A DNA stretch of 64,000 bases. Origin: Paenibacillus sp. FSL R7-0204 (GTDB taxonomy: Bacteria; Bacillota; Bacilli; Paenibacillales; Paenibacillaceae). How positions within the stretch are numbered: position 1 is the first letter of the stretch; every line of letters starts with the position of its first letter. The stretch spans positions 1,984,001 to 2,048,000 of the forward strand of contig NZ_JBBOCA010000001.1 of assembly GCF_038002225.1 (NCBI RefSeq), written 5' to 3'. A program made the position numbers and the translations under genes. Below the pieces are notes generated by a model. That model was not told the DNA's origin. It worked only from the letters and a program-made list of their open reading frames with translations, and did no database searches. Shown here one piece after another: positions 1 through 64,000 of this stretch.

Positions 1-1
1 C

Positions 2-274
2 CATGAGGTGGCAGCAGCCGCCCACCGTCTGTTCGTGGATCATTGGAGCGGCCTGCCGATTAGCCGGCTGGCTATCTCTATATCCCGGCTGACGGACGAC
101 AGTGTGATGCAGCTGACCTTGTTCGACGACCGGACGCGGAGCAGCAACAGAGAACGGGCTATCGATCAGATCAAGAACCGGTACGGAAGCGGGGCGCTGA
201 TCCGCGCGTCTTCTTTGCTGGAATCTGGGGTTGCTCTGGAACGGGCGCAGCAGATTGGGGGGCACTATAAATGA
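2..274 (+). CDS. Y-family DNA polymerase (UvrX/YqjW-like), C-terminal fragment
   Basis: The frame is open from the first bases of the window, so only the last ~90 residues are present; the real start lies upstream. The tail (LTDDSVMQLTLFDD, then RAIDQIKNRYGSGALIRASS) matches the little-finger/C-terminal region of the Y-family lesion-bypass polymerases of Bacillales (DinB/UvrX group). These polymerases copy damaged templates and are usually LexA-controlled; no LexA box can be seen because the promoter is outside the window. It overlaps the next gene by 4 nt (ATGA at 271), the usual coupling of uvrX-type genes to a YolD-like partner. The catalytic palm is not visible, so activity cannot be judged. 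Confidence 0.8.
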   Translation, partial: HEVAAAAHRLFVDHWSGLPISRLAISISRLTDDSVMQLTLFDDRTRSSNRERAIDQIKNRYGSGALIRASSLLESGVALERAQQIGGHYK

Positions 275-750
275 GCAAGCTAGACGGAAACGAGCGGTGG
301 AAATCCAAAATGTTAATGACAGAGCATGTCCAGCAGTATGAGCAGAAGCAGGGAACAGAGGGCAGGAAAATGATTACGGTAGAGGAACGGACGATGGTGC
401 GTGACCTCATTCTGCTTCCTTACCTCGATACGATGGTCAGCAAAAGCCTGAAGGAGCTTGAGTTGTCCAATAGCATTCTTAAGCGGGCTTTCATGCTCGC
501 CGGCCAGGCGATTCAGCAGCGTATTATGCAGGATACCTACCAGCTGCAGAAAGAGCTGAGGCAGCATAATATCCGGGTGCTGGCAGATGAGCAGGAGGAG
601 TTCCTGGTGTATTACAAAATCTTTTGCCGGGGCTATCAGGAACGCTTCGGACTCACCCGGGATGTGATGCGCACCGAGATCAGCCTGAGGCTGACCAGGT
701 ACACAGCGGAGCTTGGAGCCGGTCTGAAGAACCAGCATTTGAGCAGTTAG
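271..750 (+). CDS. YolD-like protein, partner of the UvrX-type polymerase
   Basis: A 159-aa protein beginning GNERWKSKMLMTEHVQQYE, which resembles the YolD-like signature (a GxxKWxSxMLPEH-type start) found next to UvrX/YqjW polymerases. The rest is charged and predicted helical (residues ~35-150) with no catalytic motif I recognise. Translation is probably coupled to the polymerase through the ATGA overlap. YolD-like proteins lack a firm biochemical role; SOS involvement is inferred from the neighbour. It is longer than the usual ~100-aa YolD proteins, so the C-terminal half may be a lineage-specific extension. The gene ends 9 nt from the convergent GNAT gene. Confidence 0.65.
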   Translation: MSKLDGNERWKSKMLMTEHVQQYEQKQGTEGRKMITVEERTMVRDLILLPYLDTMVSKSLKELELSNSILKRAFMLAGQAIQQRIMQDTYQLQKELRQHNIRVLADEQEEFLVYYKIFCRGYQERFGLTRDVMRTEISLRLTRYTAELGAGLKNQHLSS

Positions 751-758
751 TGTATCAG

Positions 759-1163
759 CTACAGCGCTTTGGTGAAGAAAATCTCCAGCGGCTCATTGTC
801 CGGCAGCAGGCAGCCCGAGTCGCGGTAGCAGAGCTTCCGGTAGAAATGCTGGGCCTCTTCATTGGCCATCGAGGAGGTCATGACCTGCTTATGGCCCATG
901 GCCTGCATCGCTTGCTCCCAGTGCTGCACCGCCTGTCTGCCGAAGCCTGCGCCGCGATAAGGCTCATCAATCCACAGCAGATTCATGAAGGGGATCTGAT
1001 CCCAGAAATAGCCGTAACGCAGCCAGCCAATGTCCAGCCCGCCCTCGCTCAGAATGTAAATCTCCTGCTGGTTTATTTTCGGGAGAAGAAGTGAGTTCAG
1101 GATATGATGGTCACGGCTTGCGAGGTAATCATAATCGGCTTCGGTTGCGGTTCTAATGTTCAT
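759..1163 (-). CDS. GNAT-family N-acetyltransferase
   Basis: A 134-aa single-domain protein. The acetyl-CoA binding motif A is visible as IDEPYRGAGFGRQAV (around residues 66-80), followed by the motif B helix and the late segment NEEAQHFYRKLCYRDSG that is typical of GNAT proteins. It would transfer an acetyl group from acetyl-CoA to an amine; the substrate cannot be read from sequence. The ATG is the first codon of the GNAT fold (MNIRTATEADYDYL), so the start is secure. It converges on the YolD-like gene and stands alone otherwise. Confidence 0.85.
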   Translation of the reverse strand: MNIRTATEADYDYLASRDHHILNSLLLPKINQQEIYILSEGGLDIGWLRYGYFWDQIPFMNLLWIDEPYRGAGFGRQAVQHWEQAMQAMGHKQVMTSSMANEEAQHFYRKLCYRDSGCLLPDNEPLEIFFTKAL

Positions 1164-1267
1164 GCGGCGGCTCTCCTGTCATTGTATAGGTTGTGAAGAA
1201 CGATTGTTTTTACAAAAGTATACCACCTCTGGTAGCCCGGTTCGGTGTAACAAACAGCTATAAACAA

Positions 1268-1290
1268 ACAAGCCCCTTCCCGGGGCTTGT
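1268..1290 (-). terminator. Terminator of the GH13 gene
   Basis: A 9-bp GC-rich inverted repeat (ACAAGCCCC / GGGGCTTGT) with a 5-nt loop lies 20 nt past the stop of the minus-strand glucosidase. Read on that strand it is followed by a T-rich stretch (TTTGTTTATA). It may also work weakly in the other direction. Confidence 0.7.
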
Positions 1291-1309
1291 CTTTGTCTAA
1301 ATATAGTTC

Positions 1310-3124
1310 TCAGGCTTCGCAGCCAGCTTGTCCACTATACAGTATGCGGTATCCTAGCGGCTCCAGCGTCATACGGATTTTCTCCCCATCCTGCTCCACA
1401 GGCTCGCCGCTCAAGGCATCCTGCCAAGTGTCCTCACCCAGTGAGTGCGTAAGGGTCAGCGGTTCGGTAGAGTTGTTCATCCAGACCGTGAAGCGGGTGT
1501 GCTCATTCCAGCGTTCATACACCAGACCCGGGCTGGCCGGATCACTCAGCAGGAAGCGGAACCGGCCGGTGCGCAGAACCTCATGTTCCCGGCGCAAGGC
1601 AATGATACTCTGATAAAAGCGCAGCAGCTCCCGGTCCTGCCGGTCCTCTTCCCAGATCATGCATTTGCGGCAGTCCGGGTCATCCTCCCCGGTCATTCCG
1701 ATCTCATCTCCATAGAAAATACACGGCGTACCGGTGAATGTGAAGAGGAAGGTAATGGCCAGCTTCAGCCGCCCCTTTTCTCCTCCCAGCCGGGTCAGCA
1801 CTCTCGGGGTATCATGGCTCGCCAGGAGATTGAACAGCACTTCATTTGCCTGCCGGGGATAGCGCATGAGGAGCCCGTAGATCTGCGCTGCGAAGGTGTC
1901 CGCATCCATGTCGTTGTCCGCGCCGAAGAACTTCAGCAGCCGGTCAGAGAAGGGATAGTTCATCACCGAATCGAACTGATCGCCCTGCAGCCAGCTGAGG
2001 GAGTCGCTCCACACCTCGCCGATGATGAACGCTTCCGGGTTAATCTCCTTGACCGCCTTGCGGAAATCCCGCCAGAACACATGGTCTACCTCATTAGCGA
2101 CATCCAGCCGCCAGCCGTCGATGTGTACCTCCTTGAGCCAGAACTTGGTGATATCCAGCAGATAATCTCTGGCTTCCGGGTTAGCAGTGTTGAGCTTGGG
2201 CATTCCGCTGAAGAAGCCGAAGGTATCATAGTTGGCCTTGCCGTCCACCACCTGAACGGGATAATCATGGATATGGAACCAGCCTGCATATTTGGAGTCT
2301 GCTCCATGCTCCAGCACATCCTTAAACGGTGCGAACTCAGAGCTTGTATGATTGAAGACGGCATCGAGGACCACCTTAAGTCCTTTGGAATGGGCCAGGT
2401 CTACCAGCAGCTTGAGCTTATCGAGATCCCCGAAGTTTGCATCAACCGTTCCGTAGTCAACGGTGTCATATTTATGGTTGCTGGGAGCCTGGAAGATCGG
2501 GGTCAGATACAGTGCCGTTACGCCAAGCTCCACAATATAATCCAGATGATCAATCATCCCTTGCAGGTCTCCGCCAAAATAGCTGTCATGGGTGGGCGTT
2601 TCGCCCCATTCGAGCGTTCCCTCCGGGTCATTCGCCGGGTCTCCGTTAGCGAACCGGTCCGGCATGATCTGATAGAAGACCGCAGATTTCGCCCATTCGG
2701 GCACCTGGAGCAGGTCAACCTCATGGAGGTAAGGCATTTCGTAGTAGCCTCCGGCAGGCGCAGGCAGCCCGTCTGTAAAGAAGCCGGATTCTAGCATCCA
2801 TACCGTTTCCTGACCGGTTTCCAGCCGGAAGCCGTAGGAGAAACGTTTGAACTCGGGGAAGACCTCTGCTTCCCAGTAATCGAAGAAGCTGTCAGTAGCT
2901 ACCTTGTGCATGCTCAGCTCCTGATGATGCTGCTCCCAGTCGTATTTGTCGCCGATCAGGGAAAATACCCGGTCTACGTTGTTTTTTTTGCTGCGGACTC
3001 TTAAATAGAAGGTATCCTTGTCATACGCATACGCCCATCGTCCCTGCGTTGAATGATAGAGACATTCCAGCTCGATGGAGGAGGCGGATGAACTTAAGGA
3101 CACTGCTTGTCTGCTGAGAGCCAT
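1310..3124 (-). CDS. Alpha-glycosidase, GH13 neopullulanase/cyclomaltodextrinase type
   Basis: A 604-aa GH13 enzyme with no signal peptide, so probably cytoplasmic. The N-terminal ~130 residues look like the CBM34-type beta domain of neopullulanase, maltogenic amylase and cyclomaltodextrinase. The (beta/alpha)8 domain starts near SAVFYQIMPDRFANGD. All four GH13 regions are visible: DAVFNH (254-259), GWRLDVANEVD with nucleophile D341, GEVW with acid/base E370, and ASHDTPR with D438. It should hydrolyse alpha-1,4 (and possibly alpha-1,6) links in maltodextrins, cyclodextrins or pullulan fragments. It is a single gene with no transporter beside it. The ATG at 3124 follows a GAGGA-type Shine-Dalgarno at normal spacing. 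The exact substrate is unresolved. Confidence 0.9.
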   Translation of the reverse strand: MALSRQAVSLSSSASSIELECLYHSTQGRWAYAYDKDTFYLRVRSKKNNVDRVFSLIGDKYDWEQHHQELSMHKVATDSFFDYWEAEVFPEFKRFSYGFRLETGQETVWMLESGFFTDGLPAPAGGYYEMPYLHEVDLLQVPEWAKSAVFYQIMPDRFANGDPANDPEGTLEWGETPTHDSYFGGDLQGMIDHLDYIVELGVTALYLTPIFQAPSNHKYDTVDYGTVDANFGDLDKLKLLVDLAHSKGLKVVLDAVFNHTSSEFAPFKDVLEHGADSKYAGWFHIHDYPVQVVDGKANYDTFGFFSGMPKLNTANPEARDYLLDITKFWLKEVHIDGWRLDVANEVDHVFWRDFRKAVKEINPEAFIIGEVWSDSLSWLQGDQFDSVMNYPFSDRLLKFFGADNDMDADTFAAQIYGLLMRYPRQANEVLFNLLASHDTPRVLTRLGGEKGRLKLAITFLFTFTGTPCIFYGDEIGMTGEDDPDCRKCMIWEEDRQDRELLRFYQSIIALRREHEVLRTGRFRFLLSDPASPGLVYERWNEHTRFTVWMNNSTEPLTLTHSLGEDTWQDALSGEPVEQDGEKIRMTLEPLGYRILYSGQAGCEA

Positions 3125-3235
3125 ATGAAATTCCTCCTGGGGTTCGTATTGTGGATGGATATTATGAGATATGAGCTTTAGTTAATACCCTGGGACCGGA
3201 GGTTTCAAACAGCAGATATTTCGTCTTAGGAGTAG

Positions 3236-3934
3236 TCAAAATAGTGTGCCCTGCACCGGCTCCGGCCGGGCTCTGCGGATCAGCTCAGGGTAGTCACTCC
3301 TGACATCGCCCACGGCTGCGGAGACGGGATAAGCCAGCATTTGATCCGCATCGTAAGGCCGCAGCAGCTTCATCAGGGCGGGAATATTCCGGTTGCTGCG
3401 CTCCAGCCACTGCGCCTCCCCGTCCGCATCCAGAATGACCGGCATCCGGTCATGGATGTCTTTCATGAGAGTGTTCGGGGCGGTGGTGATGATCGTGCAG
3501 GTGGAGATTTTGCCGCCGTCCGGGCTGGTCCAGATATCATACAGAGCAGCCATGGAGAACAGCTTCCCGTCCCGCATCGTGATCCGCATCGGCTGCTTGC
3601 CGCCTTCCTGGACCTTCCAGTCATAGAAGCCGTCTGCGGGAATCACACAGCGGCGGGAGGCCACCAGTCCTTTGAACGAAGTCTTCTCCAGCAGAGTCTC
3701 ACTGCGGGCATTGATTAGCTTGGCAGCGTTCTTGTCCTCCTTGGACCAGGAAGGGAGCAGCCCCCAGCGTAGTTCTCCGAGCTTATTCTGTGTGCCGTCA
3801 TGAATAACCGCAGCAATATGCTGCATTGGAGCTGCGTTATACCTCGGTGCATATTGGATGAGCGGATGCTCCCGGATGAAATACTTGGCGATCAGCTCCT
3901 CCAGCGTTACCGTGATCGTATATCTTCCGCACAT
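3236..3934 (-). CDS. SOS response-associated peptidase family protein (SRAP, YedK/HMCES-like)
   Basis: A 232-aa protein beginning MCGRYT, the invariant SRAP start in which Cys2 becomes N-terminal after Met removal and forms a thiazolidine crosslink to abasic sites in single-stranded DNA. Other conserved blocks are visible: NARSET (~80-85), RRCVIPADGFYDWK with the family's GFY-[ED]-W, and the late IHDRMPVIL containing the conserved His. Length and order of blocks are normal. The protein shields abasic sites during replication. It is monocistronic and no LexA box was identified. Confidence 0.92.
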   Translation of the reverse strand: MCGRYTITVTLEELIAKYFIREHPLIQYAPRYNAAPMQHIAAVIHDGTQNKLGELRWGLLPSWSKEDKNAAKLINARSETLLEKTSFKGLVASRRCVIPADGFYDWKVQEGGKQPMRITMRDGKLFSMAALYDIWTSPDGGKISTCTIITTAPNTLMKDIHDRMPVILDADGEAQWLERSNRNIPALMKLLRPYDADQMLAYPVSAAVGDVRSDYPELIRRARPEPVQGTLF

Positions 3935-4036
3935 GTTGTCTATGCCTCCCTGGAAAGTTAATGGTTTACAGACCGAACAGCTTGTCTTAGCATTATATAA
4001 GATGAGACTTAGGATTGCGAAGGGGGACAGCGGGCA

Positions 4037-4507
4037 ATGATTATTGTAAGCTCCTGCCTGGCAGGAATGAAGGTCAGATATAATGGAACAGATTGTCTGG
4101 AGCAGGGCATCCGGCAGTTGCTGGATAGCCGGCAGGCGGTTGCTGTATGTCCCGAGCTGCTGGGCGGCTTCTCTACCCCGAGAGAACCGGCAGAGATTAT
4201 AGGCGGCAGCGGCAGCGATGTGCTTGAGGGGCAGGCCCGGGTGGTTGACAGAACAGGGAATGATGTAACCGCAATGTATATAGAGGGCGCGTATGCCGCA
4301 CTGGAGCAGGTACGGAGCTTAGCGGCCACGCTTGTTGTCCTTAAGGAGAACAGCCCTTCCTGCGGCAGCTCGAGGATCTATAACGGAGAATTTGCGGGCA
4401 TGAAAATCCCCGGAGAAGGGGTGACCACAGCTCTCCTGCGGCTGCATGGTATTGAAGTGATCTCCGAGGAGCAGCTTGCTGCGCGGTTGCCGGAATTAGA
4501 GGGCTGA
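4037..4507 (+). CDS. DUF523 family protein
   Basis: A 156-aa protein with the conserved cysteine blocks of DUF523: SSCLAGMKVRYNG near the N-terminus, CPELLGGFSTPREPAEI (~40-56) and LKENSPSCGSSRIYNGEF (~100-118). The paired Cys/Ser motifs suggest metal or Fe-S handling, but the family has no established biochemical function, so none is assigned. The start follows a GGGGGAC purine stretch. It is transcribed away from the SRAP gene, with about 100 nt between the two starts for both promoters. Confidence 0.8.
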   Translation: MIIVSSCLAGMKVRYNGTDCLEQGIRQLLDSRQAVAVCPELLGGFSTPREPAEIIGGSGSDVLEGQARVVDRTGNDVTAMYIEGAYAALEQVRSLAATLVVLKENSPSCGSSRIYNGEFAGMKIPGEGVTTALLRLHGIEVISEEQLAARLPELEG

Positions 4508-4673
4508 CCGGGAGCGCTGACCATGGACAAATGTTACAATATTGTGTTTATTAACAGGTGGTAAAACAGGCAGTTCAGCAGTATAATCTAGTAGTCCTGT
4601 AAGTGGAATCGGCATTGCCGTCCTTTCAGGGAAACAAATAAATTCTTATATTTAAGAAGCGGAGAATTTCGTT
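4508..4673. other. Intergenic region upstream of the cysteine desulfurase gene
   Basis: 166 nt without a gene. It is AT-rich around 4535-4555. No terminator with a T-run after the DUF523 gene and no convincing riboswitch were seen. It presumably holds the promoter of the cysteine desulfurase gene. Confidence 0.4.
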
Positions 4674-5825
4674 ATGAAACCCATCTATTTGGACCACGCC
4701 GCCTCAACACCGGTTCATCCGGAGGTGGCAGCGGTTATGTATCATATGCTGTTGAACGAGTACGGCAATGCGTCCAGTGTGCACCTGTTCGGACGGTCTG
4801 CCAAGAGAATTATAAATGGGGCGCGCGACAGAATCGCGGGCTTTTTGGGCTGTTCCCCTGAGGAGTGGGTCTTCACAAGCGGCGGCACGGAGAGTGATAA
4901 TCTCGCGCTGTTCGGCGCAGCCTATGCTTCTGCTTCCAAGGGTAGACATATCATTACTACAGCGGTTGAGCATCATGCAGTGCTGCATACCTGCGCGGAG
5001 CTTGCGGGGCAGGGCTTCGAGGTCACCTATCTTCCTGTGGATTCTACTGGCCGTGTCTCTCTGGAGGATGTGGAATCGGCTCTGCGCGAGGATACAGTAC
5101 TGATTAGCATAATGTATGTGAATAATGAAGTGGGAACTGTACAGCCTATAGAAGAGATTGGCAGATTGGCGGCCGAACGGGGTGTGCTTGTGCATGTAGA
5201 TGCTGTACAAGCTCTGGGAACATTGCCCCTGGTGCTCCGCGACCTGCCGGTCGACTATATGAGCTTCTCGGCCCACAAGATCGGAGGTCCGCAGGGGATT
5301 GGAGGCTTGTACGTCCGGCGGGGGGCGCCGCTTATGCCAAGACAGCATGGCGGACTTCAGGAGCGCGGCCGGCGGGCGGGCACGGAGAGTCTGGCTCATA
5401 CCGCCGGGTTCGCGAGAGCTGTTGAACTGGTTGTGCAAGGGCAGCCGGGTCATCATGAGCAGGCTCTGGAGCTCCGCAGAACGCTGCTGGAGGAGCTGGA
5501 CAAGCAGGTTGGAGCAGAGAGATATGTCGTCAACGGAAATGAACAGCATACGGTGCCTGGAATCCTGAATATCAGCTTTCCCGGAGCCGGTACAGATGTG
5601 CTGCTGATGAACCTGGACATGGAACGGATTGCGGCGGCCAGCGGTTCGGCCTGCACATCAGGATCTCTGGAAATCTCCCATGTTCTCCGGGCGATGAAGC
5701 TTCCGGAAGAACTTTTGAACTCTGCGATTCGCTTTAGTACAGGTTTGGGTAATACTAATGAAGAAATGCAGGTTGTTGCCCAGAAAGTTGGAACCGTTTT
5801 GAGCCGGCTGCGTAATAGAGACTAG
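4674..5825 (+). CDS. Cysteine desulfurase (NifS/IscS family)
   Basis: A 383-aa PLP enzyme that takes sulfur from L-cysteine as a persulfide for Fe-S clusters or tRNA thiolation. Visible features are the N-terminal YLDHAASTPVHP, the PLP-binding EHHAVLHT block (His100/His101), HVDAVQALG, the Schiff-base lysine in SFSAHKIGGPQG (K202), and the catalytic cysteine loop SGSACTSGS (C327). Length is normal. In Firmicutes this type is often followed by thiI; here a PRC-barrel protein follows after ~90 nt, so the sulfur acceptor is not evident. Whether it is closer to NifZ/YrvO or IscS cannot be decided by eye. Confidence 0.93.
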   Translation: MKPIYLDHAASTPVHPEVAAVMYHMLLNEYGNASSVHLFGRSAKRIINGARDRIAGFLGCSPEEWVFTSGGTESDNLALFGAAYASASKGRHIITTAVEHHAVLHTCAELAGQGFEVTYLPVDSTGRVSLEDVESALREDTVLISIMYVNNEVGTVQPIEEIGRLAAERGVLVHVDAVQALGTLPLVLRDLPVDYMSFSAHKIGGPQGIGGLYVRRGAPLMPRQHGGLQERGRRAGTESLAHTAGFARAVELVVQGQPGHHEQALELRRTLLEELDKQVGAERYVVNGNEQHTVPGILNISFPGAGTDVLLMNLDMERIAAASGSACTSGSLEISHVLRAMKLPEELLNSAIRFSTGLGNTNEEMQVVAQKVGTVLSRLRNRD

Positions 5826-5913
5826 GCGTCCGTGCATTCTGGCAGCCGTTTAAGAGGTACTCCGGCCCATGGGAACCCGTAGGCAATACTAAGGTGAGGG
5901 GACTTGGGATACC

Positions 5914-6435
5914 ATGAAGCTTCAAGATATGATTGGCCTCACTGTGTATGAAGTTGAAGAGGGTACTGAAGTCGGCGAAATTATCGATATCGGACTGGAT
6001 TCAAACTGGAATATTACGGGTATTGAACTGGAGAGCAAATCTTTTTTCTCTAGTCATGTGAAAGTTGTGGCATGGGATAATATTGCCGCTTATGGCGAAG
6101 ATGCTGTCATGATCCGCAATAAAGAGTCGATTGTTAAGGTCGACGCTGACCATATATCCTACACTTTTCTCTTGGGAAAGAACAAATTGAAGGACAGGCA
6201 GGTGCTTACAGCATCAGGAACGGTGCTTGGGCGAATATCGGATGTTTATTTTGACCAAAAGTTGGGAAACACAATAGTAGCGCTGGAAATCAGTGACGGG
6301 CTTGTAACTGATTTGATCGAAGGCCGCAAATGGCTGCCTTGTTCTGAAGAGATGACTATCGGAGAGGATTCTGTACTGGTTCCCGCGATGAGTGAAGAAC
6401 GGCTCCAAAAAGCCATTAATATTGTTAACGGATAG
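5914..6435 (+). CDS. PRC-barrel domain protein
   Basis: A 173-aa protein with two PRC-barrel-like halves: MKLQDMIGLTVYEVEEGTEVGEI (1-23) and the second repeat around residues 90-115 (LTASGTVLGRISDVYFDQ). PRC-barrels are small beta-barrel adaptors found in RimM and in photosynthetic reaction centre H subunits; here the partner is unknown. A GGTGAGGGG Shine-Dalgarno precedes the ATG. It lies downstream of the cysteine desulfurase gene and 14 nt ahead of the zinc-ribbon gene, so the last two are probably co-transcribed. Confidence 0.82.
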   Translation: MKLQDMIGLTVYEVEEGTEVGEIIDIGLDSNWNITGIELESKSFFSSHVKVVAWDNIAAYGEDAVMIRNKESIVKVDADHISYTFLLGKNKLKDRQVLTASGTVLGRISDVYFDQKLGNTIVALEISDGLVTDLIEGRKWLPCSEEMTIGEDSVLVPAMSEERLQKAINIVNG

Positions 6436-6449
6436 GTGGAATGTATTAT

Positions 6450-6659
6450 ATGAAGTGTCCAAACTGCAACTCCAAGGATATCGGCAAGATCGGCTCCCAC
6501 CAGTTCTATTGCTGGGGCTGTTTCATCGAACTAACGGTCAACGGCGAGAAAATGTCGGTGTATCAGGTTGAAGAGGATGGCACGCTCAGCTCGCTTGACG
6601 ATCTGTTCTCGGGTGAAGAGGTTGCACAGGATTTCCCGCAGATCCACGCCTCCTCTTGA
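6450..6659 (+). CDS. Small zinc-ribbon protein
   Basis: A 69-aa protein. Two CxxC knuckles, CPNC (residues 3-6) and CWGC (21-24), separated by 14 residues, predict one structural zinc ribbon; the rest is acidic. I chose the second in-frame ATG (6450) because the Shine-Dalgarno AGGTGG at 6434-6439 is correctly spaced for it and too close to the ATG at 6441. Function is unknown; possibilities include a nucleic-acid or protein-binding accessory. It follows the PRC-barrel gene closely and is followed by a strong terminator. Confidence 0.7.
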   Translation: MKCPNCNSKDIGKIGSHQFYCWGCFIELTVNGEKMSVYQVEEDGTLSSLDDLFSGEEVAQDFPQIHASS

Positions 6660-6705
6660 GCATTGCCTGATTCATAACCGGCCAACAGTTACATAGATTC
6701 GCCGT

Positions 6706-6755
6706 GCCCAAATACCGGGCGGCTTTTGAAGCCGCCCGGTATTTGGGCTTTTTTT
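6706..6755 (+). terminator. Rho-independent terminator after the zinc-ribbon gene
   Basis: A long, nearly perfect hairpin: the arm GCCCAAATACCGGGCGGC is mirrored after a short loop and followed by seven T. It ends the cysteine desulfurase-side transcript. Confidence 0.93.
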
Positions 6756-6785
6756 GAATGGTGTGAATAAGGAGGCGAAGTTGAA

Positions 6786-6921
6786 TGGATGTGAAAAAAA
6801 AGAACATATTGAGCGGGCGAACGGATGTGTGGGCCGGATGTATGTAGAAAACCGACTACAAAGGGCAGGTGTGGGGTGTGCGGGCGAAATGTAATCGAAA
6901 AACCGATTACATTTCGCCAAG
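6786..6921. repeat. Left part of a 51-bp-period hairpin array (upstream of the IS)
   Basis: Three palindromic units precede the insertion sequence, with centres near 6798, 6851.5 and 6900.5. The first two are degenerate (ATGT...ACAT and TGTAG...CTACA cores around an A-rich loop). The third is a perfect 15-bp stem (GGCGAAATGTAATCG and its complement) with a 6-nt loop. The same hairpin continues after the IS at 8236. Removing the IS and one AAG copy restores exactly 51 bp between the units on each side. Confidence 0.85.
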
Positions 6922-6978
6922 TGGTATTATCCCCTTTAAGTAGACACTCGAAAAAACCTCATGTGTTAACATGAGGAA

Positions 6979-7308
6979 ATGAGTGAACTTGGAGGGGATT
7001 TTGGTATGGCCAAAAAGGGACAAGTGTTTCAATCGTACACGGAGGCATTCAAGAAAGAGGCTATTCAAGCCTATTTTACAGGAGGTGAGAGCTATAAGGT
7101 CGTCTCCGACAGGTTGGGGATTGTGAACTGTACCCAGCTTAAAGTATGGGTAAAGAAATATCGGAATGGGGAGCCACTCGATACACAAAAAGGGGCAACA
7201 AGCCCTTTAAAAGGACGTCCACGTTCTACATTTGCCAGTATAGAAGAAGAACGAGATTACTTAAAGGCACAGGTGGACTACTTAAAAAAGCGGTATCCAA
7301 ATCTGTAA
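6979..7308 (+). CDS. IS3-family transposase OrfA (helix-turn-helix)
   Basis: A 109-aa protein with an N-terminal helix-turn-helix (QSYTEAFKKEAIQAY, then SYKVVSDRLGIVN, residues ~14-50), the IS3 OrfA signature, and a C-terminal heptad-like segment (SIEEERDYLKAQVDYLKK) that mediates OrfA/OrfAB multimerisation. It binds the element's ends. The heptamer AAAAAAG at 7284-7290 lies in the zero frame as A AAA AAG near its end, so ribosomes can slip -1 into orfB to make the active OrfAB transposase. Confidence 0.9.
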   Translation: MSELGGDFGMAKKGQVFQSYTEAFKKEAIQAYFTGGESYKVVSDRLGIVNCTQLKVWVKKYRNGEPLDTQKGATSPLKGRPRSTFASIEEERDYLKAQVDYLKKRYPNL

Positions 7309-8183
7309 AGGGAGGGAAGCTTGGACTGCACGACAAATACGCCGTAATTGAAGAACTACGTGACCAACATGGCATCACCCGCCTATTAGCCATTGCAGAG
7401 GTATCGCGGGCAAATTACTACAAGTGGCGAGGTGCAGAGGTTCGACGAATGGATGCCCATGAGCAAGAGCACGCCATTAAAGAGCATATGGTGGCTATTC
7501 ACCTGGTTCATCCCTATTTCGGGTACCCTCGAATGCAGGCAGCCCTGCGGGAGGCAGGCTACCTCGTCAACCACAAGAAGGTATGGCGGCTCATGAAAGA
7601 GCTATCGATCCAGTCTGTCATTCGCAAGAAAAGGAGTCGTGCGGGCTCTACTCCTTCCGTGGTCTACCCGAACCGATTAAAGCGTAAGTTTCATGCGACA
7701 GCACCTCAGCAGAAGCTAGTAACGGACATCACATATATCTCAGACGGCACCCGTTTTTATTATCTGTCTGCGATTCAGGACCTCTTTAACAATGAGATTG
7801 TAGCTTGGCAGATCTCGGAGCGAAACGACGTAAACCTCGTCTTAGATACCGTTGAACAGTGGACACGGAAAAGAGACGTGTCTGAGGCCGTGCTCCATTC
7901 GGACCAAGGCTTTCAGTACACGTCTCAGGCGTACAACACACGATTAGAGGCATTCAGCGTCAAGGGCAGCCACTCTCGCAAAGCAACCTGCCTGGATAAC
8001 GCCTGCATCGAATCCTTCTTTTCGCATCTGAAGACAGAAAAGTTGTACCTTCACCAGTGTAAGTCAGAAGCAGAGATTCATCAAGCCGTTGAGGAGTATA
8101 TCTACTTTTACAATTACCAACGTTTTCAGGCGAAACTGAAACAGCGCGCGCCGATTGAGTATCGACACGCGCTGGCTGCTTAG
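7290..8183 (+). CDS. IS3-family transposase OrfB, rve/DDE integrase domain (made by -1 frameshift)
   Basis: The coordinates mark the OrfB-specific part downstream of the A AAA AAG slip site; the frame is open from further upstream (an ATG at 7146) but the biological product is OrfAB. It contains the HTH_21-like segment (HLVHPYFGYPRMQAALREAG) and the integrase catalytic core with the DDE triad: D in VTDITYISDG, D in LHSDQGFQYTS, and E in NACIESFFSHLKTE, plus the terminal YNYQRFQAKLKQRAPIEYR. No stop or frameshift breaks the frame. Function: cut-and-paste/copy-out transposition of this IS. Confidence 0.92.
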   Translation, partial: AVSKSVKGGKLGLHDKYAVIEELRDQHGITRLLAIAEVSRANYYKWRGAEVRRMDAHEQEHAIKEHMVAIHLVHPYFGYPRMQAALREAGYLVNHKKVWRLMKELSIQSVIRKKRSRAGSTPSVVYPNRLKRKFHATAPQQKLVTDITYISDGTRFYYLSAIQDLFNNEIVAWQISERNDVNLVLDTVEQWTRKRDVSEAVLHSDQGFQYTSQAYNTRLEAFSVKGSHSRKATCLDNACIESFFSHLKTEKLYLHQCKSEAEIHQAVEEYIYFYNYQRFQAKLKQRAPIEYRHALAA

Positions 8184-8222
8184 CTTTTTTCATCTGTCTA
8201 CTTGACAGGGGTATGACCAAAG

Positions 8223-8470
8223 TGAGGTCGTGCGAGCTGGATGTAATCGAAAAACCGATTAGATTTCGCCACGCGAGGTCGTGCGGGCTGGATGTAATCG
8301 AAAAACCGATTAGATTTCGCCACGCGAGGTCATGCGGGCTGGATGTAATCGAAAAACCGATTAGATTTCGCCACGCGAGGTCGTGCGGGCTGGATGTAAT
8401 CGAAAAACCGATTAGATTTCGCCACGTGAGGTCGTGCGGGCTGGATGTAATCGAAAAACCGATTACATTG
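8223..8470. repeat. Right part of the 51-bp hairpin array (five units)
   Basis: Five tandem units with hairpin centres at 8252.5, 8303.5, 8354.5, 8405.5 and 8456.5 (exactly 51 bp apart), ~95% identical. Each holds GTAATCG-AAAAAC-CGATTA. Units 1-4 end GATTAG, which breaks one pair of the longer stem; the last unit ends GATTAC and restores it, like the unit left of the IS. Because 51 is a multiple of three, one frame stays open through the array, but its translation is just the repeat. Confidence 0.95.
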
Positions 8471-8632
8471 GACTGGCGCGAGCGGCGTTTACAGGGAGCT
8501 CCGGACAAAGTTGCAACTTTGTTATACGGGCTAAGGAATTGGTATGTCGTCTCTGGGACACGGACCCTATACTGAAATCGACTGGCAAGAGACCAGAATT
8601 CAACAAGGTTCTACACGAGGGGGAATGTTCAG
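8471..8632. promoter_or_regulatory. Upstream region of the SLH-GH16 gene with an 18-bp palindrome
   Basis: The perfect palindrome ACAAAGTTGCAACTTTGT (8505-8522) sits 110 bp upstream of the start codon and is a good candidate operator for a dimeric regulator. No clear sigma-A promoter could be placed. The gene's GAGGGGGAA Shine-Dalgarno is at about 8618-8626. Confidence 0.55.
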
Positions 8633-11600
8633 ATGTACCGCAAAGGAATATCCAAGCTTCTGATCGCCGGGTTACTGCTGTCAGGGATTCAGCTTCCGGG
8701 AACTACAGGAATAGCGCAGGCAGATAACGGGAAAGACGCAGACAGGCTGTCTGCAAGTACAGGCTGGGCCGATGCAGCCCGGGCGGCAGGGTTCGCCGAT
8801 ATGAAGCAGCACTGGGCTTCATCCGCAGTGAACAGGCTGTCAGCCGCAGGAATTCTGCAGGGGGACGAAGCAGGACAATTCCGACCGGGACAAGCGGTTT
8901 CGCGGGCAGAGATGGCCGCCATTATCAGCCGCGTGTTCCGTTACGCGGATTCACGCAGCACTGTATTCAGTGATGTAAGCGCTTCTTCCTGGTATGGCAA
9001 GGATGTAAGCCGCGTGAATGCCGCAGGCGTTATTCAAGGCTACGCGGACGGCCGGTTCCAGCCGGGAGCGGCCGTCACCCGCCAGGAAGCTGTAACCATG
9101 CTGAGCCGGGCGTTCACGCTGGAGGCGGGCTCCCCGGGTGCGCTGGCTGCACAGTCAGATGCGGCAGCGGTCAGCAGCTATGCCCGGGAAGCCGTGAGTG
9201 CGATGCTGGATGCCGGTTACCTGCGCGGCGATGCGGACGGCAAGCTGAATCCGCAGGCGCAGATGACACGGGCGGAGCTGGCCGAGCTGCTGAGCCGGAT
9301 GGTCGGGTGGATCAGCTCCGGCGAGGGAAGCCAAAAGCTTGGAGCGGTGTCCGGCAATGTGATTGTCAACCGGGCGAATGTGCAGCTTGAAGGCGGAACC
9401 GTCAGCGGCAATCTCTACGTCACATCCGGAGCGGGAGAAGGGGAGGTTGCCTTCTCAGGCATCAAGGTGCAGGGAACGGCACATATCTCAGGAGGCGGTG
9501 ACCATTCGGTGGTGTTCCGCCAATCTACCCTGGGGCAGATCAAGCTGAATAAGCTTAGCACTCTGGTAAGGATGGTACTGGAGGATGGCAGTACCGCAGC
9601 GCGCATCGAATTGTTTAAGCCGGCGAAGGTGGAGATCGGAGCGGGCTCACGCGCAGAGACTGTACTCATCGGCGCAGGCGCTGCCGGATCAGAGATCGTG
9701 AGCCGGGGGCAGATCGGCCGGCTTGAGAACCAGGCGGACCGTGTACTGCTGAACGGCCAGGCACTCAAGACCGGCGAGACGCTTCGGGACTTGTCCGGCA
9801 CGGGAGCTACAGCGCAGGCAAGTGCCAGGGCTACCACTGCCCCGGCCCAAGCGGGCGGCGGAAGCGCAGGCAGTGGCACACCAACGCCAACCTCCACACT
9901 TTCACCTGCGACGCCGGTGCCGACAGCAACGCCTGCTGTCACCCCAACCCCAACGCCGGCTCCACCAACCCAGAACAATCCATGGGAGCTCGTCTGGAAT
10001 GACGAATTCGACGGCAAGACCATTGATGAGGGCAAATGGAATGTACAGGATACCGGCACGGTGTACAATAACGAGCTGGAATATTATCACCCGGACAATG
10101 CTTCGCTTAAGACAGAGAGCGGGCAGAGCGTACTGGAGCTGGAAGCCCGGAAGCAGGCTTACGGCGGCAAAAATTATACTTCAGCTAAGCTGACCTCCAA
10201 GATGAAGGGCGACTGGACCTACGGCAAATTCACCGTGCGGGCCAAGCTGCCGGTTCAGCAGGGGATGTGGCCAGCCATCTGGATGATGCCAACCGATGAT
10301 GAGACACAGTATGGACCTTGGCCGGGAAGCGGCGAGATGGACATTATGGAATTGACGGGACCCGTTGCCGGCAAGGCAGGAGCAGATTTGTATCCAAGAA
10401 CGGTCCATGGCTCGATTCACTATGACATTCCGCAAACTAGCCAGACCAAAACCTATGTATTGCCGGAAGGTCAGACCTTCGCTGATGATTATCACGACTT
10501 CACGCTGGAATGGCTTCCGGGCCTGATCCGTTATTATGTGGACGATAAAATGTATTTTGAGACGAGTGACTGGGGAACGATGGCGAAAGGCCAGCCGGAT
10601 TACTATACGTACCCTGCCCCGTTTGACCGGCCGTTCTATATGATTCTGAATCTGGCTGTGGGCGGGGACTGGCCGGGCGATCCGAAGGCCGACTTCAAGT
10701 CGGATAAAATGTATGTAGACTACGTACGGGTCTACAAATACAACAACCTGGATCAATGGCCGGATGTAACAGGGAAGCGGCCGGTAGATCCGGGACTGTC
10801 GACCCCGCAGCGTCCTGCCCTGGCAGACGGGAATCAGATCTACAACGGGGACTTCAAGGGTGCTGTAGAAGCCCAGGGTCAGCCGGAATATTGGGAATTG
10901 ATTGCGAATGAGGGCGGAAGCGGAGCCGTCTCCGTCATTGAGGATCAGGATAAGGGCAAAGCGGTGAAGGTTGCTGTCCATGAGGCCGGAACCAAGAACT
11001 ACTCCATTCAGCTTGCACAGAAGCCGCTGCTGCTGGAGAGGGACAAAGCCTACAAGGTAACCTTCGATGCCAAAGCGGACGCAGCCCGGCCGCTGATGAG
11101 CAAGCTGACCGAATTCGGCGGCGGATGGACGGCGTATTCCGGGGAGCGTAATTTCCAGCTTACAACGGACTGGCAGCCGTATGAGTACAGCTTTACGATG
11201 GCCAAGGCTTCGGACAATAATGCCCGCTTTGAGTTCAACCTGGGTCTGAACAACATATCTGCCTACTTCGCGAATGTAAGGGTGGTAGAGATAGAGGCGC
11301 CGCCGGTAGTACGCACTCCGCTTGCAGACGGCAACCTGATCTATAACGGAGGCTTCGATCTGGGAGAAGCACGGCTTGGATATTGGAGCTTTGCCGTTAA
11401 GCAGGGCTCGGAAGCAGCGGCGAAGGCCAGTGTAACTAATACACTTGCTCTGCCGATGATGAAGCGGGAGTTCCGCTCGGACGTGAAGAAGGCCGGAGGA
11501 TCGCCGGAGGATGTGACGCTGACCCAGGCAGGAATTCCTGTGTCCGCAGCAGCCGTCTACCAGCTTGCCTTCGATGCGAGATCGGCCGAGGCGCAGCCGC

Positions 11601-13180
11601 TTGGCATTAAGCTGGCAAGCAGCGGTGGACAGACGGTCTACCCTGACGGAACCACCTTCACTCTGACACCGGAGTGGAAGAGCTATACAGCAGAGATTGA
11701 GCTGTCCGGCGGGTCCGGCACGGAAGCTGCGTTATCATTCCTTCTGGGCGCGGCTGCGGGGCAGACCGAGATTGACAATGTGCGTCTCGTACGGATGACC
11801 GATCCGCCTGTGCTCACTAACTACCTGCATCTGAGGGGAGACCAGTTCTGGAGAGCCTCGGGAACCGGTCTGATTCCAAGCGGTGAAGGCGGCAAGGATA
11901 TCACGGATATGGATAAGGGCGACTATGTGGAATACAAGGTGGTACTGCCTCAGGCAGGCAGCATTGTTCCGGTAACCCGCGTATCCAGTGTGCGCGCCGA
12001 TTCGGAGCTTATGCTGTCAGTGCTGGATGCCGGCAAGCAGAATGTAGTAACGGAATCTGTCTACAGCACGGCAGTTGGCGATACCGGAGGGCTTCAGTCC
12101 TACCGGGCGATCGTTGGAACCCCGCTTGCGCTGCCTGCGGGAAGCTATTACATCCGTCTTGGCGGCAGCGGCTACAATCTGGCCTGGCTGGATCTGTCCC
12201 GCGAGCTGGTGGTGAACGGCAGCTTCAAGGACGCTTCCACCGACAACTGGACGCTGTTCAAGAAGGACTGGGATGACAATGATCCGGGGAAGAGCACTGT
12301 AATGAAGGCTGTGTATGGAGAACTGCAGGTTAGCCTCGGCGGAACGGGAACGGAGGCGTGGCATGCACAGGTGAAGCAACCGGGCATCCCGGTAGAGCAG
12401 GGCAAGAAATATCTGCTGCGCTTCGATGCGGATGCTTCGGTGGCCCGGGATATTAGAGCGCTGGTTCAGCGAGACGGTTCAACCGATGATATCTGGACTC
12501 CTTATCTGGAACAGGAGCTGAGACTCACCGAAGCCGGAGAACATTATGAATATCTATTCACTGCCCCGGCAACGGATTCCGCAGCGGTGCTCCAGTTCAG
12601 TCTGGGCAAGATCACCGAAGAGCTCGGAGCGCACGCGGTCAACCTGAGCAATATCTCCTTGATTCAGGTAAGCCCGGTGCTGGATGGTGAGGCTTACGGG
12701 GAGAATCTGATTCCAAACGGCGATTTCTCGGCGCCGCTTAAGGGCTGGAGCAGCTACTCCTCCGACAACGGAGAGTTAGCTATTGACAATGTGGATGGCG
12801 CGCTGCAGATCAAGGTGGGCTCCACGGGAACGAACACCTGGGACCGGCAGGTCTTTTATGAGGGAGTCGCTTACAACGAAGGCAATCATTATACACTTAC
12901 CTTCAAGGCCAAGGCATCGGCTGAACGCAAAATGAATATCAGCATCGGCTGGCTGGATGTAGCGGACAATTACAAATGGCACGGATATACGAGCAAAATT
13001 GTTGATCTGGGCAGCGAATATCAGGAATATACCGTAGAATTCGATGTCGCCGGGGGCAGTACCTCCATCGGCCGTATTTCATTCGAGCTGGGGGATATCA
13101 AGGATGGCGGCACCGGGCATCTGACGGTGGACGTGGATGATATCGTGCTCACGAATAACGGAACAGCAACTGCACCTTAA
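8633..13180 (+). CDS. S-layer-anchored GH16 beta-glucanase with carbohydrate-binding modules
   Basis: A 1515-aa secreted, wall-bound enzyme. In order: signal peptide (~1-30), three SLH domains (~53-225, each with the FxDxxxHWA / GxxxGY-DGRFxP pattern), a beta-rich segment (~230-385) with solenoid-like repeats, a TPTPTS-type Pro/Thr linker (~410-445), and the GH16 domain (~450-715) with catalytic motif GEMDIMEL (E568 and E573). After that come four CBM4/9-like modules, each opening with an NGxF motif (NGDF, NGGF, NGSF, NGDF), with a CBM6-like module between the second and third. GH16 enzymes with EMDIMEL are usually endo-beta-1,3 (laminarin) or 1,3-1,4 glucanases. SLH domains bind pyruvylated wall polymer, so the enzyme stays on the cell and feeds sugars to it. 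The GH94 gene downstream fits that role. The laminarinase call is inferred from motif and context. Confidence 0.93.
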   Translation: MYRKGISKLLIAGLLLSGIQLPGTTGIAQADNGKDADRLSASTGWADAARAAGFADMKQHWASSAVNRLSAAGILQGDEAGQFRPGQAVSRAEMAAIISRVFRYADSRSTVFSDVSASSWYGKDVSRVNAAGVIQGYADGRFQPGAAVTRQEAVTMLSRAFTLEAGSPGALAAQSDAAAVSSYAREAVSAMLDAGYLRGDADGKLNPQAQMTRAELAELLSRMVGWISSGEGSQKLGAVSGNVIVNRANVQLEGGTVSGNLYVTSGAGEGEVAFSGIKVQGTAHISGGGDHSVVFRQSTLGQIKLNKLSTLVRMVLEDGSTAARIELFKPAKVEIGAGSRAETVLIGAGAAGSEIVSRGQIGRLENQADRVLLNGQALKTGETLRDLSGTGATAQASARATTAPAQAGGGSAGSGTPTPTSTLSPATPVPTATPAVTPTPTPAPPTQNNPWELVWNDEFDGKTIDEGKWNVQDTGTVYNNELEYYHPDNASLKTESGQSVLELEARKQAYGGKNYTSAKLTSKMKGDWTYGKFTVRAKLPVQQGMWPAIWMMPTDDETQYGPWPGSGEMDIMELTGPVAGKAGADLYPRTVHGSIHYDIPQTSQTKTYVLPEGQTFADDYHDFTLEWLPGLIRYYVDDKMYFETSDWGTMAKGQPDYYTYPAPFDRPFYMILNLAVGGDWPGDPKADFKSDKMYVDYVRVYKYNNLDQWPDVTGKRPVDPGLSTPQRPALADGNQIYNGDFKGAVEAQGQPEYWELIANEGGSGAVSVIEDQDKGKAVKVAVHEAGTKNYSIQLAQKPLLLERDKAYKVTFDAKADAARPLMSKLTEFGGGWTAYSGERNFQLTTDWQPYEYSFTMAKASDNNARFEFNLGLNNISAYFANVRVVEIEAPPVVRTPLADGNLIYNGGFDLGEARLGYWSFAVKQGSEAAAKASVTNTLALPMMKREFRSDVKKAGGSPEDVTLTQAGIPVSAAAVYQLAFDARSAEAQPLGIKLASSGGQTVYPDGTTFTLTPEWKSYTAEIELSGGSGTEAALSFLLGAAAGQTEIDNVRLVRMTDPPVLTNYLHLRGDQFWRASGTGLIPSGEGGKDITDMDKGDYVEYKVVLPQAGSIVPVTRVSSVRADSELMLSVLDAGKQNVVTESVYSTAVGDTGGLQSYRAIVGTPLALPAGSYYIRLGGSGYNLAWLDLSRELVVNGSFKDASTDNWTLFKKDWDDNDPGKSTVMKAVYGELQVSLGGTGTEAWHAQVKQPGIPVEQGKKYLLRFDADASVARDIRALVQRDGSTDDIWTPYLEQELRLTEAGEHYEYLFTAPATDSAAVLQFSLGKITEELGAHAVNLSNISLIQVSPVLDGEAYGENLIPNGDFSAPLKGWSSYSSDNGELAIDNVDGALQIKVGSTGTNTWDRQVFYEGVAYNEGNHYTLTFKAKASAERKMNISIGWLDVADNYKWHGYTSKIVDLGSEYQEYTVEFDVAGGSTSIGRISFELGDIKDGGTGHLTVDVDDIVLTNNGTATAP

Positions 13181-13263
13181 GCACCTTGAACATGCTTTGG
13201 ATTTTGTTATTCAGGCTTACGATTTGGTATTTAGACTGGGCGCAGACACTTCTATAATTATTA

Positions 13264-13291
13264 CATGGAGGACGGGCAACCGTTCTCCATG
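13264..13291. other. Hairpin between the GH16 and GH94 genes
   Basis: The sequence can fold as CATGGAG plus ACGG pairing with CCGT plus CTCCATG around a GCAA loop. There is no T-run after it, so it is not a standard terminator; an mRNA-stability or processing hairpin between co-transcribed genes is possible. Confidence 0.5.
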
Positions 13292-13388
13292 CTTGTTCAG
13301 AACTTCCCCCAATTCTTCAGCCTAATGAGTATACATAACAGGGAATGAGTATCGTCCAACAGAAAACAGGAAAAGAGGAGAACCATTC

Positions 13389-16358
13389 ATGATGCTGAAA
13401 TTCAATACCGCAAGAGCGGCGGTTGCTTCGCCTGAGGATATCCTGAGACAGGCATTCGCAGACCGGATAGACAAGGGCGGCCGGCTAAGTGCCGTCTTCA
13501 CGGATTCCCAGTGCATCGGAGCTGTTGGTGTAGCCGGCCTTCCGCTCCGGCTGCCTGCCATTCAGGAGCTGCTGAAGCTCCCGGAAGTGGCAGCGCTGCT
13601 GCCGAAGGAGGCTGGCACTTCCGCGCTGTTCACCGTGAATGATACAGGTAAGGCACTATCCCTGCATATCCGCCATGCGGGAAGACAGGAACAGGCAAAA
13701 GCGATACCGGAGGCGGCTGCAAGAGCGGCGCTGGTGCAGCTTCAGGCTGCGCCGGGCTGGGCTGGTGCCCTTAACGCTGAAGGCGAGCATGTGATTGACC
13801 TGCACTCCCCCGTTCCAGGTCCGCACTTCGCGGTCAACCTGCTGCTGGGCAACCGTCTGGAGTTCCCTCATCCGCTCCAGACTACACCGAAGAGCGTGGT
13901 AGACCGCCTTGGCGGCGGCAGCTTCCGTTCCCATGCGGCTACCCAGGTACTGGCGACCCGCTGGGATATGCGCCAGGAGGAGAACGGCTTCCCGGCCAAC
14001 CGTCAATTCTATCTGTTCGAGGACGGGAAGCAGATCTTCTATTCCGCAGATCCGGGCGGAGAAGGCGTTGAATCAGCGGTCTGCCGCCATTCGCAGAATG
14101 TAACCATCATCACGTACCGCCTGTCCGGCGGACTTGAGATCACGCGTACGATCTTCATTCTGCCGCATGCTGAAGGTCTGCCGCTGGCGACCGAGATGCA
14201 GCGGGTTACGATTATGAACCATGGAGAGAGCAGCCGCCAGCTTCGTCTGGTGTATACGGGCATGTTCGGCTCGGCAGCACCGGGCGCTCTGTTCGAGGAT
14301 GTGCTGTATAGCAATGTTATTATGCAAGGCGGCGTATTGCAGGACGCTGCTGGTGCCGTGGCTGCAATCAGCCCCGACTACTACCCGGAAGGCGGGCGCC
14401 ATGATCTGCGCTTCCACACGATGATTATCCACGGGGAAGACGGACCGGTGCTCCCGCGCGAATATTGCGTCAGCTACAACGAGTTCGTCGGCACCGGCTC
14501 GCTCCACCGACCATCCGGCGCGCTGAAGCTGAGCAGCATTCTGCACCGCAAGGGCCCGGGCTTCTTCGCGGTAGCGGGGGAGATTCAGGTTGCTGCCGGA
14601 GCCTCGGCAGCGGTTGACCAGCTGACGGGCCTTGTCTCCGACAAGAGCGGTGCTACCTGGAGCGATACGGTACTGGAGGAAGAAGTAGGTGCATTGATCG
14701 CCCGCTTCACAAGCCGCAGCGCGGCCGAAGAAGCCTTGGCACAATCCCTGAAGTTTGTGCGGAATTACTCCAGGTTCCTGCAGGTATCCTCCGGGGACGC
14801 GGATTTCGACCAGTTCGTGAACCGTAACCTGCCTTTTCAGGTGCTCTACCAGAGCTTTGTCTCCCGCTCCTTCTGTCAGACCCAGAAGGGCTACCGGGAG
14901 ATCGGCTTCCGTGAAATTCAGGATATGTATGCCTCGATGTATTATTTCGTCGGGATGGGCCGGGGCGGCCTCGTCAAGAGCCTGCTGAAAGAATGGACCA
15001 GCATGGTCTTCGAGCTGGGGTATGCGTATCACAATTTCTTCTGGGCCGGCAAAGAGCCGGGCAAATGGTCCGATGATGCGCTATGGCTGATCCAGGCTGT
15101 CTACCGTTATGTCATGCTGACCGGGGATGCGGAGTTCCTGGATGAGTCTTGTCCGGTAGCAGGAACGGATACCGAACGGCCGGTATTCGAGACCCTGAAG
15201 GCGATTATTGTCTATTCCGGACAGATCTCAATCGGACGCCACGGCCTGCCGCTGCTCGACTTTGCAGACTGGAACGACTGTCTGAAGCTCGATGACACCT
15301 ACCTGAACGGCCCGGCCAAGGAAGCGCTCTACCGGAAGCAGCTGGAGGCCGGCGGTGTCTTCGGGGATTCGCTGGAGAGTGATTATTCCGAGAGCGTCAT
15401 GAACGCCTTCCTTCTCAAGGTGGCGGTCGATGAATTGTCCACCCTGGCCGCCCGCAAAGGCGAGCAGGCGTATGCAGATGAGCTGACGGTCTTCGGAGCC
15501 AAACTGCGCGAACGCATCCAGAAGCATGCCTGGAAGGGAGATTTCTTCGCCCGAGTGCTGTTCAACCGCTACCCGAACGGAGAATATACGTATCTCGGCG
15601 CTGCCGGGGACGGAATGTCCTCCGATCCGGCGAAGGACGGCTCGTATTTCCTGAATTCGTTCAGCTGGAGCATTCTGGCCGGCTGTGCGGATGAGAATCA
15701 GATTGCGGTGATGCTGGACACCATGAAGGCGCATCTGATGACGCCTTACGGCATGAAGCTAGTCTCGCCGGTGGCGCTGGGCCGGGTATCCACGCACACG
15801 GCATCGGATGAATACTTCCCGGGTGACCGCGAGAACGGCGGCGTATTCAAGCATGCCTGCATGATGGCTGCTGCGGCTATGTTCAAGGGAGCCAAGGAAG
15901 TATCCAGCCCGGATCTGGCTGCTGAGCTTTGCCGCCTGGGGTACTGGCTGCTGGACCGGATTATGCCGTTCAAGACGATGGATGATCCGTTTGCCGTCTG
16001 CGGAAATCCGCGGTTCTGCACCCAATACAACAATAGCGAGACTGGTGAGAACATCGGCCCGATGCTTAGCGGCACCTCGACCTGGCTCACCCTCTCGCTG
16101 ATGGAAGCGCTGGGTATTGAATATACGGAGCAGGGCATAGCACTGAGTCCGGTGCTGCGGGAAGAGCAGACGGAGCTTACCTATACCTTGAAGCTGGGCA
16201 GCTCATCCTACCGGATTCAGGTCCGCAAGCCGGAGGGCTTCCACCGCATGCAGGACGGGGCGGCCCGCCTGACGCTGGACGGCCGGGTACTGGAGGACGG
16301 CTTGGTACCGGCCGTAGATGACGGCTTCGCCCATGAGGTAGAGCTTATCTTCGCGTAA
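13389..16358 (+). CDS. GH94-type glycoside phosphorylase (probable beta-glucan oligosaccharide phosphorylase)
   Basis: A 989-aa protein without a signal peptide, so cytoplasmic. The C-terminal (alpha/alpha)6 barrel shows GH94-like landmarks: YREIGFREIQDMYASMYYFVG, WSDDALWLIQAVYRYV, the catalytic-acid block DFADWNDCLKL (about residue 627), and PYGMKLVSPVALGRV. GH94 enzymes cleave beta-linked disaccharides or oligosaccharides with phosphate to give a sugar-1-phosphate, saving ATP. It lies 200 nt downstream of the surface GH16 enzyme, so laminaribiose or a longer beta-1,3-glucan oligomer is the best-guess substrate; cellobiose or beta-1,2-glucan cannot be excluded. Its length is nearer to the longer, oligosaccharide-active GH94 members than to cellobiose phosphorylase. 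The AAAGAGGAG Shine-Dalgarno supports the start. Confidence 0.8.
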   Translation: MMLKFNTARAAVASPEDILRQAFADRIDKGGRLSAVFTDSQCIGAVGVAGLPLRLPAIQELLKLPEVAALLPKEAGTSALFTVNDTGKALSLHIRHAGRQEQAKAIPEAAARAALVQLQAAPGWAGALNAEGEHVIDLHSPVPGPHFAVNLLLGNRLEFPHPLQTTPKSVVDRLGGGSFRSHAATQVLATRWDMRQEENGFPANRQFYLFEDGKQIFYSADPGGEGVESAVCRHSQNVTIITYRLSGGLEITRTIFILPHAEGLPLATEMQRVTIMNHGESSRQLRLVYTGMFGSAAPGALFEDVLYSNVIMQGGVLQDAAGAVAAISPDYYPEGGRHDLRFHTMIIHGEDGPVLPREYCVSYNEFVGTGSLHRPSGALKLSSILHRKGPGFFAVAGEIQVAAGASAAVDQLTGLVSDKSGATWSDTVLEEEVGALIARFTSRSAAEEALAQSLKFVRNYSRFLQVSSGDADFDQFVNRNLPFQVLYQSFVSRSFCQTQKGYREIGFREIQDMYASMYYFVGMGRGGLVKSLLKEWTSMVFELGYAYHNFFWAGKEPGKWSDDALWLIQAVYRYVMLTGDAEFLDESCPVAGTDTERPVFETLKAIIVYSGQISIGRHGLPLLDFADWNDCLKLDDTYLNGPAKEALYRKQLEAGGVFGDSLESDYSESVMNAFLLKVAVDELSTLAARKGEQAYADELTVFGAKLRERIQKHAWKGDFFARVLFNRYPNGEYTYLGAAGDGMSSDPAKDGSYFLNSFSWSILAGCADENQIAVMLDTMKAHLMTPYGMKLVSPVALGRVSTHTASDEYFPGDRENGGVFKHACMMAAAAMFKGAKEVSSPDLAAELCRLGYWLLDRIMPFKTMDDPFAVCGNPRFCTQYNNSETGENIGPMLSGTSTWLTLSLMEALGIEYTEQGIALSPVLREEQTELTYTLKLGSSSYRIQVRKPEGFHRMQDGAARLTLDGRVLEDGLVPAVDDGFAHEVELIFA

Positions 16359-16367
16359 CTGACGGAA

Positions 16368-17975
16368 TTACAGCGCCCGGTCACGGTATTCATGCGGGGT
16401 CATCCCCGCATATTCCTTGAAGAGCTTAATGAAATAATGGGCGTTGGAGTACCCGAGCTCCGAGGAAACTTCATAAATTTTGAGCGGCGTATGGATAAGC
16501 AGATACGCCGCTTTTTCCATCTTTACCTGACTGATATAGTCGCTGATGCGCTTGCCGGTCTCCAGCTTGTACATTTTGGAGAGATAGACCGGATGCATCT
16601 GGACATGGTCGGCGATGGCCTGTAGGGAGACATAGTGCAGATTGCGGTTGATATACTCATGTACCTTGCCGATCAGCACGGTCCGGCTGTTCCGCCGTTC
16701 GGAATCCGTATGCCCTCTCAGCAGAAGGATAACCTCCATGGCCCACTCCCGCAGCTTGTCCGGCGTCTGAAAGGGAGCCTGCTCCAGCAGCGGATTGCCG
16801 ACAATCTCGCTCAGCAGCTTATTATTCTTGTGGGCGAAGTAATAGAAGGCCGTCTCCAAGTGCAGGCGGGCTTCATGGATATGCTCCAATGACCGCTCGG
16901 GACTGTCAAGCAGCTCCGAGATGATAGCGTTCAGCTTGTCTTCAATGCCCTGCCAGTTGTTCGCTTCGAACATGTGGAACAGCAGCGGAGGCTCATACAG
17001 CGGCTGGAGAATCTCCACGGGCTGGGAGCTGTTGTTATCCGTAGTATCGAGATAGATGCCGGTCTCGCTGCCGATATGCTGGCGGATCGCGGAGATGGCA
17101 GATTGATAGAGAGTGTAGACCTGATCCGGGAAGCCGCCCCAGCCGGTGGTCACCACGGACAGGCCGCCTCCCATCAGGGTGCTGACATGATTCTGCAGCT
17201 GATAGGCAGCCTGGGCCACCTCATTTCCCGGATTGCCGCCGTGTTCAAGATCCTCCCTGGGCTGCAGCAGGAATACGAGATAATCATGCACATCCTTGCA
17301 GGACCAGATCAGGAACCGGTCCTGGAACAGCTCCTGGGCGATGTTAATGATCGCATATTCGAACAGCAGCATGCTGTGCATATCCTGGCGCCGGAAGAAT
17401 TCCTCGGGACGGACCACGGCCAGACAGACCGGCAGCCCGGCCCTGAACGGCAGGTCGAACTGGTCCAGCCGCTCCTGGAGCTGCGGCCCGGGCAGCTTCC
17501 GTCCCTGCAGCAGCTCCCCGAGCAGGCGGTCCCGCAGGATCGGCAGATGCTCGCGGAAGGTCTGCATCGTCCGCTGGTGGGAGGACCAGGCCTCCCAGTC
17601 ACTGCGCAGCTTCTCCTGCAGCTTACCGATGACGGCGATCAGCTGATCGTTCGCTATCGGCTTAAGCAGATAGGCGCTGGCCTGCTCTTCAATAGCCTTG
17701 CGGGCATATTCAAACTCCGCATAGCCGGTCAGCATCACCACCCGGATATGCTTCCAGCGCTTGCGGATGGCGGCAATCAGCTCGGTGCCGGACAGCTCCG
17801 GCATATTGATATCTGTGACTACAATATCGATGGGATGACGCTGGAGCAGCTCCAGCGCCTCATACCCGGAATAAGCTTTGTGGACCTGTCCGAAGCCCAT
17901 CTCCGCCCAGGGAATTGAAATGGACAGATCATCGACCACATAGGGTTCATCGTCAACCAATAGGATTTGGTGCAT
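16368..17975 (-). CDS. YesN-type response regulator with AraC DNA-binding domain
   Basis: A 535-aa regulator. The receiver domain (1-120) shows LLVDDEP, the phospho-acceptor block DIVVTDINMPELSG (D55) and the lysine in YLLKPIAND. The long middle (~130-420) is the sensor-like spacer of the YesN group, and the C-terminal ~100 residues are a double helix-turn-helix AraC domain (ADHVQMHPVYLSKMYKLETG, then YEVSSELGYSNAHYFIKLFKEYAGMTPHEYR). It overlaps the end of its kinase gene by 23 nt and converges on the GH94 gene. The position suggests control of the beta-glucan block; direct targets are not shown. Confidence 0.93.
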   Translation of the reverse strand: MHQILLVDDEPYVVDDLSISIPWAEMGFGQVHKAYSGYEALELLQRHPIDIVVTDINMPELSGTELIAAIRKRWKHIRVVMLTGYAEFEYARKAIEEQASAYLLKPIANDQLIAVIGKLQEKLRSDWEAWSSHQRTMQTFREHLPILRDRLLGELLQGRKLPGPQLQERLDQFDLPFRAGLPVCLAVVRPEEFFRRQDMHSMLLFEYAIINIAQELFQDRFLIWSCKDVHDYLVFLLQPREDLEHGGNPGNEVAQAAYQLQNHVSTLMGGGLSVVTTGWGGFPDQVYTLYQSAISAIRQHIGSETGIYLDTTDNNSSQPVEILQPLYEPPLLFHMFEANNWQGIEDKLNAIISELLDSPERSLEHIHEARLHLETAFYYFAHKNNKLLSEIVGNPLLEQAPFQTPDKLREWAMEVILLLRGHTDSERRNSRTVLIGKVHEYINRNLHYVSLQAIADHVQMHPVYLSKMYKLETGKRISDYISQVKMEKAAYLLIHTPLKIYEVSSELGYSNAHYFIKLFKEYAGMTPHEYRDRAL

Positions 17976-19701
17976 CAGGTTCCTCTTTCTTCTCCATACG
18001 GAGAGTTGTTATTAGACCGCCTTCCGGTGAAGGGGCAATCATCAGGCCGGAAGCCTCGCCGTAATGTAATTTGAGACGCTGCTGGACATTCCATAGCCCG
18101 CAGCCTCCATCATCACGCGTGGTTTCGTTGATACGCACCTGAAGTGCTGCAATAGCTTCCTCTGTCATACCGGCACCGTTGTCCTCTACGGTAATGAGAA
18201 TGGTTTCCCGGGTATGGCGGCCGGTGATCCGGATGGAGCCCGGGCCGATTTTTCGCTCAATGCCATGAATGATACTATTCTCTACTAGAGGCTGAATCAG
18301 CAGCCGCGGAATGTGCAGGTCCAGCAGCTCGCTCTCCATATCCACCTCATAGCGTATTCGCTGCTTCCGCAGGTTCTGGATCTTCAGGTAAGTCTCCAGC
18401 AGCTTCAGCTCATCCTGAAGGGTGGTGAGGGAATGATCGACCCTGGTAATATAGCGGTAATATTCGCCCAGACTGAGTGCCATGGCCTCGACAGACTCTG
18501 TATCTCCTATGGCAGCTTTGCTCTTGATGAAGAACAGGCAGTTGTACAGGAAATGCGGATTGATCTGTGATTGAAGCTGTTTCAGATGGGCATCCTTGGC
18601 CCGGAGCTGCTCCAGATAGACCTGCTCGATCAGCGACTGAATCTTCTCGGCCATATCATTGAATTCCTCATTAAGAAGCGTGAACTCGGGATTGGTCCGG
18701 GTATGGATACGTGTAGACCAGCGCCCTTCCTTCATCCGGTTCAGCGAACGCAGCAGCAGGCTCACCGGACGCTGCACTTGGCGGTAGAGCTGCAAGGAGA
18801 ATAGCAGGCTCATCACCAGCAGGATGGCCGATCCTGTCAGGAAGGAAGAGCGGCTGCTGCGGATCGGCTCAAGAATCTCCTTCAGCGGTGAATAATGCAC
18901 GACTTGCCAGTCGATGGCCGAGGAGGGCACCGAACTGACCAGGAAGCTGCCCTGCGTAAGGTCGAAGATGTCGGAGGTACTCTTCCCGGCCGTGATATTC
19001 AGTACCGCAGTGACCTGCTCCGCCATCTGCCGGTCCGAACTCCGTGAGAGGATGACCCCGAATGACGGATGGTACAAGAAGGTGTCGCCCGTGTTCTGCG
19101 ACTGGTAGGCATCGAACATCCGTTCAATGTTGGAGACCGGCAAATACATGGACATCAGCAGCTGCGCCTCGCGCGGCCGGCTTGTTGCCTGGGCAGGGTC
19201 CGACAAGAGCAGCCGGAAGCCTGCCTCCGCGCCGGCCCTGTCCGCCGAGATATACTCCCAGCCTGCCGGAAGCGGCTTGTGCAGGACAGCGACATCGAAG
19301 GACAGCGAGGAATCTGAGCCCAAGGTCTCCCCGCTGAAGGGCTTGTACAAGACAATCCGGTTCTCCCAGGTACTAGAGCTGGTCTGGAGGGACAACTTCT
19401 CCAGTACCGTCATAATCGTCTGGGCTGGATCAATAAGATGGCCCAGTTGCGTAATCTGCTCATAATCGCGGATGGTGGGATCTCTTTGCAGGGCATACAT
19501 GCTGCCCGCGAGCTGGTTGATGTTGTTATCCATCTGCTGGGTCAGGAATTCCAGATGATTGAGGTCGGTGGTTTTGATCTGACTGGTAATGACTCCGACA
19601 TCCTTACGGTAGGACATTCCGTAGAACAAGAGTGTGGCCGCAATCAGCGAGAGCAGGATTGCCACCATTTTAATGAACAGGTTGGGACGAAATGCCACCA
19701 T
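17953..19701 (-). CDS. YesM-type sensor histidine kinase
   Basis: A 582-aa membrane kinase. Transmembrane segment 1 (FIKMVAILLSLIAATLLFYG) opens the protein, an extracellular sensor domain of ~250 residues follows, then transmembrane segment 2 near SFLTGSAILLVMSLLFSL, a HAMP-like region, and the His_kinase domain with LQSQINPHFLYNCLFFIKS carrying the phospho-His, then the HATPase motifs (QPLVENSIIHGIE, VEDNGAGM, GLWNVQQRL). I use the ATG at 19701 because the AAAAGGA Shine-Dalgarno fits it; the frame could extend to a TTG at 19719 that would overlap that site. It is divergent from the solute-binding lipoprotein gene, a layout that points to functional linkage. Confidence 0.92.
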   Translation of the reverse strand: MVAFRPNLFIKMVAILLSLIAATLLFYGMSYRKDVGVITSQIKTTDLNHLEFLTQQMDNNINQLAGSMYALQRDPTIRDYEQITQLGHLIDPAQTIMTVLEKLSLQTSSSTWENRIVLYKPFSGETLGSDSSLSFDVAVLHKPLPAGWEYISADRAGAEAGFRLLLSDPAQATSRPREAQLLMSMYLPVSNIERMFDAYQSQNTGDTFLYHPSFGVILSRSSDRQMAEQVTAVLNITAGKSTSDIFDLTQGSFLVSSVPSSAIDWQVVHYSPLKEILEPIRSSRSSFLTGSAILLVMSLLFSLQLYRQVQRPVSLLLRSLNRMKEGRWSTRIHTRTNPEFTLLNEEFNDMAEKIQSLIEQVYLEQLRAKDAHLKQLQSQINPHFLYNCLFFIKSKAAIGDTESVEAMALSLGEYYRYITRVDHSLTTLQDELKLLETYLKIQNLRKQRIRYEVDMESELLDLHIPRLLIQPLVENSIIHGIERKIGPGSIRITGRHTRETILITVEDNGAGMTEEAIAALQVRINETTRDDGGCGLWNVQQRLKLHYGEASGLMIAPSPEGGLITTLRMEKKEEPDAPNPIG

Positions 19702-19819
19702 AAAGATCATCCTTTTCAAGACATTTGCTGTAATATGGAGAAGTGTATCATAAGATCATGAAGTCGATTATAATACAATCTGTCCGTCACACCGAACTCT
19801 ACGAAAAGCAGGTGGTTAC

Positions 19820-21400
19820 ATGAAAGTCCGTTCCCCGCTGTTGCTGCTGCTCCTGATCCTGTCAGGCTGCTCCTGGCACAGCACCGAATATAGTCAGCCG
19901 CCGGCTTCACCGCAGAGTACAGCCCCTCACTTCGATGTTAAGGAAGGCAAATATGATCCTCCGGTAGACCTGTATACGGTCGGCTCCGTGAACCCCAATC
20001 TGAATTTCATCAAAGGGGAGAGCCTGGAGCACAACGTACATACAGCCTGGGCCGAGAAGCGGCTCGGCATCCGAATCCGGTATCTATGGACGATCTCCGG
20101 CACCTCAGAGACCTACGCCAACAAGCTGAGGCTGGAGCTGGCCAAAGGCAATATGCCCGACATTGTAACGACCAGAGATGCCGATATTATCCAGGAGCTG
20201 ATTGATTCAGGGCAATTCATGGAAGTCGGCGACCTGTTCGAGCAGCATGCGTCCGAGGTATGGAAGAAGGCTGTTGCCGAGGATGCCTCGGCATGGAACC
20301 CCTTCATGCGCGGCGCGCACAGGTATGCCATTCCCATTATGGATTATGAATATAACTCCGATCCGCTGCTCTGGGTCCGCCAGGATTGGCTGGACAAGCT
20401 CCATATGAAAGCCCCGCAGACCCTGGATGAGCTGGAGCAGGTCATGGATGCCTTCGTCAACCAGGACCCGGACGGCAATGGGATCAAGGATACCTACGGC
20501 CTCTCGGTTGGATTCCGCAATGGCCCCAGCACCTGGATGGGAGACAGCAGCTGGGTGTTCGGCGCCTATGGTACGGTTCCTGAGCAGTGGAACCGCCGGA
20601 GTGACGGCACCCTGGAGTACGGCTCCATCCAGCCCGAAGCAAGGAAGGCTGTCCAGCTCATGAAGCAATGGATGCAGCGCGGTTATTTGAGCGCTGACAG
20701 TGCCTGGCTGGATGAAGAGGGCGCGGCGAACCAGTTCATCTCCGGCAAGGCGGGTATCATTGCCGGACCCTACTGGATGCGCGGCTGGCCCCTGTCCTCC
20801 TTGACCAAGAGTGACGCCAAGGCGCGTGTCCGGGCAATTGCCGTCCCTTCGGGACCGGGCGGCCTCACCATGAGAAGAGGGACCCTGCCTGTCAACGGTG
20901 CCATTCTGATCAATAAGAAGATGAAGCATCCTGAAATCTTTTTTACGTATCAGAATTATTTGTTCGATTCATACGCTACCTCGACCGGTGAATTCGCTCA
21001 TGGTCTTGCAGAGGGCTATGATTGGACCATGGCGGGCGGCCAGCCGAGCGCCCAATCTTCGGCGCTGCCGCTGGGCGGCATCCGCGTAGCCTCGTACACG
21101 CTAACCTTCGACGGGGCCCGGATTCCCTCCGGGGTCATCCGGGAGATCCCGAAGGACATTGCCCCTGTGCTGCTGGGCCAGAAGGAGGCTTCCCGCAAGG
21201 AGCAGTTCACGGGACCTCCGACAGCGACGATGAAGCGCGACGGCGAGCTGCTGAAGAAGCTGGAGCAGAAAAGCTTCATCAAAATCATCTTCGCGGACAG
21301 CCCGCTTGAAGAATTCGACGAATTCGTGCACAAGTGGAACACCTACGGCGGACTTACTGAAACTATGGAGGTCAATGCCTGGGACCAGAGCAGCCGCTAG
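19820..21400 (+). CDS. Extracellular solute-binding lipoprotein (LplA-like, ABC sugar type), no permeases nearby
   Basis: A 526-aa protein with a lipoprotein signal peptide (MKVRSPLLLLLLILSGCSW; lipobox LSGC, Cys17). The mature part reads like family-1 sugar-binding proteins of Paenibacillus: GNMPDIVTTRDADIIQELIDSGQF, the Ca-binding-like loop NQDPDGNGIKDTYGL, and LPVNGAILINKKMKHPEIFF. It should bind an oligosaccharide outside the cell. No permease genes lie on either side, so either it serves permeases encoded elsewhere or it presents ligand to the divergent YesM kinase. A TATAAT at about 19770 lies in the shared promoter region. A strong terminator follows directly. Confidence 0.88.
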   Translation: MKVRSPLLLLLLILSGCSWHSTEYSQPPASPQSTAPHFDVKEGKYDPPVDLYTVGSVNPNLNFIKGESLEHNVHTAWAEKRLGIRIRYLWTISGTSETYANKLRLELAKGNMPDIVTTRDADIIQELIDSGQFMEVGDLFEQHASEVWKKAVAEDASAWNPFMRGAHRYAIPIMDYEYNSDPLLWVRQDWLDKLHMKAPQTLDELEQVMDAFVNQDPDGNGIKDTYGLSVGFRNGPSTWMGDSSWVFGAYGTVPEQWNRRSDGTLEYGSIQPEARKAVQLMKQWMQRGYLSADSAWLDEEGAANQFISGKAGIIAGPYWMRGWPLSSLTKSDAKARVRAIAVPSGPGGLTMRRGTLPVNGAILINKKMKHPEIFFTYQNYLFDSYATSTGEFAHGLAEGYDWTMAGGQPSAQSSALPLGGIRVASYTLTFDGARIPSGVIREIPKDIAPVLLGQKEASRKEQFTGPPTATMKRDGELLKKLEQKSFIKIIFADSPLEEFDEFVHKWNTYGGLTETMEVNAWDQSSR

Positions 21401-21410
21401 ATGCCGCAGG

Positions 21411-21447
21411 GACAAGAAACCGCCTCAATATAAGGCGGTTTCTTGTC
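21411..21447 (+). terminator. Terminator after the solute-binding protein gene
   Basis: A perfect 14-bp inverted repeat (GACAAGAAACCGCC and its complement) with a 9-nt loop, 10 nt past the stop. It has no separate T-run, but the right arm itself ends in TTTCTTGTC. Confidence 0.75.
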
Positions 21448-21622
21448 GTAGATACACATGGAGCTCCTGCCAACGTACCAGGCGGCGGCTCCAACAATTC
21501 TGTTCCTCCTGTGCTGCATTCTTCTATATATCGTACAGAAGGGCGGTTGCAGCCGCCATAACAATGTGGCGATTGGAATAACAAATATTGAAGATGGGTC
21601 CCTATGATCAACATAGACAAAA
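21448..21622. other. Intergenic region between convergent genes
   Basis: About 175 nt without a gene between two terminators. It contains an imperfect hairpin with TGGAGC/GCTCCA arms near 21469-21504. No other signal was recognised. Confidence 0.4.
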
Positions 21623-21660
21623 GGACCCCGGCGTATGCCGCTTGCGCATCGCCGGGGTCC
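21623..21660 (-). terminator. Terminator of the lichenase gene
   Basis: A perfect GGACCCCGGC / GCCGGGGTCC stem lies 17 nt past the minus-strand stop. Read on that strand it is followed by TTTTGT. Confidence 0.85.
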
Positions 21661-21676
21661 ATCACCTGCCTGCAAG

Positions 21677-22402
21677 TTAGTTGCCTGTGAATTTCAGCCA
21701 ATCGTAATAGGCGTACAGCGGGTTCGCCCCGTTATAGGAACCGAGCCAGGAATCCACTCCCGTTCCGTTCCAGAGGTTCATCATGATTTTACCGGGCCGG
21801 GAGGGGATGTTGCTGGTGGCCGTATGCTTCAAGACCCCGTCCACATACCATTTAATATAACCCGGCTGCCAGTCGAAGGCGTACGTATGATAGCTCTGGG
21901 AAGCATCAAAGCCAAGATTGACAATCTGCTCATGGCCGCCAACGCCATTGGTGTAATAGTTGAACTGGACCTTGGTGGTGTCCTTGCCGAGGAACTCAAT
22001 ATCGATCTCATCCCAAGGTGTCCCGTCTGAAGGCCCGGTGTAGGTGAAGAAGGAGGAGACGATCCCGCTGTTCTTGGCCGGCTTCATGCTGACCTCGTAT
22101 TTGCCGTAGCCGTACTTGTAGACAGAGCGGTATTCCGCGCCGTCAAATTTATTATTGCTGGGACTGGTCAGGGCCAGACGAAGCTGTCCGCCACTGGTGA
22201 ATGAGATATTATTCGCACGCCAGGTACAATTGAACATGGAGCCGTTCGAGTATCCGTCTGCTTTTTGCCAGGTTGCGGGGTTGAAGTAAGTCAGAGGCTC
22301 ATCAAAGACGGTGGCCGCCGAAACGGACGGAGCTCCTGTCAGCAGACCGGCGAGCAGCAGGGTCATTCCTGCACCGAATAACTTGTGTAGCTTTCTCCTC
22401 AT
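21677..22402 (-). CDS. bglS: Secreted GH16 lichenase (endo-beta-1,3-1,4-glucanase)
   Basis: A 241-aa secreted enzyme: signal peptide to about residue 29 ([12 protein letters not shown]), then a compact GH16 jelly-roll with the classical Bacillus lichenase motif DEIDIEFLG (two catalytic Glu), plus [27 protein letters not shown] and the terminal YYDWLKFTG. It cuts mixed-linkage beta-glucan in cereal cell walls. The start is the ATG at 22402, preceded by GGAGGG at normal spacing; an upstream TTG would overlap that site. A CcpA cre box lies just upstream, so glucose repression is likely. It complements the surface GH16 and phosphorylase genes nearby. Confidence 0.95.
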
Positions 22403-22423
22403 ATACAATACCCTCCTCAATAA

Positions 22424-22438
22424 TGTAAGCGCTTTACA
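22424..22438. promoter_or_regulatory. CcpA catabolite-responsive element (cre)
   Basis: TGTAAGCGCTTTACA is a perfect palindrome matching the cre consensus at every position. It lies 22 bp upstream of the lichenase start, in the promoter/leader, where CcpA-HPr(Ser-P) binding represses transcription. Confidence 0.85.
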
Positions 22439-22595
22439 ATATGATTGTAGCGAACCTTGAACCCGGCCACTATACCAACCTGCGAACTAAAATAACAAAA
22501 AACCAATTTTTTGCAGAGCAGAGTATTTCATTCCCCTCCCACACATACTAATAGGGCATGATGGTTAAGGGCTGTACACGTTCAGGAGGGAGATT

Positions 22596-23663
22596 ATGGA
22601 GGAGTGGTTCCGCAGTAAATGGCTCCGCTGGATGACCGGCGTGCTGCTCTCACTGATTATTCTATATTTTGTCTGGCTGCTCCGTCCGATGCTGAATGGG
22701 GTATTCCTGTTTCTAAAAGCGATCCTGGCCCCGTTCCTGGCCGCCATGATTATCTCCTATGTACTGAATCCGGTGGTCACTATGCTCTCCCGGAGAAAAA
22801 TGCCGCGCAGCGTAGCCGTCCTGCTGATCTATGCAGTGTTCCTGACCTCACTTGCGGTGATTCTGATCAATCTGATCCCGATGTTCATGAAACAGCTGGA
22901 GGAGCTGAACGAGCATCTGCCGGAGATGACGCTGCACGCGCAGGGGCTGATGAAGGGCATGAATTCCAGGCTGATTCCGCCCGGGGTAGAGACGGGAATG
23001 AATAACTGGTTCTATCAGCTGGAGAACCGCCTGGCCGAAGGCATCTCCTACTTCCTTAATAATATCGCTTCGACCATTGGCCTGCTGTTCAACGCATTCA
23101 TTGTGCCTTTTCTCGTGTTCTATATTCTGAAGGACTTCGAGGTGTTCGAACGGATGGTGGTATCCTGTCTGCCCCGTTCGCGCCGCAAGTCGATTGTGAT
23201 GCTGTTAAAAGACATTGATGAAGCGCTCGGCAACTATATCCGCGGGCAGTTTCTCGTCTGCATCATCATCGGCGTGCTCGCTTATATCGGCTACGCGATT
23301 ATCGGCATGCCTTATGCGCTGCTGTTCGCCTGTGTTGTCGCGGTATTCAACATTATTCCTTATATGGGTCCGTTTCTGGGGGCGGCCCCGGCCATTGTAA
23401 TGGCCTCAACCTTGTCGTGGCGCCTTGTCCTGCTGGTGGCGGTGGTGAACACCCTGTGCCAAATGCTGGAGAGTAACGTGATCTCTCCTCAGGTTGTAGG
23501 ACGGAAGCTGCATCTGCATCCGCTGCTGATCATCTTCGCGCTGCTGGTCGGCGGGGAGATCGCCGGAATGATCGGACTGATTCTGGCTGTTCCTTTCTTC
23601 GCTGCTGCTAAGGTGGTTATTCAGCATATCATCGGCTATTATATCCGCAGAAGGCCGGCTTGA
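22596..23663 (+). CDS. AI-2E family (PerM/UPF0118) membrane transporter
   Basis: A 355-aa polytopic protein with about seven or eight membrane segments: WMTGVLLSLIILYFVWLL at the N-terminus, a pair at ~45-100, and a cluster from ~215 to 345. The conserved family segments are visible (FIVPFLVFYILKDFE, VVAVFNIIPYMGPFLGAAPAIVMA, ISPQVVGRKLHLHPLLIIFALLVGGEIAGMIGLILAVP). The family includes autoinducer-2 exporters, sodium/proton antiporters and proteins of unknown cargo, so substrate is not assigned. The GGAGGG Shine-Dalgarno fixes the start. It precedes the leuS leader. Confidence 0.9.
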   Translation: MEEWFRSKWLRWMTGVLLSLIILYFVWLLRPMLNGVFLFLKAILAPFLAAMIISYVLNPVVTMLSRRKMPRSVAVLLIYAVFLTSLAVILINLIPMFMKQLEELNEHLPEMTLHAQGLMKGMNSRLIPPGVETGMNNWFYQLENRLAEGISYFLNNIASTIGLLFNAFIVPFLVFYILKDFEVFERMVVSCLPRSRRKSIVMLLKDIDEALGNYIRGQFLVCIIIGVLAYIGYAIIGMPYALLFACVVAVFNIIPYMGPFLGAAPAIVMASTLSWRLVLLVAVVNTLCQMLESNVISPQVVGRKLHLHPLLIIFALLVGGEIAGMIGLILAVPFFAAAKVVIQHIIGYYIRRRPA

Positions 23664-23729
23664 AGTCACCGTAATTCATCCCGTCACTTGCTGGAACAGG
23701 GGAACCTGCGGCTACTTCGGGTGAAAGGA

Positions 23730-23759
23730 TTGACGGTACATGTATCTTTTGGTTATAAT
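23730..23759 (+). promoter_or_regulatory. Promoter of the leuS T-box leader
   Basis: TTGACG (23730-23735), an 18-bp spacer and TATAAT (23754-23759) form a good sigma-A promoter immediately upstream of the T-box. Confidence 0.7.
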
Positions 23760-23765
23760 GTGGTG

Positions 23766-24077
23766 AATATTACGATAAGAAGAGTTATCATAGCAGTGCG
23801 ATGAAGAGGAGTATTAATTCGTGAGACCGTTATTGCAGAGAGCCGGCACCCCAGGTGCGAGCCGGTTAACGGACCGCAGTGAACTCACCTCCGAGTAATG
23901 GCGCGAGCCGCAGGTTCCTTAGGGGGACATGCGAGTGAACCGCCGTCGGCTCACCCCCGATACAGGGTGTCAAAGTGAGTGCCGGACAAAGAATGTCCGC
24001 CGCTAACTAGGGTGGTACCACGGGAATTCATACCTCTCGTCCCTAGCGATTATACGCTAGGGATGGGAGGTTTTTTT
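23766..24077 (+). ncRNA. T-box leader (leucine) controlling leuS
   Basis: The leader has the diagnostic T-box sequence AGGGTGGTACCACGG (24009-24023). Its bulge pairs with the tRNA 3' end when uncharged. The stem I region begins with GAAGAGGAGTA, and the specifier loop GAACTCACC offers CTC (23884-23886), a leucine codon. The terminator, ACCTCTCGTCCCTAGCG pairing with its complement followed by TTTTTTT (24032-24077), competes with the antiterminator. Uncharged tRNA-Leu should allow read-through into leuS. The distance from terminator to leuS (almost 400 nt) is unusually long and holds a dispersed repeat. Confidence 0.93.
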
Positions 24078-24289
24078 GCGGTTATCCCGGCGGAGCAGCG
24101 GGTCCTGGCAGATGGAGCGATTATGTTGACTCGCTCCGGCTCCCGGCCCGGCGAATCATGGGCGGGTACATGGCTTTGCCGTGGTTTTTACGGCCCAGCG
24201 AATCATGGGCGGCTCTTGGGCTTTGCTGTTCCGCCGGGTAAGTGAATTGGTTTTTACAGATTTTATGTAAATATAAAGGAACGGAAAGA
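24078..24289. other. Spacer between the T-box and the dispersed repeat, with a 15-bp direct repeat
   Basis: The sequence GCGAATCATGGGCGG occurs twice (24151-24165 and 24198-24212), 47 bp apart. No ORF with coding character or ribosome-binding site is present. Confidence 0.6.
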
Positions 24290-24409
24290 AATTTTGGAGC
24301 TGTAGCAACGTTAGTGGCCGCCTTTATACTCGGATTTCTACCTTGAAGCTTATAATCAGAAATCCGAGTATAACAGCGGGCGGAAGCCCAAATCTTTCTG
24401 CAGTGACCC
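24290..24409 (+). repeat. Structured dispersed repeat, copy 1 (between T-box and leuS)
   Basis: Starts TTTTGGAGCTGTAG and ends with a GGAAGCCCAAAT-type arm followed by CAGTGAC. A perfect 15-bp stem (24325-24339 with 24358-24372, TATACTCGGATTTCT and complement) forms the core. Two related copies lie at 37876 and 61366, with the same blocks in the same order and the stem kept by compensatory changes. Confidence 0.85.
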
Positions 24410-24474
24410 TTATTTACAGTGTTTTTTTACAATAGAGTTACCTATTACAGCCACACTCCAAGGAGGAGCACAAG

Positions 24475-26904
24475 ATGAGCGACAATATTGGATACCGCGC
24501 CCAGACCATCGAGCCGAAATGGCAGAAATTCTGGGACGAGAACAAGACCTTTAAGACAAGTGAAGAATCAGGCAAGCCGAAGTTCTACGCCCTGGATATG
24601 TTCCCGTACCCTTCCGGCGCAGGACTGCACGTAGGCCACCCGGAAGGCTATACCGCCACTGACATCGTATCCCGCTTCAAGCGGATGCGCGGCTACAACG
24701 TGCTGCACCCGATGGGCTGGGATGCCTTCGGACTTCCGGCAGAGCAATATGCGATGGATACCGGCCAGCATCCGCGTGACATTACCTTCAAGAACATTGA
24801 CAATTTCCGCCGCCAGATCAAGTCGCTGGGCTTCTCCTACGACTGGGACCGCGAAATCAGCACGACCGATCCGGGGTACTACAAGTGGACGCAGTGGATT
24901 TTCATCCAGCTGTATAACCGTGGACTGGCTTATGTGGCCGAAGTATCGGTGAACTGGTGCGAGGCGCTGGGAACGGTTCTTGCGAATGAAGAAGTCATCG
25001 ACGGCAAAAGCGAGCGAGGCGGCCATCCCGTCGTCCGCAGACCGATGCGCCAGTGGATTCTGAAAATTACCGAATACGCCGACCGTCTGCTGGAGGATCT
25101 GGAGGAGCTGGACTGGGAAGAGAGCATCAAGGATATGCAGCGCAACTGGATCGGCAAATCGACCGGTGCTGAGGTAACCTTTGCCATTGAGGGGCATGAG
25201 GCTGTGCTTGAAGTGTTCACTACCCGTCCCGATACCCTGTTCGGAGCAAGCTATTGCGTACTCGCACCGGAGCATAAGCTGGTGGATGCCATTACCACGG
25301 AGGAGCAGAAGGCCGCCGTTGCCGAATACCGCGACAAGGCTTCCCGCAAGAGCGATCTGGAACGCACGGATCTGGCGAAGGAGAAAAGCGGTGTATTCAC
25401 CGGCGCGTATGCCATTAATCCGGTGAACGGCGCGCAGGTGCCAATCTGGATTGCCGATTACGTGCTGGCCGGCTACGGAACCGGAGCGATTATGGCCGTT
25501 CCGGGCCATGATGCCCGCGACTGGGAATTCGCCAAGCAGTTCGGCCTGAACATCATCGAAGTGGTGCAGGGCGGCAATATCGAAGAAGAAGCCTACTCCG
25601 GTGACGGTCCGCATGTCAATTCGGGATTCCTTGACGGTCTGTCCAATACTGAAGCGATGGCTCAGATGATCGCCTGGCTGGAAGAGAAGGGCAGCGGCAA
25701 GGGCAAAGTGACCTACCGCCTGCGCGACTGGCTGTTCAGCCGCCAGCGTTACTGGGGCGAGCCGATTCCGATTCTGCACCTGGAAGACGGCACGATGAAG
25801 ACCGTGCCTGTGGATCAGCTGCCGCTGGTTCTGCCGGATGTAGATGCGATCAAGCCATCGGGCACCGGTGAATCTCCGCTGGCGAATGTGACCGAGTGGG
25901 TGGAGACAGTTGATCCCGAGACCGGCATGAAGGCCCGCCGTGAGACCAACACCATGCCGCAATGGGCCGGCAGCTGCTGGTACTACCTGCGCTATATCGA
26001 TCCGCATAACGATCAGGAGCTGTGTTCACCGGAGAAGCAGAAGGAATGGCTGCCGGTTGACCTGTACATCGGCGGAGCGGAGCATGCAGTGCTTCACCTG
26101 CTGTATGCCCGCTTCTGGCATAAGGTACTCTATGATATCGGCGTAGTCGATACCAAGGAGCCGTTCCACAAGCTGGTCAACCAGGGAATGATCCTGGGGA
26201 ACAACAACGAGAAGATGAGTAAATCGCGCGGCAATGTCATTAACCCGGATGAGATCGTAGAAGCTTACGGGGCAGATACCCTGCGCGTCTATGAGATGTT
26301 CATGGGACCGCTGGAGGCCACCAAGCCTTGGAACGAGAAGGGTGTCGAAGGCATTCACCGCTTCCTCTCCCGCGTATGGCGCCTGTTCGTGAATGAAGAC
26401 GGCAGCCTCAGCGCGAAGATTACAGAGGGCGGCGGCACGGATGAATTCAAACGCACCTGGCATAAGACGCTGAAGAAGGTCACCGAGGATTTCGAACTGC
26501 TGCGCTTCAATACGGCGATCAGCCAGCTGATGATCTTCATCAATGACGCTTATAAGCAGGAGAGTCTGTCCAAGGAAGCAGCTGAACATTTCGTGCAGAT
26601 GCTGTCCCCGCTGGCACCGCATATTGCCGAAGAGCTGTGGGAACTGCTGGGCCATGAAGGAAGCATCAGCTATGTCGCTTGGCCGGCCTATGATGAAGCC
26701 TTGACTGTAGATGCTGAGGTTGAGATCGTGGTTCAGGTGAACGGTAAAATCGTCCAGCGCGCGCTGATTCCGGCGGATATGGGCCAGCAGGAGATGCAGG
26801 ACCACGCCCTGGCCCTGCCGAATGTGAAGGCGGCCGTCGAAGGCAAAACCGTACGCAAAATCATTGCCGTTCCCGGCAAGCTGGTAAATATCGTAGTGGG
26901 TTAA
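24475..26904 (+). CDS. leuS: Leucyl-tRNA synthetase
   Basis: An 809-aa class I synthetase that charges tRNA-Leu. The HIGH-type motif appears in [17 protein letters not shown] (residues ~42-58). The CP1 editing domain contains [19 protein letters not shown] and the conserved [15 protein letters not shown], and the KMSKS loop reads [10 protein letters not shown] (~580). The C-terminal anticodon-binding and LeuRS tail ([17 protein letters not shown]) is complete. Length is normal for the bacterial type. AAGGAGGAGC precedes the ATG. It is controlled by the upstream leucine T-box. Confidence 0.98.
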
Positions 26905-26921
26905 GCGAAGAACGCAATTCT

Positions 26922-26960
26922 GCCCGCAGCAACGGAGGTATCCGTGCTGCGGGCTTTCTT
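26922..26960 (+). terminator. Terminator of leuS
   Basis: GCCCGCAGCA pairs with TGCTGCGGGC, followed by TTTCTT, 18 nt past the stop. Confidence 0.88.
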
Positions 26961-27042
26961 GGTTTCGGGCGCTTTCTGCGGAGGTGGAGGGGACCGCTGG
27001 TTGTTCTATGGAGGAAATGGCGCTGATAATGGATACATTTTG

Positions 27043-27894
27043 CTAGCGGTCGAGTCGGCTCTGGGCGATGCTGCCGAGGCCGAACAGCTCGTCGAGCTTT
27101 TCCACATCCTCATCATATTTGTCATGTGTGGTGGTAATCAGACGTTCAAATACCCCCTCCAGACTAGTCTGCAAGTGATTCAGGGCTTGCGCGGTAATGC
27201 CCCCGCGGACGGCAACCCGCTCCTGCAGCTCCTGCGGGGTGAACGAGCCTTCGGTCAGCAGCTTGCCCGTACCCAGCAGCATCTCACCCGCCAGCCGGGT
27301 AACCAGGGCTTCGTCGATGCCAGTTGCTTCCACAGCCGCTTCAATCCACCGCTCCAGGAAATAGCTCAGAAAGGCCGGACCGCAGCTGGAGAAATCTGAG
27401 GCAATCCGCGTATGACCCTCAGGAATTTCCTCAGGAACTCCAATGCAGGAGAATAGCTGGAGCAGCAGGAGCCTGTCTTTATTATTTAATCGGCTTCCGA
27501 AAATGCACAGCGAACTCCCGCCTCTGACGGAATGGGTGATGCTGGGAATGATTTTGGCCACCTTGGAGGGCAGGGCCGATTCCAGATGGTAGAGCTGCAC
27601 AGGGCTTGTAATAGATACAACAATCTGGTCGCTGCGCAGATAAGGAGCGATCTCATCGGTTACCCGCTTGAACTGCAAAGGCTTGACGCACAGGAACACG
27701 AGGTCGCTCTCCGAGGCGGCTTCGATATTGCCGGAGCATAGGGTGATTCCGGGATGAAGCTTCTTCAACTCCATCAGCCTGCCCGGGCTGCGGTTGCTGG
27801 CCATCACATCACATGGATCAAGGGCTCCCGACCGAAGGAAGGTGTCGATCAGCAGACTTCCCATGCTGCCTGTTCCAATAAATCCCACTTTCAT
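27043..27894 (-). CDS. comER: ComER, pyrroline-5-carboxylate reductase-like protein
   Basis: A 283-aa protein with the N-terminal Rossmann motif GFIGTGSMGSLL (residues 4-15) and the P5CR-like C-terminal dimerisation part (SDFSSCGPAFLSYFLERWIEAAVEATG, then VAVRGGITAQALNHL). In Bacillales this divergent P5CR homologue is transcribed away from comEA, exactly as here; the B. subtilis gene is dispensable for transformation and affects sporulation and biofilm timing. Proline synthesis is unlikely to be its main role. Start ATG at 27894 with a GGAGGT site. Confidence 0.88.
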   Translation of the reverse strand: MKVGFIGTGSMGSLLIDTFLRSGALDPCDVMASNRSPGRLMELKKLHPGITLCSGNIEAASESDLVFLCVKPLQFKRVTDEIAPYLRSDQIVVSITSPVQLYHLESALPSKVAKIIPSITHSVRGGSSLCIFGSRLNNKDRLLLLQLFSCIGVPEEIPEGHTRIASDFSSCGPAFLSYFLERWIEAAVEATGIDEALVTRLAGEMLLGTGKLLTEGSFTPQELQERVAVRGGITAQALNHLQTSLEGVFERLITTTHDKYDEDVEKLDELFGLGSIAQSRLDR

Positions 27895-28032
27895 CCTGTG
27901 GTACCTCCTTTCTTATGCTGCTGGCTTACAGGAATACTCTTCGTTAAATGTATGCACGCCAGACTTGGACCAATGACAGGTTTTAATCGGATTATTGAAT
28001 AAAATTCCAGTTCGATGAGGGAGGACAACCTG

Positions 28033-28938
28033 ATGGATAAAAGAATGATCATCTGCGCCATCACCGCCGCGCTGCTGGGCGGTGGCCTGGTGTGGGCTGC
28101 AGACCACAGAGCACAGGACGCCGGCATCGCCGGATGGTCGACACTGAACACCGGAATGGCGCAGGCGCTGGGAGTGGCGGACGAAGGTGAGGCCGGCAGT
28201 GCAGCCGCCGGGGCTGATGGCGGGAGTTCCGCGGACGGGGCAGCTGGCGGGAGTGTGGCGGCGGGTGGAAGTATGGCAAGTGGAGCGGCAGGCGTTGAGG
28301 AAGCTGGTAACGGTACGGCCGGTAGTGGAGTTGTTGGTGGTGCGGTCACCGGTGGCGGAACGGCGGGGAGTGGAGTAACAGGTGGCGAGATTGCTGGTGG
28401 CGGAACGGCGGGGAGTGGAAATGTTGGCGGGAATCAGGCTGGTGGTAATGCCGCGCTCACTGGTGGCGGAACAGCAGGGGGTGGAGCGGCTGGGGGGAGT
28501 GTAACAGGTGGTAATACAGCGGGGAGTGGAGCAACTGGCGGGAGTATGGCAGGTGCAGCGGGTAGCGGAGTTGTTGGCGGTGCGGTCACTGGTGGCGGAA
28601 CAGCAGGCGCTGGAGCGGCAAGTGCCGGGATAGCGGGGGCGGCAGACGCAGGAGGACCCGGAGGAGCGGCAGGAAGCGGCGGTGCAAGTGGAGCGGCGGC
28701 TGCAACAGCTGGAGCCGCTGGCATTGCAGCCCCGGCAGCAGCTGACGGACGGATCAATGTGAATACAGCCGATGCCAAAGCCCTCATGGATCTGCCGGGC
28801 ATCGGAGAGAAGAAGGCGCAGGCGATTATCGACTACCGCACCAGTAAGGGAGCCTTCCGCAGCGCGAACGAGCTAGGGAAGGTGAAGGGCATCGGCCCCA
28901 AGCTGCTGGAGAAGCTGAAGCCTCTCGTGACTTTTTAA
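28033..28938 (+). CDS. comEA: ComEA, DNA-binding competence protein with an unusual Gly/Ala-rich central region
   Basis: A 301-aa protein. A signal anchor spans residues ~4-22 (MIICAITAALLGGGLVWAA). The C-terminal ~65 residues form the ComEA double helix-hairpin-helix (RINVNTADAKALMDLPGIGEK, then ANELGKVKGIGPKLLEKLKPL), which binds incoming double-stranded DNA at the membrane. The middle ~190 residues (about 45-235) are Gly/Ala/Thr/Ser-rich imperfect repeats built on GGGTAGSGVxGG. Bacillus ComEA normally has an SLBB/oligomerisation domain there; none is recognisable. The ATG at 28033 is chosen because GAGGGAGGAC precedes it. It is divergent from comER and upstream of comEB and comEC. Confidence 0.92.
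   Translation: MDKRMIICAITAALLGGGLVWAADHRAQDAGIAGWSTLNTGMAQALGVADEGEAGSAAAGADGGSSADGAAGGSVAAGGSMASGAAGVEEAGNGTAGSGVVGGAVTGGGTAGSGVTGGEIAGGGTAGSGNVGGNQAGGNAALTGGGTAGGGAAGGSVTGGNTAGSGATGGSMAGAAGSGVVGGAVTGGGTAGAGAASAGIAGAADAGGPGGAAGSGGASGAAAATAGAAGIAAPAAADGRINVNTADAKALMDLPGIGEKKAQAIIDYRTSKGAFRSANELGKVKGIGPKLLEKLKPLVTF
28300..28700 (+). repeat. Low-complexity coding repeats inside comEA
   Basis: Imperfect repeats of a GGTGGCGGAACGGCGGG-type unit (codons for Gly-Gly-Gly-Thr-Ala-Gly) recur through this span. All length changes keep the frame. Such repeats are prone to replication slippage. Confidence 0.8.
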
Positions 28939-28984
28939 GGCTGCCGTCCTGATTGTATACGAACAATCTGTCTCCCGTGGGAAG

Positions 28985-29169
28985 CAGTTGGATTTTATAC
29001 ACTTAATAAATCTCTAACGTTTCCCTGACGAACAGTAAGTGGATTTAGGGCAGCTAATTTGGTCCGAATGCGCTGAATCAGCGATTTGTAACGAATGAAG
29101 TGTCGTTTTTCCAACTACTATTATATCTTCGGTGCTTTTGCCAGCAACAGTTGTAGTTTTTCCACTTAA
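28985..29169. repeat. Four-motif intergenic element A
   Basis: Four copies of a pseudo-palindromic ~22-nt motif (core AGTTGGA ... CCACTTA), centres ~28995.5, 29045.5, 29106.5 and 29158.5, i.e. spacing ~50-61-52. The left half is an imperfect inverted repeat of the right half. It lies in the 634-nt gap between comEA and comEB, directly before element B. Confidence 0.7.
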
Positions 29170-29211
29170 CGGGCTTCACTCTCAGAGCATGGGCTGAGGC
29201 ATAGTAAGTTT

Positions 29212-29396
29212 CAATTGCACTCTGTACATTAGATTAGCCATAAATCTGCCTGAAAACTGAATCTGCTGCACTTCGTACATTAGAATTTTGAAAAAGAGGG
29301 TCTTTGGAGACTAAATCAGAGAATCAATTGTATGAAGTGCAGCAGAACGTTACTTAGGCGCTGAGAATGCAATTTCTATTGTATGAAGTGCAATCA
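29212..29396. repeat. Four-motif intergenic element B
   Basis: Four copies of a palindromic motif (core TGCACTTC-TACA-TAGAA or its complement), centres 29222.5, 29273.5, 29334.5 and 29385.5: spacing exactly 51-61-51. The two halves are inverted copies, so the whole can fold into one long hairpin. The motif is shared with the element at 37503. Confidence 0.8.
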
Positions 29397-29572
29397 CACC
29401 CCACTCTACCCACTCTAGGGATGAGCAAATGTGGTGTAGAAGTGGCGGCATGGGAAATTTAGGCGAGAGTTAGGCGAAATGTACGTTGTTGCGGGCTATC
29501 AATATCCTAGTGAAAACGCAGCCAGGTATGCTACAATAATGAACAACTATTTAGAGAAAGTGGAGATTGCTG
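29397..29572. other. Remaining comEA-comEB gap
   Basis: No gene was recognised. It should contain the comEB promoter or ribosome-binding region (AGTGGAGA just before 29573). Confidence 0.4.
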
Positions 29573-30091
29573 ATGACTGTGGCTTACCGCAAGAACTGGG
29601 ATACATACTTCATGGATATTGCCTGCATGGTCTCCACCCGTTCGCGCTGTCCCCGCCGCCATGTCGGCGCGGTGCTGGTGCAGGGGAAGAAGCTGCTGGG
29701 TACGGCCTATAATGGTGCACCGATGGGCGTTCCTGACTGCTCGGAAGCAGGCTGTATGGTCTCTGAGCAATACGAGCGTGAGATGATTGACGGTGTAGAG
29801 ACAATGGTCAAAAAGCAGCGCTGCATCCGCACAATCCATGCGGAGCAGAATCTGCTGCTGTTCACCGACCGGAGCGACCGGGAAGGCAGTACGGTCTACG
29901 TGACGGATGAACCCTGCTGGACCTGTGCCAATATGCTGGCTAACAGCGGAATCGTTGAGATTGTCTACCTGCGTCCTTACAAGAAAGACATGGAGAAGGT
30001 GCAGGCGATGCTCTCCTCCAAAGGAATCGTGTTCCGCCAATTGGAGAACTACGAGCCGCCTAAGGAAACGATGATTTCGATATCTGAGTAA
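29573..30091 (+). CDS. comEB: ComEB, dCMP deaminase family protein
   Basis: A 172-aa zinc-dependent deaminase that converts dCMP to dUMP. The zinc site is visible: HAEQN with the zinc His and catalytic Glu (~90-94) and the PCWTCANML cysteine pair (~116-124). The N-terminal block VSTRSRCPRRHVGAVLV and TAYNGAPMG are family hallmarks. I take the ATG at 29573 (MTVAYRKNWDTYFMDIA). It sits between comEA and comEC as in Bacillus, but separated from comEA by 634 nt of repeats, so it may have its own promoter. Confidence 0.93.
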   Translation: MTVAYRKNWDTYFMDIACMVSTRSRCPRRHVGAVLVQGKKLLGTAYNGAPMGVPDCSEAGCMVSEQYEREMIDGVETMVKKQRCIRTIHAEQNLLLFTDRSDREGSTVYVTDEPCWTCANMLANSGIVEIVYLRPYKKDMEKVQAMLSSKGIVFRQLENYEPPKETMISISE

Positions 30092-30167
30092 CGGCGTACA
30101 TCGGCAGGATTCAATTATAGTTCGAGTGAACAAGATCCGATAGAATATGGACTGACCCCAGAGGAAG

Positions 30168-30210
30168 AACCTCTGTACACGCATGTAGGATGCGTATGCA
30201 GAGGTTTTTT
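30168..30210 (+). terminator. Terminator between comEB and comEC
   Basis: AACCTCTG pairs with CAGAGGTT around an inner GCAT/ATGC stem, followed by six T. It separates comEC from comEB transcription at least in part. Confidence 0.85.
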
Positions 30211-30244
30211 GGCGTCTAGAGCTAATTAGGAAGGAGAGATGATC

Positions 30245-33037
30245 ATGAACAGAAGGCCGTTACTAAGCTTCACGGTTTGCTGGGTGGCGGGAAGTGCCGC
30301 AGGTTGTTTGTTCTCTGGCCACAGTCTGCTGTTCTGCCTCGCCGTGATGCTGTTGCTGCCTGTAGTCTGGGCGGTGAGCGGCGGCATACGCTGGAGGGCG
30401 GCAGCGTTGTTGGTTATGGGATTGATTGTGTCGGCCCTATACTGGGAATATAGTGAGGTACGAAATGTGAGTCTGTTGCCTGGTGTGCTGGGGCAACCGG
30501 TGAGCGAACTGAATGAGGCTTATGTAACAGCTGCAGGCGTTATTGCTTCTCCGGTGGAGCGGGACGGGGACCGGGTTGATTTTGTCGTGAAGCTGTCCGG
30601 GATCAGATTGCATCAGCAAGGGGAACAGTCTGCAGCGGAAGGAGAAGAAGGAAAGAAGGCAAAGGTATTCAATCCGAATCTTGCGGCAGAGACAGATGCA
30701 GCGGGAGCCGTGGAGAAGAAACAAGCTAAAGGTGAACTTGTAGCTATACAGATCAAGCTCCAGGAGGAGAGTGAGATTGCGGTGGCTGCGCAGTGGCAGC
30801 GGGGAGACCAGGTGGTCATTGAGGGGGAATTGATACGGCCCCAGATAACGCGCAACTTCGGCGGATTCGACTACCGTTCCTATCTGCTCACCCAAAAGAT
30901 TCACTGGCTGCTTAAAGGGGAGGGAATAACCAGTGTAGAGGCTAAACCTCCAATCTCGTGGGAACCATCCACTATTCTGCGCTGGAATGATAAGGCAAGA
31001 TCTGTGCTCGGTGCAGAAATGAGCCGCTTATTTCAGGAGCCTCATGCGGGTTATATGAAGGGTCTTGTCATCGGCATCCAAAAGGAACTGGACCCGGAGA
31101 CCTTCAGACAGTTCTCGCAGCTCGGGCTCACCCATATCCTGGCCATTTCGGGGATGCATGTAGCGGTGTACGTCGGAGTAATCCTAATTCTTCTGCGCCG
31201 CTGCCGCTTGACCAGAGAAACCGCACTGACGGTGACCCTGCTGCTGGTTCCTGTCTATGTGCTGCTGTCCGGGGCCGGACCGTCTGTGATCCGCGCCGGG
31301 ATCATGAGCATGATTGCCCTGCTGGCGGCAAGGCTGGGCATGCTCAAGGATGGACTGAATATTCTGGCCGCATCGGCCCTGATGATGCTGGTCTGGAATC
31401 CTTATCTGCTGCTTAGTGTCAGCTTTCAGCTGTCTTTTCTGGTGACGGCCGGACTCATGGTGTATACACCGCTCGCTGCGCCGCTATTCAGGCGGTTACC
31501 GGGCTGGCTGGGCAGCAGCCTCTCGGTAACGATTATTGCTCAACTGGTCTCGTTCCCGCTGACGATCTATTATTTCAACCAATTCTCGCTGTTATCCGTT
31601 GTGGCCAATCTGCTCTTGGTTCCCTTTATCACCTTCCTGGTGTTGCCACTGGGAACGCTGGTACTGATGCTTGGACGGGTATGGAATGCCGCAGCACTGT
31701 TGATCGCTCAACTGGCGGAGCTGCTCAATAACGCTACCTTTGCAGTCGTAGAGTGGGTGAACAGCTTCACCTCCGGGGTGCTGATCTGGGCATCGCCGTC
31801 AATCCTGTGGATCTGCCTCTACTACTGCCTGTTATATGGTTTGTTACACATGTTGAAACGGAGGACTGAGGCCAAGCTTGTTCCCCAGTTCATGGACGAT
31901 GAGACCCGCCCGCTGGCGGAGCTGGAGAGGGCGGAACCGAGAGGTAAAGGCCGGTGGAAGATCGGCAGAAACGTCAATAGCAAATATGGAAACACCACCA
32001 ACCAGCCAGATTTGCTATCTACTGCGAACAGCAGAATAGCGGCGCTGGCTTTCCAATCTTACCCTCAATCAAGCCTATCACGATGGAGTTATCTTGTAGT
32101 CATACTGTGCGTTGTAGGCCTGACCATTCTGCTCTACAAAGGCTATAACGCCGAAACTCTACGCGACGGCTCCGGTTCCATCAGCTACCTGGATATAGGT
32201 CAGGGGGACAGCAGCCTGATTACCACTCCGGGCGGAGCTCATATCTTGGTGGATGGCGGCGGGACCGTGAGCTTCGGCAACCGGGAGGAATGGCGTATCC
32301 GCCGCAGCCCGTTCGAGGTTGGAGCGAAGACGCTGCTGCCGCTCTTGAAGCAGCGGGGCATTCACCGGCTTGACGCGGTTATCCTGACGCATGGCGATCA
32401 GGACCATGCCGGAGGGCTGCAGGCTGTGCTGGAAGGGATGCCGGTATCGGCAATGCTGTTTAACGGGACATTGGCTGACACGGAGCCGTACTCCAAGCTG
32501 ATGACGACTGCGCTGGACGCGGGTGTCCGGCTGTATCCGGTACAGCAGGCCATGACGCTGGCCCCGGACGAGGCCACGCGGCTGAACTTCCTCTGGCCGG
32601 AGCCGCCAGCGGATGGACAGACCCTGCCGGAGAAAGTGGAAGACCAGAACCACGAATCGGTGGTGTTCCGGCTGGAGATGAACGGCCGGAGCTTTCTTTT
32701 CACAGGAGATATGGATGAGGCGGCAGAGGAAGCCATCCTACATTTCGCAAGTCAATCCGGGATTAAGCAAGGCAACCCCATCGACGTCCTCAAGGTCGCC
32801 CACCACGGCAGCAAAACCGCTACCAGTGTAGACTGGCTCGCCTTCTGGAACCCGGGGGCCGCTGTGATCTCAGCGGGTGTGAATAACCTCTATGGCCATC
32901 CGCACGGGATCGTGCTGGAGCGCCTGTCCGATACCGGAACCCGCGTCTACCGGACGGATCAGCAGGGGGAGATTCAGCTCAGAGTGGGCAAGGAGGGCAT
33001 CACTGTACGTCATCAGCTCACCTCCTACTCAGACTAA
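30245..33037 (+). CDS. comEC: ComEC/Rec2 DNA uptake channel
   Basis: A 930-aa membrane protein that carries single-stranded DNA into the cell during transformation. N-terminal membrane segments and the DUF4131/OB-like region (~1-235) are followed by the competence domain (GLTHILAISGMHVAVYVG at ~300, LSGAGPSVIRAGIMS, then many membrane helices), a hydrophilic insert (~545-615), and a C-terminal metallo-beta-lactamase-like domain (SYLDIGQGDSSLITTPGG, then ILTHGDQDHAGG and KVAHHGSKT) that is thought to degrade the non-transported strand. Zinc-site residues HxDxDH-type are present as HGDQDH. The ATG at 30245 is favoured over 30239 because AAGGAGAG abuts the latter. Confidence 0.95.
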   Translation: MNRRPLLSFTVCWVAGSAAGCLFSGHSLLFCLAVMLLLPVVWAVSGGIRWRAAALLVMGLIVSALYWEYSEVRNVSLLPGVLGQPVSELNEAYVTAAGVIASPVERDGDRVDFVVKLSGIRLHQQGEQSAAEGEEGKKAKVFNPNLAAETDAAGAVEKKQAKGELVAIQIKLQEESEIAVAAQWQRGDQVVIEGELIRPQITRNFGGFDYRSYLLTQKIHWLLKGEGITSVEAKPPISWEPSTILRWNDKARSVLGAEMSRLFQEPHAGYMKGLVIGIQKELDPETFRQFSQLGLTHILAISGMHVAVYVGVILILLRRCRLTRETALTVTLLLVPVYVLLSGAGPSVIRAGIMSMIALLAARLGMLKDGLNILAASALMMLVWNPYLLLSVSFQLSFLVTAGLMVYTPLAAPLFRRLPGWLGSSLSVTIIAQLVSFPLTIYYFNQFSLLSVVANLLLVPFITFLVLPLGTLVLMLGRVWNAAALLIAQLAELLNNATFAVVEWVNSFTSGVLIWASPSILWICLYYCLLYGLLHMLKRRTEAKLVPQFMDDETRPLAELERAEPRGKGRWKIGRNVNSKYGNTTNQPDLLSTANSRIAALAFQSYPQSSLSRWSYLVVILCVVGLTILLYKGYNAETLRDGSGSISYLDIGQGDSSLITTPGGAHILVDGGGTVSFGNREEWRIRRSPFEVGAKTLLPLLKQRGIHRLDAVILTHGDQDHAGGLQAVLEGMPVSAMLFNGTLADTEPYSKLMTTALDAGVRLYPVQQAMTLAPDEATRLNFLWPEPPADGQTLPEKVEDQNHESVVFRLEMNGRSFLFTGDMDEAAEEAILHFASQSGIKQGNPIDVLKVAHHGSKTATSVDWLAFWNPGAAVISAGVNNLYGHPHGIVLERLSDTGTRVYRTDQQGEIQLRVGKEGITVRHQLTSYSD

Positions 33038-33066
33038 GACTCTGTAATCGTATATAATAACCTCAT

Positions 33067-34017
33067 ATGAGAGGAGTTGATCGTATCCTTATTGTTCTGG
33101 CAGGACTCCTGCTGCTGCTGATCGGCCAGACGGTCTACCTGCTGAATTACCGGAGACAGGTCAGTCAGATCAGCAGCCAGCTGTCTTTTATCATGGAGCA
33201 TGAATCCCGTAAGCTGGTAGCTACCCAGTTGAAGCCGAGGGAGATTGGCAGGCTGGTGCGGGAGTGCAATAACCTGTTAAGCCGCCAGCGGGCGATGGGA
33301 GAACAGTTCAGCCGCAAGAATCAGGAGATGAATCTGGCGATTACCAGTCTGTCGCATGATATCCGGACACCGCTCACTTCACTGGATGGTTACCTTCAGT
33401 TGGCGCTGCGGACAGAGGCGGTGCAGGAGAAGGGGCGTTACGTAGCGCTTGCCCAGTCGAGAATACAGCAGATTATCAAGCTGGTGGATGAGCTGTTCCT
33501 CTATACCAAGCTGCAGAATCCCGAATACAGCCTGGAGCTGCAGCCCGTGGACGTTATGGAGGTGCTGAAGCGGAATTTGTTCACCTTCATCGATGCCTTC
33601 GCCGGATCGGAGAGTGAGCCCGAGCTACGTCTGCCGGAGCATTCTCCCCGGGTGATGGGGGATCTCCATGCACTGGAACGAATCTTTACCAATATCATCA
33701 GCAACTATTTCATCCATGGCGAAGGCCTGCTGACCATAGAGGCTGAAGACAGGCAGGAGATGTTGTGTATACGCTTCACTAACCGGCTTAAGGCAGGCAG
33801 CAGGGTGGATACGGAGAAGATATTTACCCGCTTTTACAAAGAAGATCCGTCGCGTACCCGGCATTCCTCAGGTCTTGGACTCTCGATTGTGAAGGCGCTG
33901 ATGGAGAAAATGAACGGTCATGCAGAGGCCGGGAGTACAGCGGATACCTTCAGTATATTAATAGGATTATCAAAAAGGGGGGAGGAGCATAGCCGTGAGT
34001 ACCCATCTCAAGGATAA
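33067..34017 (+). CDS. Two-component sensor histidine kinase
   Basis: A 316-aa kinase with one clear N-terminal membrane segment (ILIVLAGLLLLLIGQTVYLL) and almost no extracellular domain, then HisKA with SLSHDIRTPLTSLDGYL (His ~98) and an HATPase domain (NIISNYFIHG, GLGLSIVKALMEKMNG). This compact form is typical of kinases paired with antimicrobial-peptide ABC exporters. The start lacks a Shine-Dalgarno: TATAAT ends 9 nt before the ATG, so the mRNA may be leaderless. The gene overlaps the next by 23 nt. Confidence 0.9.
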   Translation: MRGVDRILIVLAGLLLLLIGQTVYLLNYRRQVSQISSQLSFIMEHESRKLVATQLKPREIGRLVRECNNLLSRQRAMGEQFSRKNQEMNLAITSLSHDIRTPLTSLDGYLQLALRTEAVQEKGRYVALAQSRIQQIIKLVDELFLYTKLQNPEYSLELQPVDVMEVLKRNLFTFIDAFAGSESEPELRLPEHSPRVMGDLHALERIFTNIISNYFIHGEGLLTIEAEDRQEMLCIRFTNRLKAGSRVDTEKIFTRFYKEDPSRTRHSSGLGLSIVKALMEKMNGHAEAGSTADTFSILIGLSKRGEEHSREYPSQG

Positions 34018-34702
34018 CGGGCAGCGCAGAAGAATTCTCATCGTTGAGGATGACGAGCATATTAACGCAATTCTGCATGACGGGCTTACCTCCGCAGGGT
34101 ATCAGTGCACCCAGTCCTATTCAGGCAGTGAAGGGATGCTGAATCTGGCGGAGCGCGAGTATCACCTGATTGTCCTGGACCTGATGCTGCCCGGGTTGTC
34201 CGGCGAGGCGTTCATGCACCGTTTGCGTGAGGAGATGAAGTCCCGGGTTCCGGTGATTGTCCTCTCAGCCAAGGATCAACTCAGGGATAAGCTGGATCTG
34301 TTCACGCTGGGCGCTGATGATTATGTGACCAAGCCCTTTGAGCTGGAGGAGCTGATTGCCCGCATCCATGTTCATATCCTGCGGACGGCTGCCGGTGAGC
34401 CGTTGAAGGAGTTGAGGCATAAGAATCTGGTGCTGGACTGCACAGCCTACAGTGTCAGGATTCATGGCAGCGTGCTTGCTCTGACTCGTCAGGAATACCG
34501 GATTGTGGAACTGCTGGTCAGGAATCCTTCCCGCGTGTTCACGAAGCAGGATCTCTATGAGCTGGCCTGGGAGGAGATCTATCTGGGCGAGGACAAGACG
34601 ATAACGGTACATGTCAGCAATATCCGCAATAAAATCAAGGCGCACGACAGCGAAGCCTATATCGATACGGTCTGGGGCATCGGCTTCCGGCTGAGTCCAT
34701 GA
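33995..34702 (+). CDS. OmpR-family response regulator
   Basis: A 235-aa regulator: receiver domain with LIVEDDEHI, phospho-acceptor block LIVLDLMLPGLSG (D ~58) and DYVTKPFELEELIARIH; winged-helix effector domain from ~135 (LTRQEYRIVELLVRNPSRVFTKQDLYELAW, then KTITVHVSNIRNKI and YIDTVWGIGFRL). It overlaps its kinase gene, so translation is coupled. The downstream ABC transporter genes are the likely target. A GGGGGGAGGAGC site inside the kinase gene supports the start. Confidence 0.94.
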   Translation: MSTHLKDNGQRRRILIVEDDEHINAILHDGLTSAGYQCTQSYSGSEGMLNLAEREYHLIVLDLMLPGLSGEAFMHRLREEMKSRVPVIVLSAKDQLRDKLDLFTLGADDYVTKPFELEELIARIHVHILRTAAGEPLKELRHKNLVLDCTAYSVRIHGSVLALTRQEYRIVELLVRNPSRVFTKQDLYELAWEEIYLGEDKTITVHVSNIRNKIKAHDSEAYIDTVWGIGFRLSP

Positions 34703-34782
34703 TGAACTTTGAACTTTCTTAATCTTTTGTTGGCGAACTATTAGTCTTCATCCTGTTAACTTAGGGTAAGGAGGTGGCAGAT

Positions 34783-35709
34783 ATGACAGATTGCATCATT
34801 GAGCTATGCGGACTGACCAAGATGTACCAATCGAAAGCGGCAGTGCGGAATGCCAATCTCAAAATCTATAGAGGAGAGATTGTCGGCATCATCGGGAAGA
34901 ACGGGGCGGGCAAATCCACGCTGCTCAAAATGATCAGCGGACATGTGTATCCGACCTCGGGAGAGCTGCATTTCTTCAACCGTGCGGCGGCGGGGGACCA
35001 GTCTTTTTTTGAGCGGATGGGGGTGTTGATTGAGCATCCCGGGTTATACCCGAATGTGTCGGCCTACGAGAACTTGAAGCTGCTCACTATCGCGTATGGT
35101 CTAAGTGACAGGGAGCTAACGATCGCGAAGCTGCTGAAGCTCGTAGGGCTGGACCCTAAGAATACCGCCAAAGTCAAAAGCTATTCCATGGGCATGAAGC
35201 AGCGGCTGGGGATCGCGGTGGCTCTGCTGGGAAGTCCCGATGTGCTGATTCTGGATGAGCCGATTAACGGGCTTGATCCGCAGGGAATTGTGGAGATTAG
35301 GGAGCTCATCCTGGAGCTGAACGCAGCGGGCCTGACGATTCTGATCTCCAGTCACATTCTGGAGGAGCTCTCCAAAATCGCCACCAAGTATGCCATCATC
35401 CATCAGGGAGAATTCGCCGAGGTGATCTCCAAGGAAGAATTGCAGCAGCGCTGTGAGGAACGGATCGAGATTAGTGTGGAGGAAGCCCGGGAGGCTCTCC
35501 CGGTGCTGGAGCGCGAGCTGAAGATTACACAATATAAAGTGGTGGACAGCCGCACGGTGTATGTATACGACGAGCATATCCGCATCCGGCAGATCGTTCA
35601 GGTGCTGGCGCAGCATGGGATAATGGTAGATTCCATAGCGAGGCACAAGCAGAGCCTGGAGCAGTATTTCCTGGAACGCACGGAGAGTGCAGGTGAACGC
35701 CATGATTAA
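34783..35709 (+). CDS. ABC transporter ATP-binding protein (BcrA/lantibiotic-immunity type)
   Basis: A 308-aa ATPase with Walker A GIIGKNGAGKST (~35-46), signature YSMGMKQRLGIA, Walker B VLILDEPINGLDP and the H-loop in ISSHILEEL. The extra C-terminal ~80 residues are usual in the BcrA-like group that powers export of, or immunity to, peptide antibiotics. The ATG at 34783 fits the AAGGAGG site; the frame reads up to a GTG at 34774 within that site. With the overlapping permease gene it makes a two-gene exporter under the preceding two-component system. Confidence 0.92.
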   Translation: MTDCIIELCGLTKMYQSKAAVRNANLKIYRGEIVGIIGKNGAGKSTLLKMISGHVYPTSGELHFFNRAAAGDQSFFERMGVLIEHPGLYPNVSAYENLKLLTIAYGLSDRELTIAKLLKLVGLDPKNTAKVKSYSMGMKQRLGIAVALLGSPDVLILDEPINGLDPQGIVEIRELILELNAAGLTILISSHILEELSKIATKYAIIHQGEFAEVISKEELQQRCEERIEISVEEAREALPVLERELKITQYKVVDSRTVYVYDEHIRIRQIVQVLAQHGIMVDSIARHKQSLEQYFLERTESAGERHD

Positions 35710-36463
35710 CCTGTTCAAAATGGACTTTTACCGCTTCAGACGAAACAAGATTATGTACCTGCTGCTGCTCCTGTTCTGTGCGTTTCAGATCTTCGGCATT
35801 TATATGATGAAGCAATACGAGCAACCGGTGGAGGGCCGTCCCCTGCTAAGCAGCTTAACGGAGAGCGATTTCATCCAGTATATGATTTCGCAGCCGCCTT
35901 CCTGGATGCTGATTTATATTGCGGTGTTCACGATCTACTTCTATATGAGCGAATGGAATTCCGGCTTCTCCAAGAATTATATCTCCATGCGGCAGGCCAG
36001 AAGCCACTCCGTGTTCTCCAAAATGGCGATTCTCGCCCTGTTCGTGACCATGATGTTCCTGACTCTGCTAGTTGCAGACGGAATTGCGAGAAAACTGTTA
36101 TGGGACCAGACCGATCTGGGAGATCCGGGGGCGTTCATTACTTTGCTGGCGGGCCAATTCCTGCTGCACTGGGCGTTCTCGCTGCTGATTCTTTGTATAG
36201 CTATGATAACCCGGAACCTGCTTATTAGCTTAAGTGCCAGCATCGTTCTGGCTCTGAATGTGATCGGCATGGTGCTAGGGGCGCTGGAAAATCTGTTAAC
36301 GGACATTCATTTGACCAAATATCTGCTGATTAACACGCTTGTGCGGGTCAAGGATCTGGGCAGCATGGCTGATCTGATTCATATGTTTGGAGTGGCGGTT
36401 GCCGCGATTCTATTCCTGAGTTATTTTGCTGTCCGCTACAAAATCAGGGAGGATCTGAACTAG
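35702..36463 (+). CDS. ABC transporter permease (BcrB/ABC-2 type)
   Basis: A 253-aa membrane protein with six predicted membrane segments: KIMYLLLLLFCAFQIFGIYM, WMLIYIAVFTIYFYM, ILALFVTMMFLTLLVA, FLLHWAFSLLILCIAMI, LISLSASIVLALNVIGMVLG and MFGVAVAAILFLSYFAV. The gene overlaps the ATPase stop by 8 nt. The ABC-2-like layout fits export or immunity; cargo is unknown. The ATG at 35702 (MINLFKMDFYRFRRNK) is the first plausible start. Confidence 0.85.
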   Translation: MINLFKMDFYRFRRNKIMYLLLLLFCAFQIFGIYMMKQYEQPVEGRPLLSSLTESDFIQYMISQPPSWMLIYIAVFTIYFYMSEWNSGFSKNYISMRQARSHSVFSKMAILALFVTMMFLTLLVADGIARKLLWDQTDLGDPGAFITLLAGQFLLHWAFSLLILCIAMITRNLLISLSASIVLALNVIGMVLGALENLLTDIHLTKYLLINTLVRVKDLGSMADLIHMFGVAVAAILFLSYFAVRYKIREDLN

Positions 36464-36484
36464 CATCACTTCGTGCCTGAGGGA

Positions 36485-37264
36485 TCAGATTCTTTTGCAT
36501 TCCCCGGGCAACTCCTCATCCTGTATCCAGGCCTCAACCAGCTCATTGAACAGCTCCGGCTTCGCCAGAGGGACTCCGTGTCCAATCCTGGGAATCACCA
36601 GGCCCGTACTATGGGGATTTGCAGATACCAGATCCCGGGCGGATTGCTTCATGACGGATTTCTCCAGTTCACCTACGGTAACCAGAATCTTGCCTGCGGC
36701 GTCACTGAATCCGGCTGGAATGCGGAACGACATATTCTCTTCCAGCACCCGGATCAGCGTCTTCAGCTCCATCTGCAGGCTCTCTTCAACATACCGTTCC
36801 AGGTATTCCTCGCCCAGATAGAGCGTCTTGGCCTGGAGCCTCGCGAACCATCTGTACTTAATCAGTGGAAAAGACAGCCTGAGCGCCGGTCCGATCAGCC
36901 TGCTGGCGGAAGGGATCGGCCGCACCAAAGCGCTGTTGATGATGGCATAATCAATCAGCTCCGGTCTTATCCCCAGCATCTGAACCAACACCTGTGCGCC
37001 CAGCGAGAAGCCGGTAACAACAATCTTTCTTCCCTGAGCCCGCTCCTCAATAATGGATACAAGCTCCTCCGCAATGCTGCGGATCGTGAACTCCTGATCC
37101 TCCCGGCTGAACCCGTGCCCCGGCAGATCCGGGACCAGACAATGATAACCGGCGAACGCCGCCACCTGCTTCTCCCACATCCACCCGCTCACGCCCCCGC
37201 CATGCAGGAAGACCATCAGACATTCCCCATTCGGGTCACCGTATTCTTGGATATGTATAGCCAC
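36485..37264 (-). CDS. Alpha/beta-fold hydrolase
   Basis: About 259 aa from a GTG at 37264, chosen because GGAATGAGG precedes it; the frame is open to 37378 but the extra residues (rich in S, R, T) have no fold character. The core shows the oxyanion HGGGVSGWMWEKQ block, DLPGHGFS, the nucleophile elbow VTGFSLGAQ (Ser in GFSLG) and the late IPRIGHGVPL with the catalytic His. Substrate unknown. It is transcribed toward the ABC operon and converges with it. Confidence 0.82.
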   Translation of the reverse strand: MAIHIQEYGDPNGECLMVFLHGGGVSGWMWEKQVAAFAGYHCLVPDLPGHGFSREDQEFTIRSIAEELVSIIEERAQGRKIVVTGFSLGAQVLVQMLGIRPELIDYAIINSALVRPIPSASRLIGPALRLSFPLIKYRWFARLQAKTLYLGEEYLERYVEESLQMELKTLIRVLEENMSFRIPAGFSDAAGKILVTVGELEKSVMKQSARDLVSANPHSTGLVIPRIGHGVPLAKPELFNELVEAWIQDEELPGECKRI

Positions 37265-37502
37265 TCCGCATACCTCATTCCTGTAAATGAATGAACCTTC
37301 CCTACTCCTACGTACGAGTAACAATATAGTCTCATAGAAACCCCCTAAACTAGTAGGTTCGGTTTTCGACGCATACATTTGACCCTATGGTCTCATTGCA
37401 AATCCCTTGCACCCTGATCAGGCACGGCAACCCTCAGCAAGCGAGCTAATATTAGGCTGATATTGCACCTGTTGCCGACTGCTACTCTTACATTCAAGTA
37501 AG

Positions 37503-37688
37503 TGATTGTATTTCCTGCAATAGAAAGCGCATAGCTGACCGTTAAAGGAGATTCTATTGTACTTCATACAGTAGAATGTTGGGTTTTGGGTGAAAAATGA
37601 ATTTTTTCAACATTCCATTGTACGGAATACAATAGATTCTATTTTGAAGGCTTTTTTACAGTATTCTAGTGTACAAAATGCAATTGCT
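37503..37688. repeat. Four-motif intergenic element D (same family as element B)
   Basis: Palindromic motifs (core ATTCTATTGTA-N4-TACAATAGAAT) centred at 37512.5, 37563.5, 37624.5 and 37675.5: spacing exactly 51-61-51, identical to element B. The left half is an inverted copy of the right half; both carry GAATGTTG just inside the inner motif. It lies in the ~650-nt gap between the hydrolase and nrdF. Confidence 0.82.
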
Positions 37689-37772
37689 ATCGTTCCAACG
37701 CCTACAGCATCGATTGACTGCTGCGGATTGAGCGCTGGCTCGTTAAGTGATCTACTAGTTTGAATGTATCCT

Positions 37773-37807
37773 AAAAAAAGCCCCGGCAGCTTGTCCAAGC
37801 TGCCGGG
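37773..37807 (-). terminator. Terminator of the nrd operon
   Basis: CCCGGCAGCTT pairs with AAGCTGCCGGG (37782-37807). Read on the minus strand it is followed by seven T (37773-37779). It lies beyond the dispersed repeat that follows nrdF. Confidence 0.85.
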
Positions 37808-37875
37808 TGCTCATTCTACATACCATCCAATAAATTGAACTTGTTATTTACAAATAAAGGGTGAGTGGTGGAGGG

Positions 37876-38001
37876 GGATTTTGGAACTGTAGGAGCGGAA
37901 GCGTCCGCCTTTGTATCCGGATTTCAACCGCGCACAGCGGTACAATTGAAGAAATCTGGATACAACAGCGGCCGGAAGTCCAAAACTTCTCTGGAGCCAC
38001 G
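37876..38001 (+). repeat. Structured dispersed repeat, copy 2 (3' of nrdF)
   Basis: Contains the blocks GGAACTGTAGGAGCGG, a small GCGGA/TCCGC hairpin, the 14-bp core stem (37912-37925 with 37951-37964; all pairs kept, one G-T), ACAGCGGCCGGAAGTCC and the outer TTTTGG/CCAAAA arms. It is about 80% identical to copy 3 in the conserved blocks. As part of the nrd transcript it would appear in antisense orientation. Confidence 0.85.
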
Positions 38002-38028
38002 ACTATCCCGGAATCGGAATGTACAAGT

Positions 38029-38988
38029 TTAAAACTTAAAATCCTCATCCCGCAAAGGCTCCACATTCATCGCCCGCACATACCCGTTACCCTTCTTCGA
38101 GAAGAAGTCATGCTGCTTCGTGTGGGTGCTGATCCCGTTCTGCACGATCGGGTTAATCTCTTCCTCATCGAACAGCGGATCATGGCCGAGGTTCATCATC
38201 GCCTTGTTGGCATTGTAGCGCAGGAAGGTCTTCACTTCCTCCACCAGGCCAATCGGGGCGTAGATCTGCTCGGTGTATTGCTCCTCGTTCGCATGGAGCA
38301 GACGCAGCAGGCCGACCAGGGTCTGGTAGACATCGCTCTGGTCTTCTTCGGACAGCTCCTCGAAAATTTCCTGGGCCAGCACGCCGACATAGACGCCGTG
38401 GATGCTCTCATCGCGCAGGATCAGGTCGATGATCTCGCCGCTGCAGGTCATTTTGCCCTGTCCGGCCAGATAGAGCGGGTAGAAGAAGCCGCTGTAGAAC
38501 AGGTAGCTTTCCAGCAGGACCGACGCGGACATCGCCAGATAGAGGTCTTTCTTCGTCTCAATCTTTTGATAATACTCCGAGATCGTCTGGGCCTTGAACT
38601 GCAGGAACGTGTTGTCCTCCACCCAGCGGAAAATCCCGTCGATCTCCTCAGTCGAAGCCAGGGTGGTGAAAATGCTGCTGTACGACTTCGCATGAATCTG
38701 CTCCATCATGCCCATGAAGCCGAGGACCGCCTTGCGCTGCAAGCCGTCTACATGCTCCATAATCTGCGGCATGCCTACGCCGCCCTGAATCGTATCCAGC
38801 AGGGTCAATCCGCCCAGCACCTTCATATAAGAGTCCTTCTCGATCTCACTTAGCGTGAGCCAGGACATTTTGTCATCAGATAGTGGTATTTCGTCATCGG
38901 TCCAGAACTGCATAATATTCTGATTCCAGAACATCAGCGAGAAATCGTCGTCGGGACGGTTCCAGTTCACGGCTTGAATTGCGCTCAT
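38029..38988 (-). CDS. nrdF: Class Ib ribonucleotide reductase beta subunit
   Basis: A 319-aa small subunit that holds the dimanganese/tyrosyl radical cofactor used by NrdE. Visible landmarks are NWNRPDDDFSLMFWNQN at the N-terminus, metal ligands in the helix GMMEQIHAKSYSSIF (Glu and His) and RDESIHGVYVG, and the short C-terminal tail ending DEDFKF that docks on NrdE. Length is normal for NrdF. It is last in nrdI-nrdE-nrdF, 36 nt after nrdE. The tandem NrdR boxes upstream should control the whole operon. Confidence 0.95.
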   Translation of the reverse strand: MSAIQAVNWNRPDDDFSLMFWNQNIMQFWTDDEIPLSDDKMSWLTLSEIEKDSYMKVLGGLTLLDTIQGGVGMPQIMEHVDGLQRKAVLGFMGMMEQIHAKSYSSIFTTLASTEEIDGIFRWVEDNTFLQFKAQTISEYYQKIETKKDLYLAMSASVLLESYLFYSGFFYPLYLAGQGKMTCSGEIIDLILRDESIHGVYVGVLAQEIFEELSEEDQSDVYQTLVGLLRLLHANEEQYTEQIYAPIGLVEEVKTFLRYNANKAMMNLGHDPLFDEEEINPIVQNGISTHTKQHDFFSKKGNGYVRAMNVEPLRDEDFKF

Positions 38989-39024
38989 AATCGTATATTC
39001 TCCCTTTCTGTACCTGTGCCCCTC

Positions 39025-41109
39025 TTAGATGGAGCAGGCCAGGCATTCCTCGACAGACAATTTGTTGGTCCGGGTGTAGTACAGGGATTTCAGCCCTTTG
39101 TGCGCCGCATACAGGTAAGAACGGGCCAGCTCACGGGTGGTGACATCACTGTTCACATGCAGAACTGTTGAGATACCCTGATCGATATGAGGCTGAATCT
39201 CGGCAATCAGATCAATGACCTTGAACTGGTCCATCTGGTAGGCGGATTTATAATAGAACACATTGTCCGGACGCAGGTAAGGCATCGGGTAATAGGTGGT
39301 CGAGTTGGCATACGTGCGGGTCTCGATCTGCTCTACAATCGGCATGACGCTGGAGGTAGCATTCTGGATGTACGAGATGCTCGCAGTCGGTGCAATCGCC
39401 AGACGGTAGGCATGGTACAGGCCGTGCTTCATCACCTTGTCACGCAGCTCTTTCCAATCCTCTGTAGTAGGAATATAGATTCCCCCGAACAGCTCCTGCG
39501 CTTTTGCCGTAACCGGACGGTAGTCTGTAGTCAGATAACGGTCGAAATATACGCCGCTGGCGTAGTCGGACTGCTCGAATCCATAGAAGGTTTCGCCTGT
39601 CTCGGCGGCAATTTCCATGCTTTTCTCAATCGAATGATAGTTCATCGTCATGAAGAAGGTGCGTGCGAAATCACGGGCCTGCTCACTCTCATAAGCCACC
39701 TTGTTCTTGGCAAAATAACCATGCAGGTTCATTACACCCAGACCCACGGAGTGCATTTCCTTGTTCGCCTTAGCCACGCCTGGAGCGTTGGAGACAGTTG
39801 TCATATCGCTGACAGCCGTCAGTGCCAGCATGCCCTCATGTACGGATTCACGGATCTTACCGTGCTCCATCACGTTCACGATGTTGAGGGAAGCCAGGTT
39901 GCAGCTGATATCGCGGCGGATCTCGTCCTGCTGTCCGTAGTCGTTAATCTCCGAAGTCTCCTGCAATTGGAAAATCTCAGTGCACAGGTTAGACATCTTA
40001 ATCTGACCCACACCCCGCAAGGCGTGAGCAGCGTTGGCATTGCTTTTGTTCATAATATATGGATAGCCCGATTCAAGCTGGATCATGGCGATCTTGGTCA
40101 GCATGTCGCGTGCGCTCATGGCGATTCTTTTCTTCACGCGCGGATCAGCAAGGAGGGTGTCATACATGACGTCCAGATCCATGTCATCCAGGTGCGTACC
40201 GTACGCCTGATAGACCGTGTAAGGAGCGAACACATGCAGCGGCTGATTATCCTGTGCGAGCTTGTAGAAGCGGTTAGGCACGATCAGGCCGATAGACAAC
40301 GTCTTCAGGCGTGTCCGTTCGTCGGCGTTAATCTTCTTGCTGTCCAGGAACTCCAGTACATCCCAGCCAAAAATATTATAATAAGCCGCGCCCGAACCTT
40401 TACGCTGGCCCATTTGGTCCGCATAGGAGAAGCCGTCTTCCATGAGCTTCAGGACAGGCATGATGCCTTTGGCCGCATCCTCGACACCCTTAATCGTCTC
40501 GCCGCGCGAGCGCAGCTTGGACAGATTGACGGCAACACCGCCCCCGATTTTTGACAGCTGCATGCAGGTGTTCAGCACATAGTTGATCGAATTGAGCGAA
40601 TCGTCCATCTCCAGCAGGAAGCAGGAGACCATCTCGCCGCGGCGGCTTTTACCGGCATTGAGGAAGGTTGGTGTAGCCGGCTGCAGGCGCTGTTCCATCA
40701 TCGAGCGGGCCAGTGTGCGGGCAGTCTCTACGTTGCCCCGTCCCAGGTGCAGAGCCACTACCGCTACGCGGTCCGGATAATGCTCCAGATACTGCTTACG
40801 GTCATTGCTTTTGACGGCATAGTCGGTATAGAACTTGGAAGCCGCCATATAGGAAGGGAAGCGGAAATTATATTCATGGGCGATCCGGTAGACATCCTCC
40901 ATCTCAGCAGCAGAGTAACGGTCATACAGGTCCTCGTAGTAGTCATTGGCGATCATATAATCAATCTTGGCTTTGGTATCTGTGAAGGTCAGGCTGCGCC
41001 GCTCCACATCCTGCATGAACTCGGCTACTGCCTCCTGGTCCTTATCCAATTGGAAAAAGCCGCTTTCGTCTCTCTTCATCAACATGTTGTTCAATTCAAT
41101 ATGCCGCAA
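39025..41109 (-). CDS. nrdE: Class Ib ribonucleotide reductase alpha subunit
   Basis: A 694-aa catalytic subunit that makes deoxynucleoside diphosphates. Evidence: QPATPTFLNAGKSRRGEMVSC (first active-site Cys), NTCMQLSKIGGGVAVNLSKLR, the NLCTEI block with the radical-site Cys, and the C-terminal redox pair in EECLACSI. The predicted start is a TTG at 41109, preceded by a full AGGAGGTG at correct distance; the first ATG (41085) has no such site. No N-terminal ATP-cone is present, as expected for NrdE. The gene overlaps nrdI by 14 nt. Confidence 0.95.
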   Translation of the reverse strand: MRHIELNNMLMKRDESGFFQLDKDQEAVAEFMQDVERRSLTFTDTKAKIDYMIANDYYEDLYDRYSAAEMEDVYRIAHEYNFRFPSYMAASKFYTDYAVKSNDRKQYLEHYPDRVAVVALHLGRGNVETARTLARSMMEQRLQPATPTFLNAGKSRRGEMVSCFLLEMDDSLNSINYVLNTCMQLSKIGGGVAVNLSKLRSRGETIKGVEDAAKGIMPVLKLMEDGFSYADQMGQRKGSGAAYYNIFGWDVLEFLDSKKINADERTRLKTLSIGLIVPNRFYKLAQDNQPLHVFAPYTVYQAYGTHLDDMDLDVMYDTLLADPRVKKRIAMSARDMLTKIAMIQLESGYPYIMNKSNANAAHALRGVGQIKMSNLCTEIFQLQETSEINDYGQQDEIRRDISCNLASLNIVNVMEHGKIRESVHEGMLALTAVSDMTTVSNAPGVAKANKEMHSVGLGVMNLHGYFAKNKVAYESEQARDFARTFFMTMNYHSIEKSMEIAAETGETFYGFEQSDYASGVYFDRYLTTDYRPVTAKAQELFGGIYIPTTEDWKELRDKVMKHGLYHAYRLAIAPTASISYIQNATSSVMPIVEQIETRTYANSTTYYPMPYLRPDNVFYYKSAYQMDQFKVIDLIAEIQPHIDQGISTVLHVNSDVTTRELARSYLYAAHKGLKSLYYTRTNKLSVEECLACSI

Positions 41110-41455
41110 CCCGGTCCACCTCCTGTTTTATGCGCTGTACGTCCCCGAAGGTTCCCGACAATTCAAACTTGCCGACCACCGGTACGTTGTAACGCTGTGC
41201 AATTAAGTCTGCGCTGTGCGCGTATAGCTCGCCCCAGTTTTTGTTGCCGCTCGCGGCGATGCCCTTGAGCCTGGAATGGTTTCGTTCAAGGAATGTTGAC
41301 ACCTTCTCTGGAATCTGTCCAAATCCGGTAGTGTATGTAACAAGCACGTAAGGCTCGTCGATCGTCATATGCTCTTCGATTTGAACCGCCGGAAGCTTCA
41401 GTTTATTAATGAATCTTCTAACGTTGCCGGTCTTGGAATCGTAAGCAATCAACAT
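41096..41455 (-). CDS. nrdI: NrdI flavodoxin-like activator of NrdF
   Basis: A 119-aa flavodoxin-like protein that supplies oxidant to assemble the Mn(III)2-tyrosyl cofactor in NrdF. The N-terminal MLIAYDSKTGNVRRFINKL gives the FMN phosphate loop (S-K-T-G-N), and YTTGFGQIPEKV and GNKNWGELYA follow. The ATG at 41455 has GGAGGTTAGGAGC upstream; the frame extends further only through AT-rich promoter DNA. First gene of nrdIEF. Confidence 0.93.
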   Translation of the reverse strand: MLIAYDSKTGNVRRFINKLKLPAVQIEEHMTIDEPYVLVTYTTGFGQIPEKVSTFLERNHSRLKGIAASGNKNWGELYAHSADLIAQRYNVPVVGKFELSGTFGDVQRIKQEVDRVAAY

Positions 41456-41544
41456 GGCTCCTAACCTCCTATAACATGTAGCCCATTCTACTTGACAAAT
41501 AAAGAATAGCGGTTTTACTAGATTTATGGGCTTAGCTCTTATAT

Positions 41545-41590
41545 ACACTATATTTAGTAATGCTTAATCATTTTATATACCATATATTGA
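41545..41590 (-). promoter_or_regulatory. Tandem NrdR boxes of the nrd operon
   Basis: ACACTATATTTAGTA (41545-41559) and TATACCATATATTGA (41576-41590) resemble the NrdR box consensus. Their starts are 31 bp apart, three helical turns, as in other NrdR-controlled promoters. ATP/dATP-sensing NrdR would repress nrdIEF when dNTPs are high. Confidence 0.8.
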
Positions 41591-41851
41591 AAAGTCAAGC
41601 GGTGAACAAGCCCTCACAGCCGCCCAAAATGCCTCTCTAAATCGCCAATCCCACGCCCCGCCTGCATTCTATTCTCTTATAATTAATTAGTATTTTTTTT
41701 AAGCATTTTGCTGTGCCGTGGAATGGTCCGAATCGGGCATTTGGAGAAGGGGAAGGGGCTGTGAATTTTGGCAGCGTTTTAATTAAATATATACATAAAC
41801 AGGGAACCGTTTCTGTCCGTAGGAGTCTTATTAGGTGAGAGGGGAGAGAAG
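41591..41851. other. Divergent spacer between nrdI and the sigma factor gene
   Basis: About 260 nt. AT-rich in 41640-41710. No further structure was recognised apart from the Shine-Dalgarno GGTGAGAGGGGAGAGAAG before 41852. Confidence 0.4.
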
Positions 41852-42388
41852 ATGCAGAGTAAAGAACTAACGTATAGCATGACCTGTGCCTCATCGGTAT
41901 CGCTTCGCGAGATGATGGAGACTTATGGACCGGATGTATGGAATTATGCTTTTTTCTTAACCCGCAGCCGGGAGCAGGCGAACGATATCAGCCAGGAGGT
42001 ATTCCTCAAGGCCTACAAGAGCATGAGCAAGTACCGGGGACAGTCCACTCTGAAAACCTGGCTGCTCACCATTACCCGCAACACCGCATTCAGCTTACGG
42101 CGCAATAGCTTCTGGCGGAGGTTCACTCCGCTGGGCAGCCATCAGGATAAGGTCGGCACCTTGTCCGCAGAGCAAGAGGCTATCGGCAATCAGTACGCGA
42201 ACCGCATCTGGGAGATCATCATGGAGCTGCCGGACAAATACAGAGAGGTACTTGTACTGGACATCCAGCAGGATCTGTCAGTCGCTGAACTGTCCGCGCT
42301 GCTTGGGATCGCACAGGGGACGGTCAAATCCAGGCTCGGACGGGCCAGAATGAAAGTGAGAGCAGCGATGAAGGAGGAAGACCTGTGA
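41852..42388 (+). CDS. ECF-type RNA polymerase sigma factor
   Basis: A 178-aa sigma factor. Region 2 is visible in YAFFLTRSREQANDISQEVFLKAYKSMSKYRGQSTLKTWLLTITRN and region 4 in LPDKYREVLVLDIQQDLSVAELSALLGIAQGTVKSRLGRARMK. No region 1.1 or 3. Target promoters are unknown. The next gene overlaps by 4 nt (GTGA), the usual arrangement for sigma and anti-sigma pairs, so activity is probably held by the membrane protein encoded there. Confidence 0.9.
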   Translation: MQSKELTYSMTCASSVSLREMMETYGPDVWNYAFFLTRSREQANDISQEVFLKAYKSMSKYRGQSTLKTWLLTITRNTAFSLRRNSFWRRFTPLGSHQDKVGTLSAEQEAIGNQYANRIWEIIMELPDKYREVLVLDIQQDLSVAELSALLGIAQGTVKSRLGRARMKVRAAMKEEDL

Positions 42389-43554
42389 AGACAAGACAAG
42401 AGCATGAGCAAGTGAAGGTGATGAGCGGGGAGAAGGACTGGTACAAGCAAGCCGGGCGGAACCCGCTCGCAGAGCCGGGCTTCACGCCGCAGCTCATGGC
42501 GCGGATTGAAGAGGCTGCCCATGAATCCTCTAATCGTACAAGCGGCCGCCGCCGCTTCAGCCGTATGGCCGCCTTTGGCGGACTGGCAGCCATTCTGCTG
42601 CTTGGCGCGCTGGTGTGGCCGTTTGGCCCAGGGGCCGGACTTGATCCGGCAGAGAGGCTGGCAGCGGTCTTTAAGCCTAGCTCGGGAGCGGCTGTGGTGA
42701 CGCCTTCGGCTTCTCCTTCGGCTTCTCCGCAAGGACTGGGCCTGTACGAGATATCGGCAGAGTTTGAATTAGGCGGTCTTAAGTACTATATGCCTCTTCC
42801 ACTAGACCGCAATAAGGCTGCTGCGATGGCTGTTGAGACCTCTGCTGGAATTGTCTGGTCGCCTCCTCCGCCGATGGTTGACTATCTCAAGCCTAAATAC
42901 ACACATAATACAGAGCCGTATACTCTTTATCTGACTCCAAAAGGGCATGCACAGCTATCTAAGGATTCAGCACAGCGGTTGTATGTCTTTCCTTTATACG
43001 CTGGAGGGGCGCAGTCTTATTTGTCACTGGGAAGTTTGTTTGGAGCGGGAGATTATCTTTTATTTTCCAGCAGCAGCTATACTATTGGAGAGAATGAGAA
43101 AAGGTCACGGGCCAAGCTGTATGTGATGGATGTCAGACAGGCAGGAGAGGGTAAGATTTCTGTTCCCCGAGAATTACTAACCCTAGATGAGACGTATCAA
43201 GTCTATAAATCTTTTATGGCCGTTAATCCCGAAAAAGGAGAGTTTTTGGTTGTTTACTATACGGATGATGGAAGAGGCGGTTATACACAGCATAATAAGC
43301 TATATGATATTGCAACTGGCAATGCTCAGGTACTTTCGGGCGAAATCACTACAGAGAATGTAGAAAGACCCTCCAAGCTTCATTATGGAGCGCTTACCCT
43401 TGATTCTAAAGATCATGTGACCATTGTCCATTATGAAGTTAACGGAGAGCAGCGGAGTACAGAGGTTGATATGAAGACGGGCGAACAGTGGTTCTACGAC
43501 TGGTGGTATGAGGAACACGGTGTGAAAATTGATGCCTCCTCAATAAAAAAATGA
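42385..43554 (+). CDS. Probable membrane-anchored anti-sigma partner, unusual domain
   Basis: A 389-aa protein starting at the GTG that overlaps the sigma stop. Layout: cytoplasmic ~60 residues, one membrane segment (MAAFGGLAAILLLGALVWPFG, ~60-80), then a ~300-residue extracytoplasmic part. There is no HxxxCxxC zinc motif in the N-terminus, so it is not a classical ZAS anti-sigma. The outer part is beta-rich (YEISAEFELGGLKYYMPL, LYVMDVRQAGEGKISVPRELL, KLHYGALTLDSKDHVTIV) and unlike families I know. The role is inferred from overlap and topology only. Confidence 0.6.
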   Translation: MKTRQEHEQVKVMSGEKDWYKQAGRNPLAEPGFTPQLMARIEEAAHESSNRTSGRRRFSRMAAFGGLAAILLLGALVWPFGPGAGLDPAERLAAVFKPSSGAAVVTPSASPSASPQGLGLYEISAEFELGGLKYYMPLPLDRNKAAAMAVETSAGIVWSPPPPMVDYLKPKYTHNTEPYTLYLTPKGHAQLSKDSAQRLYVFPLYAGGAQSYLSLGSLFGAGDYLLFSSSSYTIGENEKRSRAKLYVMDVRQAGEGKISVPRELLTLDETYQVYKSFMAVNPEKGEFLVVYYTDDGRGGYTQHNKLYDIATGNAQVLSGEITTENVERPSKLHYGALTLDSKDHVTIVHYEVNGEQRSTEVDMKTGEQWFYDWWYEEHGVKIDASSIKK

Positions 43555-43680
43555 TCATCTTATAGTATAGGTGCAGGATGTGTGCTGGAATAGTTTGCTA
43601 ATCATGAGATGTTCCATTCGGTCGTTGGAGGAATTCCTATGAAGGCAGGGAGTCCTCCAATTTTCCTGTTATCTATGTCC
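43555..43680. other. Intergenic, left part of the gap before the kdgR-like gene
   Basis: Contains the inverted repeat TTGGAGGA ... TCCTCCAA (about 43625-43660). No gene and no T-run terminator were recognised. Confidence 0.4.
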
Positions 43681-43865
43681 CTTGCGGACTGTGAAGCCTT
43701 TATATTCTCGATTTGGCACATTTGATCCCGCTTACGGACTGCAAGGCCCTTATTGTAGTACGAATGTGTCTTAATCGGGTGAGTAACGGTGAATAAGAGC
43801 ACTGGAGTCCGCAAGCCTGATATAATGCTGCTTTTCGGGGGAATAAGCGCATCTCAGTCCGGTAC
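43681..43865. repeat. Four-motif intergenic element C
   Basis: Four copies of a ~23-nt motif (core CGGACT ... GCNCTTAT), two forward at 43681 and 43731 and two inverted at 43793 and 43843; centres 43692, 43742, 43804 and 43854, spacing 50-62-50. Forward and inverted halves can pair into one long hairpin. The motif sequence differs from elements A and B/D, but the geometry is the same. Confidence 0.78.
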
Positions 43866-44050
43866 CATCGTGCGGCCCAGTCATTTTAGTATATTTATCT
43901 CACGCCTTAGAGGCCGTATTCACTTATTTCGTATTTTCAATCTGATCTTATAGATAATTTACTAAAAAAAAGCTATACTTTTTGATAATCTCTCGAAGTA
44001 AACTTGGTTTGTGTTTACTTCTGGAGTTCGATAAGAGTGGAGCGGGAACA
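43866..44050 (+). promoter_or_regulatory. Promoter region of the kdgR-like gene with an inverted repeat
   Basis: AT-rich from 43935. The perfect inverted repeat GAAGTAAAC-N9-GTTTACTTC spans 43995-44021, 30 bp upstream of the start codon; a candidate autoregulatory operator or leader hairpin. Confidence 0.5.
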
Positions 44051-45076
44051 ATGAAGAAGCTGACTATTGAGGATGTGGCCCAGAAAGCGGGCGTATCAAA
44101 AAGCACAGTCTCGCAATTTTTGAATAAACGGTTCAAGTATATGAGTGAGGCGACCAAAAACCGCATTGCCGAGGTTATCGATGAGCTGAACTACCAGCCC
44201 AACGGGCTTGCCCGCAGCCTCAAGCAGAACCGCACGCATATGGTTGGCATTATTGTGGCCAATATAGATTATTCGCTGTCTATTCAGTGTATCCGGGCCA
44301 TTGAGAATGAGCTGCAGCGCCACGGCATCCAGGTGATTATCTGCAACTCTGATGAGAATGCGGACAAAGAGCATACCTACGTGGAGACGCTGGTTGCCCG
44401 TCAGGTAGATGGCCTGATTATTTTCCCGGCGGGAGATCAGCCTGCACCTTACACCAGATTAATTGAAGCGGAATATCCGCTGGTCTTCATGGACCGGCTG
44501 GTTGACGGCATTACGACCCAGAGCCTGCTGCTGGATAATGAAATGGCGGTGAAGACCGCTATCCGGGAGCTGACCGGCCACGGCCATGAAGCGATTGCTA
44601 TTCTATCCCTGCCGCTTGGCGTACATGCGATTACCCCGCGCAAAGAGCGAATGAGCGGTTACAAAAAAGCGATGGAGGAAGCAGGTCTGCCGCTGCAGGG
44701 TTCGTATATGCGAAGTGTGTCGCGCGAAGATATCGCTTCTGCATTGGACGAGTTGTTACAGCTGCCCCAGCCTCCGACAGCACTGCTTGCCGCCAATGAT
44801 CTGGTGCTGGGCGAGGTCCTTAAATATGCAAACCGTAAGGCCATCTCCATCCCCGGCCAATTGTCAGTGATAGGCATTGACGATGCGGAATTCGCCCGAA
44901 TCTATAACCCCGATATTACAACGATCCGCCAGCCCGCCTACGAGATGGGGATGCAGGCAGCGAAGATCATGCTCTCCTTGATCAACGACACGGACAGCGC
45001 GATCCCGATTACCTACAGATTCCCGCCTTCCTTGCAGCAGGGCGATTCAGTACAGCCTCCGGCTAAGCCGGAATAG
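44051..45076 (+). CDS. kdgR: LacI-family repressor, KdgR-like
   Basis: A 341-aa regulator with an N-terminal LacI helix-turn-helix (LTIEDVAQKAGVSKSTVSQFLNKR, 3-26, with the hinge NGLARSLKQNRT) and a periplasmic-binding-type sensor. The sequence SKSTVSQFLNKRFKYMSEATKNRI is close to B. subtilis KdgR, which represses 2-keto-3-deoxygluconate genes. In this window kdgK and kdgA lie 11-13 kb away with LacI-type operators between them, supporting the call. The ATG at 44051 is used because the HTH begins directly after it. The effector is probably KDG or KDPG. Confidence 0.75.
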   Translation: MKKLTIEDVAQKAGVSKSTVSQFLNKRFKYMSEATKNRIAEVIDELNYQPNGLARSLKQNRTHMVGIIVANIDYSLSIQCIRAIENELQRHGIQVIICNSDENADKEHTYVETLVARQVDGLIIFPAGDQPAPYTRLIEAEYPLVFMDRLVDGITTQSLLLDNEMAVKTAIRELTGHGHEAIAILSLPLGVHAITPRKERMSGYKKAMEEAGLPLQGSYMRSVSREDIASALDELLQLPQPPTALLAANDLVLGEVLKYANRKAISIPGQLSVIGIDDAEFARIYNPDITTIRQPAYEMGMQAAKIMLSLINDTDSAIPITYRFPPSLQQGDSVQPPAKPE

Positions 45077-45157
45077 CAACAGGCGGTATGAATGTCCCCA
45101 TAAGGCTCTATTTTGCCCGGATGCCGGGAACCCTTACGGGCTTGGAAAAGACCGGGA

Positions 45158-45201
45158 AACCGCTAAAAACCTTGATTATACAAGGATTTTAGCGGTTTTT
45201 T
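45158..45201 (+). terminator. Terminator after the kdgR-like gene
   Basis: AACCGCTAAAAACCTTG pairs with CAAGGATTTTAGCGGTT around a 6-nt loop, followed by T's. Confidence 0.9.
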
Positions 45202-45341
45202 AATTTCCCCTTCATGGATTTAACTTCTGCTATCTAACGAGCAAGTTATCTTGACGCCGGGCCGTAGCAGCCGTATGGTACAAGTGACAAGAACGGACAA
45301 CTAAAGGGAGGTATACGGTACATGCTTCAGAAAGGAAAGCT

Positions 45342-47150
45342 ATGAATACATTGACAGCCTATGGCCGCAAGCTCTGGCGGCAGATCGCCGGCAGGTATTA
45401 CCGGATATCCATTAAGCAGAGGATTCTGTTCTCGTTCATCGTGCTGATCACGCTGTCCATCGGTGCAATGGGTACCTTCTCGTACTGGATTGCTGCGCAG
45501 GAGATCGAGGACAATGCCTACGCCGGCAGCCGGGAGACGGTAAGCAAGACGGCACAATTGCTGGATTCCCGCCTGAATGATGTGGCGCTGTCCGTGCAGT
45601 CCCTGATGCTGAGCGATGCGTACCGCAAGATGATGCTCGATGTGTTCAGCCATGATGTGTCGAATTATTATGTGCATCTGTCGGATCTGCAATATGTGCT
45701 CTCCCAGGCAACGTTCAATCAGCCGATCATTGAGAATGTGCTGATCGTTACCCCGATTGGCGATTTCTATTCCACTACGCAGATCCGGGCGCAGGACAAC
45801 TCGTTCTACGGTTCGGAATTATATGATCTGAGTAAGGAGCAGCCGGGCGGCTACTGGGCCAAAGGACATTATGACCGGTTGTTCACGGGCAGCCAGCGGG
45901 TGGTCTCCTTCGTAGTCCGGGGAATTTATGAATACCCTTACACGCCGATCAGCAATGTATTTATTGTGGTCAATATCAGGGAGGGCCGGATAGATGAGCT
46001 GCTGAATACAGGCGGAGAACAAGCAGGGAGGAATTATTATCTGGTGAGCAGGGAAGGAGAGGCGGTGGTGGAATCCCGCTGGCCGTTCCGGGGCAGGTTC
46101 CCCTGGAAGCCGGTGCTTGCCGAAGCCGGGAAGGCAGCTGATCCGCAGGATCACTATTACAGCTACGGAGGCAAGGAATATCTGGTTAATTATACAAGCT
46201 CAGCCTCATCGCCCGACTGGATCATCTCCGGGATGCAGTCGCGGGACCAGCTGCTGGGCAAACTGCAGCGGGTGCAGCGCATCACCCTCTATGTCATCGT
46301 TGTTTTCCTGCTGGCCACCTGGCTGATCTCCAATCAGCTGACATCTGTGCTGCTGAAGCCACTGTTCAAGCTGCGGCGGCTGATGCGCAGAGTCGAAGAG
46401 AACCAGCTCAGTGTGGTGTATGAGAGCCGCTATGAGGACGAGGTGGCCCAGGTCGGCTTTCAGTTCAACCGGATGATGTCGGAGATTAAGACGCTGATCG
46501 CAGATGTGAAGACCAAGGAGGAGGGCAAGCGGCATGCAGAGATCCGTGCCCTTACGGCGCAGATGGAGCCGCACTTTCTGTACAATACGCTCAATACCAT
46601 CTATTGCAAATCGGTCATGGGCGAGAATGACGATGTGAATGAAATGATCCTGTCCTTATCGCAGATGTTCCAGATCGGGCTCAGCGGAGGCAAGGATCTG
46701 ATTACACTTGAGGATGAGCTGTCCCACATGCGGGAGTATTTCGCCATTCAACAGAAATGCTATGAAGGACTGTTTGAATACACGGTGACGGTAGAGGACG
46801 AGGCCCTGCTGTCCTGCCTGCTGCCGAAGATTATCCTGCAGCCGGTAGTGGAGAACAGCATTCAGCATGGATTCAGCGACCGGACAATAGGAGGCAGGAT
46901 AGACATCACGGTCAGCCGGGAGCAGGGGCTGCTGCATATTTGCATTACCGACAACGGACGGGGGCTTGATGCTGCACAGGTCAAGCAGGGGATGGCCATA
47001 GCCCCGCAGTCCAGAAAAGGCTATGCCCTGTTCAACATCAGGCACCGGCTGGCCTTGTATTACGGGGCCGATGCCCGTATGGACGTCAGCGGTGAGCCAA
47101 GTAAGGGGTCACGGACGGATCTGTGGATTCCGTCAGGGGAGGAGAATTGA
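45342..47150 (+). CDS. YesM-type sensor histidine kinase
   Basis: A 602-aa kinase. Membrane segment 1 (QRILFSFIVLITLSIGAMGTFSYWIA) and segment 2 (ITLYVIVVFLLATWLI, ~315-330) flank an extracellular sensor domain of ~260 residues; a HAMP domain follows (LLKPLFKLRRLMRRVEENQ). The His_kinase block ALTAQMEPHFLYNTLNTIYC holds the phospho-His and HATPase motifs VVENSIQHGF and ITDNGRGLD follow. The next gene starts 4 nt after its stop, encoding the cognate regulator. It probably senses a sugar related to the ABC importer downstream. Confidence 0.94.
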   Translation: MNTLTAYGRKLWRQIAGRYYRISIKQRILFSFIVLITLSIGAMGTFSYWIAAQEIEDNAYAGSRETVSKTAQLLDSRLNDVALSVQSLMLSDAYRKMMLDVFSHDVSNYYVHLSDLQYVLSQATFNQPIIENVLIVTPIGDFYSTTQIRAQDNSFYGSELYDLSKEQPGGYWAKGHYDRLFTGSQRVVSFVVRGIYEYPYTPISNVFIVVNIREGRIDELLNTGGEQAGRNYYLVSREGEAVVESRWPFRGRFPWKPVLAEAGKAADPQDHYYSYGGKEYLVNYTSSASSPDWIISGMQSRDQLLGKLQRVQRITLYVIVVFLLATWLISNQLTSVLLKPLFKLRRLMRRVEENQLSVVYESRYEDEVAQVGFQFNRMMSEIKTLIADVKTKEEGKRHAEIRALTAQMEPHFLYNTLNTIYCKSVMGENDDVNEMILSLSQMFQIGLSGGKDLITLEDELSHMREYFAIQQKCYEGLFEYTVTVEDEALLSCLLPKIILQPVVENSIQHGFSDRTIGGRIDITVSREQGLLHICITDNGRGLDAAQVKQGMAIAPQSRKGYALFNIRHRLALYYGADARMDVSGEPSKGSRTDLWIPSGEEN

Positions 47151-47153
47151 AGG

Positions 47154-48785
47154 ATGGACCGGAAGCTGGAGCCGGAAAGGTTCAAATTATGTGTAATCGA
47201 CGATATTAAAAGTGTGGTGGACATGGTCTCGCGCAAGCCGCCGTGGCAGGAGCACGGTATTGAGATCACCGGCACGGCGCTTGACGGCGAAGCGGGACTG
47301 CAGCTCATCCGCGAGACCCGGCCGGACATTGTGCTGACGGATATCCGGATGCCAAGAATGGACGGCCTGCAGATGACCCGGGCGATTCTGGAGGTGCTGC
47401 CGGACTGTAAGATTATTATTCTCAGCGCCTACTCGGAGTTCTCTTATGCCCAGGAGGCCATCCGGCTGGGGGCGCTTGATTTTGTGAAGAAGCCCTTTTC
47501 CCTGGAGGAGATTGTGAATGCAGTGCTGAAGGCCAGGGAGCTGTGCCGGGAGGAGCGTCAGGAGACCGCCAGACTTACTGCGATGGAGGCCAAAATCAGA
47601 GAAAGTCTGCCCATCCTCCGCCAGGAATATCTCACCTTCCTGCTGCACCACCAGACGACAGAGGCGGATGCCCGTTCCCGCTGGGCCTACCTTGATATCC
47701 CGCTGGACCAGCATGATTTCTTCGTGTTTGTCGCCGAGATTGATCATTTCGCGGAGAAGCTGAGCGGCCAGCCTGTGCAGGAGGTCGAGCTGCTAAGGTT
47801 CAGCCTGCACAATATTCTCGAAGAGACGATTTCCGCCCTGACCCGCGGCGTTATTATCCGGGAGGCGACAGACCGGTACATCTGCATCATGAACGGCTCG
47901 GACCCGGAGACAGCCGCGCTGATTACGGAGGCCTGCTGCATGAATGTAAGCCGCTTCTCGCGTCATACCCTTTCAATTGGCGTGGGCCTCGGCACGGCGG
48001 CGATTCAGGAGCTGGGTACGGCGTACAGACAGGCGCTTAGCGCGCTGGGGTATCATTTCTATACCGGGGGCAACGGGGTATATCATTATAGCAATATCGA
48101 GAATAAACCTCTCTCGCTCCACAGCTATTCCGCCTCCGCCGAGCAGGAGCTGCTGTTCGCCCTGCGTTCCGGCAATTCCGCCAAAAGCCTGCAGGTGCTG
48201 GACCAGTTGTTCTCGGAGCTGCTGGACAGCAGGCTTTTGCCTGATCCGCGTTATGTTGAGAGTGTCGGCTATGAGCTGAGCTCCAGGATCTGCCGGGTCC
48301 TGCTGGAGCAGTTCCCTTACGGGCAGGTGGAGCCGCTGGAACTCAGAATTGCCGCCATGAAGAACCAGGTGCATCCTTCCCTGCAGGATATCCGGGACCT
48401 GCTGTCCTGGCTGTGCCGGAAGGCTTGTACACTAGTTACGGAGGCCCGTTCCCTGGAGTCCACGCGGATTATCCGTCAGGCCGTCGAATATATCCATAGT
48501 CATCTGGATACGGGGCTGTCGCTGGAGCAGATGGCGAAGCAGATTAACCTTAGCCAAGGGTATTTCTCCAATTTGTTCAAGAAGGTGCAGGGGATTTCGT
48601 TTCAGCAGTATGTGATGCACGAGAAGATGGAGAAGGCGAAGGCGATGCTGATTAGCGGCCGGCAGGTTCAGGAGATCGCCCAGGATCTCGGGTATGAGCA
48701 CAGGCGCTATTTCAGCGAGGTGTTCAAGAAATATACCGGCATGACCCCGTCCGAGTTCAAATTGCATTATCTTGGAAAAGAATAG
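47154..48785 (+). CDS. YesN-type response regulator with AraC DNA-binding domain
   Basis: A 543-aa regulator: receiver (CVIDDIKSV, PDIVLTDIRMPRMDG with the phospho-Asp, FVKKPFSLEE), a long middle, and a C-terminal AraC double HTH (LEQMAKQINLSQGYFSNLFKKVQG, then VQEIAQDLGYEHRRYFSEVFKKYTGMTPSEFK). Co-transcribed with the YesM gene. It probably activates the solute-binding protein and permease genes starting at 48958. Confidence 0.94.
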   Translation: MDRKLEPERFKLCVIDDIKSVVDMVSRKPPWQEHGIEITGTALDGEAGLQLIRETRPDIVLTDIRMPRMDGLQMTRAILEVLPDCKIIILSAYSEFSYAQEAIRLGALDFVKKPFSLEEIVNAVLKARELCREERQETARLTAMEAKIRESLPILRQEYLTFLLHHQTTEADARSRWAYLDIPLDQHDFFVFVAEIDHFAEKLSGQPVQEVELLRFSLHNILEETISALTRGVIIREATDRYICIMNGSDPETAALITEACCMNVSRFSRHTLSIGVGLGTAAIQELGTAYRQALSALGYHFYTGGNGVYHYSNIENKPLSLHSYSASAEQELLFALRSGNSAKSLQVLDQLFSELLDSRLLPDPRYVESVGYELSSRICRVLLEQFPYGQVEPLELRIAAMKNQVHPSLQDIRDLLSWLCRKACTLVTEARSLESTRIIRQAVEYIHSHLDTGLSLEQMAKQINLSQGYFSNLFKKVQGISFQQYVMHEKMEKAKAMLISGRQVQEIAQDLGYEHRRYFSEVFKKYTGMTPSEFKLHYLGKE

Positions 48786-48916
48786 GAATCAGCAGGGGAG
48801 GGATTTCCGCAGGGCGGAGATTACCTCCCTTATCTGTATAGAACTCCTGCAAATATCTGCCCTTAATGTGGGCTTACCCGCCTTATCCGGATGCGCCAAT
48901 CCGTCTATAATCAATT

Positions 48917-48930
48917 TGTAAGCGAATACA
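48917..48930 (+). promoter_or_regulatory. Candidate cre-like site before the ABC importer
   Basis: TGTAAGCGAATACA matches the cre consensus at 12 of 14 positions and lies 27 bp upstream of the lipoprotein start. CcpA control of the importer is plausible but unproven. Confidence 0.4.
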
Positions 48931-48957
48931 GAAGGGATATATAAGGGGGAACTACCA

Positions 48958-50346
48958 ATGATGAAGCGTATGCTAATGACATCTCTGAGCTTGGTCCTGG
49001 CATTTGGCTTAGCAGCCTGCGGCAACGGTAACAGTGGCGGCGGCAACGCAGCTGAAGGCAAGGGAGAAGGGGCGAAAGCTGGTTCGGGGGAAAAAACTAA
49101 AATCAGCTACTGGACAGGAGACCGCCATGATGCGGACTTCGTGAAGGAGAAGGTAGCTGAGTTCAACGCTACCAATACTGACGGGATTGAGGTGGAACTG
49201 GTCGTTAAGGGCGATGACTTCGATACCGCGCTCGATCTGTCTTTCCAAACCTCGGATGCACCGGATGTGATCCGGGTGAAGGAGAACACCGTCCAGACCT
49301 TTTACAAAAAAGGCTTTCTCGCTCCGATTGATGAGTTCCTGAGCGATGAGATGAAGACGAAATTCCCGGCCATGCCGGATCTGAACGAATTTGACGGCAA
49401 GCGTTACAGTCTGCCGAACTATGGAACGACTATGCGTCTGGTGTACAACAAGGATCTGTTCGCCAAAGCAGGCATTGAGCATCCGCCGGCTACCCTGCAG
49501 GAGCTGGTGGACACAGCCAAGAAATTGACAGCAGCCGGCAAAGCGGACGGCGCTTACGGCTTCGCCCTTAACTTCAAGAGCCCCGGCAGTGCATTCGCAC
49601 GTTCGGCACGGGTGGTTGCGGAGATGAGCGGCTATGGCGGCTTCGGGTATGATTTCAAGACGGCCCGCTACGACTTCAGCGGCTTCGAGCAGATCATCAA
49701 TGCCTTTAAGCAGATCAAGGACGACGGCAGCATGCTGCCGGGCGTAGAATCGCTGGATATTGATCCGCTGCGGGCGCAGTTTGCGGAAGGCAAGATCGGA
49801 ATGTACATGTCCTACTCCTCGGAGCCGGGCGTCTACAAGAATCAGTTCCCGGCCAAGATTGACTGGGCGGCCGCTCCGGTGCCTACCATCGACGGCAATG
49901 TGAAGGGGGCTTCCGGCTTCCTCGGGGGCCAATGGCTGGCGCTCAGCTCGAAATCTGAGCACAAAGAAGCAGCCTGGAAGTTCATGGAGTTCATGTACGG
50001 CGATCAGGTGCTGACGGACTATCAGGAAAAAGGCTTCGGCATCTCCATGGTTCCATCTATTAGCGCAGCAGCCAAGACACCGGATGTGAACGGCATTGAA
50101 GGCTTCCTGCCGAATAAGAACGATGGAGTGTGGCCGGTCTATCCGTCTGTAGCACCGGAAGGAATGAAATCGGACGACGCCTTCTTCAAGTATATGCTGA
50201 ACGGCGGCGACCTGAAGGCGATTATCGCCGATCTGAACAAACGCTATAACGCTGCACTGGATAGTGTGATTGCGAATGACGGCGTGAAGGCCGAGCCGGA
50301 TGCCGGCTTTGATCCCGCCGCACTGGGCGGCAAGTTCGCCAAGTAG
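48958..50346 (+). CDS. Sugar ABC transporter substrate-binding lipoprotein
   Basis: A 462-aa lipoprotein: signal peptide MMKRMLMTSLSLVLAFGLAACG with lipobox LAAC (Cys21), a Gly/Ser linker, then the family-1 solute-binding fold (KISYWTGDRHDADFVKEKVAEFN; YSLPNYGTTMRLVYNKDLFAKAG; the long hydrophobic helices around QWLALSSKSEHKEAAWKFMEFM). It binds an oligosaccharide for the two permeases that follow. An AAGGGGGAAC Shine-Dalgarno precedes it. The substrate is inferred to be a plant-polysaccharide fragment from the enzymes that follow (GH130, beta-helix). Confidence 0.94.
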   Translation: MMKRMLMTSLSLVLAFGLAACGNGNSGGGNAAEGKGEGAKAGSGEKTKISYWTGDRHDADFVKEKVAEFNATNTDGIEVELVVKGDDFDTALDLSFQTSDAPDVIRVKENTVQTFYKKGFLAPIDEFLSDEMKTKFPAMPDLNEFDGKRYSLPNYGTTMRLVYNKDLFAKAGIEHPPATLQELVDTAKKLTAAGKADGAYGFALNFKSPGSAFARSARVVAEMSGYGGFGYDFKTARYDFSGFEQIINAFKQIKDDGSMLPGVESLDIDPLRAQFAEGKIGMYMSYSSEPGVYKNQFPAKIDWAAAPVPTIDGNVKGASGFLGGQWLALSSKSEHKEAAWKFMEFMYGDQVLTDYQEKGFGISMVPSISAAAKTPDVNGIEGFLPNKNDGVWPVYPSVAPEGMKSDDAFFKYMLNGGDLKAIIADLNKRYNAALDSVIANDGVKAEPDAGFDPAALGGKFAK

Positions 50347-50452
50347 ACGGAAGGTTAGGGATAGAGATACAGGCCAGGATAACGGGGGATGGGGAAGCAG
50401 CTTTCCCATCCCTCTGCTCTGGCCGCAAGGGAGAGGAGCCGGAAGAAACCAA

Positions 50453-51355
50453 ATGAACAAAACGAAACATGCCTTATTTTCATATAGCTTTATCTTTCCT
50501 AGCGCCTTGCTCACATTGGTTCTCGGAATTTACCCGATCGCCTGGGCGTTCCGCTATATGTTCTATGATTACAAAGGGTTCGGAACGGCCCGGTTTACAG
50601 GCTTGGCCAATTTCAGCCGCATCCTGAAGGACACCCAGTTCTGGGATTCAGTGGTGAATACATTTGTCTATGCAGGCGGCAAGCTGCTGATTACCATTCC
50701 GCTAGCCCTGCTGCTGGCTGCCATATTGAACCGGGGGCTGCGGGGCAGACAGCTGCTGCGGGGGATTTTCTTCATGCCGACCGTCATCAGTACCGCCGTA
50801 ATGGCTGTAGTCTTCTTCACGATTTTCAACTCATATAACGGGATTCTGAACCAGTTCCTGATCCGCTCGGGCCTCTCGGATTCCGGTGTGGATTGGCTGG
50901 GGCCGAAATATGCCATGCTCACCGTCATTCTGGTTGCGGCCTGGGGGGCGGTCGGGAATTATATGCTGCTCTTCCTCGCCGGTTTGCAGAATATTCCCGA
51001 GGATGTGTATGAGGCCTCTTCCCTGGACGGGGCAGGAAAAATCCAGCAGTTCCGTTATATCACCCTGCCGATGCTGGGGCCTGTCATGCAGATGGTTATT
51101 ATGCTGGCGATCATTACAGCCCTGAAGGGCTACGAGAGCATCATGGTTCTGACCGAAGGCGGTCCTGTAGGCAAGACGGAGGTCATGTTCCTGTATTTGT
51201 ACAAATTATTTTTCCCTGTCGGCGGGGGCAGTGCGGCGGTCCAGGTCCAGGAGTTCGGATACGGCAGTGCGGTTGCCTTTGTGTCTGCGGTCATTGTAGG
51301 GATGATATCACTCATTTATTTCTACGCATCCAGACGCATGAATCAGACCGATTGA
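50453..51355 (+). CDS. Sugar ABC transporter permease (MalF type)
   Basis: A 300-aa permease with six membrane segments, starting at FSYSFIFPSALLTLVLGIYPIAWAF. The EAA loop, which contacts the ATPase, is visible as YEASSLDGAGKIQQFRYITLPMLGP. The ATG at 50453 (MNKTKHALF) is chosen; the frame is open from 50300, inside the previous gene, but those residues are not membrane-like. The ATPase subunit is not encoded here and is probably a shared MsmK-type protein. Confidence 0.94.
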   Translation: MNKTKHALFSYSFIFPSALLTLVLGIYPIAWAFRYMFYDYKGFGTARFTGLANFSRILKDTQFWDSVVNTFVYAGGKLLITIPLALLLAAILNRGLRGRQLLRGIFFMPTVISTAVMAVVFFTIFNSYNGILNQFLIRSGLSDSGVDWLGPKYAMLTVILVAAWGAVGNYMLLFLAGLQNIPEDVYEASSLDGAGKIQQFRYITLPMLGPVMQMVIMLAIITALKGYESIMVLTEGGPVGKTEVMFLYLYKLFFPVGGGSAAVQVQEFGYGSAVAFVSAVIVGMISLIYFYASRRMNQTD

Positions 51356-51369
51356 GGAGAGAGGCTATT

Positions 51370-52206
51370 ATGAGACTAAGAACCATACTGGGCAAAACAA
51401 TCCTGTGGATATTTTTGCTGGCATTTGCTTTTATCACCCTGATTCCTGTCGTTATAACCATCCTGGGCTCCTTCAAGACAAATGCCGAGCTTACTGCGGG
51501 TGCGACCTTCCTGCCGGAGAGCTGGCACTTCTCGAACTATGCCGAAGCCTGGGCGCAGGCCAATTTCTCCAGGTATACCCTGAACAGCCTGATGGTCTCC
51601 CTGGCGGCGGTGGTCGGCACGCTGCTGGTATCATCCATGGCGGCTTATGTGGTGGACCGGATGGATTTTGCCGGCAAAAAATGGTATGTCGGAATGCAGT
51701 CCTTCACCATGTTCGTGGCTGTAGGGGCGGTCGTGCTGCGTCCGCAGTTCGATCTGATGGTCAAGCTTCATCTGCACAGCAGCCTGTGGGGGGTTATCCT
51801 GATTCTGATCTCCGCCCATGCTTCGATCTTCTTCATTCTCACAAGCTTCATGAAGGGGATTCCCCGCGAGCTGGACGAGGCGGCGCTAATAGACGGCTGC
51901 TCTCCCGGCCGGACCTTCTGGCGGATCATATTGCCGCTGCTCGGACCCGGACTCGGCGTAGGTGCCCTGTTCACCTTCCGCGGCGCGTGGAATGAATATC
52001 TGCTGCCGCTCGTGTTCACGATGACGAAGCCGGAGCTGCAGACACTGACTGTCGGACTGGCGAACCTGAAGTACGGGATTTCAGCCGCTTCCCAGACCCA
52101 CTATATGATGGCGGGCGCCTGCTTGTCCATTCTGCCGATTCTCGTGGCCTATCTGTTCGCCAACAAATCCTTCATGCAGATGACGGCCGGTTCCCTGAAG
52201 GGGTAA
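51370..52206 (+). CDS. Sugar ABC transporter permease (MalG type)
   Basis: A 278-aa permease with six membrane segments (WIFLLAFAFITLIPVVITILG first) and the EAA loop DEAALIDGCSPGRTFWRIILPLLGPG. The start at 51370 is supported by GGAGAGAGG. It pairs with the upstream MalF-type permease, 14 nt away, to form the channel. Confidence 0.95.
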   Translation: MRLRTILGKTILWIFLLAFAFITLIPVVITILGSFKTNAELTAGATFLPESWHFSNYAEAWAQANFSRYTLNSLMVSLAAVVGTLLVSSMAAYVVDRMDFAGKKWYVGMQSFTMFVAVGAVVLRPQFDLMVKLHLHSSLWGVILILISAHASIFFILTSFMKGIPRELDEAALIDGCSPGRTFWRIILPLLGPGLGVGALFTFRGAWNEYLLPLVFTMTKPELQTLTVGLANLKYGISAASQTHYMMAGACLSILPILVAYLFANKSFMQMTAGSLKG

Positions 52207-52226
52207 CTGTCCTGCCCTGCACATAA

Positions 52227-52289
52227 CACTCAACATTCAACATTCAACATTCAACATTCAACATTCAATATTCAATATTCAATATTCAA
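52227..52289 (+). repeat. Heptanucleotide tandem repeat before the GH130 gene
   Basis: Nine 7-bp units in a row: CACTCAA once, CATTCAA five times, TATTCAA three times. The last unit runs straight into the AAGGAGG Shine-Dalgarno (52288-52294) of the GH130 gene, whose start is at 52303. Copy-number change by slippage would alter leader length, not the frame. Confidence 0.95.
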
Positions 52290-52302
52290 GGAGGTACACC
52301 CC

Positions 52303-53313
52303 ATGACTCAACACGTTCCGGCGATTCTGCAATCCGCCCCGTTCATCCGGCGGTATCCGGGCAATCCGGTGCTGGATGCAGCGAAGGTTCCTTACCCCAC
52401 CGCACTGGTATTCAATGCCGGTGTAACGAAATTTAACGGCAAATATGTGATGATCTTCCGCAATGATTACGGCTCACTGGCTGACCAGACGCTTGAGCCG
52501 CACCACACCACGGATCTCGGCATTGCCTACAGCGATGACGGGCTGAGCTGGACCGCCGGCCCGAAGCCGGTGTTCAAAATGCATGACGAGGAAATTATCC
52601 GCGCCTACGATCCGCGCCTGACTGTGATCGGCGGCCGCTGTTATATGTGTTTTGCCGTGGATACGCGCCATGGCATCCGTGGCGGGATTGCCGTTACCGA
52701 TGATCTGGAACACTTCGAGGTGCTCAGCATGTCCACACCGGACCTGCGCAATATGGTTCTGTTTCCTGAATTAATCGGCGGCAAATATGTCCGGCTGGAG
52801 CGTCCCTTCACGGTGTACAGCCGCGGCGGCCGGGACCGCTTCGACGCCTGGATCTCCGAGTCGCCGGACCTTGTACATTGGGGCAACTCCAGCCTGCTGC
52901 TAGCTGTCGAGCAGGTGCCGTTTGCCAATGATAAGGTCGGTCCGGCCGCACCTCCGGTCCGGACGGACAAAGGCTGGCTGACCACCTTCCATGCGGTGGA
53001 TGTGGACCCGGCCAGAGGCAAGCACGGCTGGGAGGACACCTGGAAGAAGCGCTATACCGCCGGAATTATGCTGCTGGATTTGCAGGACCCCCGCAAGGTG
53101 ATCGGCATGAGCAGGCAGCCGCTGCTGGCACCGGAGACGGACTACGAGATCAGCGGGGGCTTCCGCAATCATGTGATTTTCCCCGGAGGGATGATTCTGG
53201 AGGATGACGGCGAGGTCAAGATCTATTACGGCTCTGCGGATACGGTGGAATGTCTGGCAACGGCTCACGTGGACGATCTGCTCAGGCTCTGTCTGGAGCC
53301 GGGGAATCAATAA
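52303..53313 (+). CDS. GH130-family glycosidase/phosphorylase (beta-mannoside type)
   Basis: A 336-aa five-bladed beta-propeller. GH130 landmarks are RYPGNPVLDAAKVPYPTALVFNAGVTKFNGKYVMIFRNDYG, IRAYDPRLTVIGGRCYM, ELIGGKYVRLERPF and the late VIFPGGMILEDDGEVKIYYGSADTVECLATA. GH130 members phosphorolyse (or some hydrolyse) beta-1,4- or beta-1,2-mannosides to mannose-1-phosphate; the linkage is not readable here. No signal peptide, so it acts in the cytoplasm on imported oligomers, consistent with its place after the permeases. Confidence 0.88.
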   Translation: MTQHVPAILQSAPFIRRYPGNPVLDAAKVPYPTALVFNAGVTKFNGKYVMIFRNDYGSLADQTLEPHHTTDLGIAYSDDGLSWTAGPKPVFKMHDEEIIRAYDPRLTVIGGRCYMCFAVDTRHGIRGGIAVTDDLEHFEVLSMSTPDLRNMVLFPELIGGKYVRLERPFTVYSRGGRDRFDAWISESPDLVHWGNSSLLLAVEQVPFANDKVGPAAPPVRTDKGWLTTFHAVDVDPARGKHGWEDTWKKRYTAGIMLLDLQDPRKVIGMSRQPLLAPETDYEISGGFRNHVIFPGGMILEDDGEVKIYYGSADTVECLATAHVDDLLRLCLEPGNQ

Positions 53314-53367
53314 GATTGGAAGCTGGCTGAGGGCAGAAATATATCAACTTAACGAAAGAGGTGTTTA

Positions 53368-55332
53368 ATGATGTTGAGAAGGTTCAAATTATTAAGTGCA
53401 TTATTAATTTTTTGTATGGCCAATCTGTTACCAGTCTTTCCTTTGACAGCAAGCGCGGCGGGTACCATTGTAAGCTATCCATTACCGTCGGTCTATAACA
53501 CGACCAGTCAATACACGGTAACAGCAGACTCTACCAATATACCGGTAATCGACACTTCGGAGGTATTTGTAAACTATAATTACTGTAATTTCTCTTTTTC
53601 AGGTACGACTACAATCACAATAACAGCAAGCGAGCCCATCAATACCTATAATATCTCTCCCAAAGCCTTGGGAATCACTGCAACAAAGAGCGGAAATACA
53701 CTTACATTTACCCTTTCAGCACCAACCTATCTTATCGTCAAAATCAATAATCTGAAAGATCTGGTGATTGCGGCAGATGCGCTTGAAACCAATGTTCCGG
53801 CCTCATCCGGTACAGGAATATACAATGTTAAAACCCAGTATGGTGCTGACAGTAACGGTGCCGCTTTGGCTACAACTGCCATACAAAATGCCATCAATGC
53901 GGCTAACGCAGCAGGCGGCGGTATCGTATACGTTCCTGCCGGCGTATACAAGAGCGGTAACATTGTTCTAAAAAGCAATGTCTCGGTTTATCTGGCGGGT
54001 GGTTCTGTGATACGGGGTTCAGGAAATCCAAGCGATTACACTACCCATTTCCATAAGAATTCTCTGAATAAGGATGGAACCTGGTTTATTTATACCGAAA
54101 CCAATGCCAACAATATTAAGATATACGGCAGGGGAACGATTGACGGCAATGGCCATTATATGAGAAATACAAACAATTATTTGAATAATATTCTTGTACC
54201 TTTGCAGTGCAGCAACTTCACGGTTGACGGCATAACCATCAGAGACAGCGGCGGCTGGGCTACTATCGTTACAAGATCCAATAACGTAACCTTCCAGAAT
54301 ACCAAGCACTTCAACAACAATGAACTTGATTATGAGAATGATGCAATAGACATCCAAGAGAGCCAGAATGTACTCATCAAGCACACTGTTGCAGTATCGG
54401 AGGATGACACCTACTCCTTTAAGACCTGGGATGTAGCAACTACGGATATAGCTGCCAACTGGCCTGGAACTCCTGAAAACCAGTCCAATGTAGTTGTGGA
54501 TGATGCTTTGGCTTGGAGCAGATGCGGAGCATTCAAGGTTGGAGATGGAGTGAAACAGCTTCAGGATGGCATCGTGGTTAAAAACTCTTTTGTATACAGA
54601 TGCTGGCGCGCTTTAGCGGTAGGTCATCTCTATGGGACTCCAGCCGCACAGAACATCGTATTTGACAATATAGATGTAGAAGGCTTCTGGCCAAGATCCG
54701 GTGTTCACTCCAGATGGTTTGATCTTTCGGCAAAAACCGGTCCGATCAAAAATGTGGTCTATAATAATATCAATTTACGCGCTCTGGGCGAAGTTTCAAT
54801 AATGAAGGGTTGGAGTGACACTTCTACGGTCTCCGGAGTGACATTAAACAATGTTCGCGTCGGTGGAGTTGCGGTGAATAATTTGGCGGATTTGAAAATA
54901 ACAGATACGAACAGCTATGCGGCAGAGCCAAAATTCAACACATTGAAATTCGAAGCGGAAGGCTATAACCTTAGTTCAGGTGTTATATCCTATGAGTCAA
55001 GCACTGACGGCGGGCTGGATGTGGGCGGAGGAAGTAATGGCGACTATATCGCATTTAAAAACGTAGACTTTGGCAGTACAGCTAAAACAAGTATTGATCT
55101 GAAGGTTGCATCTGCTAACTCCGGCGGAAGAATCGAATTCCACTTGGACAGCCCTACAGGCACTATGCTGGGTTATTGGACAGCAGAAAGCACCGGCGGA
55201 TGGCAGTCATGGTCCCTCAAGAATATCCCGATTACTGCCGGGACAGCGGTAGGAACCCATACGGTATATGTTACTTTTGTGAAGTCAGATTCAACCACAG
55301 TTGCAAATTTAACCTGGTTCCAGTTCAAGTAG
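53368..55332 (+). CDS. Secreted right-handed beta-helix glycoside hydrolase (GH28/GH49-like)
   Basis: A 654-aa secreted enzyme. Signal peptide to ~32 (FCMANLLPVFPLTASAAG), a beta-sandwich (~33-135), a parallel beta-helix (~145-510) beginning YNVKTQYGADSNGAALATTAIQNAINAA, and a CBM6-like C-terminus (~525-654: LKFEAEGYNLSSG, YIAFKNVDFGSTAKTSIDLKVAS, YVTFVKSDS). The helix has Asp-rich turns (NDAIDIQESQ, EDDTYSFKTWD) but not the textbook NTDG/GHG polygalacturonase motifs, so dextranase-like GH49 or another beta-helix family is possible. Codon use is more AT-rich than that of its neighbours, hinting at transfer. Likely attacks a plant or bacterial polysaccharide outside the cell. Confidence 0.75.
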   Translation: MMLRRFKLLSALLIFCMANLLPVFPLTASAAGTIVSYPLPSVYNTTSQYTVTADSTNIPVIDTSEVFVNYNYCNFSFSGTTTITITASEPINTYNISPKALGITATKSGNTLTFTLSAPTYLIVKINNLKDLVIAADALETNVPASSGTGIYNVKTQYGADSNGAALATTAIQNAINAANAAGGGIVYVPAGVYKSGNIVLKSNVSVYLAGGSVIRGSGNPSDYTTHFHKNSLNKDGTWFIYTETNANNIKIYGRGTIDGNGHYMRNTNNYLNNILVPLQCSNFTVDGITIRDSGGWATIVTRSNNVTFQNTKHFNNNELDYENDAIDIQESQNVLIKHTVAVSEDDTYSFKTWDVATTDIAANWPGTPENQSNVVVDDALAWSRCGAFKVGDGVKQLQDGIVVKNSFVYRCWRALAVGHLYGTPAAQNIVFDNIDVEGFWPRSGVHSRWFDLSAKTGPIKNVVYNNINLRALGEVSIMKGWSDTSTVSGVTLNNVRVGGVAVNNLADLKITDTNSYAAEPKFNTLKFEAEGYNLSSGVISYESSTDGGLDVGGGSNGDYIAFKNVDFGSTAKTSIDLKVASANSGGRIEFHLDSPTGTMLGYWTAESTGGWQSWSLKNIPITAGTAVGTHTVYVTFVKSDSTTVANLTWFQFK

Positions 55333-55364
55333 AATCGGAACGGTTCACTTATCTCTGATGGTTC

Positions 55365-55410
55365 GCAAAAAGGTGTCCCAAGCCGACCGGCTTGTGGGAC
55401 ACCTTTTTGC
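55365..55410. terminator. Bidirectional terminator between the beta-helix gene and kdgK
   Basis: A perfect long hairpin (GCAAAAAGGTGTCCCAAGCC and its complement, loop GACC-like). The A and T stretches within the arms allow termination from both sides. Confidence 0.93.
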
Positions 55411-55447
55411 AGTTTCTGTTACAGTCACCTCTCTGCGGAGAGCCTGT

Positions 55448-56407
55448 TTATTTCTTAACGCCCGTGCTCATGAAGGCTTCCAGCGCGTCGCGGGTGGGAA
55501 GTCCGTCCATATCGCCAGGGGACATCACGGCGAGTGCGCCAATCGCATTGCCTCGCTTCACGGCTTCCGCTACGCTGAGCTTCTCCAGCATGGCGCTGAT
55601 CACCCCAACCGCGAAGCCGTCTCCGGCGCCGACCGTATCGACAACCTGCTCGACCTTGAAGCCGTCCACATAGCCCTCTTCACCAGCGGAGGTCTTATAG
55701 TAAGCGCCCTCAGGACCGAGCTTGATCACTACAAGGGATACGCCGCGCTCCAGATAGTACCCGGCAATCTCCTCCGGAGTCTCAAGACCGGTGAGGATCT
55801 TGCCTTCTCCGTGTCCGGGCAGGAACCAGTCGCAGCGGGTAGCCAGGTCATTGATCGTATCAACCATAGTTTCAGTGTCCGGCCACAGGGTCGGGCGCAG
55901 ATTCGGATCGAGCGATACAGTCTTGCCGCGCTGCTTCATGAACTCCATGGCATGCAGCGAGAACTCGTGACATGAAGCCGAGAGTGCGGAAGAGATGCTG
56001 GTCACATGCAGATGGCCTGCGGAAGCGAAGTAATCTTCATTGAAGTCGGCGAGGCTCAGCTTGGAGGCGGCGGAATTTTTGCGGAAATATTCGACCTTAG
56101 GATCTCCGGTCAGTACCTTGGATTTGATCAGCATGCCCGTGGAGAATTCCTTGGTCGTTGTGATACTCGCGGTATCAATCTTCTCCTTATTCAGCGCCGA
56201 GGTGATGAACTGGCCGAAGTTGTCTTCGCCCAGCTTGGTCACATAACCGGTCAGATGCTCCAGGCGTGATAATCCGGTGGCTACATTGCTCTCCGCACCT
56301 GCCAGCGCCTTGGAGAAGGAAGTGACCTCATGCAGTGGGCCGGCTTCATTGGCGTAGAACATAGCCATCGGCTCCCCGAAGGTGACTGCATCCAGCTGTT
56401 TATTCAT
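55448..56407 (-). CDS. kdgK: 2-dehydro-3-deoxygluconokinase (PfkB family)
   Basis: A 319-aa sugar kinase that phosphorylates KDG to KDPG. PfkB motifs: the N-terminal substrate part AVTFGEPMAMFYANE with GAESNVATGLSRL, and the C-terminal ATP/anion-hole motif VDTVGAGDGFAVGVIS with catalytic Asp in GAGD. The KDG preference is inferred from kdgA next door and the KdgR-like repressor. It is divergent from kdgA, with putative operators between them. Confidence 0.88.
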   Translation of the reverse strand: MNKQLDAVTFGEPMAMFYANEAGPLHEVTSFSKALAGAESNVATGLSRLEHLTGYVTKLGEDNFGQFITSALNKEKIDTASITTTKEFSTGMLIKSKVLTGDPKVEYFRKNSAASKLSLADFNEDYFASAGHLHVTSISSALSASCHEFSLHAMEFMKQRGKTVSLDPNLRPTLWPDTETMVDTINDLATRCDWFLPGHGEGKILTGLETPEEIAGYYLERGVSLVVIKLGPEGAYYKTSAGEEGYVDGFKVEQVVDTVGAGDGFAVGVISAMLEKLSVAEAVKRGNAIGALAVMSPGDMDGLPTRDALEAFMSTGVKK

Positions 56408-56747
56408 GAATAGTTCCTCCTAAAATGAACAAGTTATTATGGTTGGGATAGAATATAAATTGAAATTATCACATAAAACGGTTTTGTACAATATAGCAAT
56501 GCTCATTCTGCGGTCTTATTTTGTACAGGAAGCAGGCGGACAGATTTGTTTATCCTTGATACATAAGCGTTTTAGTCGATTTTTGCAGTATTGTTTCCGC
56601 TTCCTAAATAAATATATATTGACTGTTGGCGGCAATATTATTACTATTTTCTTAGAAGGAAAAAGCCTGATGTTAGTAAAATAGATAAATTAATTTATCT
56701 AAATAAATATTCTTAAGTGGAATATAACCAGAGAGGAAGTAACAACC
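56408..56747. promoter_or_regulatory. Divergent kdgK/kdgA control region with two LacI-type half-palindromic sites
   Basis: 340 nt, very AT-rich. ATAAAACGGTTTTGT (56473-56487) lies ~66 bp upstream of kdgK; CATAAGCGTTTTAGT (56572 region, about 56562-56576) lies nearer kdgA. Both have the central CG/GC and flanking A/T arms of LacI-family operators and suit KdgR control. Confidence 0.5.
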
Positions 56748-57389
56748 ATGAAGAAAATCAAAGTATTGCAGAATATCACCTCTGTTGGGGTAGTAGCTGT
56801 TATCCGTGCGGATAATGCCGATGATGCTTATGCCATGTCGGTGGCTTGTATCGAGGGCGGACTGAATAATATCGAAGTTACCTTCACGACTCCGGGAGCC
56901 GAAGTAGCGATCAAGCGCTTGGTGGAAGAATATGGGGGCCGCGCCGTGATTGGTGCCGGTACCGTGCTTGACCCGCTGACGGCAAGAATTGCTATTCTGG
57001 CAGGCTCGGAATTTGTGGTCAGTCCTTCTTTTGAAGAGGATACGGCCAAGATGTGTAATCTGTACGGCATTCCTTATATGCCGGGCTGCATGACACTGAA
57101 TGAGATGAAGGAAGCCCTGAAGCTGGGTGTGGATGTGCTGAAGCTGTTCCCGGGCAGTGCGTTCGGACCGGACTATGTCAAGGCGGTTAAGGGGCCGATG
57201 CCGCATGTGAACATTATGCCTACCGGCGGCGTGGATCTGAACAATATGGAGAAATGGATCAAGAACGGCTGCATCGCTGTCGGCATTGGCGGCAACCTGA
57301 CCGCACCGGCCAAGGAAGGCCGTTATGACCAGATCACAGAGCTGGCTGCACAGTATGTTGCGAAGTTCAAGGAGATTCAAGGCCGGTAA
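56748..57389 (+). CDS. kdgA: KDPG/KHG aldolase
   Basis: A 213-aa class I aldolase that splits 2-keto-3-deoxy-6-phosphogluconate to pyruvate and glyceraldehyde-3-phosphate. Family blocks: VVAVIRADNADDAYAM, GLNNIEVTFTTPGAE (catalytic Glu), VIGAGTVLDPLTA, and the Schiff-base lysine in VLKLFPGSAFGPDYVKAVKGPMP. Length is normal. GAGGAAGTAAC is the Shine-Dalgarno. With kdgK it completes the lower uronate pathway. Confidence 0.95.
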   Translation: MKKIKVLQNITSVGVVAVIRADNADDAYAMSVACIEGGLNNIEVTFTTPGAEVAIKRLVEEYGGRAVIGAGTVLDPLTARIAILAGSEFVVSPSFEEDTAKMCNLYGIPYMPGCMTLNEMKEALKLGVDVLKLFPGSAFGPDYVKAVKGPMPHVNIMPTGGVDLNNMEKWIKNGCIAVGIGGNLTAPAKEGRYDQITELAAQYVAKFKEIQGR

Positions 57390-57408
57390 AATACATGTAC
57401 AACAGGAA

Positions 57409-57440
57409 TGTCTTGCCTCTATGGGGCAGGGCATTTTTTT
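57409..57440 (+). terminator. Terminator after kdgA
   Basis: An imperfect ATGTCTTGCC/GGCAGGGCAT stem followed by seven T. Confidence 0.75.
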
Positions 57441-57486
57441 GATGAATTTCTATGTTTTGGGGTCCCCGCAAGGTACCTGGGTCATC

Positions 57487-57534
57487 ACCTACGCTAAAGC
57501 CACACTTTGTGGGGTTATTTTGTTGAACGTAGGT
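57487..57534. other. Two-level hairpin in the kdgA-57644 gap
   Basis: Outer arms ACCTACG/CGTAGGT enclose an inner CCACA-CTT-TGTGG hairpin. No T-run follows. Possible structured RNA segment; nothing similar was seen elsewhere in the window. Confidence 0.45.
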
Positions 57535-57643
57535 AGATAAGTCTAAATGATGGAATTGCTGCCGCTTCGGGCAATACTTATAATAGAGGCAGAGTGCCCT
57601 AAGCGCCTGCGGACATTGAGAAGTATACCTGAAAGGTGATGCC

Positions 57644-57901
57644 ATGACTGGCGATGATCTTCGCAGCAAGCTGTACCCGACACTGGTAGTGGAAGAAGCC
57701 GATTATGTGGAGATCCGAACCGCAGTCCACGGCTGCAGGGTGACGGCGGGAGCCCTTTATAAGCTGTATCGTAACTATAATCATCCGCAACTTTTTGAGC
57801 AGGGAGAAGTATATGTGCTTGATGATGCTTCCAGGGAGAACTATGCGGTTCTCCTGGTGTGTGCAACTACATTATATACATTAAAAAGAGTATTTGAATG
57901 A
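57644..57901 (+). CDS. Small conserved-looking hypothetical protein
   Basis: An 85-aa protein (MTGDDLRSKLYPTLVVEEADYVEIRT...). The middle AGALYKLYRNYNH and the YVLDDASRENYAVLLVCATTLYTLKRVFE end suggest a small alpha/beta fold; no motif of a known enzyme. Start preceded by GAAAGGTGATGCC. Single gene with its own upstream region. Function is not assigned. Confidence 0.55.
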   Translation: MTGDDLRSKLYPTLVVEEADYVEIRTAVHGCRVTAGALYKLYRNYNHPQLFEQGEVYVLDDASRENYAVLLVCATTLYTLKRVFE

Positions 57902-57944
57902 TTGCAGCATCCCTTGTATGCTTAGTAGGGATTGTGGACTACAA

Positions 57945-58003
57945 GTAGAAACGGCTTTGCCGTCCTTTTTTAGGACGGTACCGTTTCAGCGTGAAAGATA
58001 AGG
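57945..58003 (-). repeat. Dispersed palindromic element, copy 1 (inverted relative to copy 2)
   Basis: An imperfect hairpin with arms GCCGTCC/GGACGGT around T6 inside AAACGG/CCGTTT. Read on the minus strand, flanking CTTATC and GCTGAAACGGTACCGTCCT match copy 2 at 63191. Confidence 0.8.
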
Positions 58004-58058
58004 AACATTTATGCGCGAAGCATATAGTTTTTATCTTTTAAAATAATCATTACAGGCT

Positions 58059-58085
58059 TGCAACAAATTCGCAGTCTTGCGCGTC
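58059..58085 (+). promoter_or_regulatory. Candidate SigW-type promoter (autoregulatory)
   Basis: TGCAAC, 17 bp, CGTC resembles the TGAAAC-N16/17-CGTA pattern of ECF sigma-W promoters and sits ~30 bp upstream of the sigma gene. Autoregulation is usual for this class. Two mismatches make it tentative. Confidence 0.4.
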
Positions 58086-58115
58086 AGTAAGATTGCATAG
58101 AGAGGGGGAACCTTC

Positions 58116-58667
58116 GTGGTGGAGCAGGGACTCATCAGAGCCGCTCAAGCGGGCGATCGCGACGCTCTAATCACCCTATTGCGAGAAATTGAAGGGCATG
58201 TATATAAGACGGCCTTCTACATTCTGCATAATGAACAGGATGCTCTGGATGCCTCCCAGGAAGCGTTGATCCGGGTATACACCAAGATCGGCTCCTATGA
58301 GGAGAAGGCGCAGTTCAAAACATGGGTTCAGCGAATAGTAACCAACATATGTATAGACAAATTCCGGAGAACGAAGCCTACCGTTTCTATCGATGAACAC
58401 GAAATGGTGTTCCAGGATAAAAAACATAACGTAGAGCGCGAAGTGATGTCGGGTTATCTGGCGGAGGATATCCGTGAGGCCATCGACCAGCTTCCGGAGC
58501 ATCACCGGACGGTAATCGTGCTCCGCTATTTACAGGATTTTTCTTACAACGAGATTGCAGACTGTCTGGATCTGCCTCTGAACACGGTCAAATCGTACCT
58601 GTTCAGGGCGCGGCAGCAGCTGCAGAATAGACTTCAGGAGTATCAGAAAGGTGGTGTGTCAGGATGA
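58116..58667 (+). CDS. sigW: ECF sigma factor, SigW-like
   Basis: A 183-aa sigma factor with region 2 (AAQAGDRDALITLLREIEGHVYKTAFYILHNEQDALDASQEALIRVYTKIGSY, then FKTWVQRIVTNICIDKFRR) and region 4 (LPEHHRTVIVLRYLQDFSYNEIADCLDLPLNTVKSYLFRARQQL). It closely resembles Bacillus SigW in block spacing and in the DAxDASQEALIRVYxKI segment. GAGAGGGGGAACC precedes the GTG start. The next gene overlaps by 4 nt (ATGA) and encodes the anti-sigma. Likely a cell-envelope stress regulator. Confidence 0.88.
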   Translation: MVEQGLIRAAQAGDRDALITLLREIEGHVYKTAFYILHNEQDALDASQEALIRVYTKIGSYEEKAQFKTWVQRIVTNICIDKFRRTKPTVSIDEHEMVFQDKKHNVEREVMSGYLAEDIREAIDQLPEHHRTVIVLRYLQDFSYNEIADCLDLPLNTVKSYLFRARQQLQNRLQEYQKGGVSG

Positions 58668-59920
58668 AATGCGCGGAGGTGATGGAATGGATGCACCGCT
58701 ATTTAGATCATGATCTCAGTCAGGAAGAAATGCTTGAAATGTTCCGTCATATCGACGATTGTCCTTCCTGCGCGGAAGTCTTGGACCGGCTGACGCTGCT
58801 CTCCCGGCAGCTGGAGCAGCTTCCCGATGTGAAGCCCCCCTTCAGTCTGGTTGACTCTATCCTGCCTCAGCTTGAACAACTGGACCGTGGTGTCCCGCAA
58901 GAGCCTGCTGTAATGGAGCCGGAAGATCCGAAGGTTATTCCCTTCTCCCGTTCAAATAACCGGGGCAAGAAGTCCAAGGGACCTTCACTGGCTGCGCGGA
59001 CAGGCATTGGCGCTGCGGCGGCAGCGGTGATTCTGCTTATCGCCGTATTCAATATGCCGAAGAGCCTGCCGGGTGCAGAGTTGGATATGTCATCCAATTT
59101 AATGAGCAGCGGAGCGGCGAACTCCAGCATAAGTACGGAGAGCAGTGAAGGCGCCCCGCAAGCGGATGGACAGAATAACAGCGGCGGCAGCTCTGAGCTT
59201 CGAAAGGTGGACCAGACCGCGCCGAGTGAAACTGCGGACGTTAATTTGCAATCTACACCGCCTGCTCCCAGTGAGGGTGCTGATCAGCCGGCCGCAGCTG
59301 GCGGCGGCACCGCTTCAGACAGGGTGCCTGCGGTAAGCGAAGCTCCGCTCAGTAACCGCACCGCTACTGCGCCTCCGGCGGACCGCCCTAAGAGCACCAA
59401 GAAAGCGGAAAGCCGGTCAGCGGAACCCCAAGGCACACAGTCGAGTGCACCAACACAAGAGAAGATGGCGGATGATAAAGCGGCTGCGGGAGATACACGG
59501 ATGGCGCCGACTCCAGCCCCTAACGAGGCAGGAGCCATGCTGATGGTTGCAGAGTCCTCGTGGACTTCTCCGGACGGGCAGCATATGGCTGAGCTGACGG
59601 GCCAGCATGTTGTATTTTACAGCGTAACCGCAGAGGGAGAAGAACAACAACGGACAGCATTAGCTTCGCTTCCTTTGGAGGGGAACTGGGTCTCCGGTGT
59701 GTGGTCGGAAGACGGCACTCAGTTCACTTATGTGTTAGAGCTTGAGGACGGTACGCAGACGACGAAGGTATACACGGTTCCGGCCGAGAGCGCAACACCT
59801 GCTCCATCCGCTTCTCCGGCTCCTGCCAACTCTCAAGCGCCTGCCGCTTCTCCGGCGGCTTCTGCTTCACCGGTCACCAGCCCGGCTATTACCCCGGACG
59901 CGGCAACGTCCGATAAATAA
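58664..59920 (+). CDS. rsiW: Membrane anti-sigma factor with zinc-finger (RsiW-like) and long extracellular domain
   Basis: A 418-aa protein. The N-terminus has the ZAS anti-sigma motif HIDDCPSC (H-x3-C-x2-C, residues ~28-35) plus Cys3. A membrane segment follows (TGIGAAAAAVILLIAVFNMP, ~107-126). The extracytoplasmic part is ~290 residues and rich in Ser/Ala/Pro/Thr with low complexity (~135-285 and ~370-418) around a beta-rich core (SSWTSPDGQHMAELTGQHVVFYSV...). B. subtilis RsiW is about half this size, so the long outer domain is unusual and could receive the stress signal. It overlaps the sigma gene. Confidence 0.85.
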   Translation: MKCAEVMEWMHRYLDHDLSQEEMLEMFRHIDDCPSCAEVLDRLTLLSRQLEQLPDVKPPFSLVDSILPQLEQLDRGVPQEPAVMEPEDPKVIPFSRSNNRGKKSKGPSLAARTGIGAAAAAVILLIAVFNMPKSLPGAELDMSSNLMSSGAANSSISTESSEGAPQADGQNNSGGSSELRKVDQTAPSETADVNLQSTPPAPSEGADQPAAAGGGTASDRVPAVSEAPLSNRTATAPPADRPKSTKKAESRSAEPQGTQSSAPTQEKMADDKAAAGDTRMAPTPAPNEAGAMLMVAESSWTSPDGQHMAELTGQHVVFYSVTAEGEEQQRTALASLPLEGNWVSGVWSEDGTQFTYVLELEDGTQTTKVYTVPAESATPAPSASPAPANSQAPAASPAASASPVTSPAITPDAATSDK

Positions 59921-60061
59921 CCGGAACGTTCCTCCGGCCTGCGGAATATGCTAAGGCAAGAGGACATGAATTACAGGCTTTGCGAGTATCATCGGTATGA
60001 CCGGCGGCCGGGACAGTTTCTAGAGCTGCTCCCTCCGTCGTTTATATAGATGCGCCGCTGA

Positions 60062-60105
60062 AACGGAGTAACTTTGGCCCTGGCTGCCGAGGTTGCTCCG
60101 TTTTT
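60062..60105 (+). terminator. Terminator after the anti-sigma gene
   Basis: AACGGAG-AAC pairs with GGTT-CTCCGTT (one bulge each side) and is followed by TTTTT. Confidence 0.8.
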
Positions 60106-60215
60106 GCTTGCACCCTTGGGCAGAATACCTTGATATAGATGCCTATGTTTTGAGCCGTTTTTTTGATAAAATGTACGAATGTATCACTCAAGAAAACGAA
60201 AAAGGAAGTGGCAGG

Positions 60216-61235
60216 ATGGATGCCAAAACGGCGGCCAAAGACATTAAGCAAGGAAAGGTCTCCCCGCTGTACCTGCTGTACGGCAGTGAGAAGTTCCGGA
60301 TGAATGAATTCGCGGCCATGCTGGAGGAACACCTGATAGCCAAAGAAGACCGCGATTTCGCGGTGATCCCGTTCGATCTCTCCGAAACTCCGGTTCAGGC
60401 GGTCATTGAAGAGGCGGAGACGGTTCCGTTCATGGTAGAACGCAAGCTCCTGCTGGTGCGGGATGCGGCTCTGTTCACGGCAGGCAAGGAGAAGGCGAAG
60501 CTGGAACATAACCTGGAAATGCTGAGCGAATATATGCAGCGCCCTGCCGAATTCAGCGTGATTGTATTTATGGTGAACGGCGACAAGCTGGATGAACGTA
60601 AAAAAATCGTCAAAAGCATCAAAGCCTCCGGCACGGTTCTGGCCTTCAATCCATTAGGTGCAGAGGAACTGCTGCGCTGGGTGGAAAAGGGCTTCCGCGA
60701 ACGCGGCTGCTCTCTTGCGCCGGGGACCGCAGAGGCTCTGATCGCAAGCAGTGGAACCGGACTCCAGGGCCTGTCGGCGGAGATGGACAAGCTGTGCCTG
60801 TTCGCCGGTACCGGCGGGCAGGTTGATGCGGCAGCGGTGGAGAGTCTGGTCCACAGGGGAACCGAGCAGAACATCTTCACGCTGGTGGAGGATATTGCGA
60901 ATCTGCGCCTGGACAAGGCGCTGAATACGCTCTATGAGCTGCTCAAGCAGCGGGAGGAGCCGATCAAGATCGCTTCGCTGATTGCCCGGCAGTTCAGAAT
61001 TATCCTTCAGGTCAAGGATTTGTCTGCCCTGAGCTATTCGCAGGGACAGATTGCCTCCCAGCTCGGACTGCATCCATATGCGGTGAAGCTGGCCGGAGAG
61101 CAGGCTCATAAGTTCGGAAGCCAGCGGCTGCGGCAGATCCTGAGTATTCTGGCGGATCTGGACTATCAGATGAAGACGGGAGCTGTCGATAAGGTGCTGG
61201 GGCTGGAGATGTTCATGCTACGGCTTGGAGCCTGA
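60216..61235 (+). CDS. holA: DNA polymerase III delta subunit
   Basis: A 339-aa clamp-loader subunit that opens the beta sliding clamp. Blocks: SPLYLLYGSEKFRMNEFAAMLEEHL (Walker-like but lacking the Lys, as in delta), the ELLRWVEKGFRERGCSL linker, and the C-terminal domain KIASLIARQFRIILQVKDLSALSYSQGQIASQLGLHPYAVKLAGEQA. ATG at 60216 is chosen by the GGAAGTGGCAGG site; the open frame extends upstream with no homology. Gene order holA-rpsT-gpr-spoIIP is typical for Bacillales. Confidence 0.95.
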   Translation: MDAKTAAKDIKQGKVSPLYLLYGSEKFRMNEFAAMLEEHLIAKEDRDFAVIPFDLSETPVQAVIEEAETVPFMVERKLLLVRDAALFTAGKEKAKLEHNLEMLSEYMQRPAEFSVIVFMVNGDKLDERKKIVKSIKASGTVLAFNPLGAEELLRWVEKGFRERGCSLAPGTAEALIASSGTGLQGLSAEMDKLCLFAGTGGQVDAAAVESLVHRGTEQNIFTLVEDIANLRLDKALNTLYELLKQREEPIKIASLIARQFRIILQVKDLSALSYSQGQIASQLGLHPYAVKLAGEQAHKFGSQRLRQILSILADLDYQMKTGAVDKVLGLEMFMLRLGA

Positions 61236-61260
61236 GCTGTGAGCGTATACGATTAGCCAA

Positions 61261-61305
61261 AAAAAGCCTGTCCATCCCGTGATCACACGGCTGGACAGGC
61301 TTTTT
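61261..61305. terminator. Bidirectional terminator after holA
   Basis: AAAAAGCCTGTCCA and TGGACAGGCTTTTT form a perfect stem around a ~17-nt loop. Confidence 0.92.
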
Positions 61306-61365
61306 AAAATGTAGCCTATATAAGAATCACTAAAAAAATAAACAAAAAGCAAAAGAAGCGGAGGG

Positions 61366-61492
61366 GAAATTTGGAACTGTAGGAGCGGTAGCGTCTGCCT
61401 TGGTCACCGGATTTCACTCGCGAACAGCGGTTCAAAATCAAGAAATTTGGGGACAACAGCGGCCGGAAGTCCAAATATTCACCGCAGTGACG
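61366..61492 (+). repeat. Structured dispersed repeat, copy 3 (between holA and rpsT)
   Basis: Same block order as copies 1 and 2: TTTGGAACTGTAGGAGCGG, a GCGTCTGCC hairpin region, a stem at 61402-61415 with 61442-61454 (12 of 13 positions pair, two as G-T), ACAGCGGCCGGAAGTCCAAA and a GCAGTGACGA tail. Confidence 0.85.
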
Positions 61493-61557
61493 ATGAAGCT
61501 TCAAGTTCAAATCTTAAGTGCGTCTTATATTAATTCAATGAATGAAGCTAACAAGCA

Positions 61558-61595
61558 TAAAAAAACCTAACCGTATGCAGCATAGCGGTCAGGTT
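61558..61595 (-). terminator. Terminator of rpsT
   Basis: AACCTAACCGTATG pairs imperfectly with CATAGCGGTCAGGTT around CAG. Read on the minus strand it is followed by a run of T. Confidence 0.88.
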
Positions 61596-61627
61596 CTTCA
61601 ATGCTCGTTATGATTGTCGCCCTTGGC

Positions 61628-61900
61628 TTAGGCTTGAGCCTTGAGAGCGTTCAATTTCTTAGCCAAGCGGGATTTTTTGCGGGCAGCCGCATTTTTATGA
61701 ACCAGGCCTTTAGTTACAGCCTTGTCCAGCTTTTTGGAAGCCGCTTGGAAAGCAGCCTGAGCTACTTCAACTTCCGTACCAGTCACTGCTACATCAGCAG
61801 TTTTCACAGCTGTACGAAGCGCGGACTTCTGGGAAGCGTTCAGTGCACGGCGTTTCTCGATCGTCTTGACGCGTTTTACCGCGGATTTGATATTTGGCAT
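61628..61900 (-). CDS. rpsT: 30S ribosomal protein S20
   Basis: A 90-aa basic three-helix protein that binds 16S rRNA. Start at [26 protein letters not shown], the conserved S20 N-terminus; a run into the leader (to 61945) is not used, since AGGAGGTG sits just before 61900. C-terminal [23 protein letters not shown] is complete. Single gene, own promoter and terminator. Confidence 0.97.
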
Positions 61901-62017
61901 TGCATTCACCTCCTGAAAGACATTCGAAATCAACAAATGATTCACAACTTAAAATAGTTTAGCATGAAGGGTAGTAAAAAGCAAGATAAAAAGCTTTAGA
62001 ATTCCCTCAGTGCGGTT

Positions 62018-62048
62018 TGTATAAACGGCGGCTTTCTCTCGCACACTA
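62018..62048 (+). promoter_or_regulatory. Candidate forespore sigma-F/G promoter of gpr
   Basis: TGTATA, 18 bp, CACACTA lies ~35 bp before the gpr start and resembles forespore sigma-F/G elements. Low confidence by eye. Confidence 0.35.
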
Positions 62049-62080
62049 TCAGCAATATGCAAAAGGAGGCTGAACTAAGA

Positions 62081-63091
62081 ATGGAACTGGATCTTCAGCT
62101 GTATTCGGTACGTACGGACTTGGCGGTGGAAGCGAAAGAAATGGCAGAGCGGCACGCCAATGCACCGATCCCGGGTGTCAATGAGGAAGTGGAAGAAGCC
62201 GACGGCATCAAGGTCACGAGACTTGCTGTAGCAGACCTTGCCGGCTCTCAGGCGATTGGACGGGCTATCGGCAATTACGTGACCCTGGAGGTGCCTGGGC
62301 TGCGCGGCGGGGATACCGGGCTGCAGCAGAAGGTCTCTACAGTGTTTGCCCGGGAATTCGAGCATTTCCTGGATAAAATCGGCATTGACCGCGATTCCAA
62401 GGTCCTCATTGTGGGCTTGGGCAACTGGAATGTGACGCCCGACTCGCTCGGCCCGCTGGTCGTTGAGAATTCGCTGATTACCCGCCAGTTCTATGAACTG
62501 GTACCCGACCAGATCTCGCCCGGTTACCGGAATGTCAGCGCTATTGCTCCCGGAGTGCTTGGGTTGACGGGGATTGAATCCAGCGAAGTTGTGCAGGGGA
62601 TTGTGGACCGCACCAGCCCGGATGTCATTATAGCTATTGATGCGCTGGCCTCCCGTTCACTGGAGAGAATCAATACCACCATCCAGATTGCTGACATCGG
62701 CATTCATCCCGGCTCGGGGATCGGGAACAAACGCAGAGGGCTGACCAAGGAGGTGCTGGGCGTGCCTTGCATTGCCATCGGCGTCCCTACAGTCTGCTAT
62801 GCCTCCACCATTGTCAACAACGTGCTGGAGATGATGCGGACCCATTTCGGACAGATGGCTGACGGTGGCGCCCATACCAAAGAGATTATGGGTCTCCTTG
62901 ACGATATCTCAGAGCAGGAGCGTCTTGCCCTGGTGAAGGAAGTGCTTGAGCCGCTGGGCCATGACTTGATTGTTACCCCTAAAGAAATCGATGAATTCAT
63001 TGAAGAGATCGCGAATATTGTGGCAAGCGGATTGAATGCCGCCTTGCATGAAGCGGTAGATCCGGGCAATGTCGGAGCTTACACTCACTGA
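62081..63091 (+). CDS. gpr: GPR germination protease
   Basis: A 336-aa endopeptidase that degrades the small acid-soluble spore proteins after germination. It begins MELDLQLYSVRTDLAVEAKEMAE, in which the propeptide is processed, and shows VLIVGLGNWNVTPDSLGPLVVENSLITRQF, VIIAIDALASRSLERINTTIQIADIGIHPGSGIGN and IGVPTVCYASTIVNNVLE. Length and order are normal. The gene marks the organism as an endospore former. AAAGGAGG precedes the ATG at 62081. Confidence 0.97.
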   Translation: MELDLQLYSVRTDLAVEAKEMAERHANAPIPGVNEEVEEADGIKVTRLAVADLAGSQAIGRAIGNYVTLEVPGLRGGDTGLQQKVSTVFAREFEHFLDKIGIDRDSKVLIVGLGNWNVTPDSLGPLVVENSLITRQFYELVPDQISPGYRNVSAIAPGVLGLTGIESSEVVQGIVDRTSPDVIIAIDALASRSLERINTTIQIADIGIHPGSGIGNKRRGLTKEVLGVPCIAIGVPTVCYASTIVNNVLEMMRTHFGQMADGGAHTKEIMGLLDDISEQERLALVKEVLEPLGHDLIVTPKEIDEFIEEIANIVASGLNAALHEAVDPGNVGAYTH

Positions 63092-63109
63092 TCTGTCACT
63101 TATCACCTG

Positions 63110-63155
63110 GCCCGCACCGCCCTGCTATAACGCAGAACGGGTTGCGGGCTTTTTG
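63110..63155 (+). terminator. Terminator of gpr
   Basis: GCCCGCA pairs with TGCGGGC (with a 26-nt loop) and TTTTT follows. Confidence 0.75.
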
Positions 63156-63190
63156 TATAAATATAAGAACTTATATGTTTCACACGATAA

Positions 63191-63252
63191 CTTATCCTTC
63201 TATTTCCCGCTGAAACGGTACCGTCCTTTAAAAGGACGGTACCGTTTCTACT
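63191..63252 (+). repeat. Dispersed palindromic element, copy 2
   Basis: A perfect 37-bp palindrome at 63212-63248: arm GAAACGGTACCGTCCTTT, central A, exact complementary arm. With its flanks (CTTATC on the left, CTACT on the right) it matches the minus-strand reading of copy 1 at 57945. Confidence 0.93.
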
Positions 63253-63382
63253 GGGTGTTGCCGGTTCACTTGTCTATCTATGCTCCCTGCTATCTCTCAT
63301 TCTGTGGTTCTAGCATAAACCTTCCGCTCATAGATTTGGAGTATGAGAGATTACAGAGGGCTTAGAGGAGGACATAACAATC

Positions 63383-64000
63383 ATGAACAGAAAATGGTTT
63401 CAGCTATGGAATATAGGGCGGCTGCGCGGACGGCTGATGGATATTCTGTCGCTGGGAAGGACGATGCTGCTGCTGGCCGGAGGTTCGCTTGTGTTATTCA
63501 TGCTGCTTGGAGCCGGCGGATTGGCCGGGCAAAAGCTGAATTCTTCGCCCATTCCTTCTATGAAAGGTCTGGCGGCCTCACTCTCCAGCGGATTCTTCAT
63601 GGAGCTGCTGGGCATGGAGGTTCCCCATCTGCCGAAGGGCGAGCAGCCTTCAGCCTTCTCCGGGGACAAGGTGACCTCCTTCGTATTCCGGCTGCTTACC
63701 AGTGTTGATCCTGGTGATCCCAAGAGCCTGGTCTCGCGTGAGATGCCTGGACTTGCTGCCGATGATCCCTTCCTGCTGCGGCAAGGTTCAGGAGGAAGTA
63801 CAGGAGCGCCGGCCGATTATCATCCGGGGGGCGATGAACTGGCCACAGGGGAAAACCCCGGAGCAGGGGGCGATCCTGGAGCCCTCCCGGATTCAGGGAA
63901 CGGTACAGAGACTGGTAATGGTCATGACAGTCCAGGGGAAGGCGTGGTACAGCCCGAGGCTTCCCCTGTTCCGGACCCGTCCGGAACAGAACCTGACGAG
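63383..64000 (+). CDS. spoIIP: Stage II sporulation protein P, N-terminal part
   Basis: Frame open to the window edge: 206 codons, no stop seen. A short cytoplasmic start, one membrane anchor (RTMLLLAGGSLVLFMLLGAGGLAG, ~29-52), then the SpoIIP-type N-terminal block SGFFMELLGMEVPHLPKG and a Gly/Pro/Asp-rich linker (residues ~140-206) leading toward the amidase domain, which is outside the window. SpoIIP degrades peptidoglycan for engulfment with SpoIID and SpoIIM. GAGGAGGAC precedes the ATG. Position after gpr matches Bacillus. Confidence 0.92.
   Translation, partial: MNRKWFQLWNIGRLRGRLMDILSLGRTMLLLAGGSLVLFMLLGAGGLAGQKLNSSPIPSMKGLAASLSSGFFMELLGMEVPHLPKGEQPSAFSGDKVTSFVFRLLTSVDPGDPKSLVSREMPGLAADDPFLLRQGSGGSTGAPADYHPGGDELATGENPGAGGDPGALPDSGNGTETGNGHDSPGEGVVQPEASPVPDPSGTEPDE

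Follow-up and report, generated by a model that had tools for sequence, protein, structure and literature searches.

MITEs and the small dispersed repeats bcr1, ERIC and RUP are short and dispersed, have inverted symmetry and are gained and lost between species. The four-motif elements analyzed in this study, which we call tetrads (motif order M1> M2> <M3 <M4), share these features but differ in that length and motifs are kept as their linkers diverge. The operators of wrapping regulators (Lrp-family octamers, archaeal Ss-LrpB) contain regularly spaced palindromes on one face of bent DNA, with a pitch of about three turns, and are found at few promoters. Tetrads, in contrast, have steps of five, six and five turns, occur in tens of copies and rarely use divergent gaps.

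REP and BIME sequences resemble tetrads in being intergenic, present in many copies and made of palindromic motifs in inverted order, and short palindromes repeated often in intergenic DNA, by which REP/BIME are recognized, were also found here. In the parts of the source drawn on here, REP sequences serve as insertion targets for IS elements of the IS3 family and others, in which tetrads resemble them, and are discussed in connection with convergent genes and supercoiling (PMC1525189). Tetrads are unlike REP/BIME in their four sites, their fixed whole-turn spacing over ~185 bp, the AT phasing between sites and the lack of a link with PF01797 transposases. A RAYT-driven REP was rejected as a candidate, since the Y1 (RAYT) transposase family PF01797 is absent from six genomes (G001, G011, G012, G017, G018, and G023) that each contain 15–38 type-B matches. 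The E. coli gyrase motif, in the portion of the paper used here, has a phased GC content (10.75 bp), two 47-bp arms and a 36-bp center (PMC6379681). Together with the Mu strong gyrase site it displays a nucleosome-like phased composition, which these sources, in the passages available, read as wrapping (PMC6379681, PMC12393610). Tetrads share the phased base composition, while the gyrase motif, according to the same passages, measures 130 bp, has a period of 10.75 bp and possesses one cleavage center. No title or abstract that we found in the open-access PMC literature describes the tetrad.

Two tetrads between comEA and comEB

The window (the whole stretch of DNA that was analyzed, 64,000 nucleotides) contains two four-motif blocks between comEA and comEB, as a sequence-only reading had claimed, and their layout is more than chance. 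Block A as a whole spans 28983–29170 and block B 29210–29398. The features of the window are as follows.

28015..28938, + strand: comEA, helix-hairpin-helix domain, gene upstream of the blocks
28983..29007, + strand: tetrad A, motif M1 (geometry scan, 25-mer windows)
29034..29058, + strand: tetrad A, motif M2 (geometry scan, 25-mer windows)
29095..29119, - strand: tetrad A, motif M3, inverted (geometry scan, 25-mer windows)
29146..29170, - strand: tetrad A, motif M4, inverted (geometry scan, 25-mer windows)
29210..29234, + strand: tetrad B, motif M1 (type-B model, 25-mer windows)
29261..29285, + strand: tetrad B, motif M2 (type-B model, 25-mer windows)
29323..29347, - strand: tetrad B, motif M3, inverted (type-B model, 25-mer windows)
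29374..29398, - strand: tetrad B, motif M4, inverted (type-B model, 25-mer windows)
29567..30091, + strand: comEB-like deoxycytidylate deaminase gene, downstream of the blocks
37501..37688, strand not given: second type-B tetrad in the window, spacing 51/61/51, member of dispersed subgroup 1
43680..43866, strand not given: type-D tetrad, spacing 50/62/50, genome position C1:2027680

The 25-mers start at 28983, 29034, 29095, and 29146 in block A (spacing 51/61/51) and at 29210, 29261, 29323, and 29374 in block B (spacing 51/62/51). The arms of 51 bp given earlier for block B were recovered; its center, given as 61 bp, is 62 bp here, a difference that depends on how the motif centers are placed. 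It had also been claimed that the blocks part comEA from its partner gene. This agrees with a gap of 631 bp in this genome versus 88–170 bp in the nine relatives where no block can be seen. The proposed comparison of this gap among relatives was carried out on 30 gaps (own genome counted), 25 of which were readable. A block is present in 16 of them, comprising A and B in five, B alone in five, a C-type block in three and another block in three (the last two kinds recognized by eye), and absent from the other nine. By these comparisons, blocks have been both gained and lost between species.

Two further observations concern this locus. ComEA has a long Ala/Gly/Ser-rich linker ahead of the helix-hairpin-helix domain (window 28060–28740), with Pfam matches of HHH type and a weak match to T2SSK. 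In one relative (L115, upstream of comEB), block A has lost the DNA between M3 and M4, as if these motifs had recombined, and block B has five extra bases in its center.

Geometry, motif dialects and helical phasing

Geometry was scored by how well the four motifs agree once M3 and M4 are reverse-complemented, whatever their letters. With arms of 50–52 and a center of 60–63, a scan of 400 kb of the own genome gave 14 matches with a score of at least 84 (two being tandem arrays), and the same scan gave 20 matches in each of the relatives G115 and G113, several of which are tandem palindrome arrays. Control arms of 45–47 yielded one match in each of these three genomes (400 kb each) and control arms of 56–58 none, while a Markov control on a wider spacing grid reached a maximum of zero. 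According to the sequence-only reading, the geometry would be chance if shuffled DNA gave it at the same rate or if relatives had no similar units; neither is the case, given 14 matches against one and zero and the presence of tetrads in relatives. When spacing was left free (arm 40–63, center 45–75, tandem filter), the matches judged by eye to be tetrads had arms of 50–52, and the remaining matches fell in coding, tandem or low-complexity DNA.

The search by spacing that had been proposed earlier turned up more motif families with the same layout. Motifs are AAGTGGATTT-like in family A, TTCTAYTGYANNNNNTRCARTAGAA in family B, TTAGTTGTA-N5-TACAACTAA in family C and GCGGACTSAG-like with GCCGTTATT in family D; in addition, there is a family E, and others are found in G026, G033, and G037. 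Ungapped alignment suffices for nine D elements from two bacterial families and for eight C elements. In a scan allowing arms of 50–52, the pitch was 50 in 17/17 D elements and 51 in 13/13 B elements (orthologues counted), with types labeled by crude string rules under which E-like and some B elements were called C. At one locus, the E-like elements of three species have a pitch of 52; at another locus, the pitch is 51.

The center of D tetrads takes two lengths. In genus g1 and G037 the M2–M3 anchor distance is 72 (ten elements) or 73 (one), 11 of 17 elements being readable. In genus g18 it is 82 (eleven), 81 (four) or 72 (once), with all arms at 50, for the 16 readable places out of 18 that were chosen non-randomly from the listed matches and of which some are probably orthologues. 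The g18 center is thus 9–10 bp longer, i.e., by one helical turn, and no intermediate distance was seen among D elements within the allowed range of 50–110.

Base composition between the motifs is phased as well. Along the linkers of 21 B copies outside subgroup 1, AT-rich and GC-rich blocks alternate, with a spectral power at 10.0 bp of 3.05 in linkers versus 0.0025 in flanks and a second, smaller peak at 8.5 bp (power 1.35). The information content of B copies is 0.41–0.49 bits in the linkers and 0.07 outside. For the period analysis and the phase test, seven tandem or unclear matches out of 66 scan matches were omitted, and two unassigned matches were also left out of the analysis by type. 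With motifs excluded, the AT phase matches the dyad in 56 of 58 tetrads of all types, a mostly non-redundant set from which orthologues and subgroup 1 were omitted and to which B copies located in other parts of the genome were added; the two exceptions are one E tetrad and one labeled C. Against 60 letter shuffles, the z-score of this phase is 25.4, 22.3, and 17.7 at 10.0, 10.2, and 10.4 bp, respectively, and linker AT peaks are spaced every 10.0–10.2 bp. The summed signal at 10.2 bp amounts to 628, compared with −48 to 32 in six shifted controls and a shuffle SD of 28. The period of whole elements is 10.0–10.4 in types A, B, C, D, and E, and that of linkers alone is 10.0–10.1 except in type A (8.6). 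Linkers of g18 alone peak at 8.5, and the dyad there lies half a turn off the motifs.

We consider it likely that each block represents one ~185-bp DNA site that is bent or wrapped round a putative sequence-specific protein assembly. Computation shows four copies of a ~25-bp motif, in the order M1> M2> <M3 <M4, set on arms of five helical turns each (50–52 bp) around a center whose length is an integral number of turns (six; seven in one genus), with the DNA between the motifs AT-rich about every 10 bp, which we read as a bending code. Because of this AT-rich recurrence, the DNA most probably bends or is wrapped so that every motif center faces inward. The proteins would probably be paralogues, one per motif dialect, the DNA path a wrap and the role an architectural one, e.g., holding supercoils at gene ends. 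Against this reading stand the linker-alone peaks at 8.6 bp in A and 8.5 bp in g18, the smaller second peak at 8.5 bp in B, the two tetrads that are out of phase and the variable pitch of E-like elements (52 or 51).

A wider proposal, to which we hold only tentatively, is that bacteria of this order have a dispersed, sequence-programmed nucleosome-like particle, in which paralogous proteins with their own dialects may wrap ~185 bp on a four-site, integral-turn scaffold, at intergenic sites numbering from tens to hundreds. If the site is wrapped, it would represent a site-specific nucleosome-like architecture in bacteria, in which dialects could change and the scaffold stay. What defines the element is its spacing and bending, and not its sequence, so that ordinary repeat searches miss such elements. 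It can serve as bait for finding the candidate protein family, and the helical-phase model is open to direct test.

Constraint, genomic context and distribution

Motifs and spacing are under constraint at orthologous loci. Block B at comEA differs between ten species by a mean pairwise 0.080 in motifs, 0.203 in linkers and 0.441 in flanks. Eleven A–E tetrads were compared with two relatives, which was possible in 18 of 22 comparisons. Substitutions numbered 79/1082 and 36/699 in motifs, 134/954 and 80/622 in linkers and 232/941 and 111/553 in flanks. Indel events numbered seven inside tetrads (3357 aligned positions) versus 26 in the 45-bp flanks (1494 positions). Three comparisons were contrary, as flanks changed less than motifs in two D tetrads compared with G113 and linkers changed less than motifs in an E tetrad compared with G115. 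In distant genomes, type and length are kept in two syntenic gaps, the era gap in G028 and a D gap in G001, with an identity of 34–46% in linkers and 52–74% in motifs; that retention at this distance amounts to two gaps counts against the wrapped-site reading. A third candidate gap (W) was dropped, since in G001 the tetrad flanks the LacI-like gene on its opposite side. Tetrad gaps are shared in 5/9 cases with G113 and 6/9 with G115, which is a strong result, and in 1/3 with G001 and 1/2 with G028, which is not significant. The recurrence of different types in the same neighborhoods of distant species, near genes assigned by eye as RlmI-like and DnaJ-like, was not significant in a strict test and was rejected. 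The constraint, together with the constant geometry, the one-turn step and the 10-bp AT phasing, lends good support to an earlier suggestion that the units form an array on one DNA face for a DNA-binding protein, which is putative.

The host genome comprises 7.71 Mb in three contigs. A sequence-only model built from five B copies gave 96 strand-matches in it, and 35 full-length type-B places were taken, of which 34 belong to the main contig and the remaining one to the 106-kb contig C2. The spacing is 51/62/51 in 32 of these copies and 51/61/51 in one, while two have 52 bp in one or both arms; the model used to find these copies had that spacing built in, which makes them a biased sample, for which the geometry-only scans are the independent test. 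Linkers vary among the 35 copies. Over the whole genome, the B-motif pattern with at most one mismatch was matched 108 times, versus three times for the reversed pattern. In a 400-kb sample, 12 of the 15 matches lie inside B tetrads, and the other three are found in an internally deleted tetrad (C1:2058743), overlapping an E tetrad and alone.

According to gene predictions from our own heuristic calls, 44 of 47 elements are clear of genes and three overlap a gene end by 2–31 bp. Neighboring genes are both on the plus strand at 18 elements, both on the minus strand at 12, convergent at 16 and divergent at one, B tetrads accounting for 14 convergent cases and one divergent case. The background over 400 kb is 30 convergent and 30 divergent pairs (gaps of at least 250 bp, nine and ten). 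On comparison of the genes flanking tetrads, no repeated regulator stood out.

Within the genus, type B is present in 18 of 36 other genomes examined, and ComEB identity to that of the own genome is 88–96% in these 18 and 75–88% in the 18 without B. Outside the genus, one to three weak B matches occur in 4/23 genomes. A collection of named genomes gave eight stretches matching the B-motif pattern, all from Paenibacillus (P. piscarius, P. tritici, P. silagei, and sp. HW567). Type D is more widely spread, in 40/60 genomes (own counted) and 11/17 genera, and across the class in 21/200 genomes and 7/94 genera. No clear tetrad was found in 100-kb samples of G006, G010, and G014, although D matches were found genome-wide in G010 and G014, and the geometry sample of the AT-rich G051 gave noise alone. 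Viral contigs gave one B match, a single motif on inspection, and none for C; plasmid records gave no match.

Mobility, gyrase binding and folding as alternatives

Tetrads might also be MITE-like non-autonomous transposons, with M1–M2 and M3–M4 as two-site ends to which a transposase would bind and a geometry that is kept since only intact-ended copies move. We regard this as unlikely. The inverted arrangement, in which each end has two sites, the terminal inverted repeats (M1/M4), the gain and loss at one gap and the occurrence of a D and a B tetrad on the 106-kb contig C2 (C2:18049 and C2:23076) would fit such an element. The same applies to subgroup 1, which consists of 13 similar B copies whose homology often stops near the outer edge of M1 and which shows that copies reach new intergenic places. 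However, copies are constrained once inserted, the insert at L129 relative to the empty locus L128 is ~283 bp and thus exceeds the tetrad, with no target duplication by eye, and there is no correspondence between copy number and PF01797 transposases. Of the structured mobile element suggested by the sequence-only reading, the movement is therefore retained, as gain and loss between species and the spread of the 13-copy subgroup, whereas constraint in place, the failure to find a mobilizing enzyme and the lack of a target-site duplication by eye speak against the rest.

Split copies of the own genome point in the same direction, since those that were read contain ordinary IS elements and not a tetrad-ended gene; no autonomous element was seen inside them. 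One IS, encoding a 471-aa DDE_Tnp_1 transposase, is present in two copies of opposite orientation (L072 1930–3790 and L073 1870–3740; C1:1198434 and C1:6330875) and cuts B tetrads at the center of M3 with 5-bp duplications. An IS3-like element of ~1,290 bp (OrfA/OrfB) is inserted in M2 or M3 of D tetrads in seven copies (L274–L280, C1), six of them in the motif core and the seventh at the edge of the core; reading by eye gave 3-bp duplications. The nine IS insertions found are all in inner motifs (9/9), a proportion that may be biased, as insertions in outer motifs would resemble short matches and were not sought. An eighth suspect split locus (L281) has no such IS.

High-affinity DNA gyrase sites, at which phased bending would hold gyrase at gene ends where supercoils gather, are a quite improbable explanation. 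It would account for the phased AT and for the convergent placement of B tetrads. Gyrase is regarded as universal, though, and D matches are limited to about a tenth of the genomes of the class. Moreover, in place of a 130-bp phased motif with a 10.75-bp period we found a longer element (~185 bp) with a period of 10.0–10.4 (the cleavage core was unscored), and the four sequence-specific motifs of the tetrad, with their several dialects, have no counterpart in the gyrase motif.

A conserved structured RNA or cruciform, whose inverted layout would be preserved by the folding of transcripts or single strands, is very improbable: crossed partners pair as well as hairpin partners, so that folding is not what is conserved. 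This disposes of the RNA gene with a ~90-bp hairpin considered in the sequence-only reading. The region folds with a z-score of −4.69 (versus 100 shuffles), and paired cells make up 84.7% of the D alignment versus 76.4% in shuffles, with 18 pairs changing on both sides versus 9.4 (0/500 shuffles as high). However, the inside-over-between excess in D is 0.91 (M1:M3) and 1.56 (M2:M4) for crossed partners versus 0.87 (M1:M4) and 1.32 (M2:M3) for hairpin partners, and seven clean C elements have no such pairing excess. In B, the pairing of hairpin partners is slightly poorer within a copy than from one copy to another (16.69 versus 17.39; 18.00 versus 18.56), with no excess of G-T over A-C (74:99). 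The covariation check proposed earlier thus gave no compensatory change specific to paired partners in B, C or D, and the RNAalifold covariation term is +1.12. Rfam gave no gathering-score match in the 64-kb window, the six matches at 28900–29500 all being far below gathering scores. By the crossed-partner control, the shuffle signal in D fits a motif dialect common to all four sites.

Some further arrangements were observed. In G001 (C1:5275676–5276330), three consecutive D tetrads ~235 bp apart adjoin a DnaJ-like gene, and in G113 and G115 a B tetrad lies beside genes matching those at this array. Tandem palindrome arrays with A-rich loops are found at 8224–8469 of the window and at L139 5115–5347, with periods of 51 and 52 bp, and similar arrays are present in G115 and G113. 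They have the five-turn pitch of the tetrad arms and are perhaps a related kind of array.
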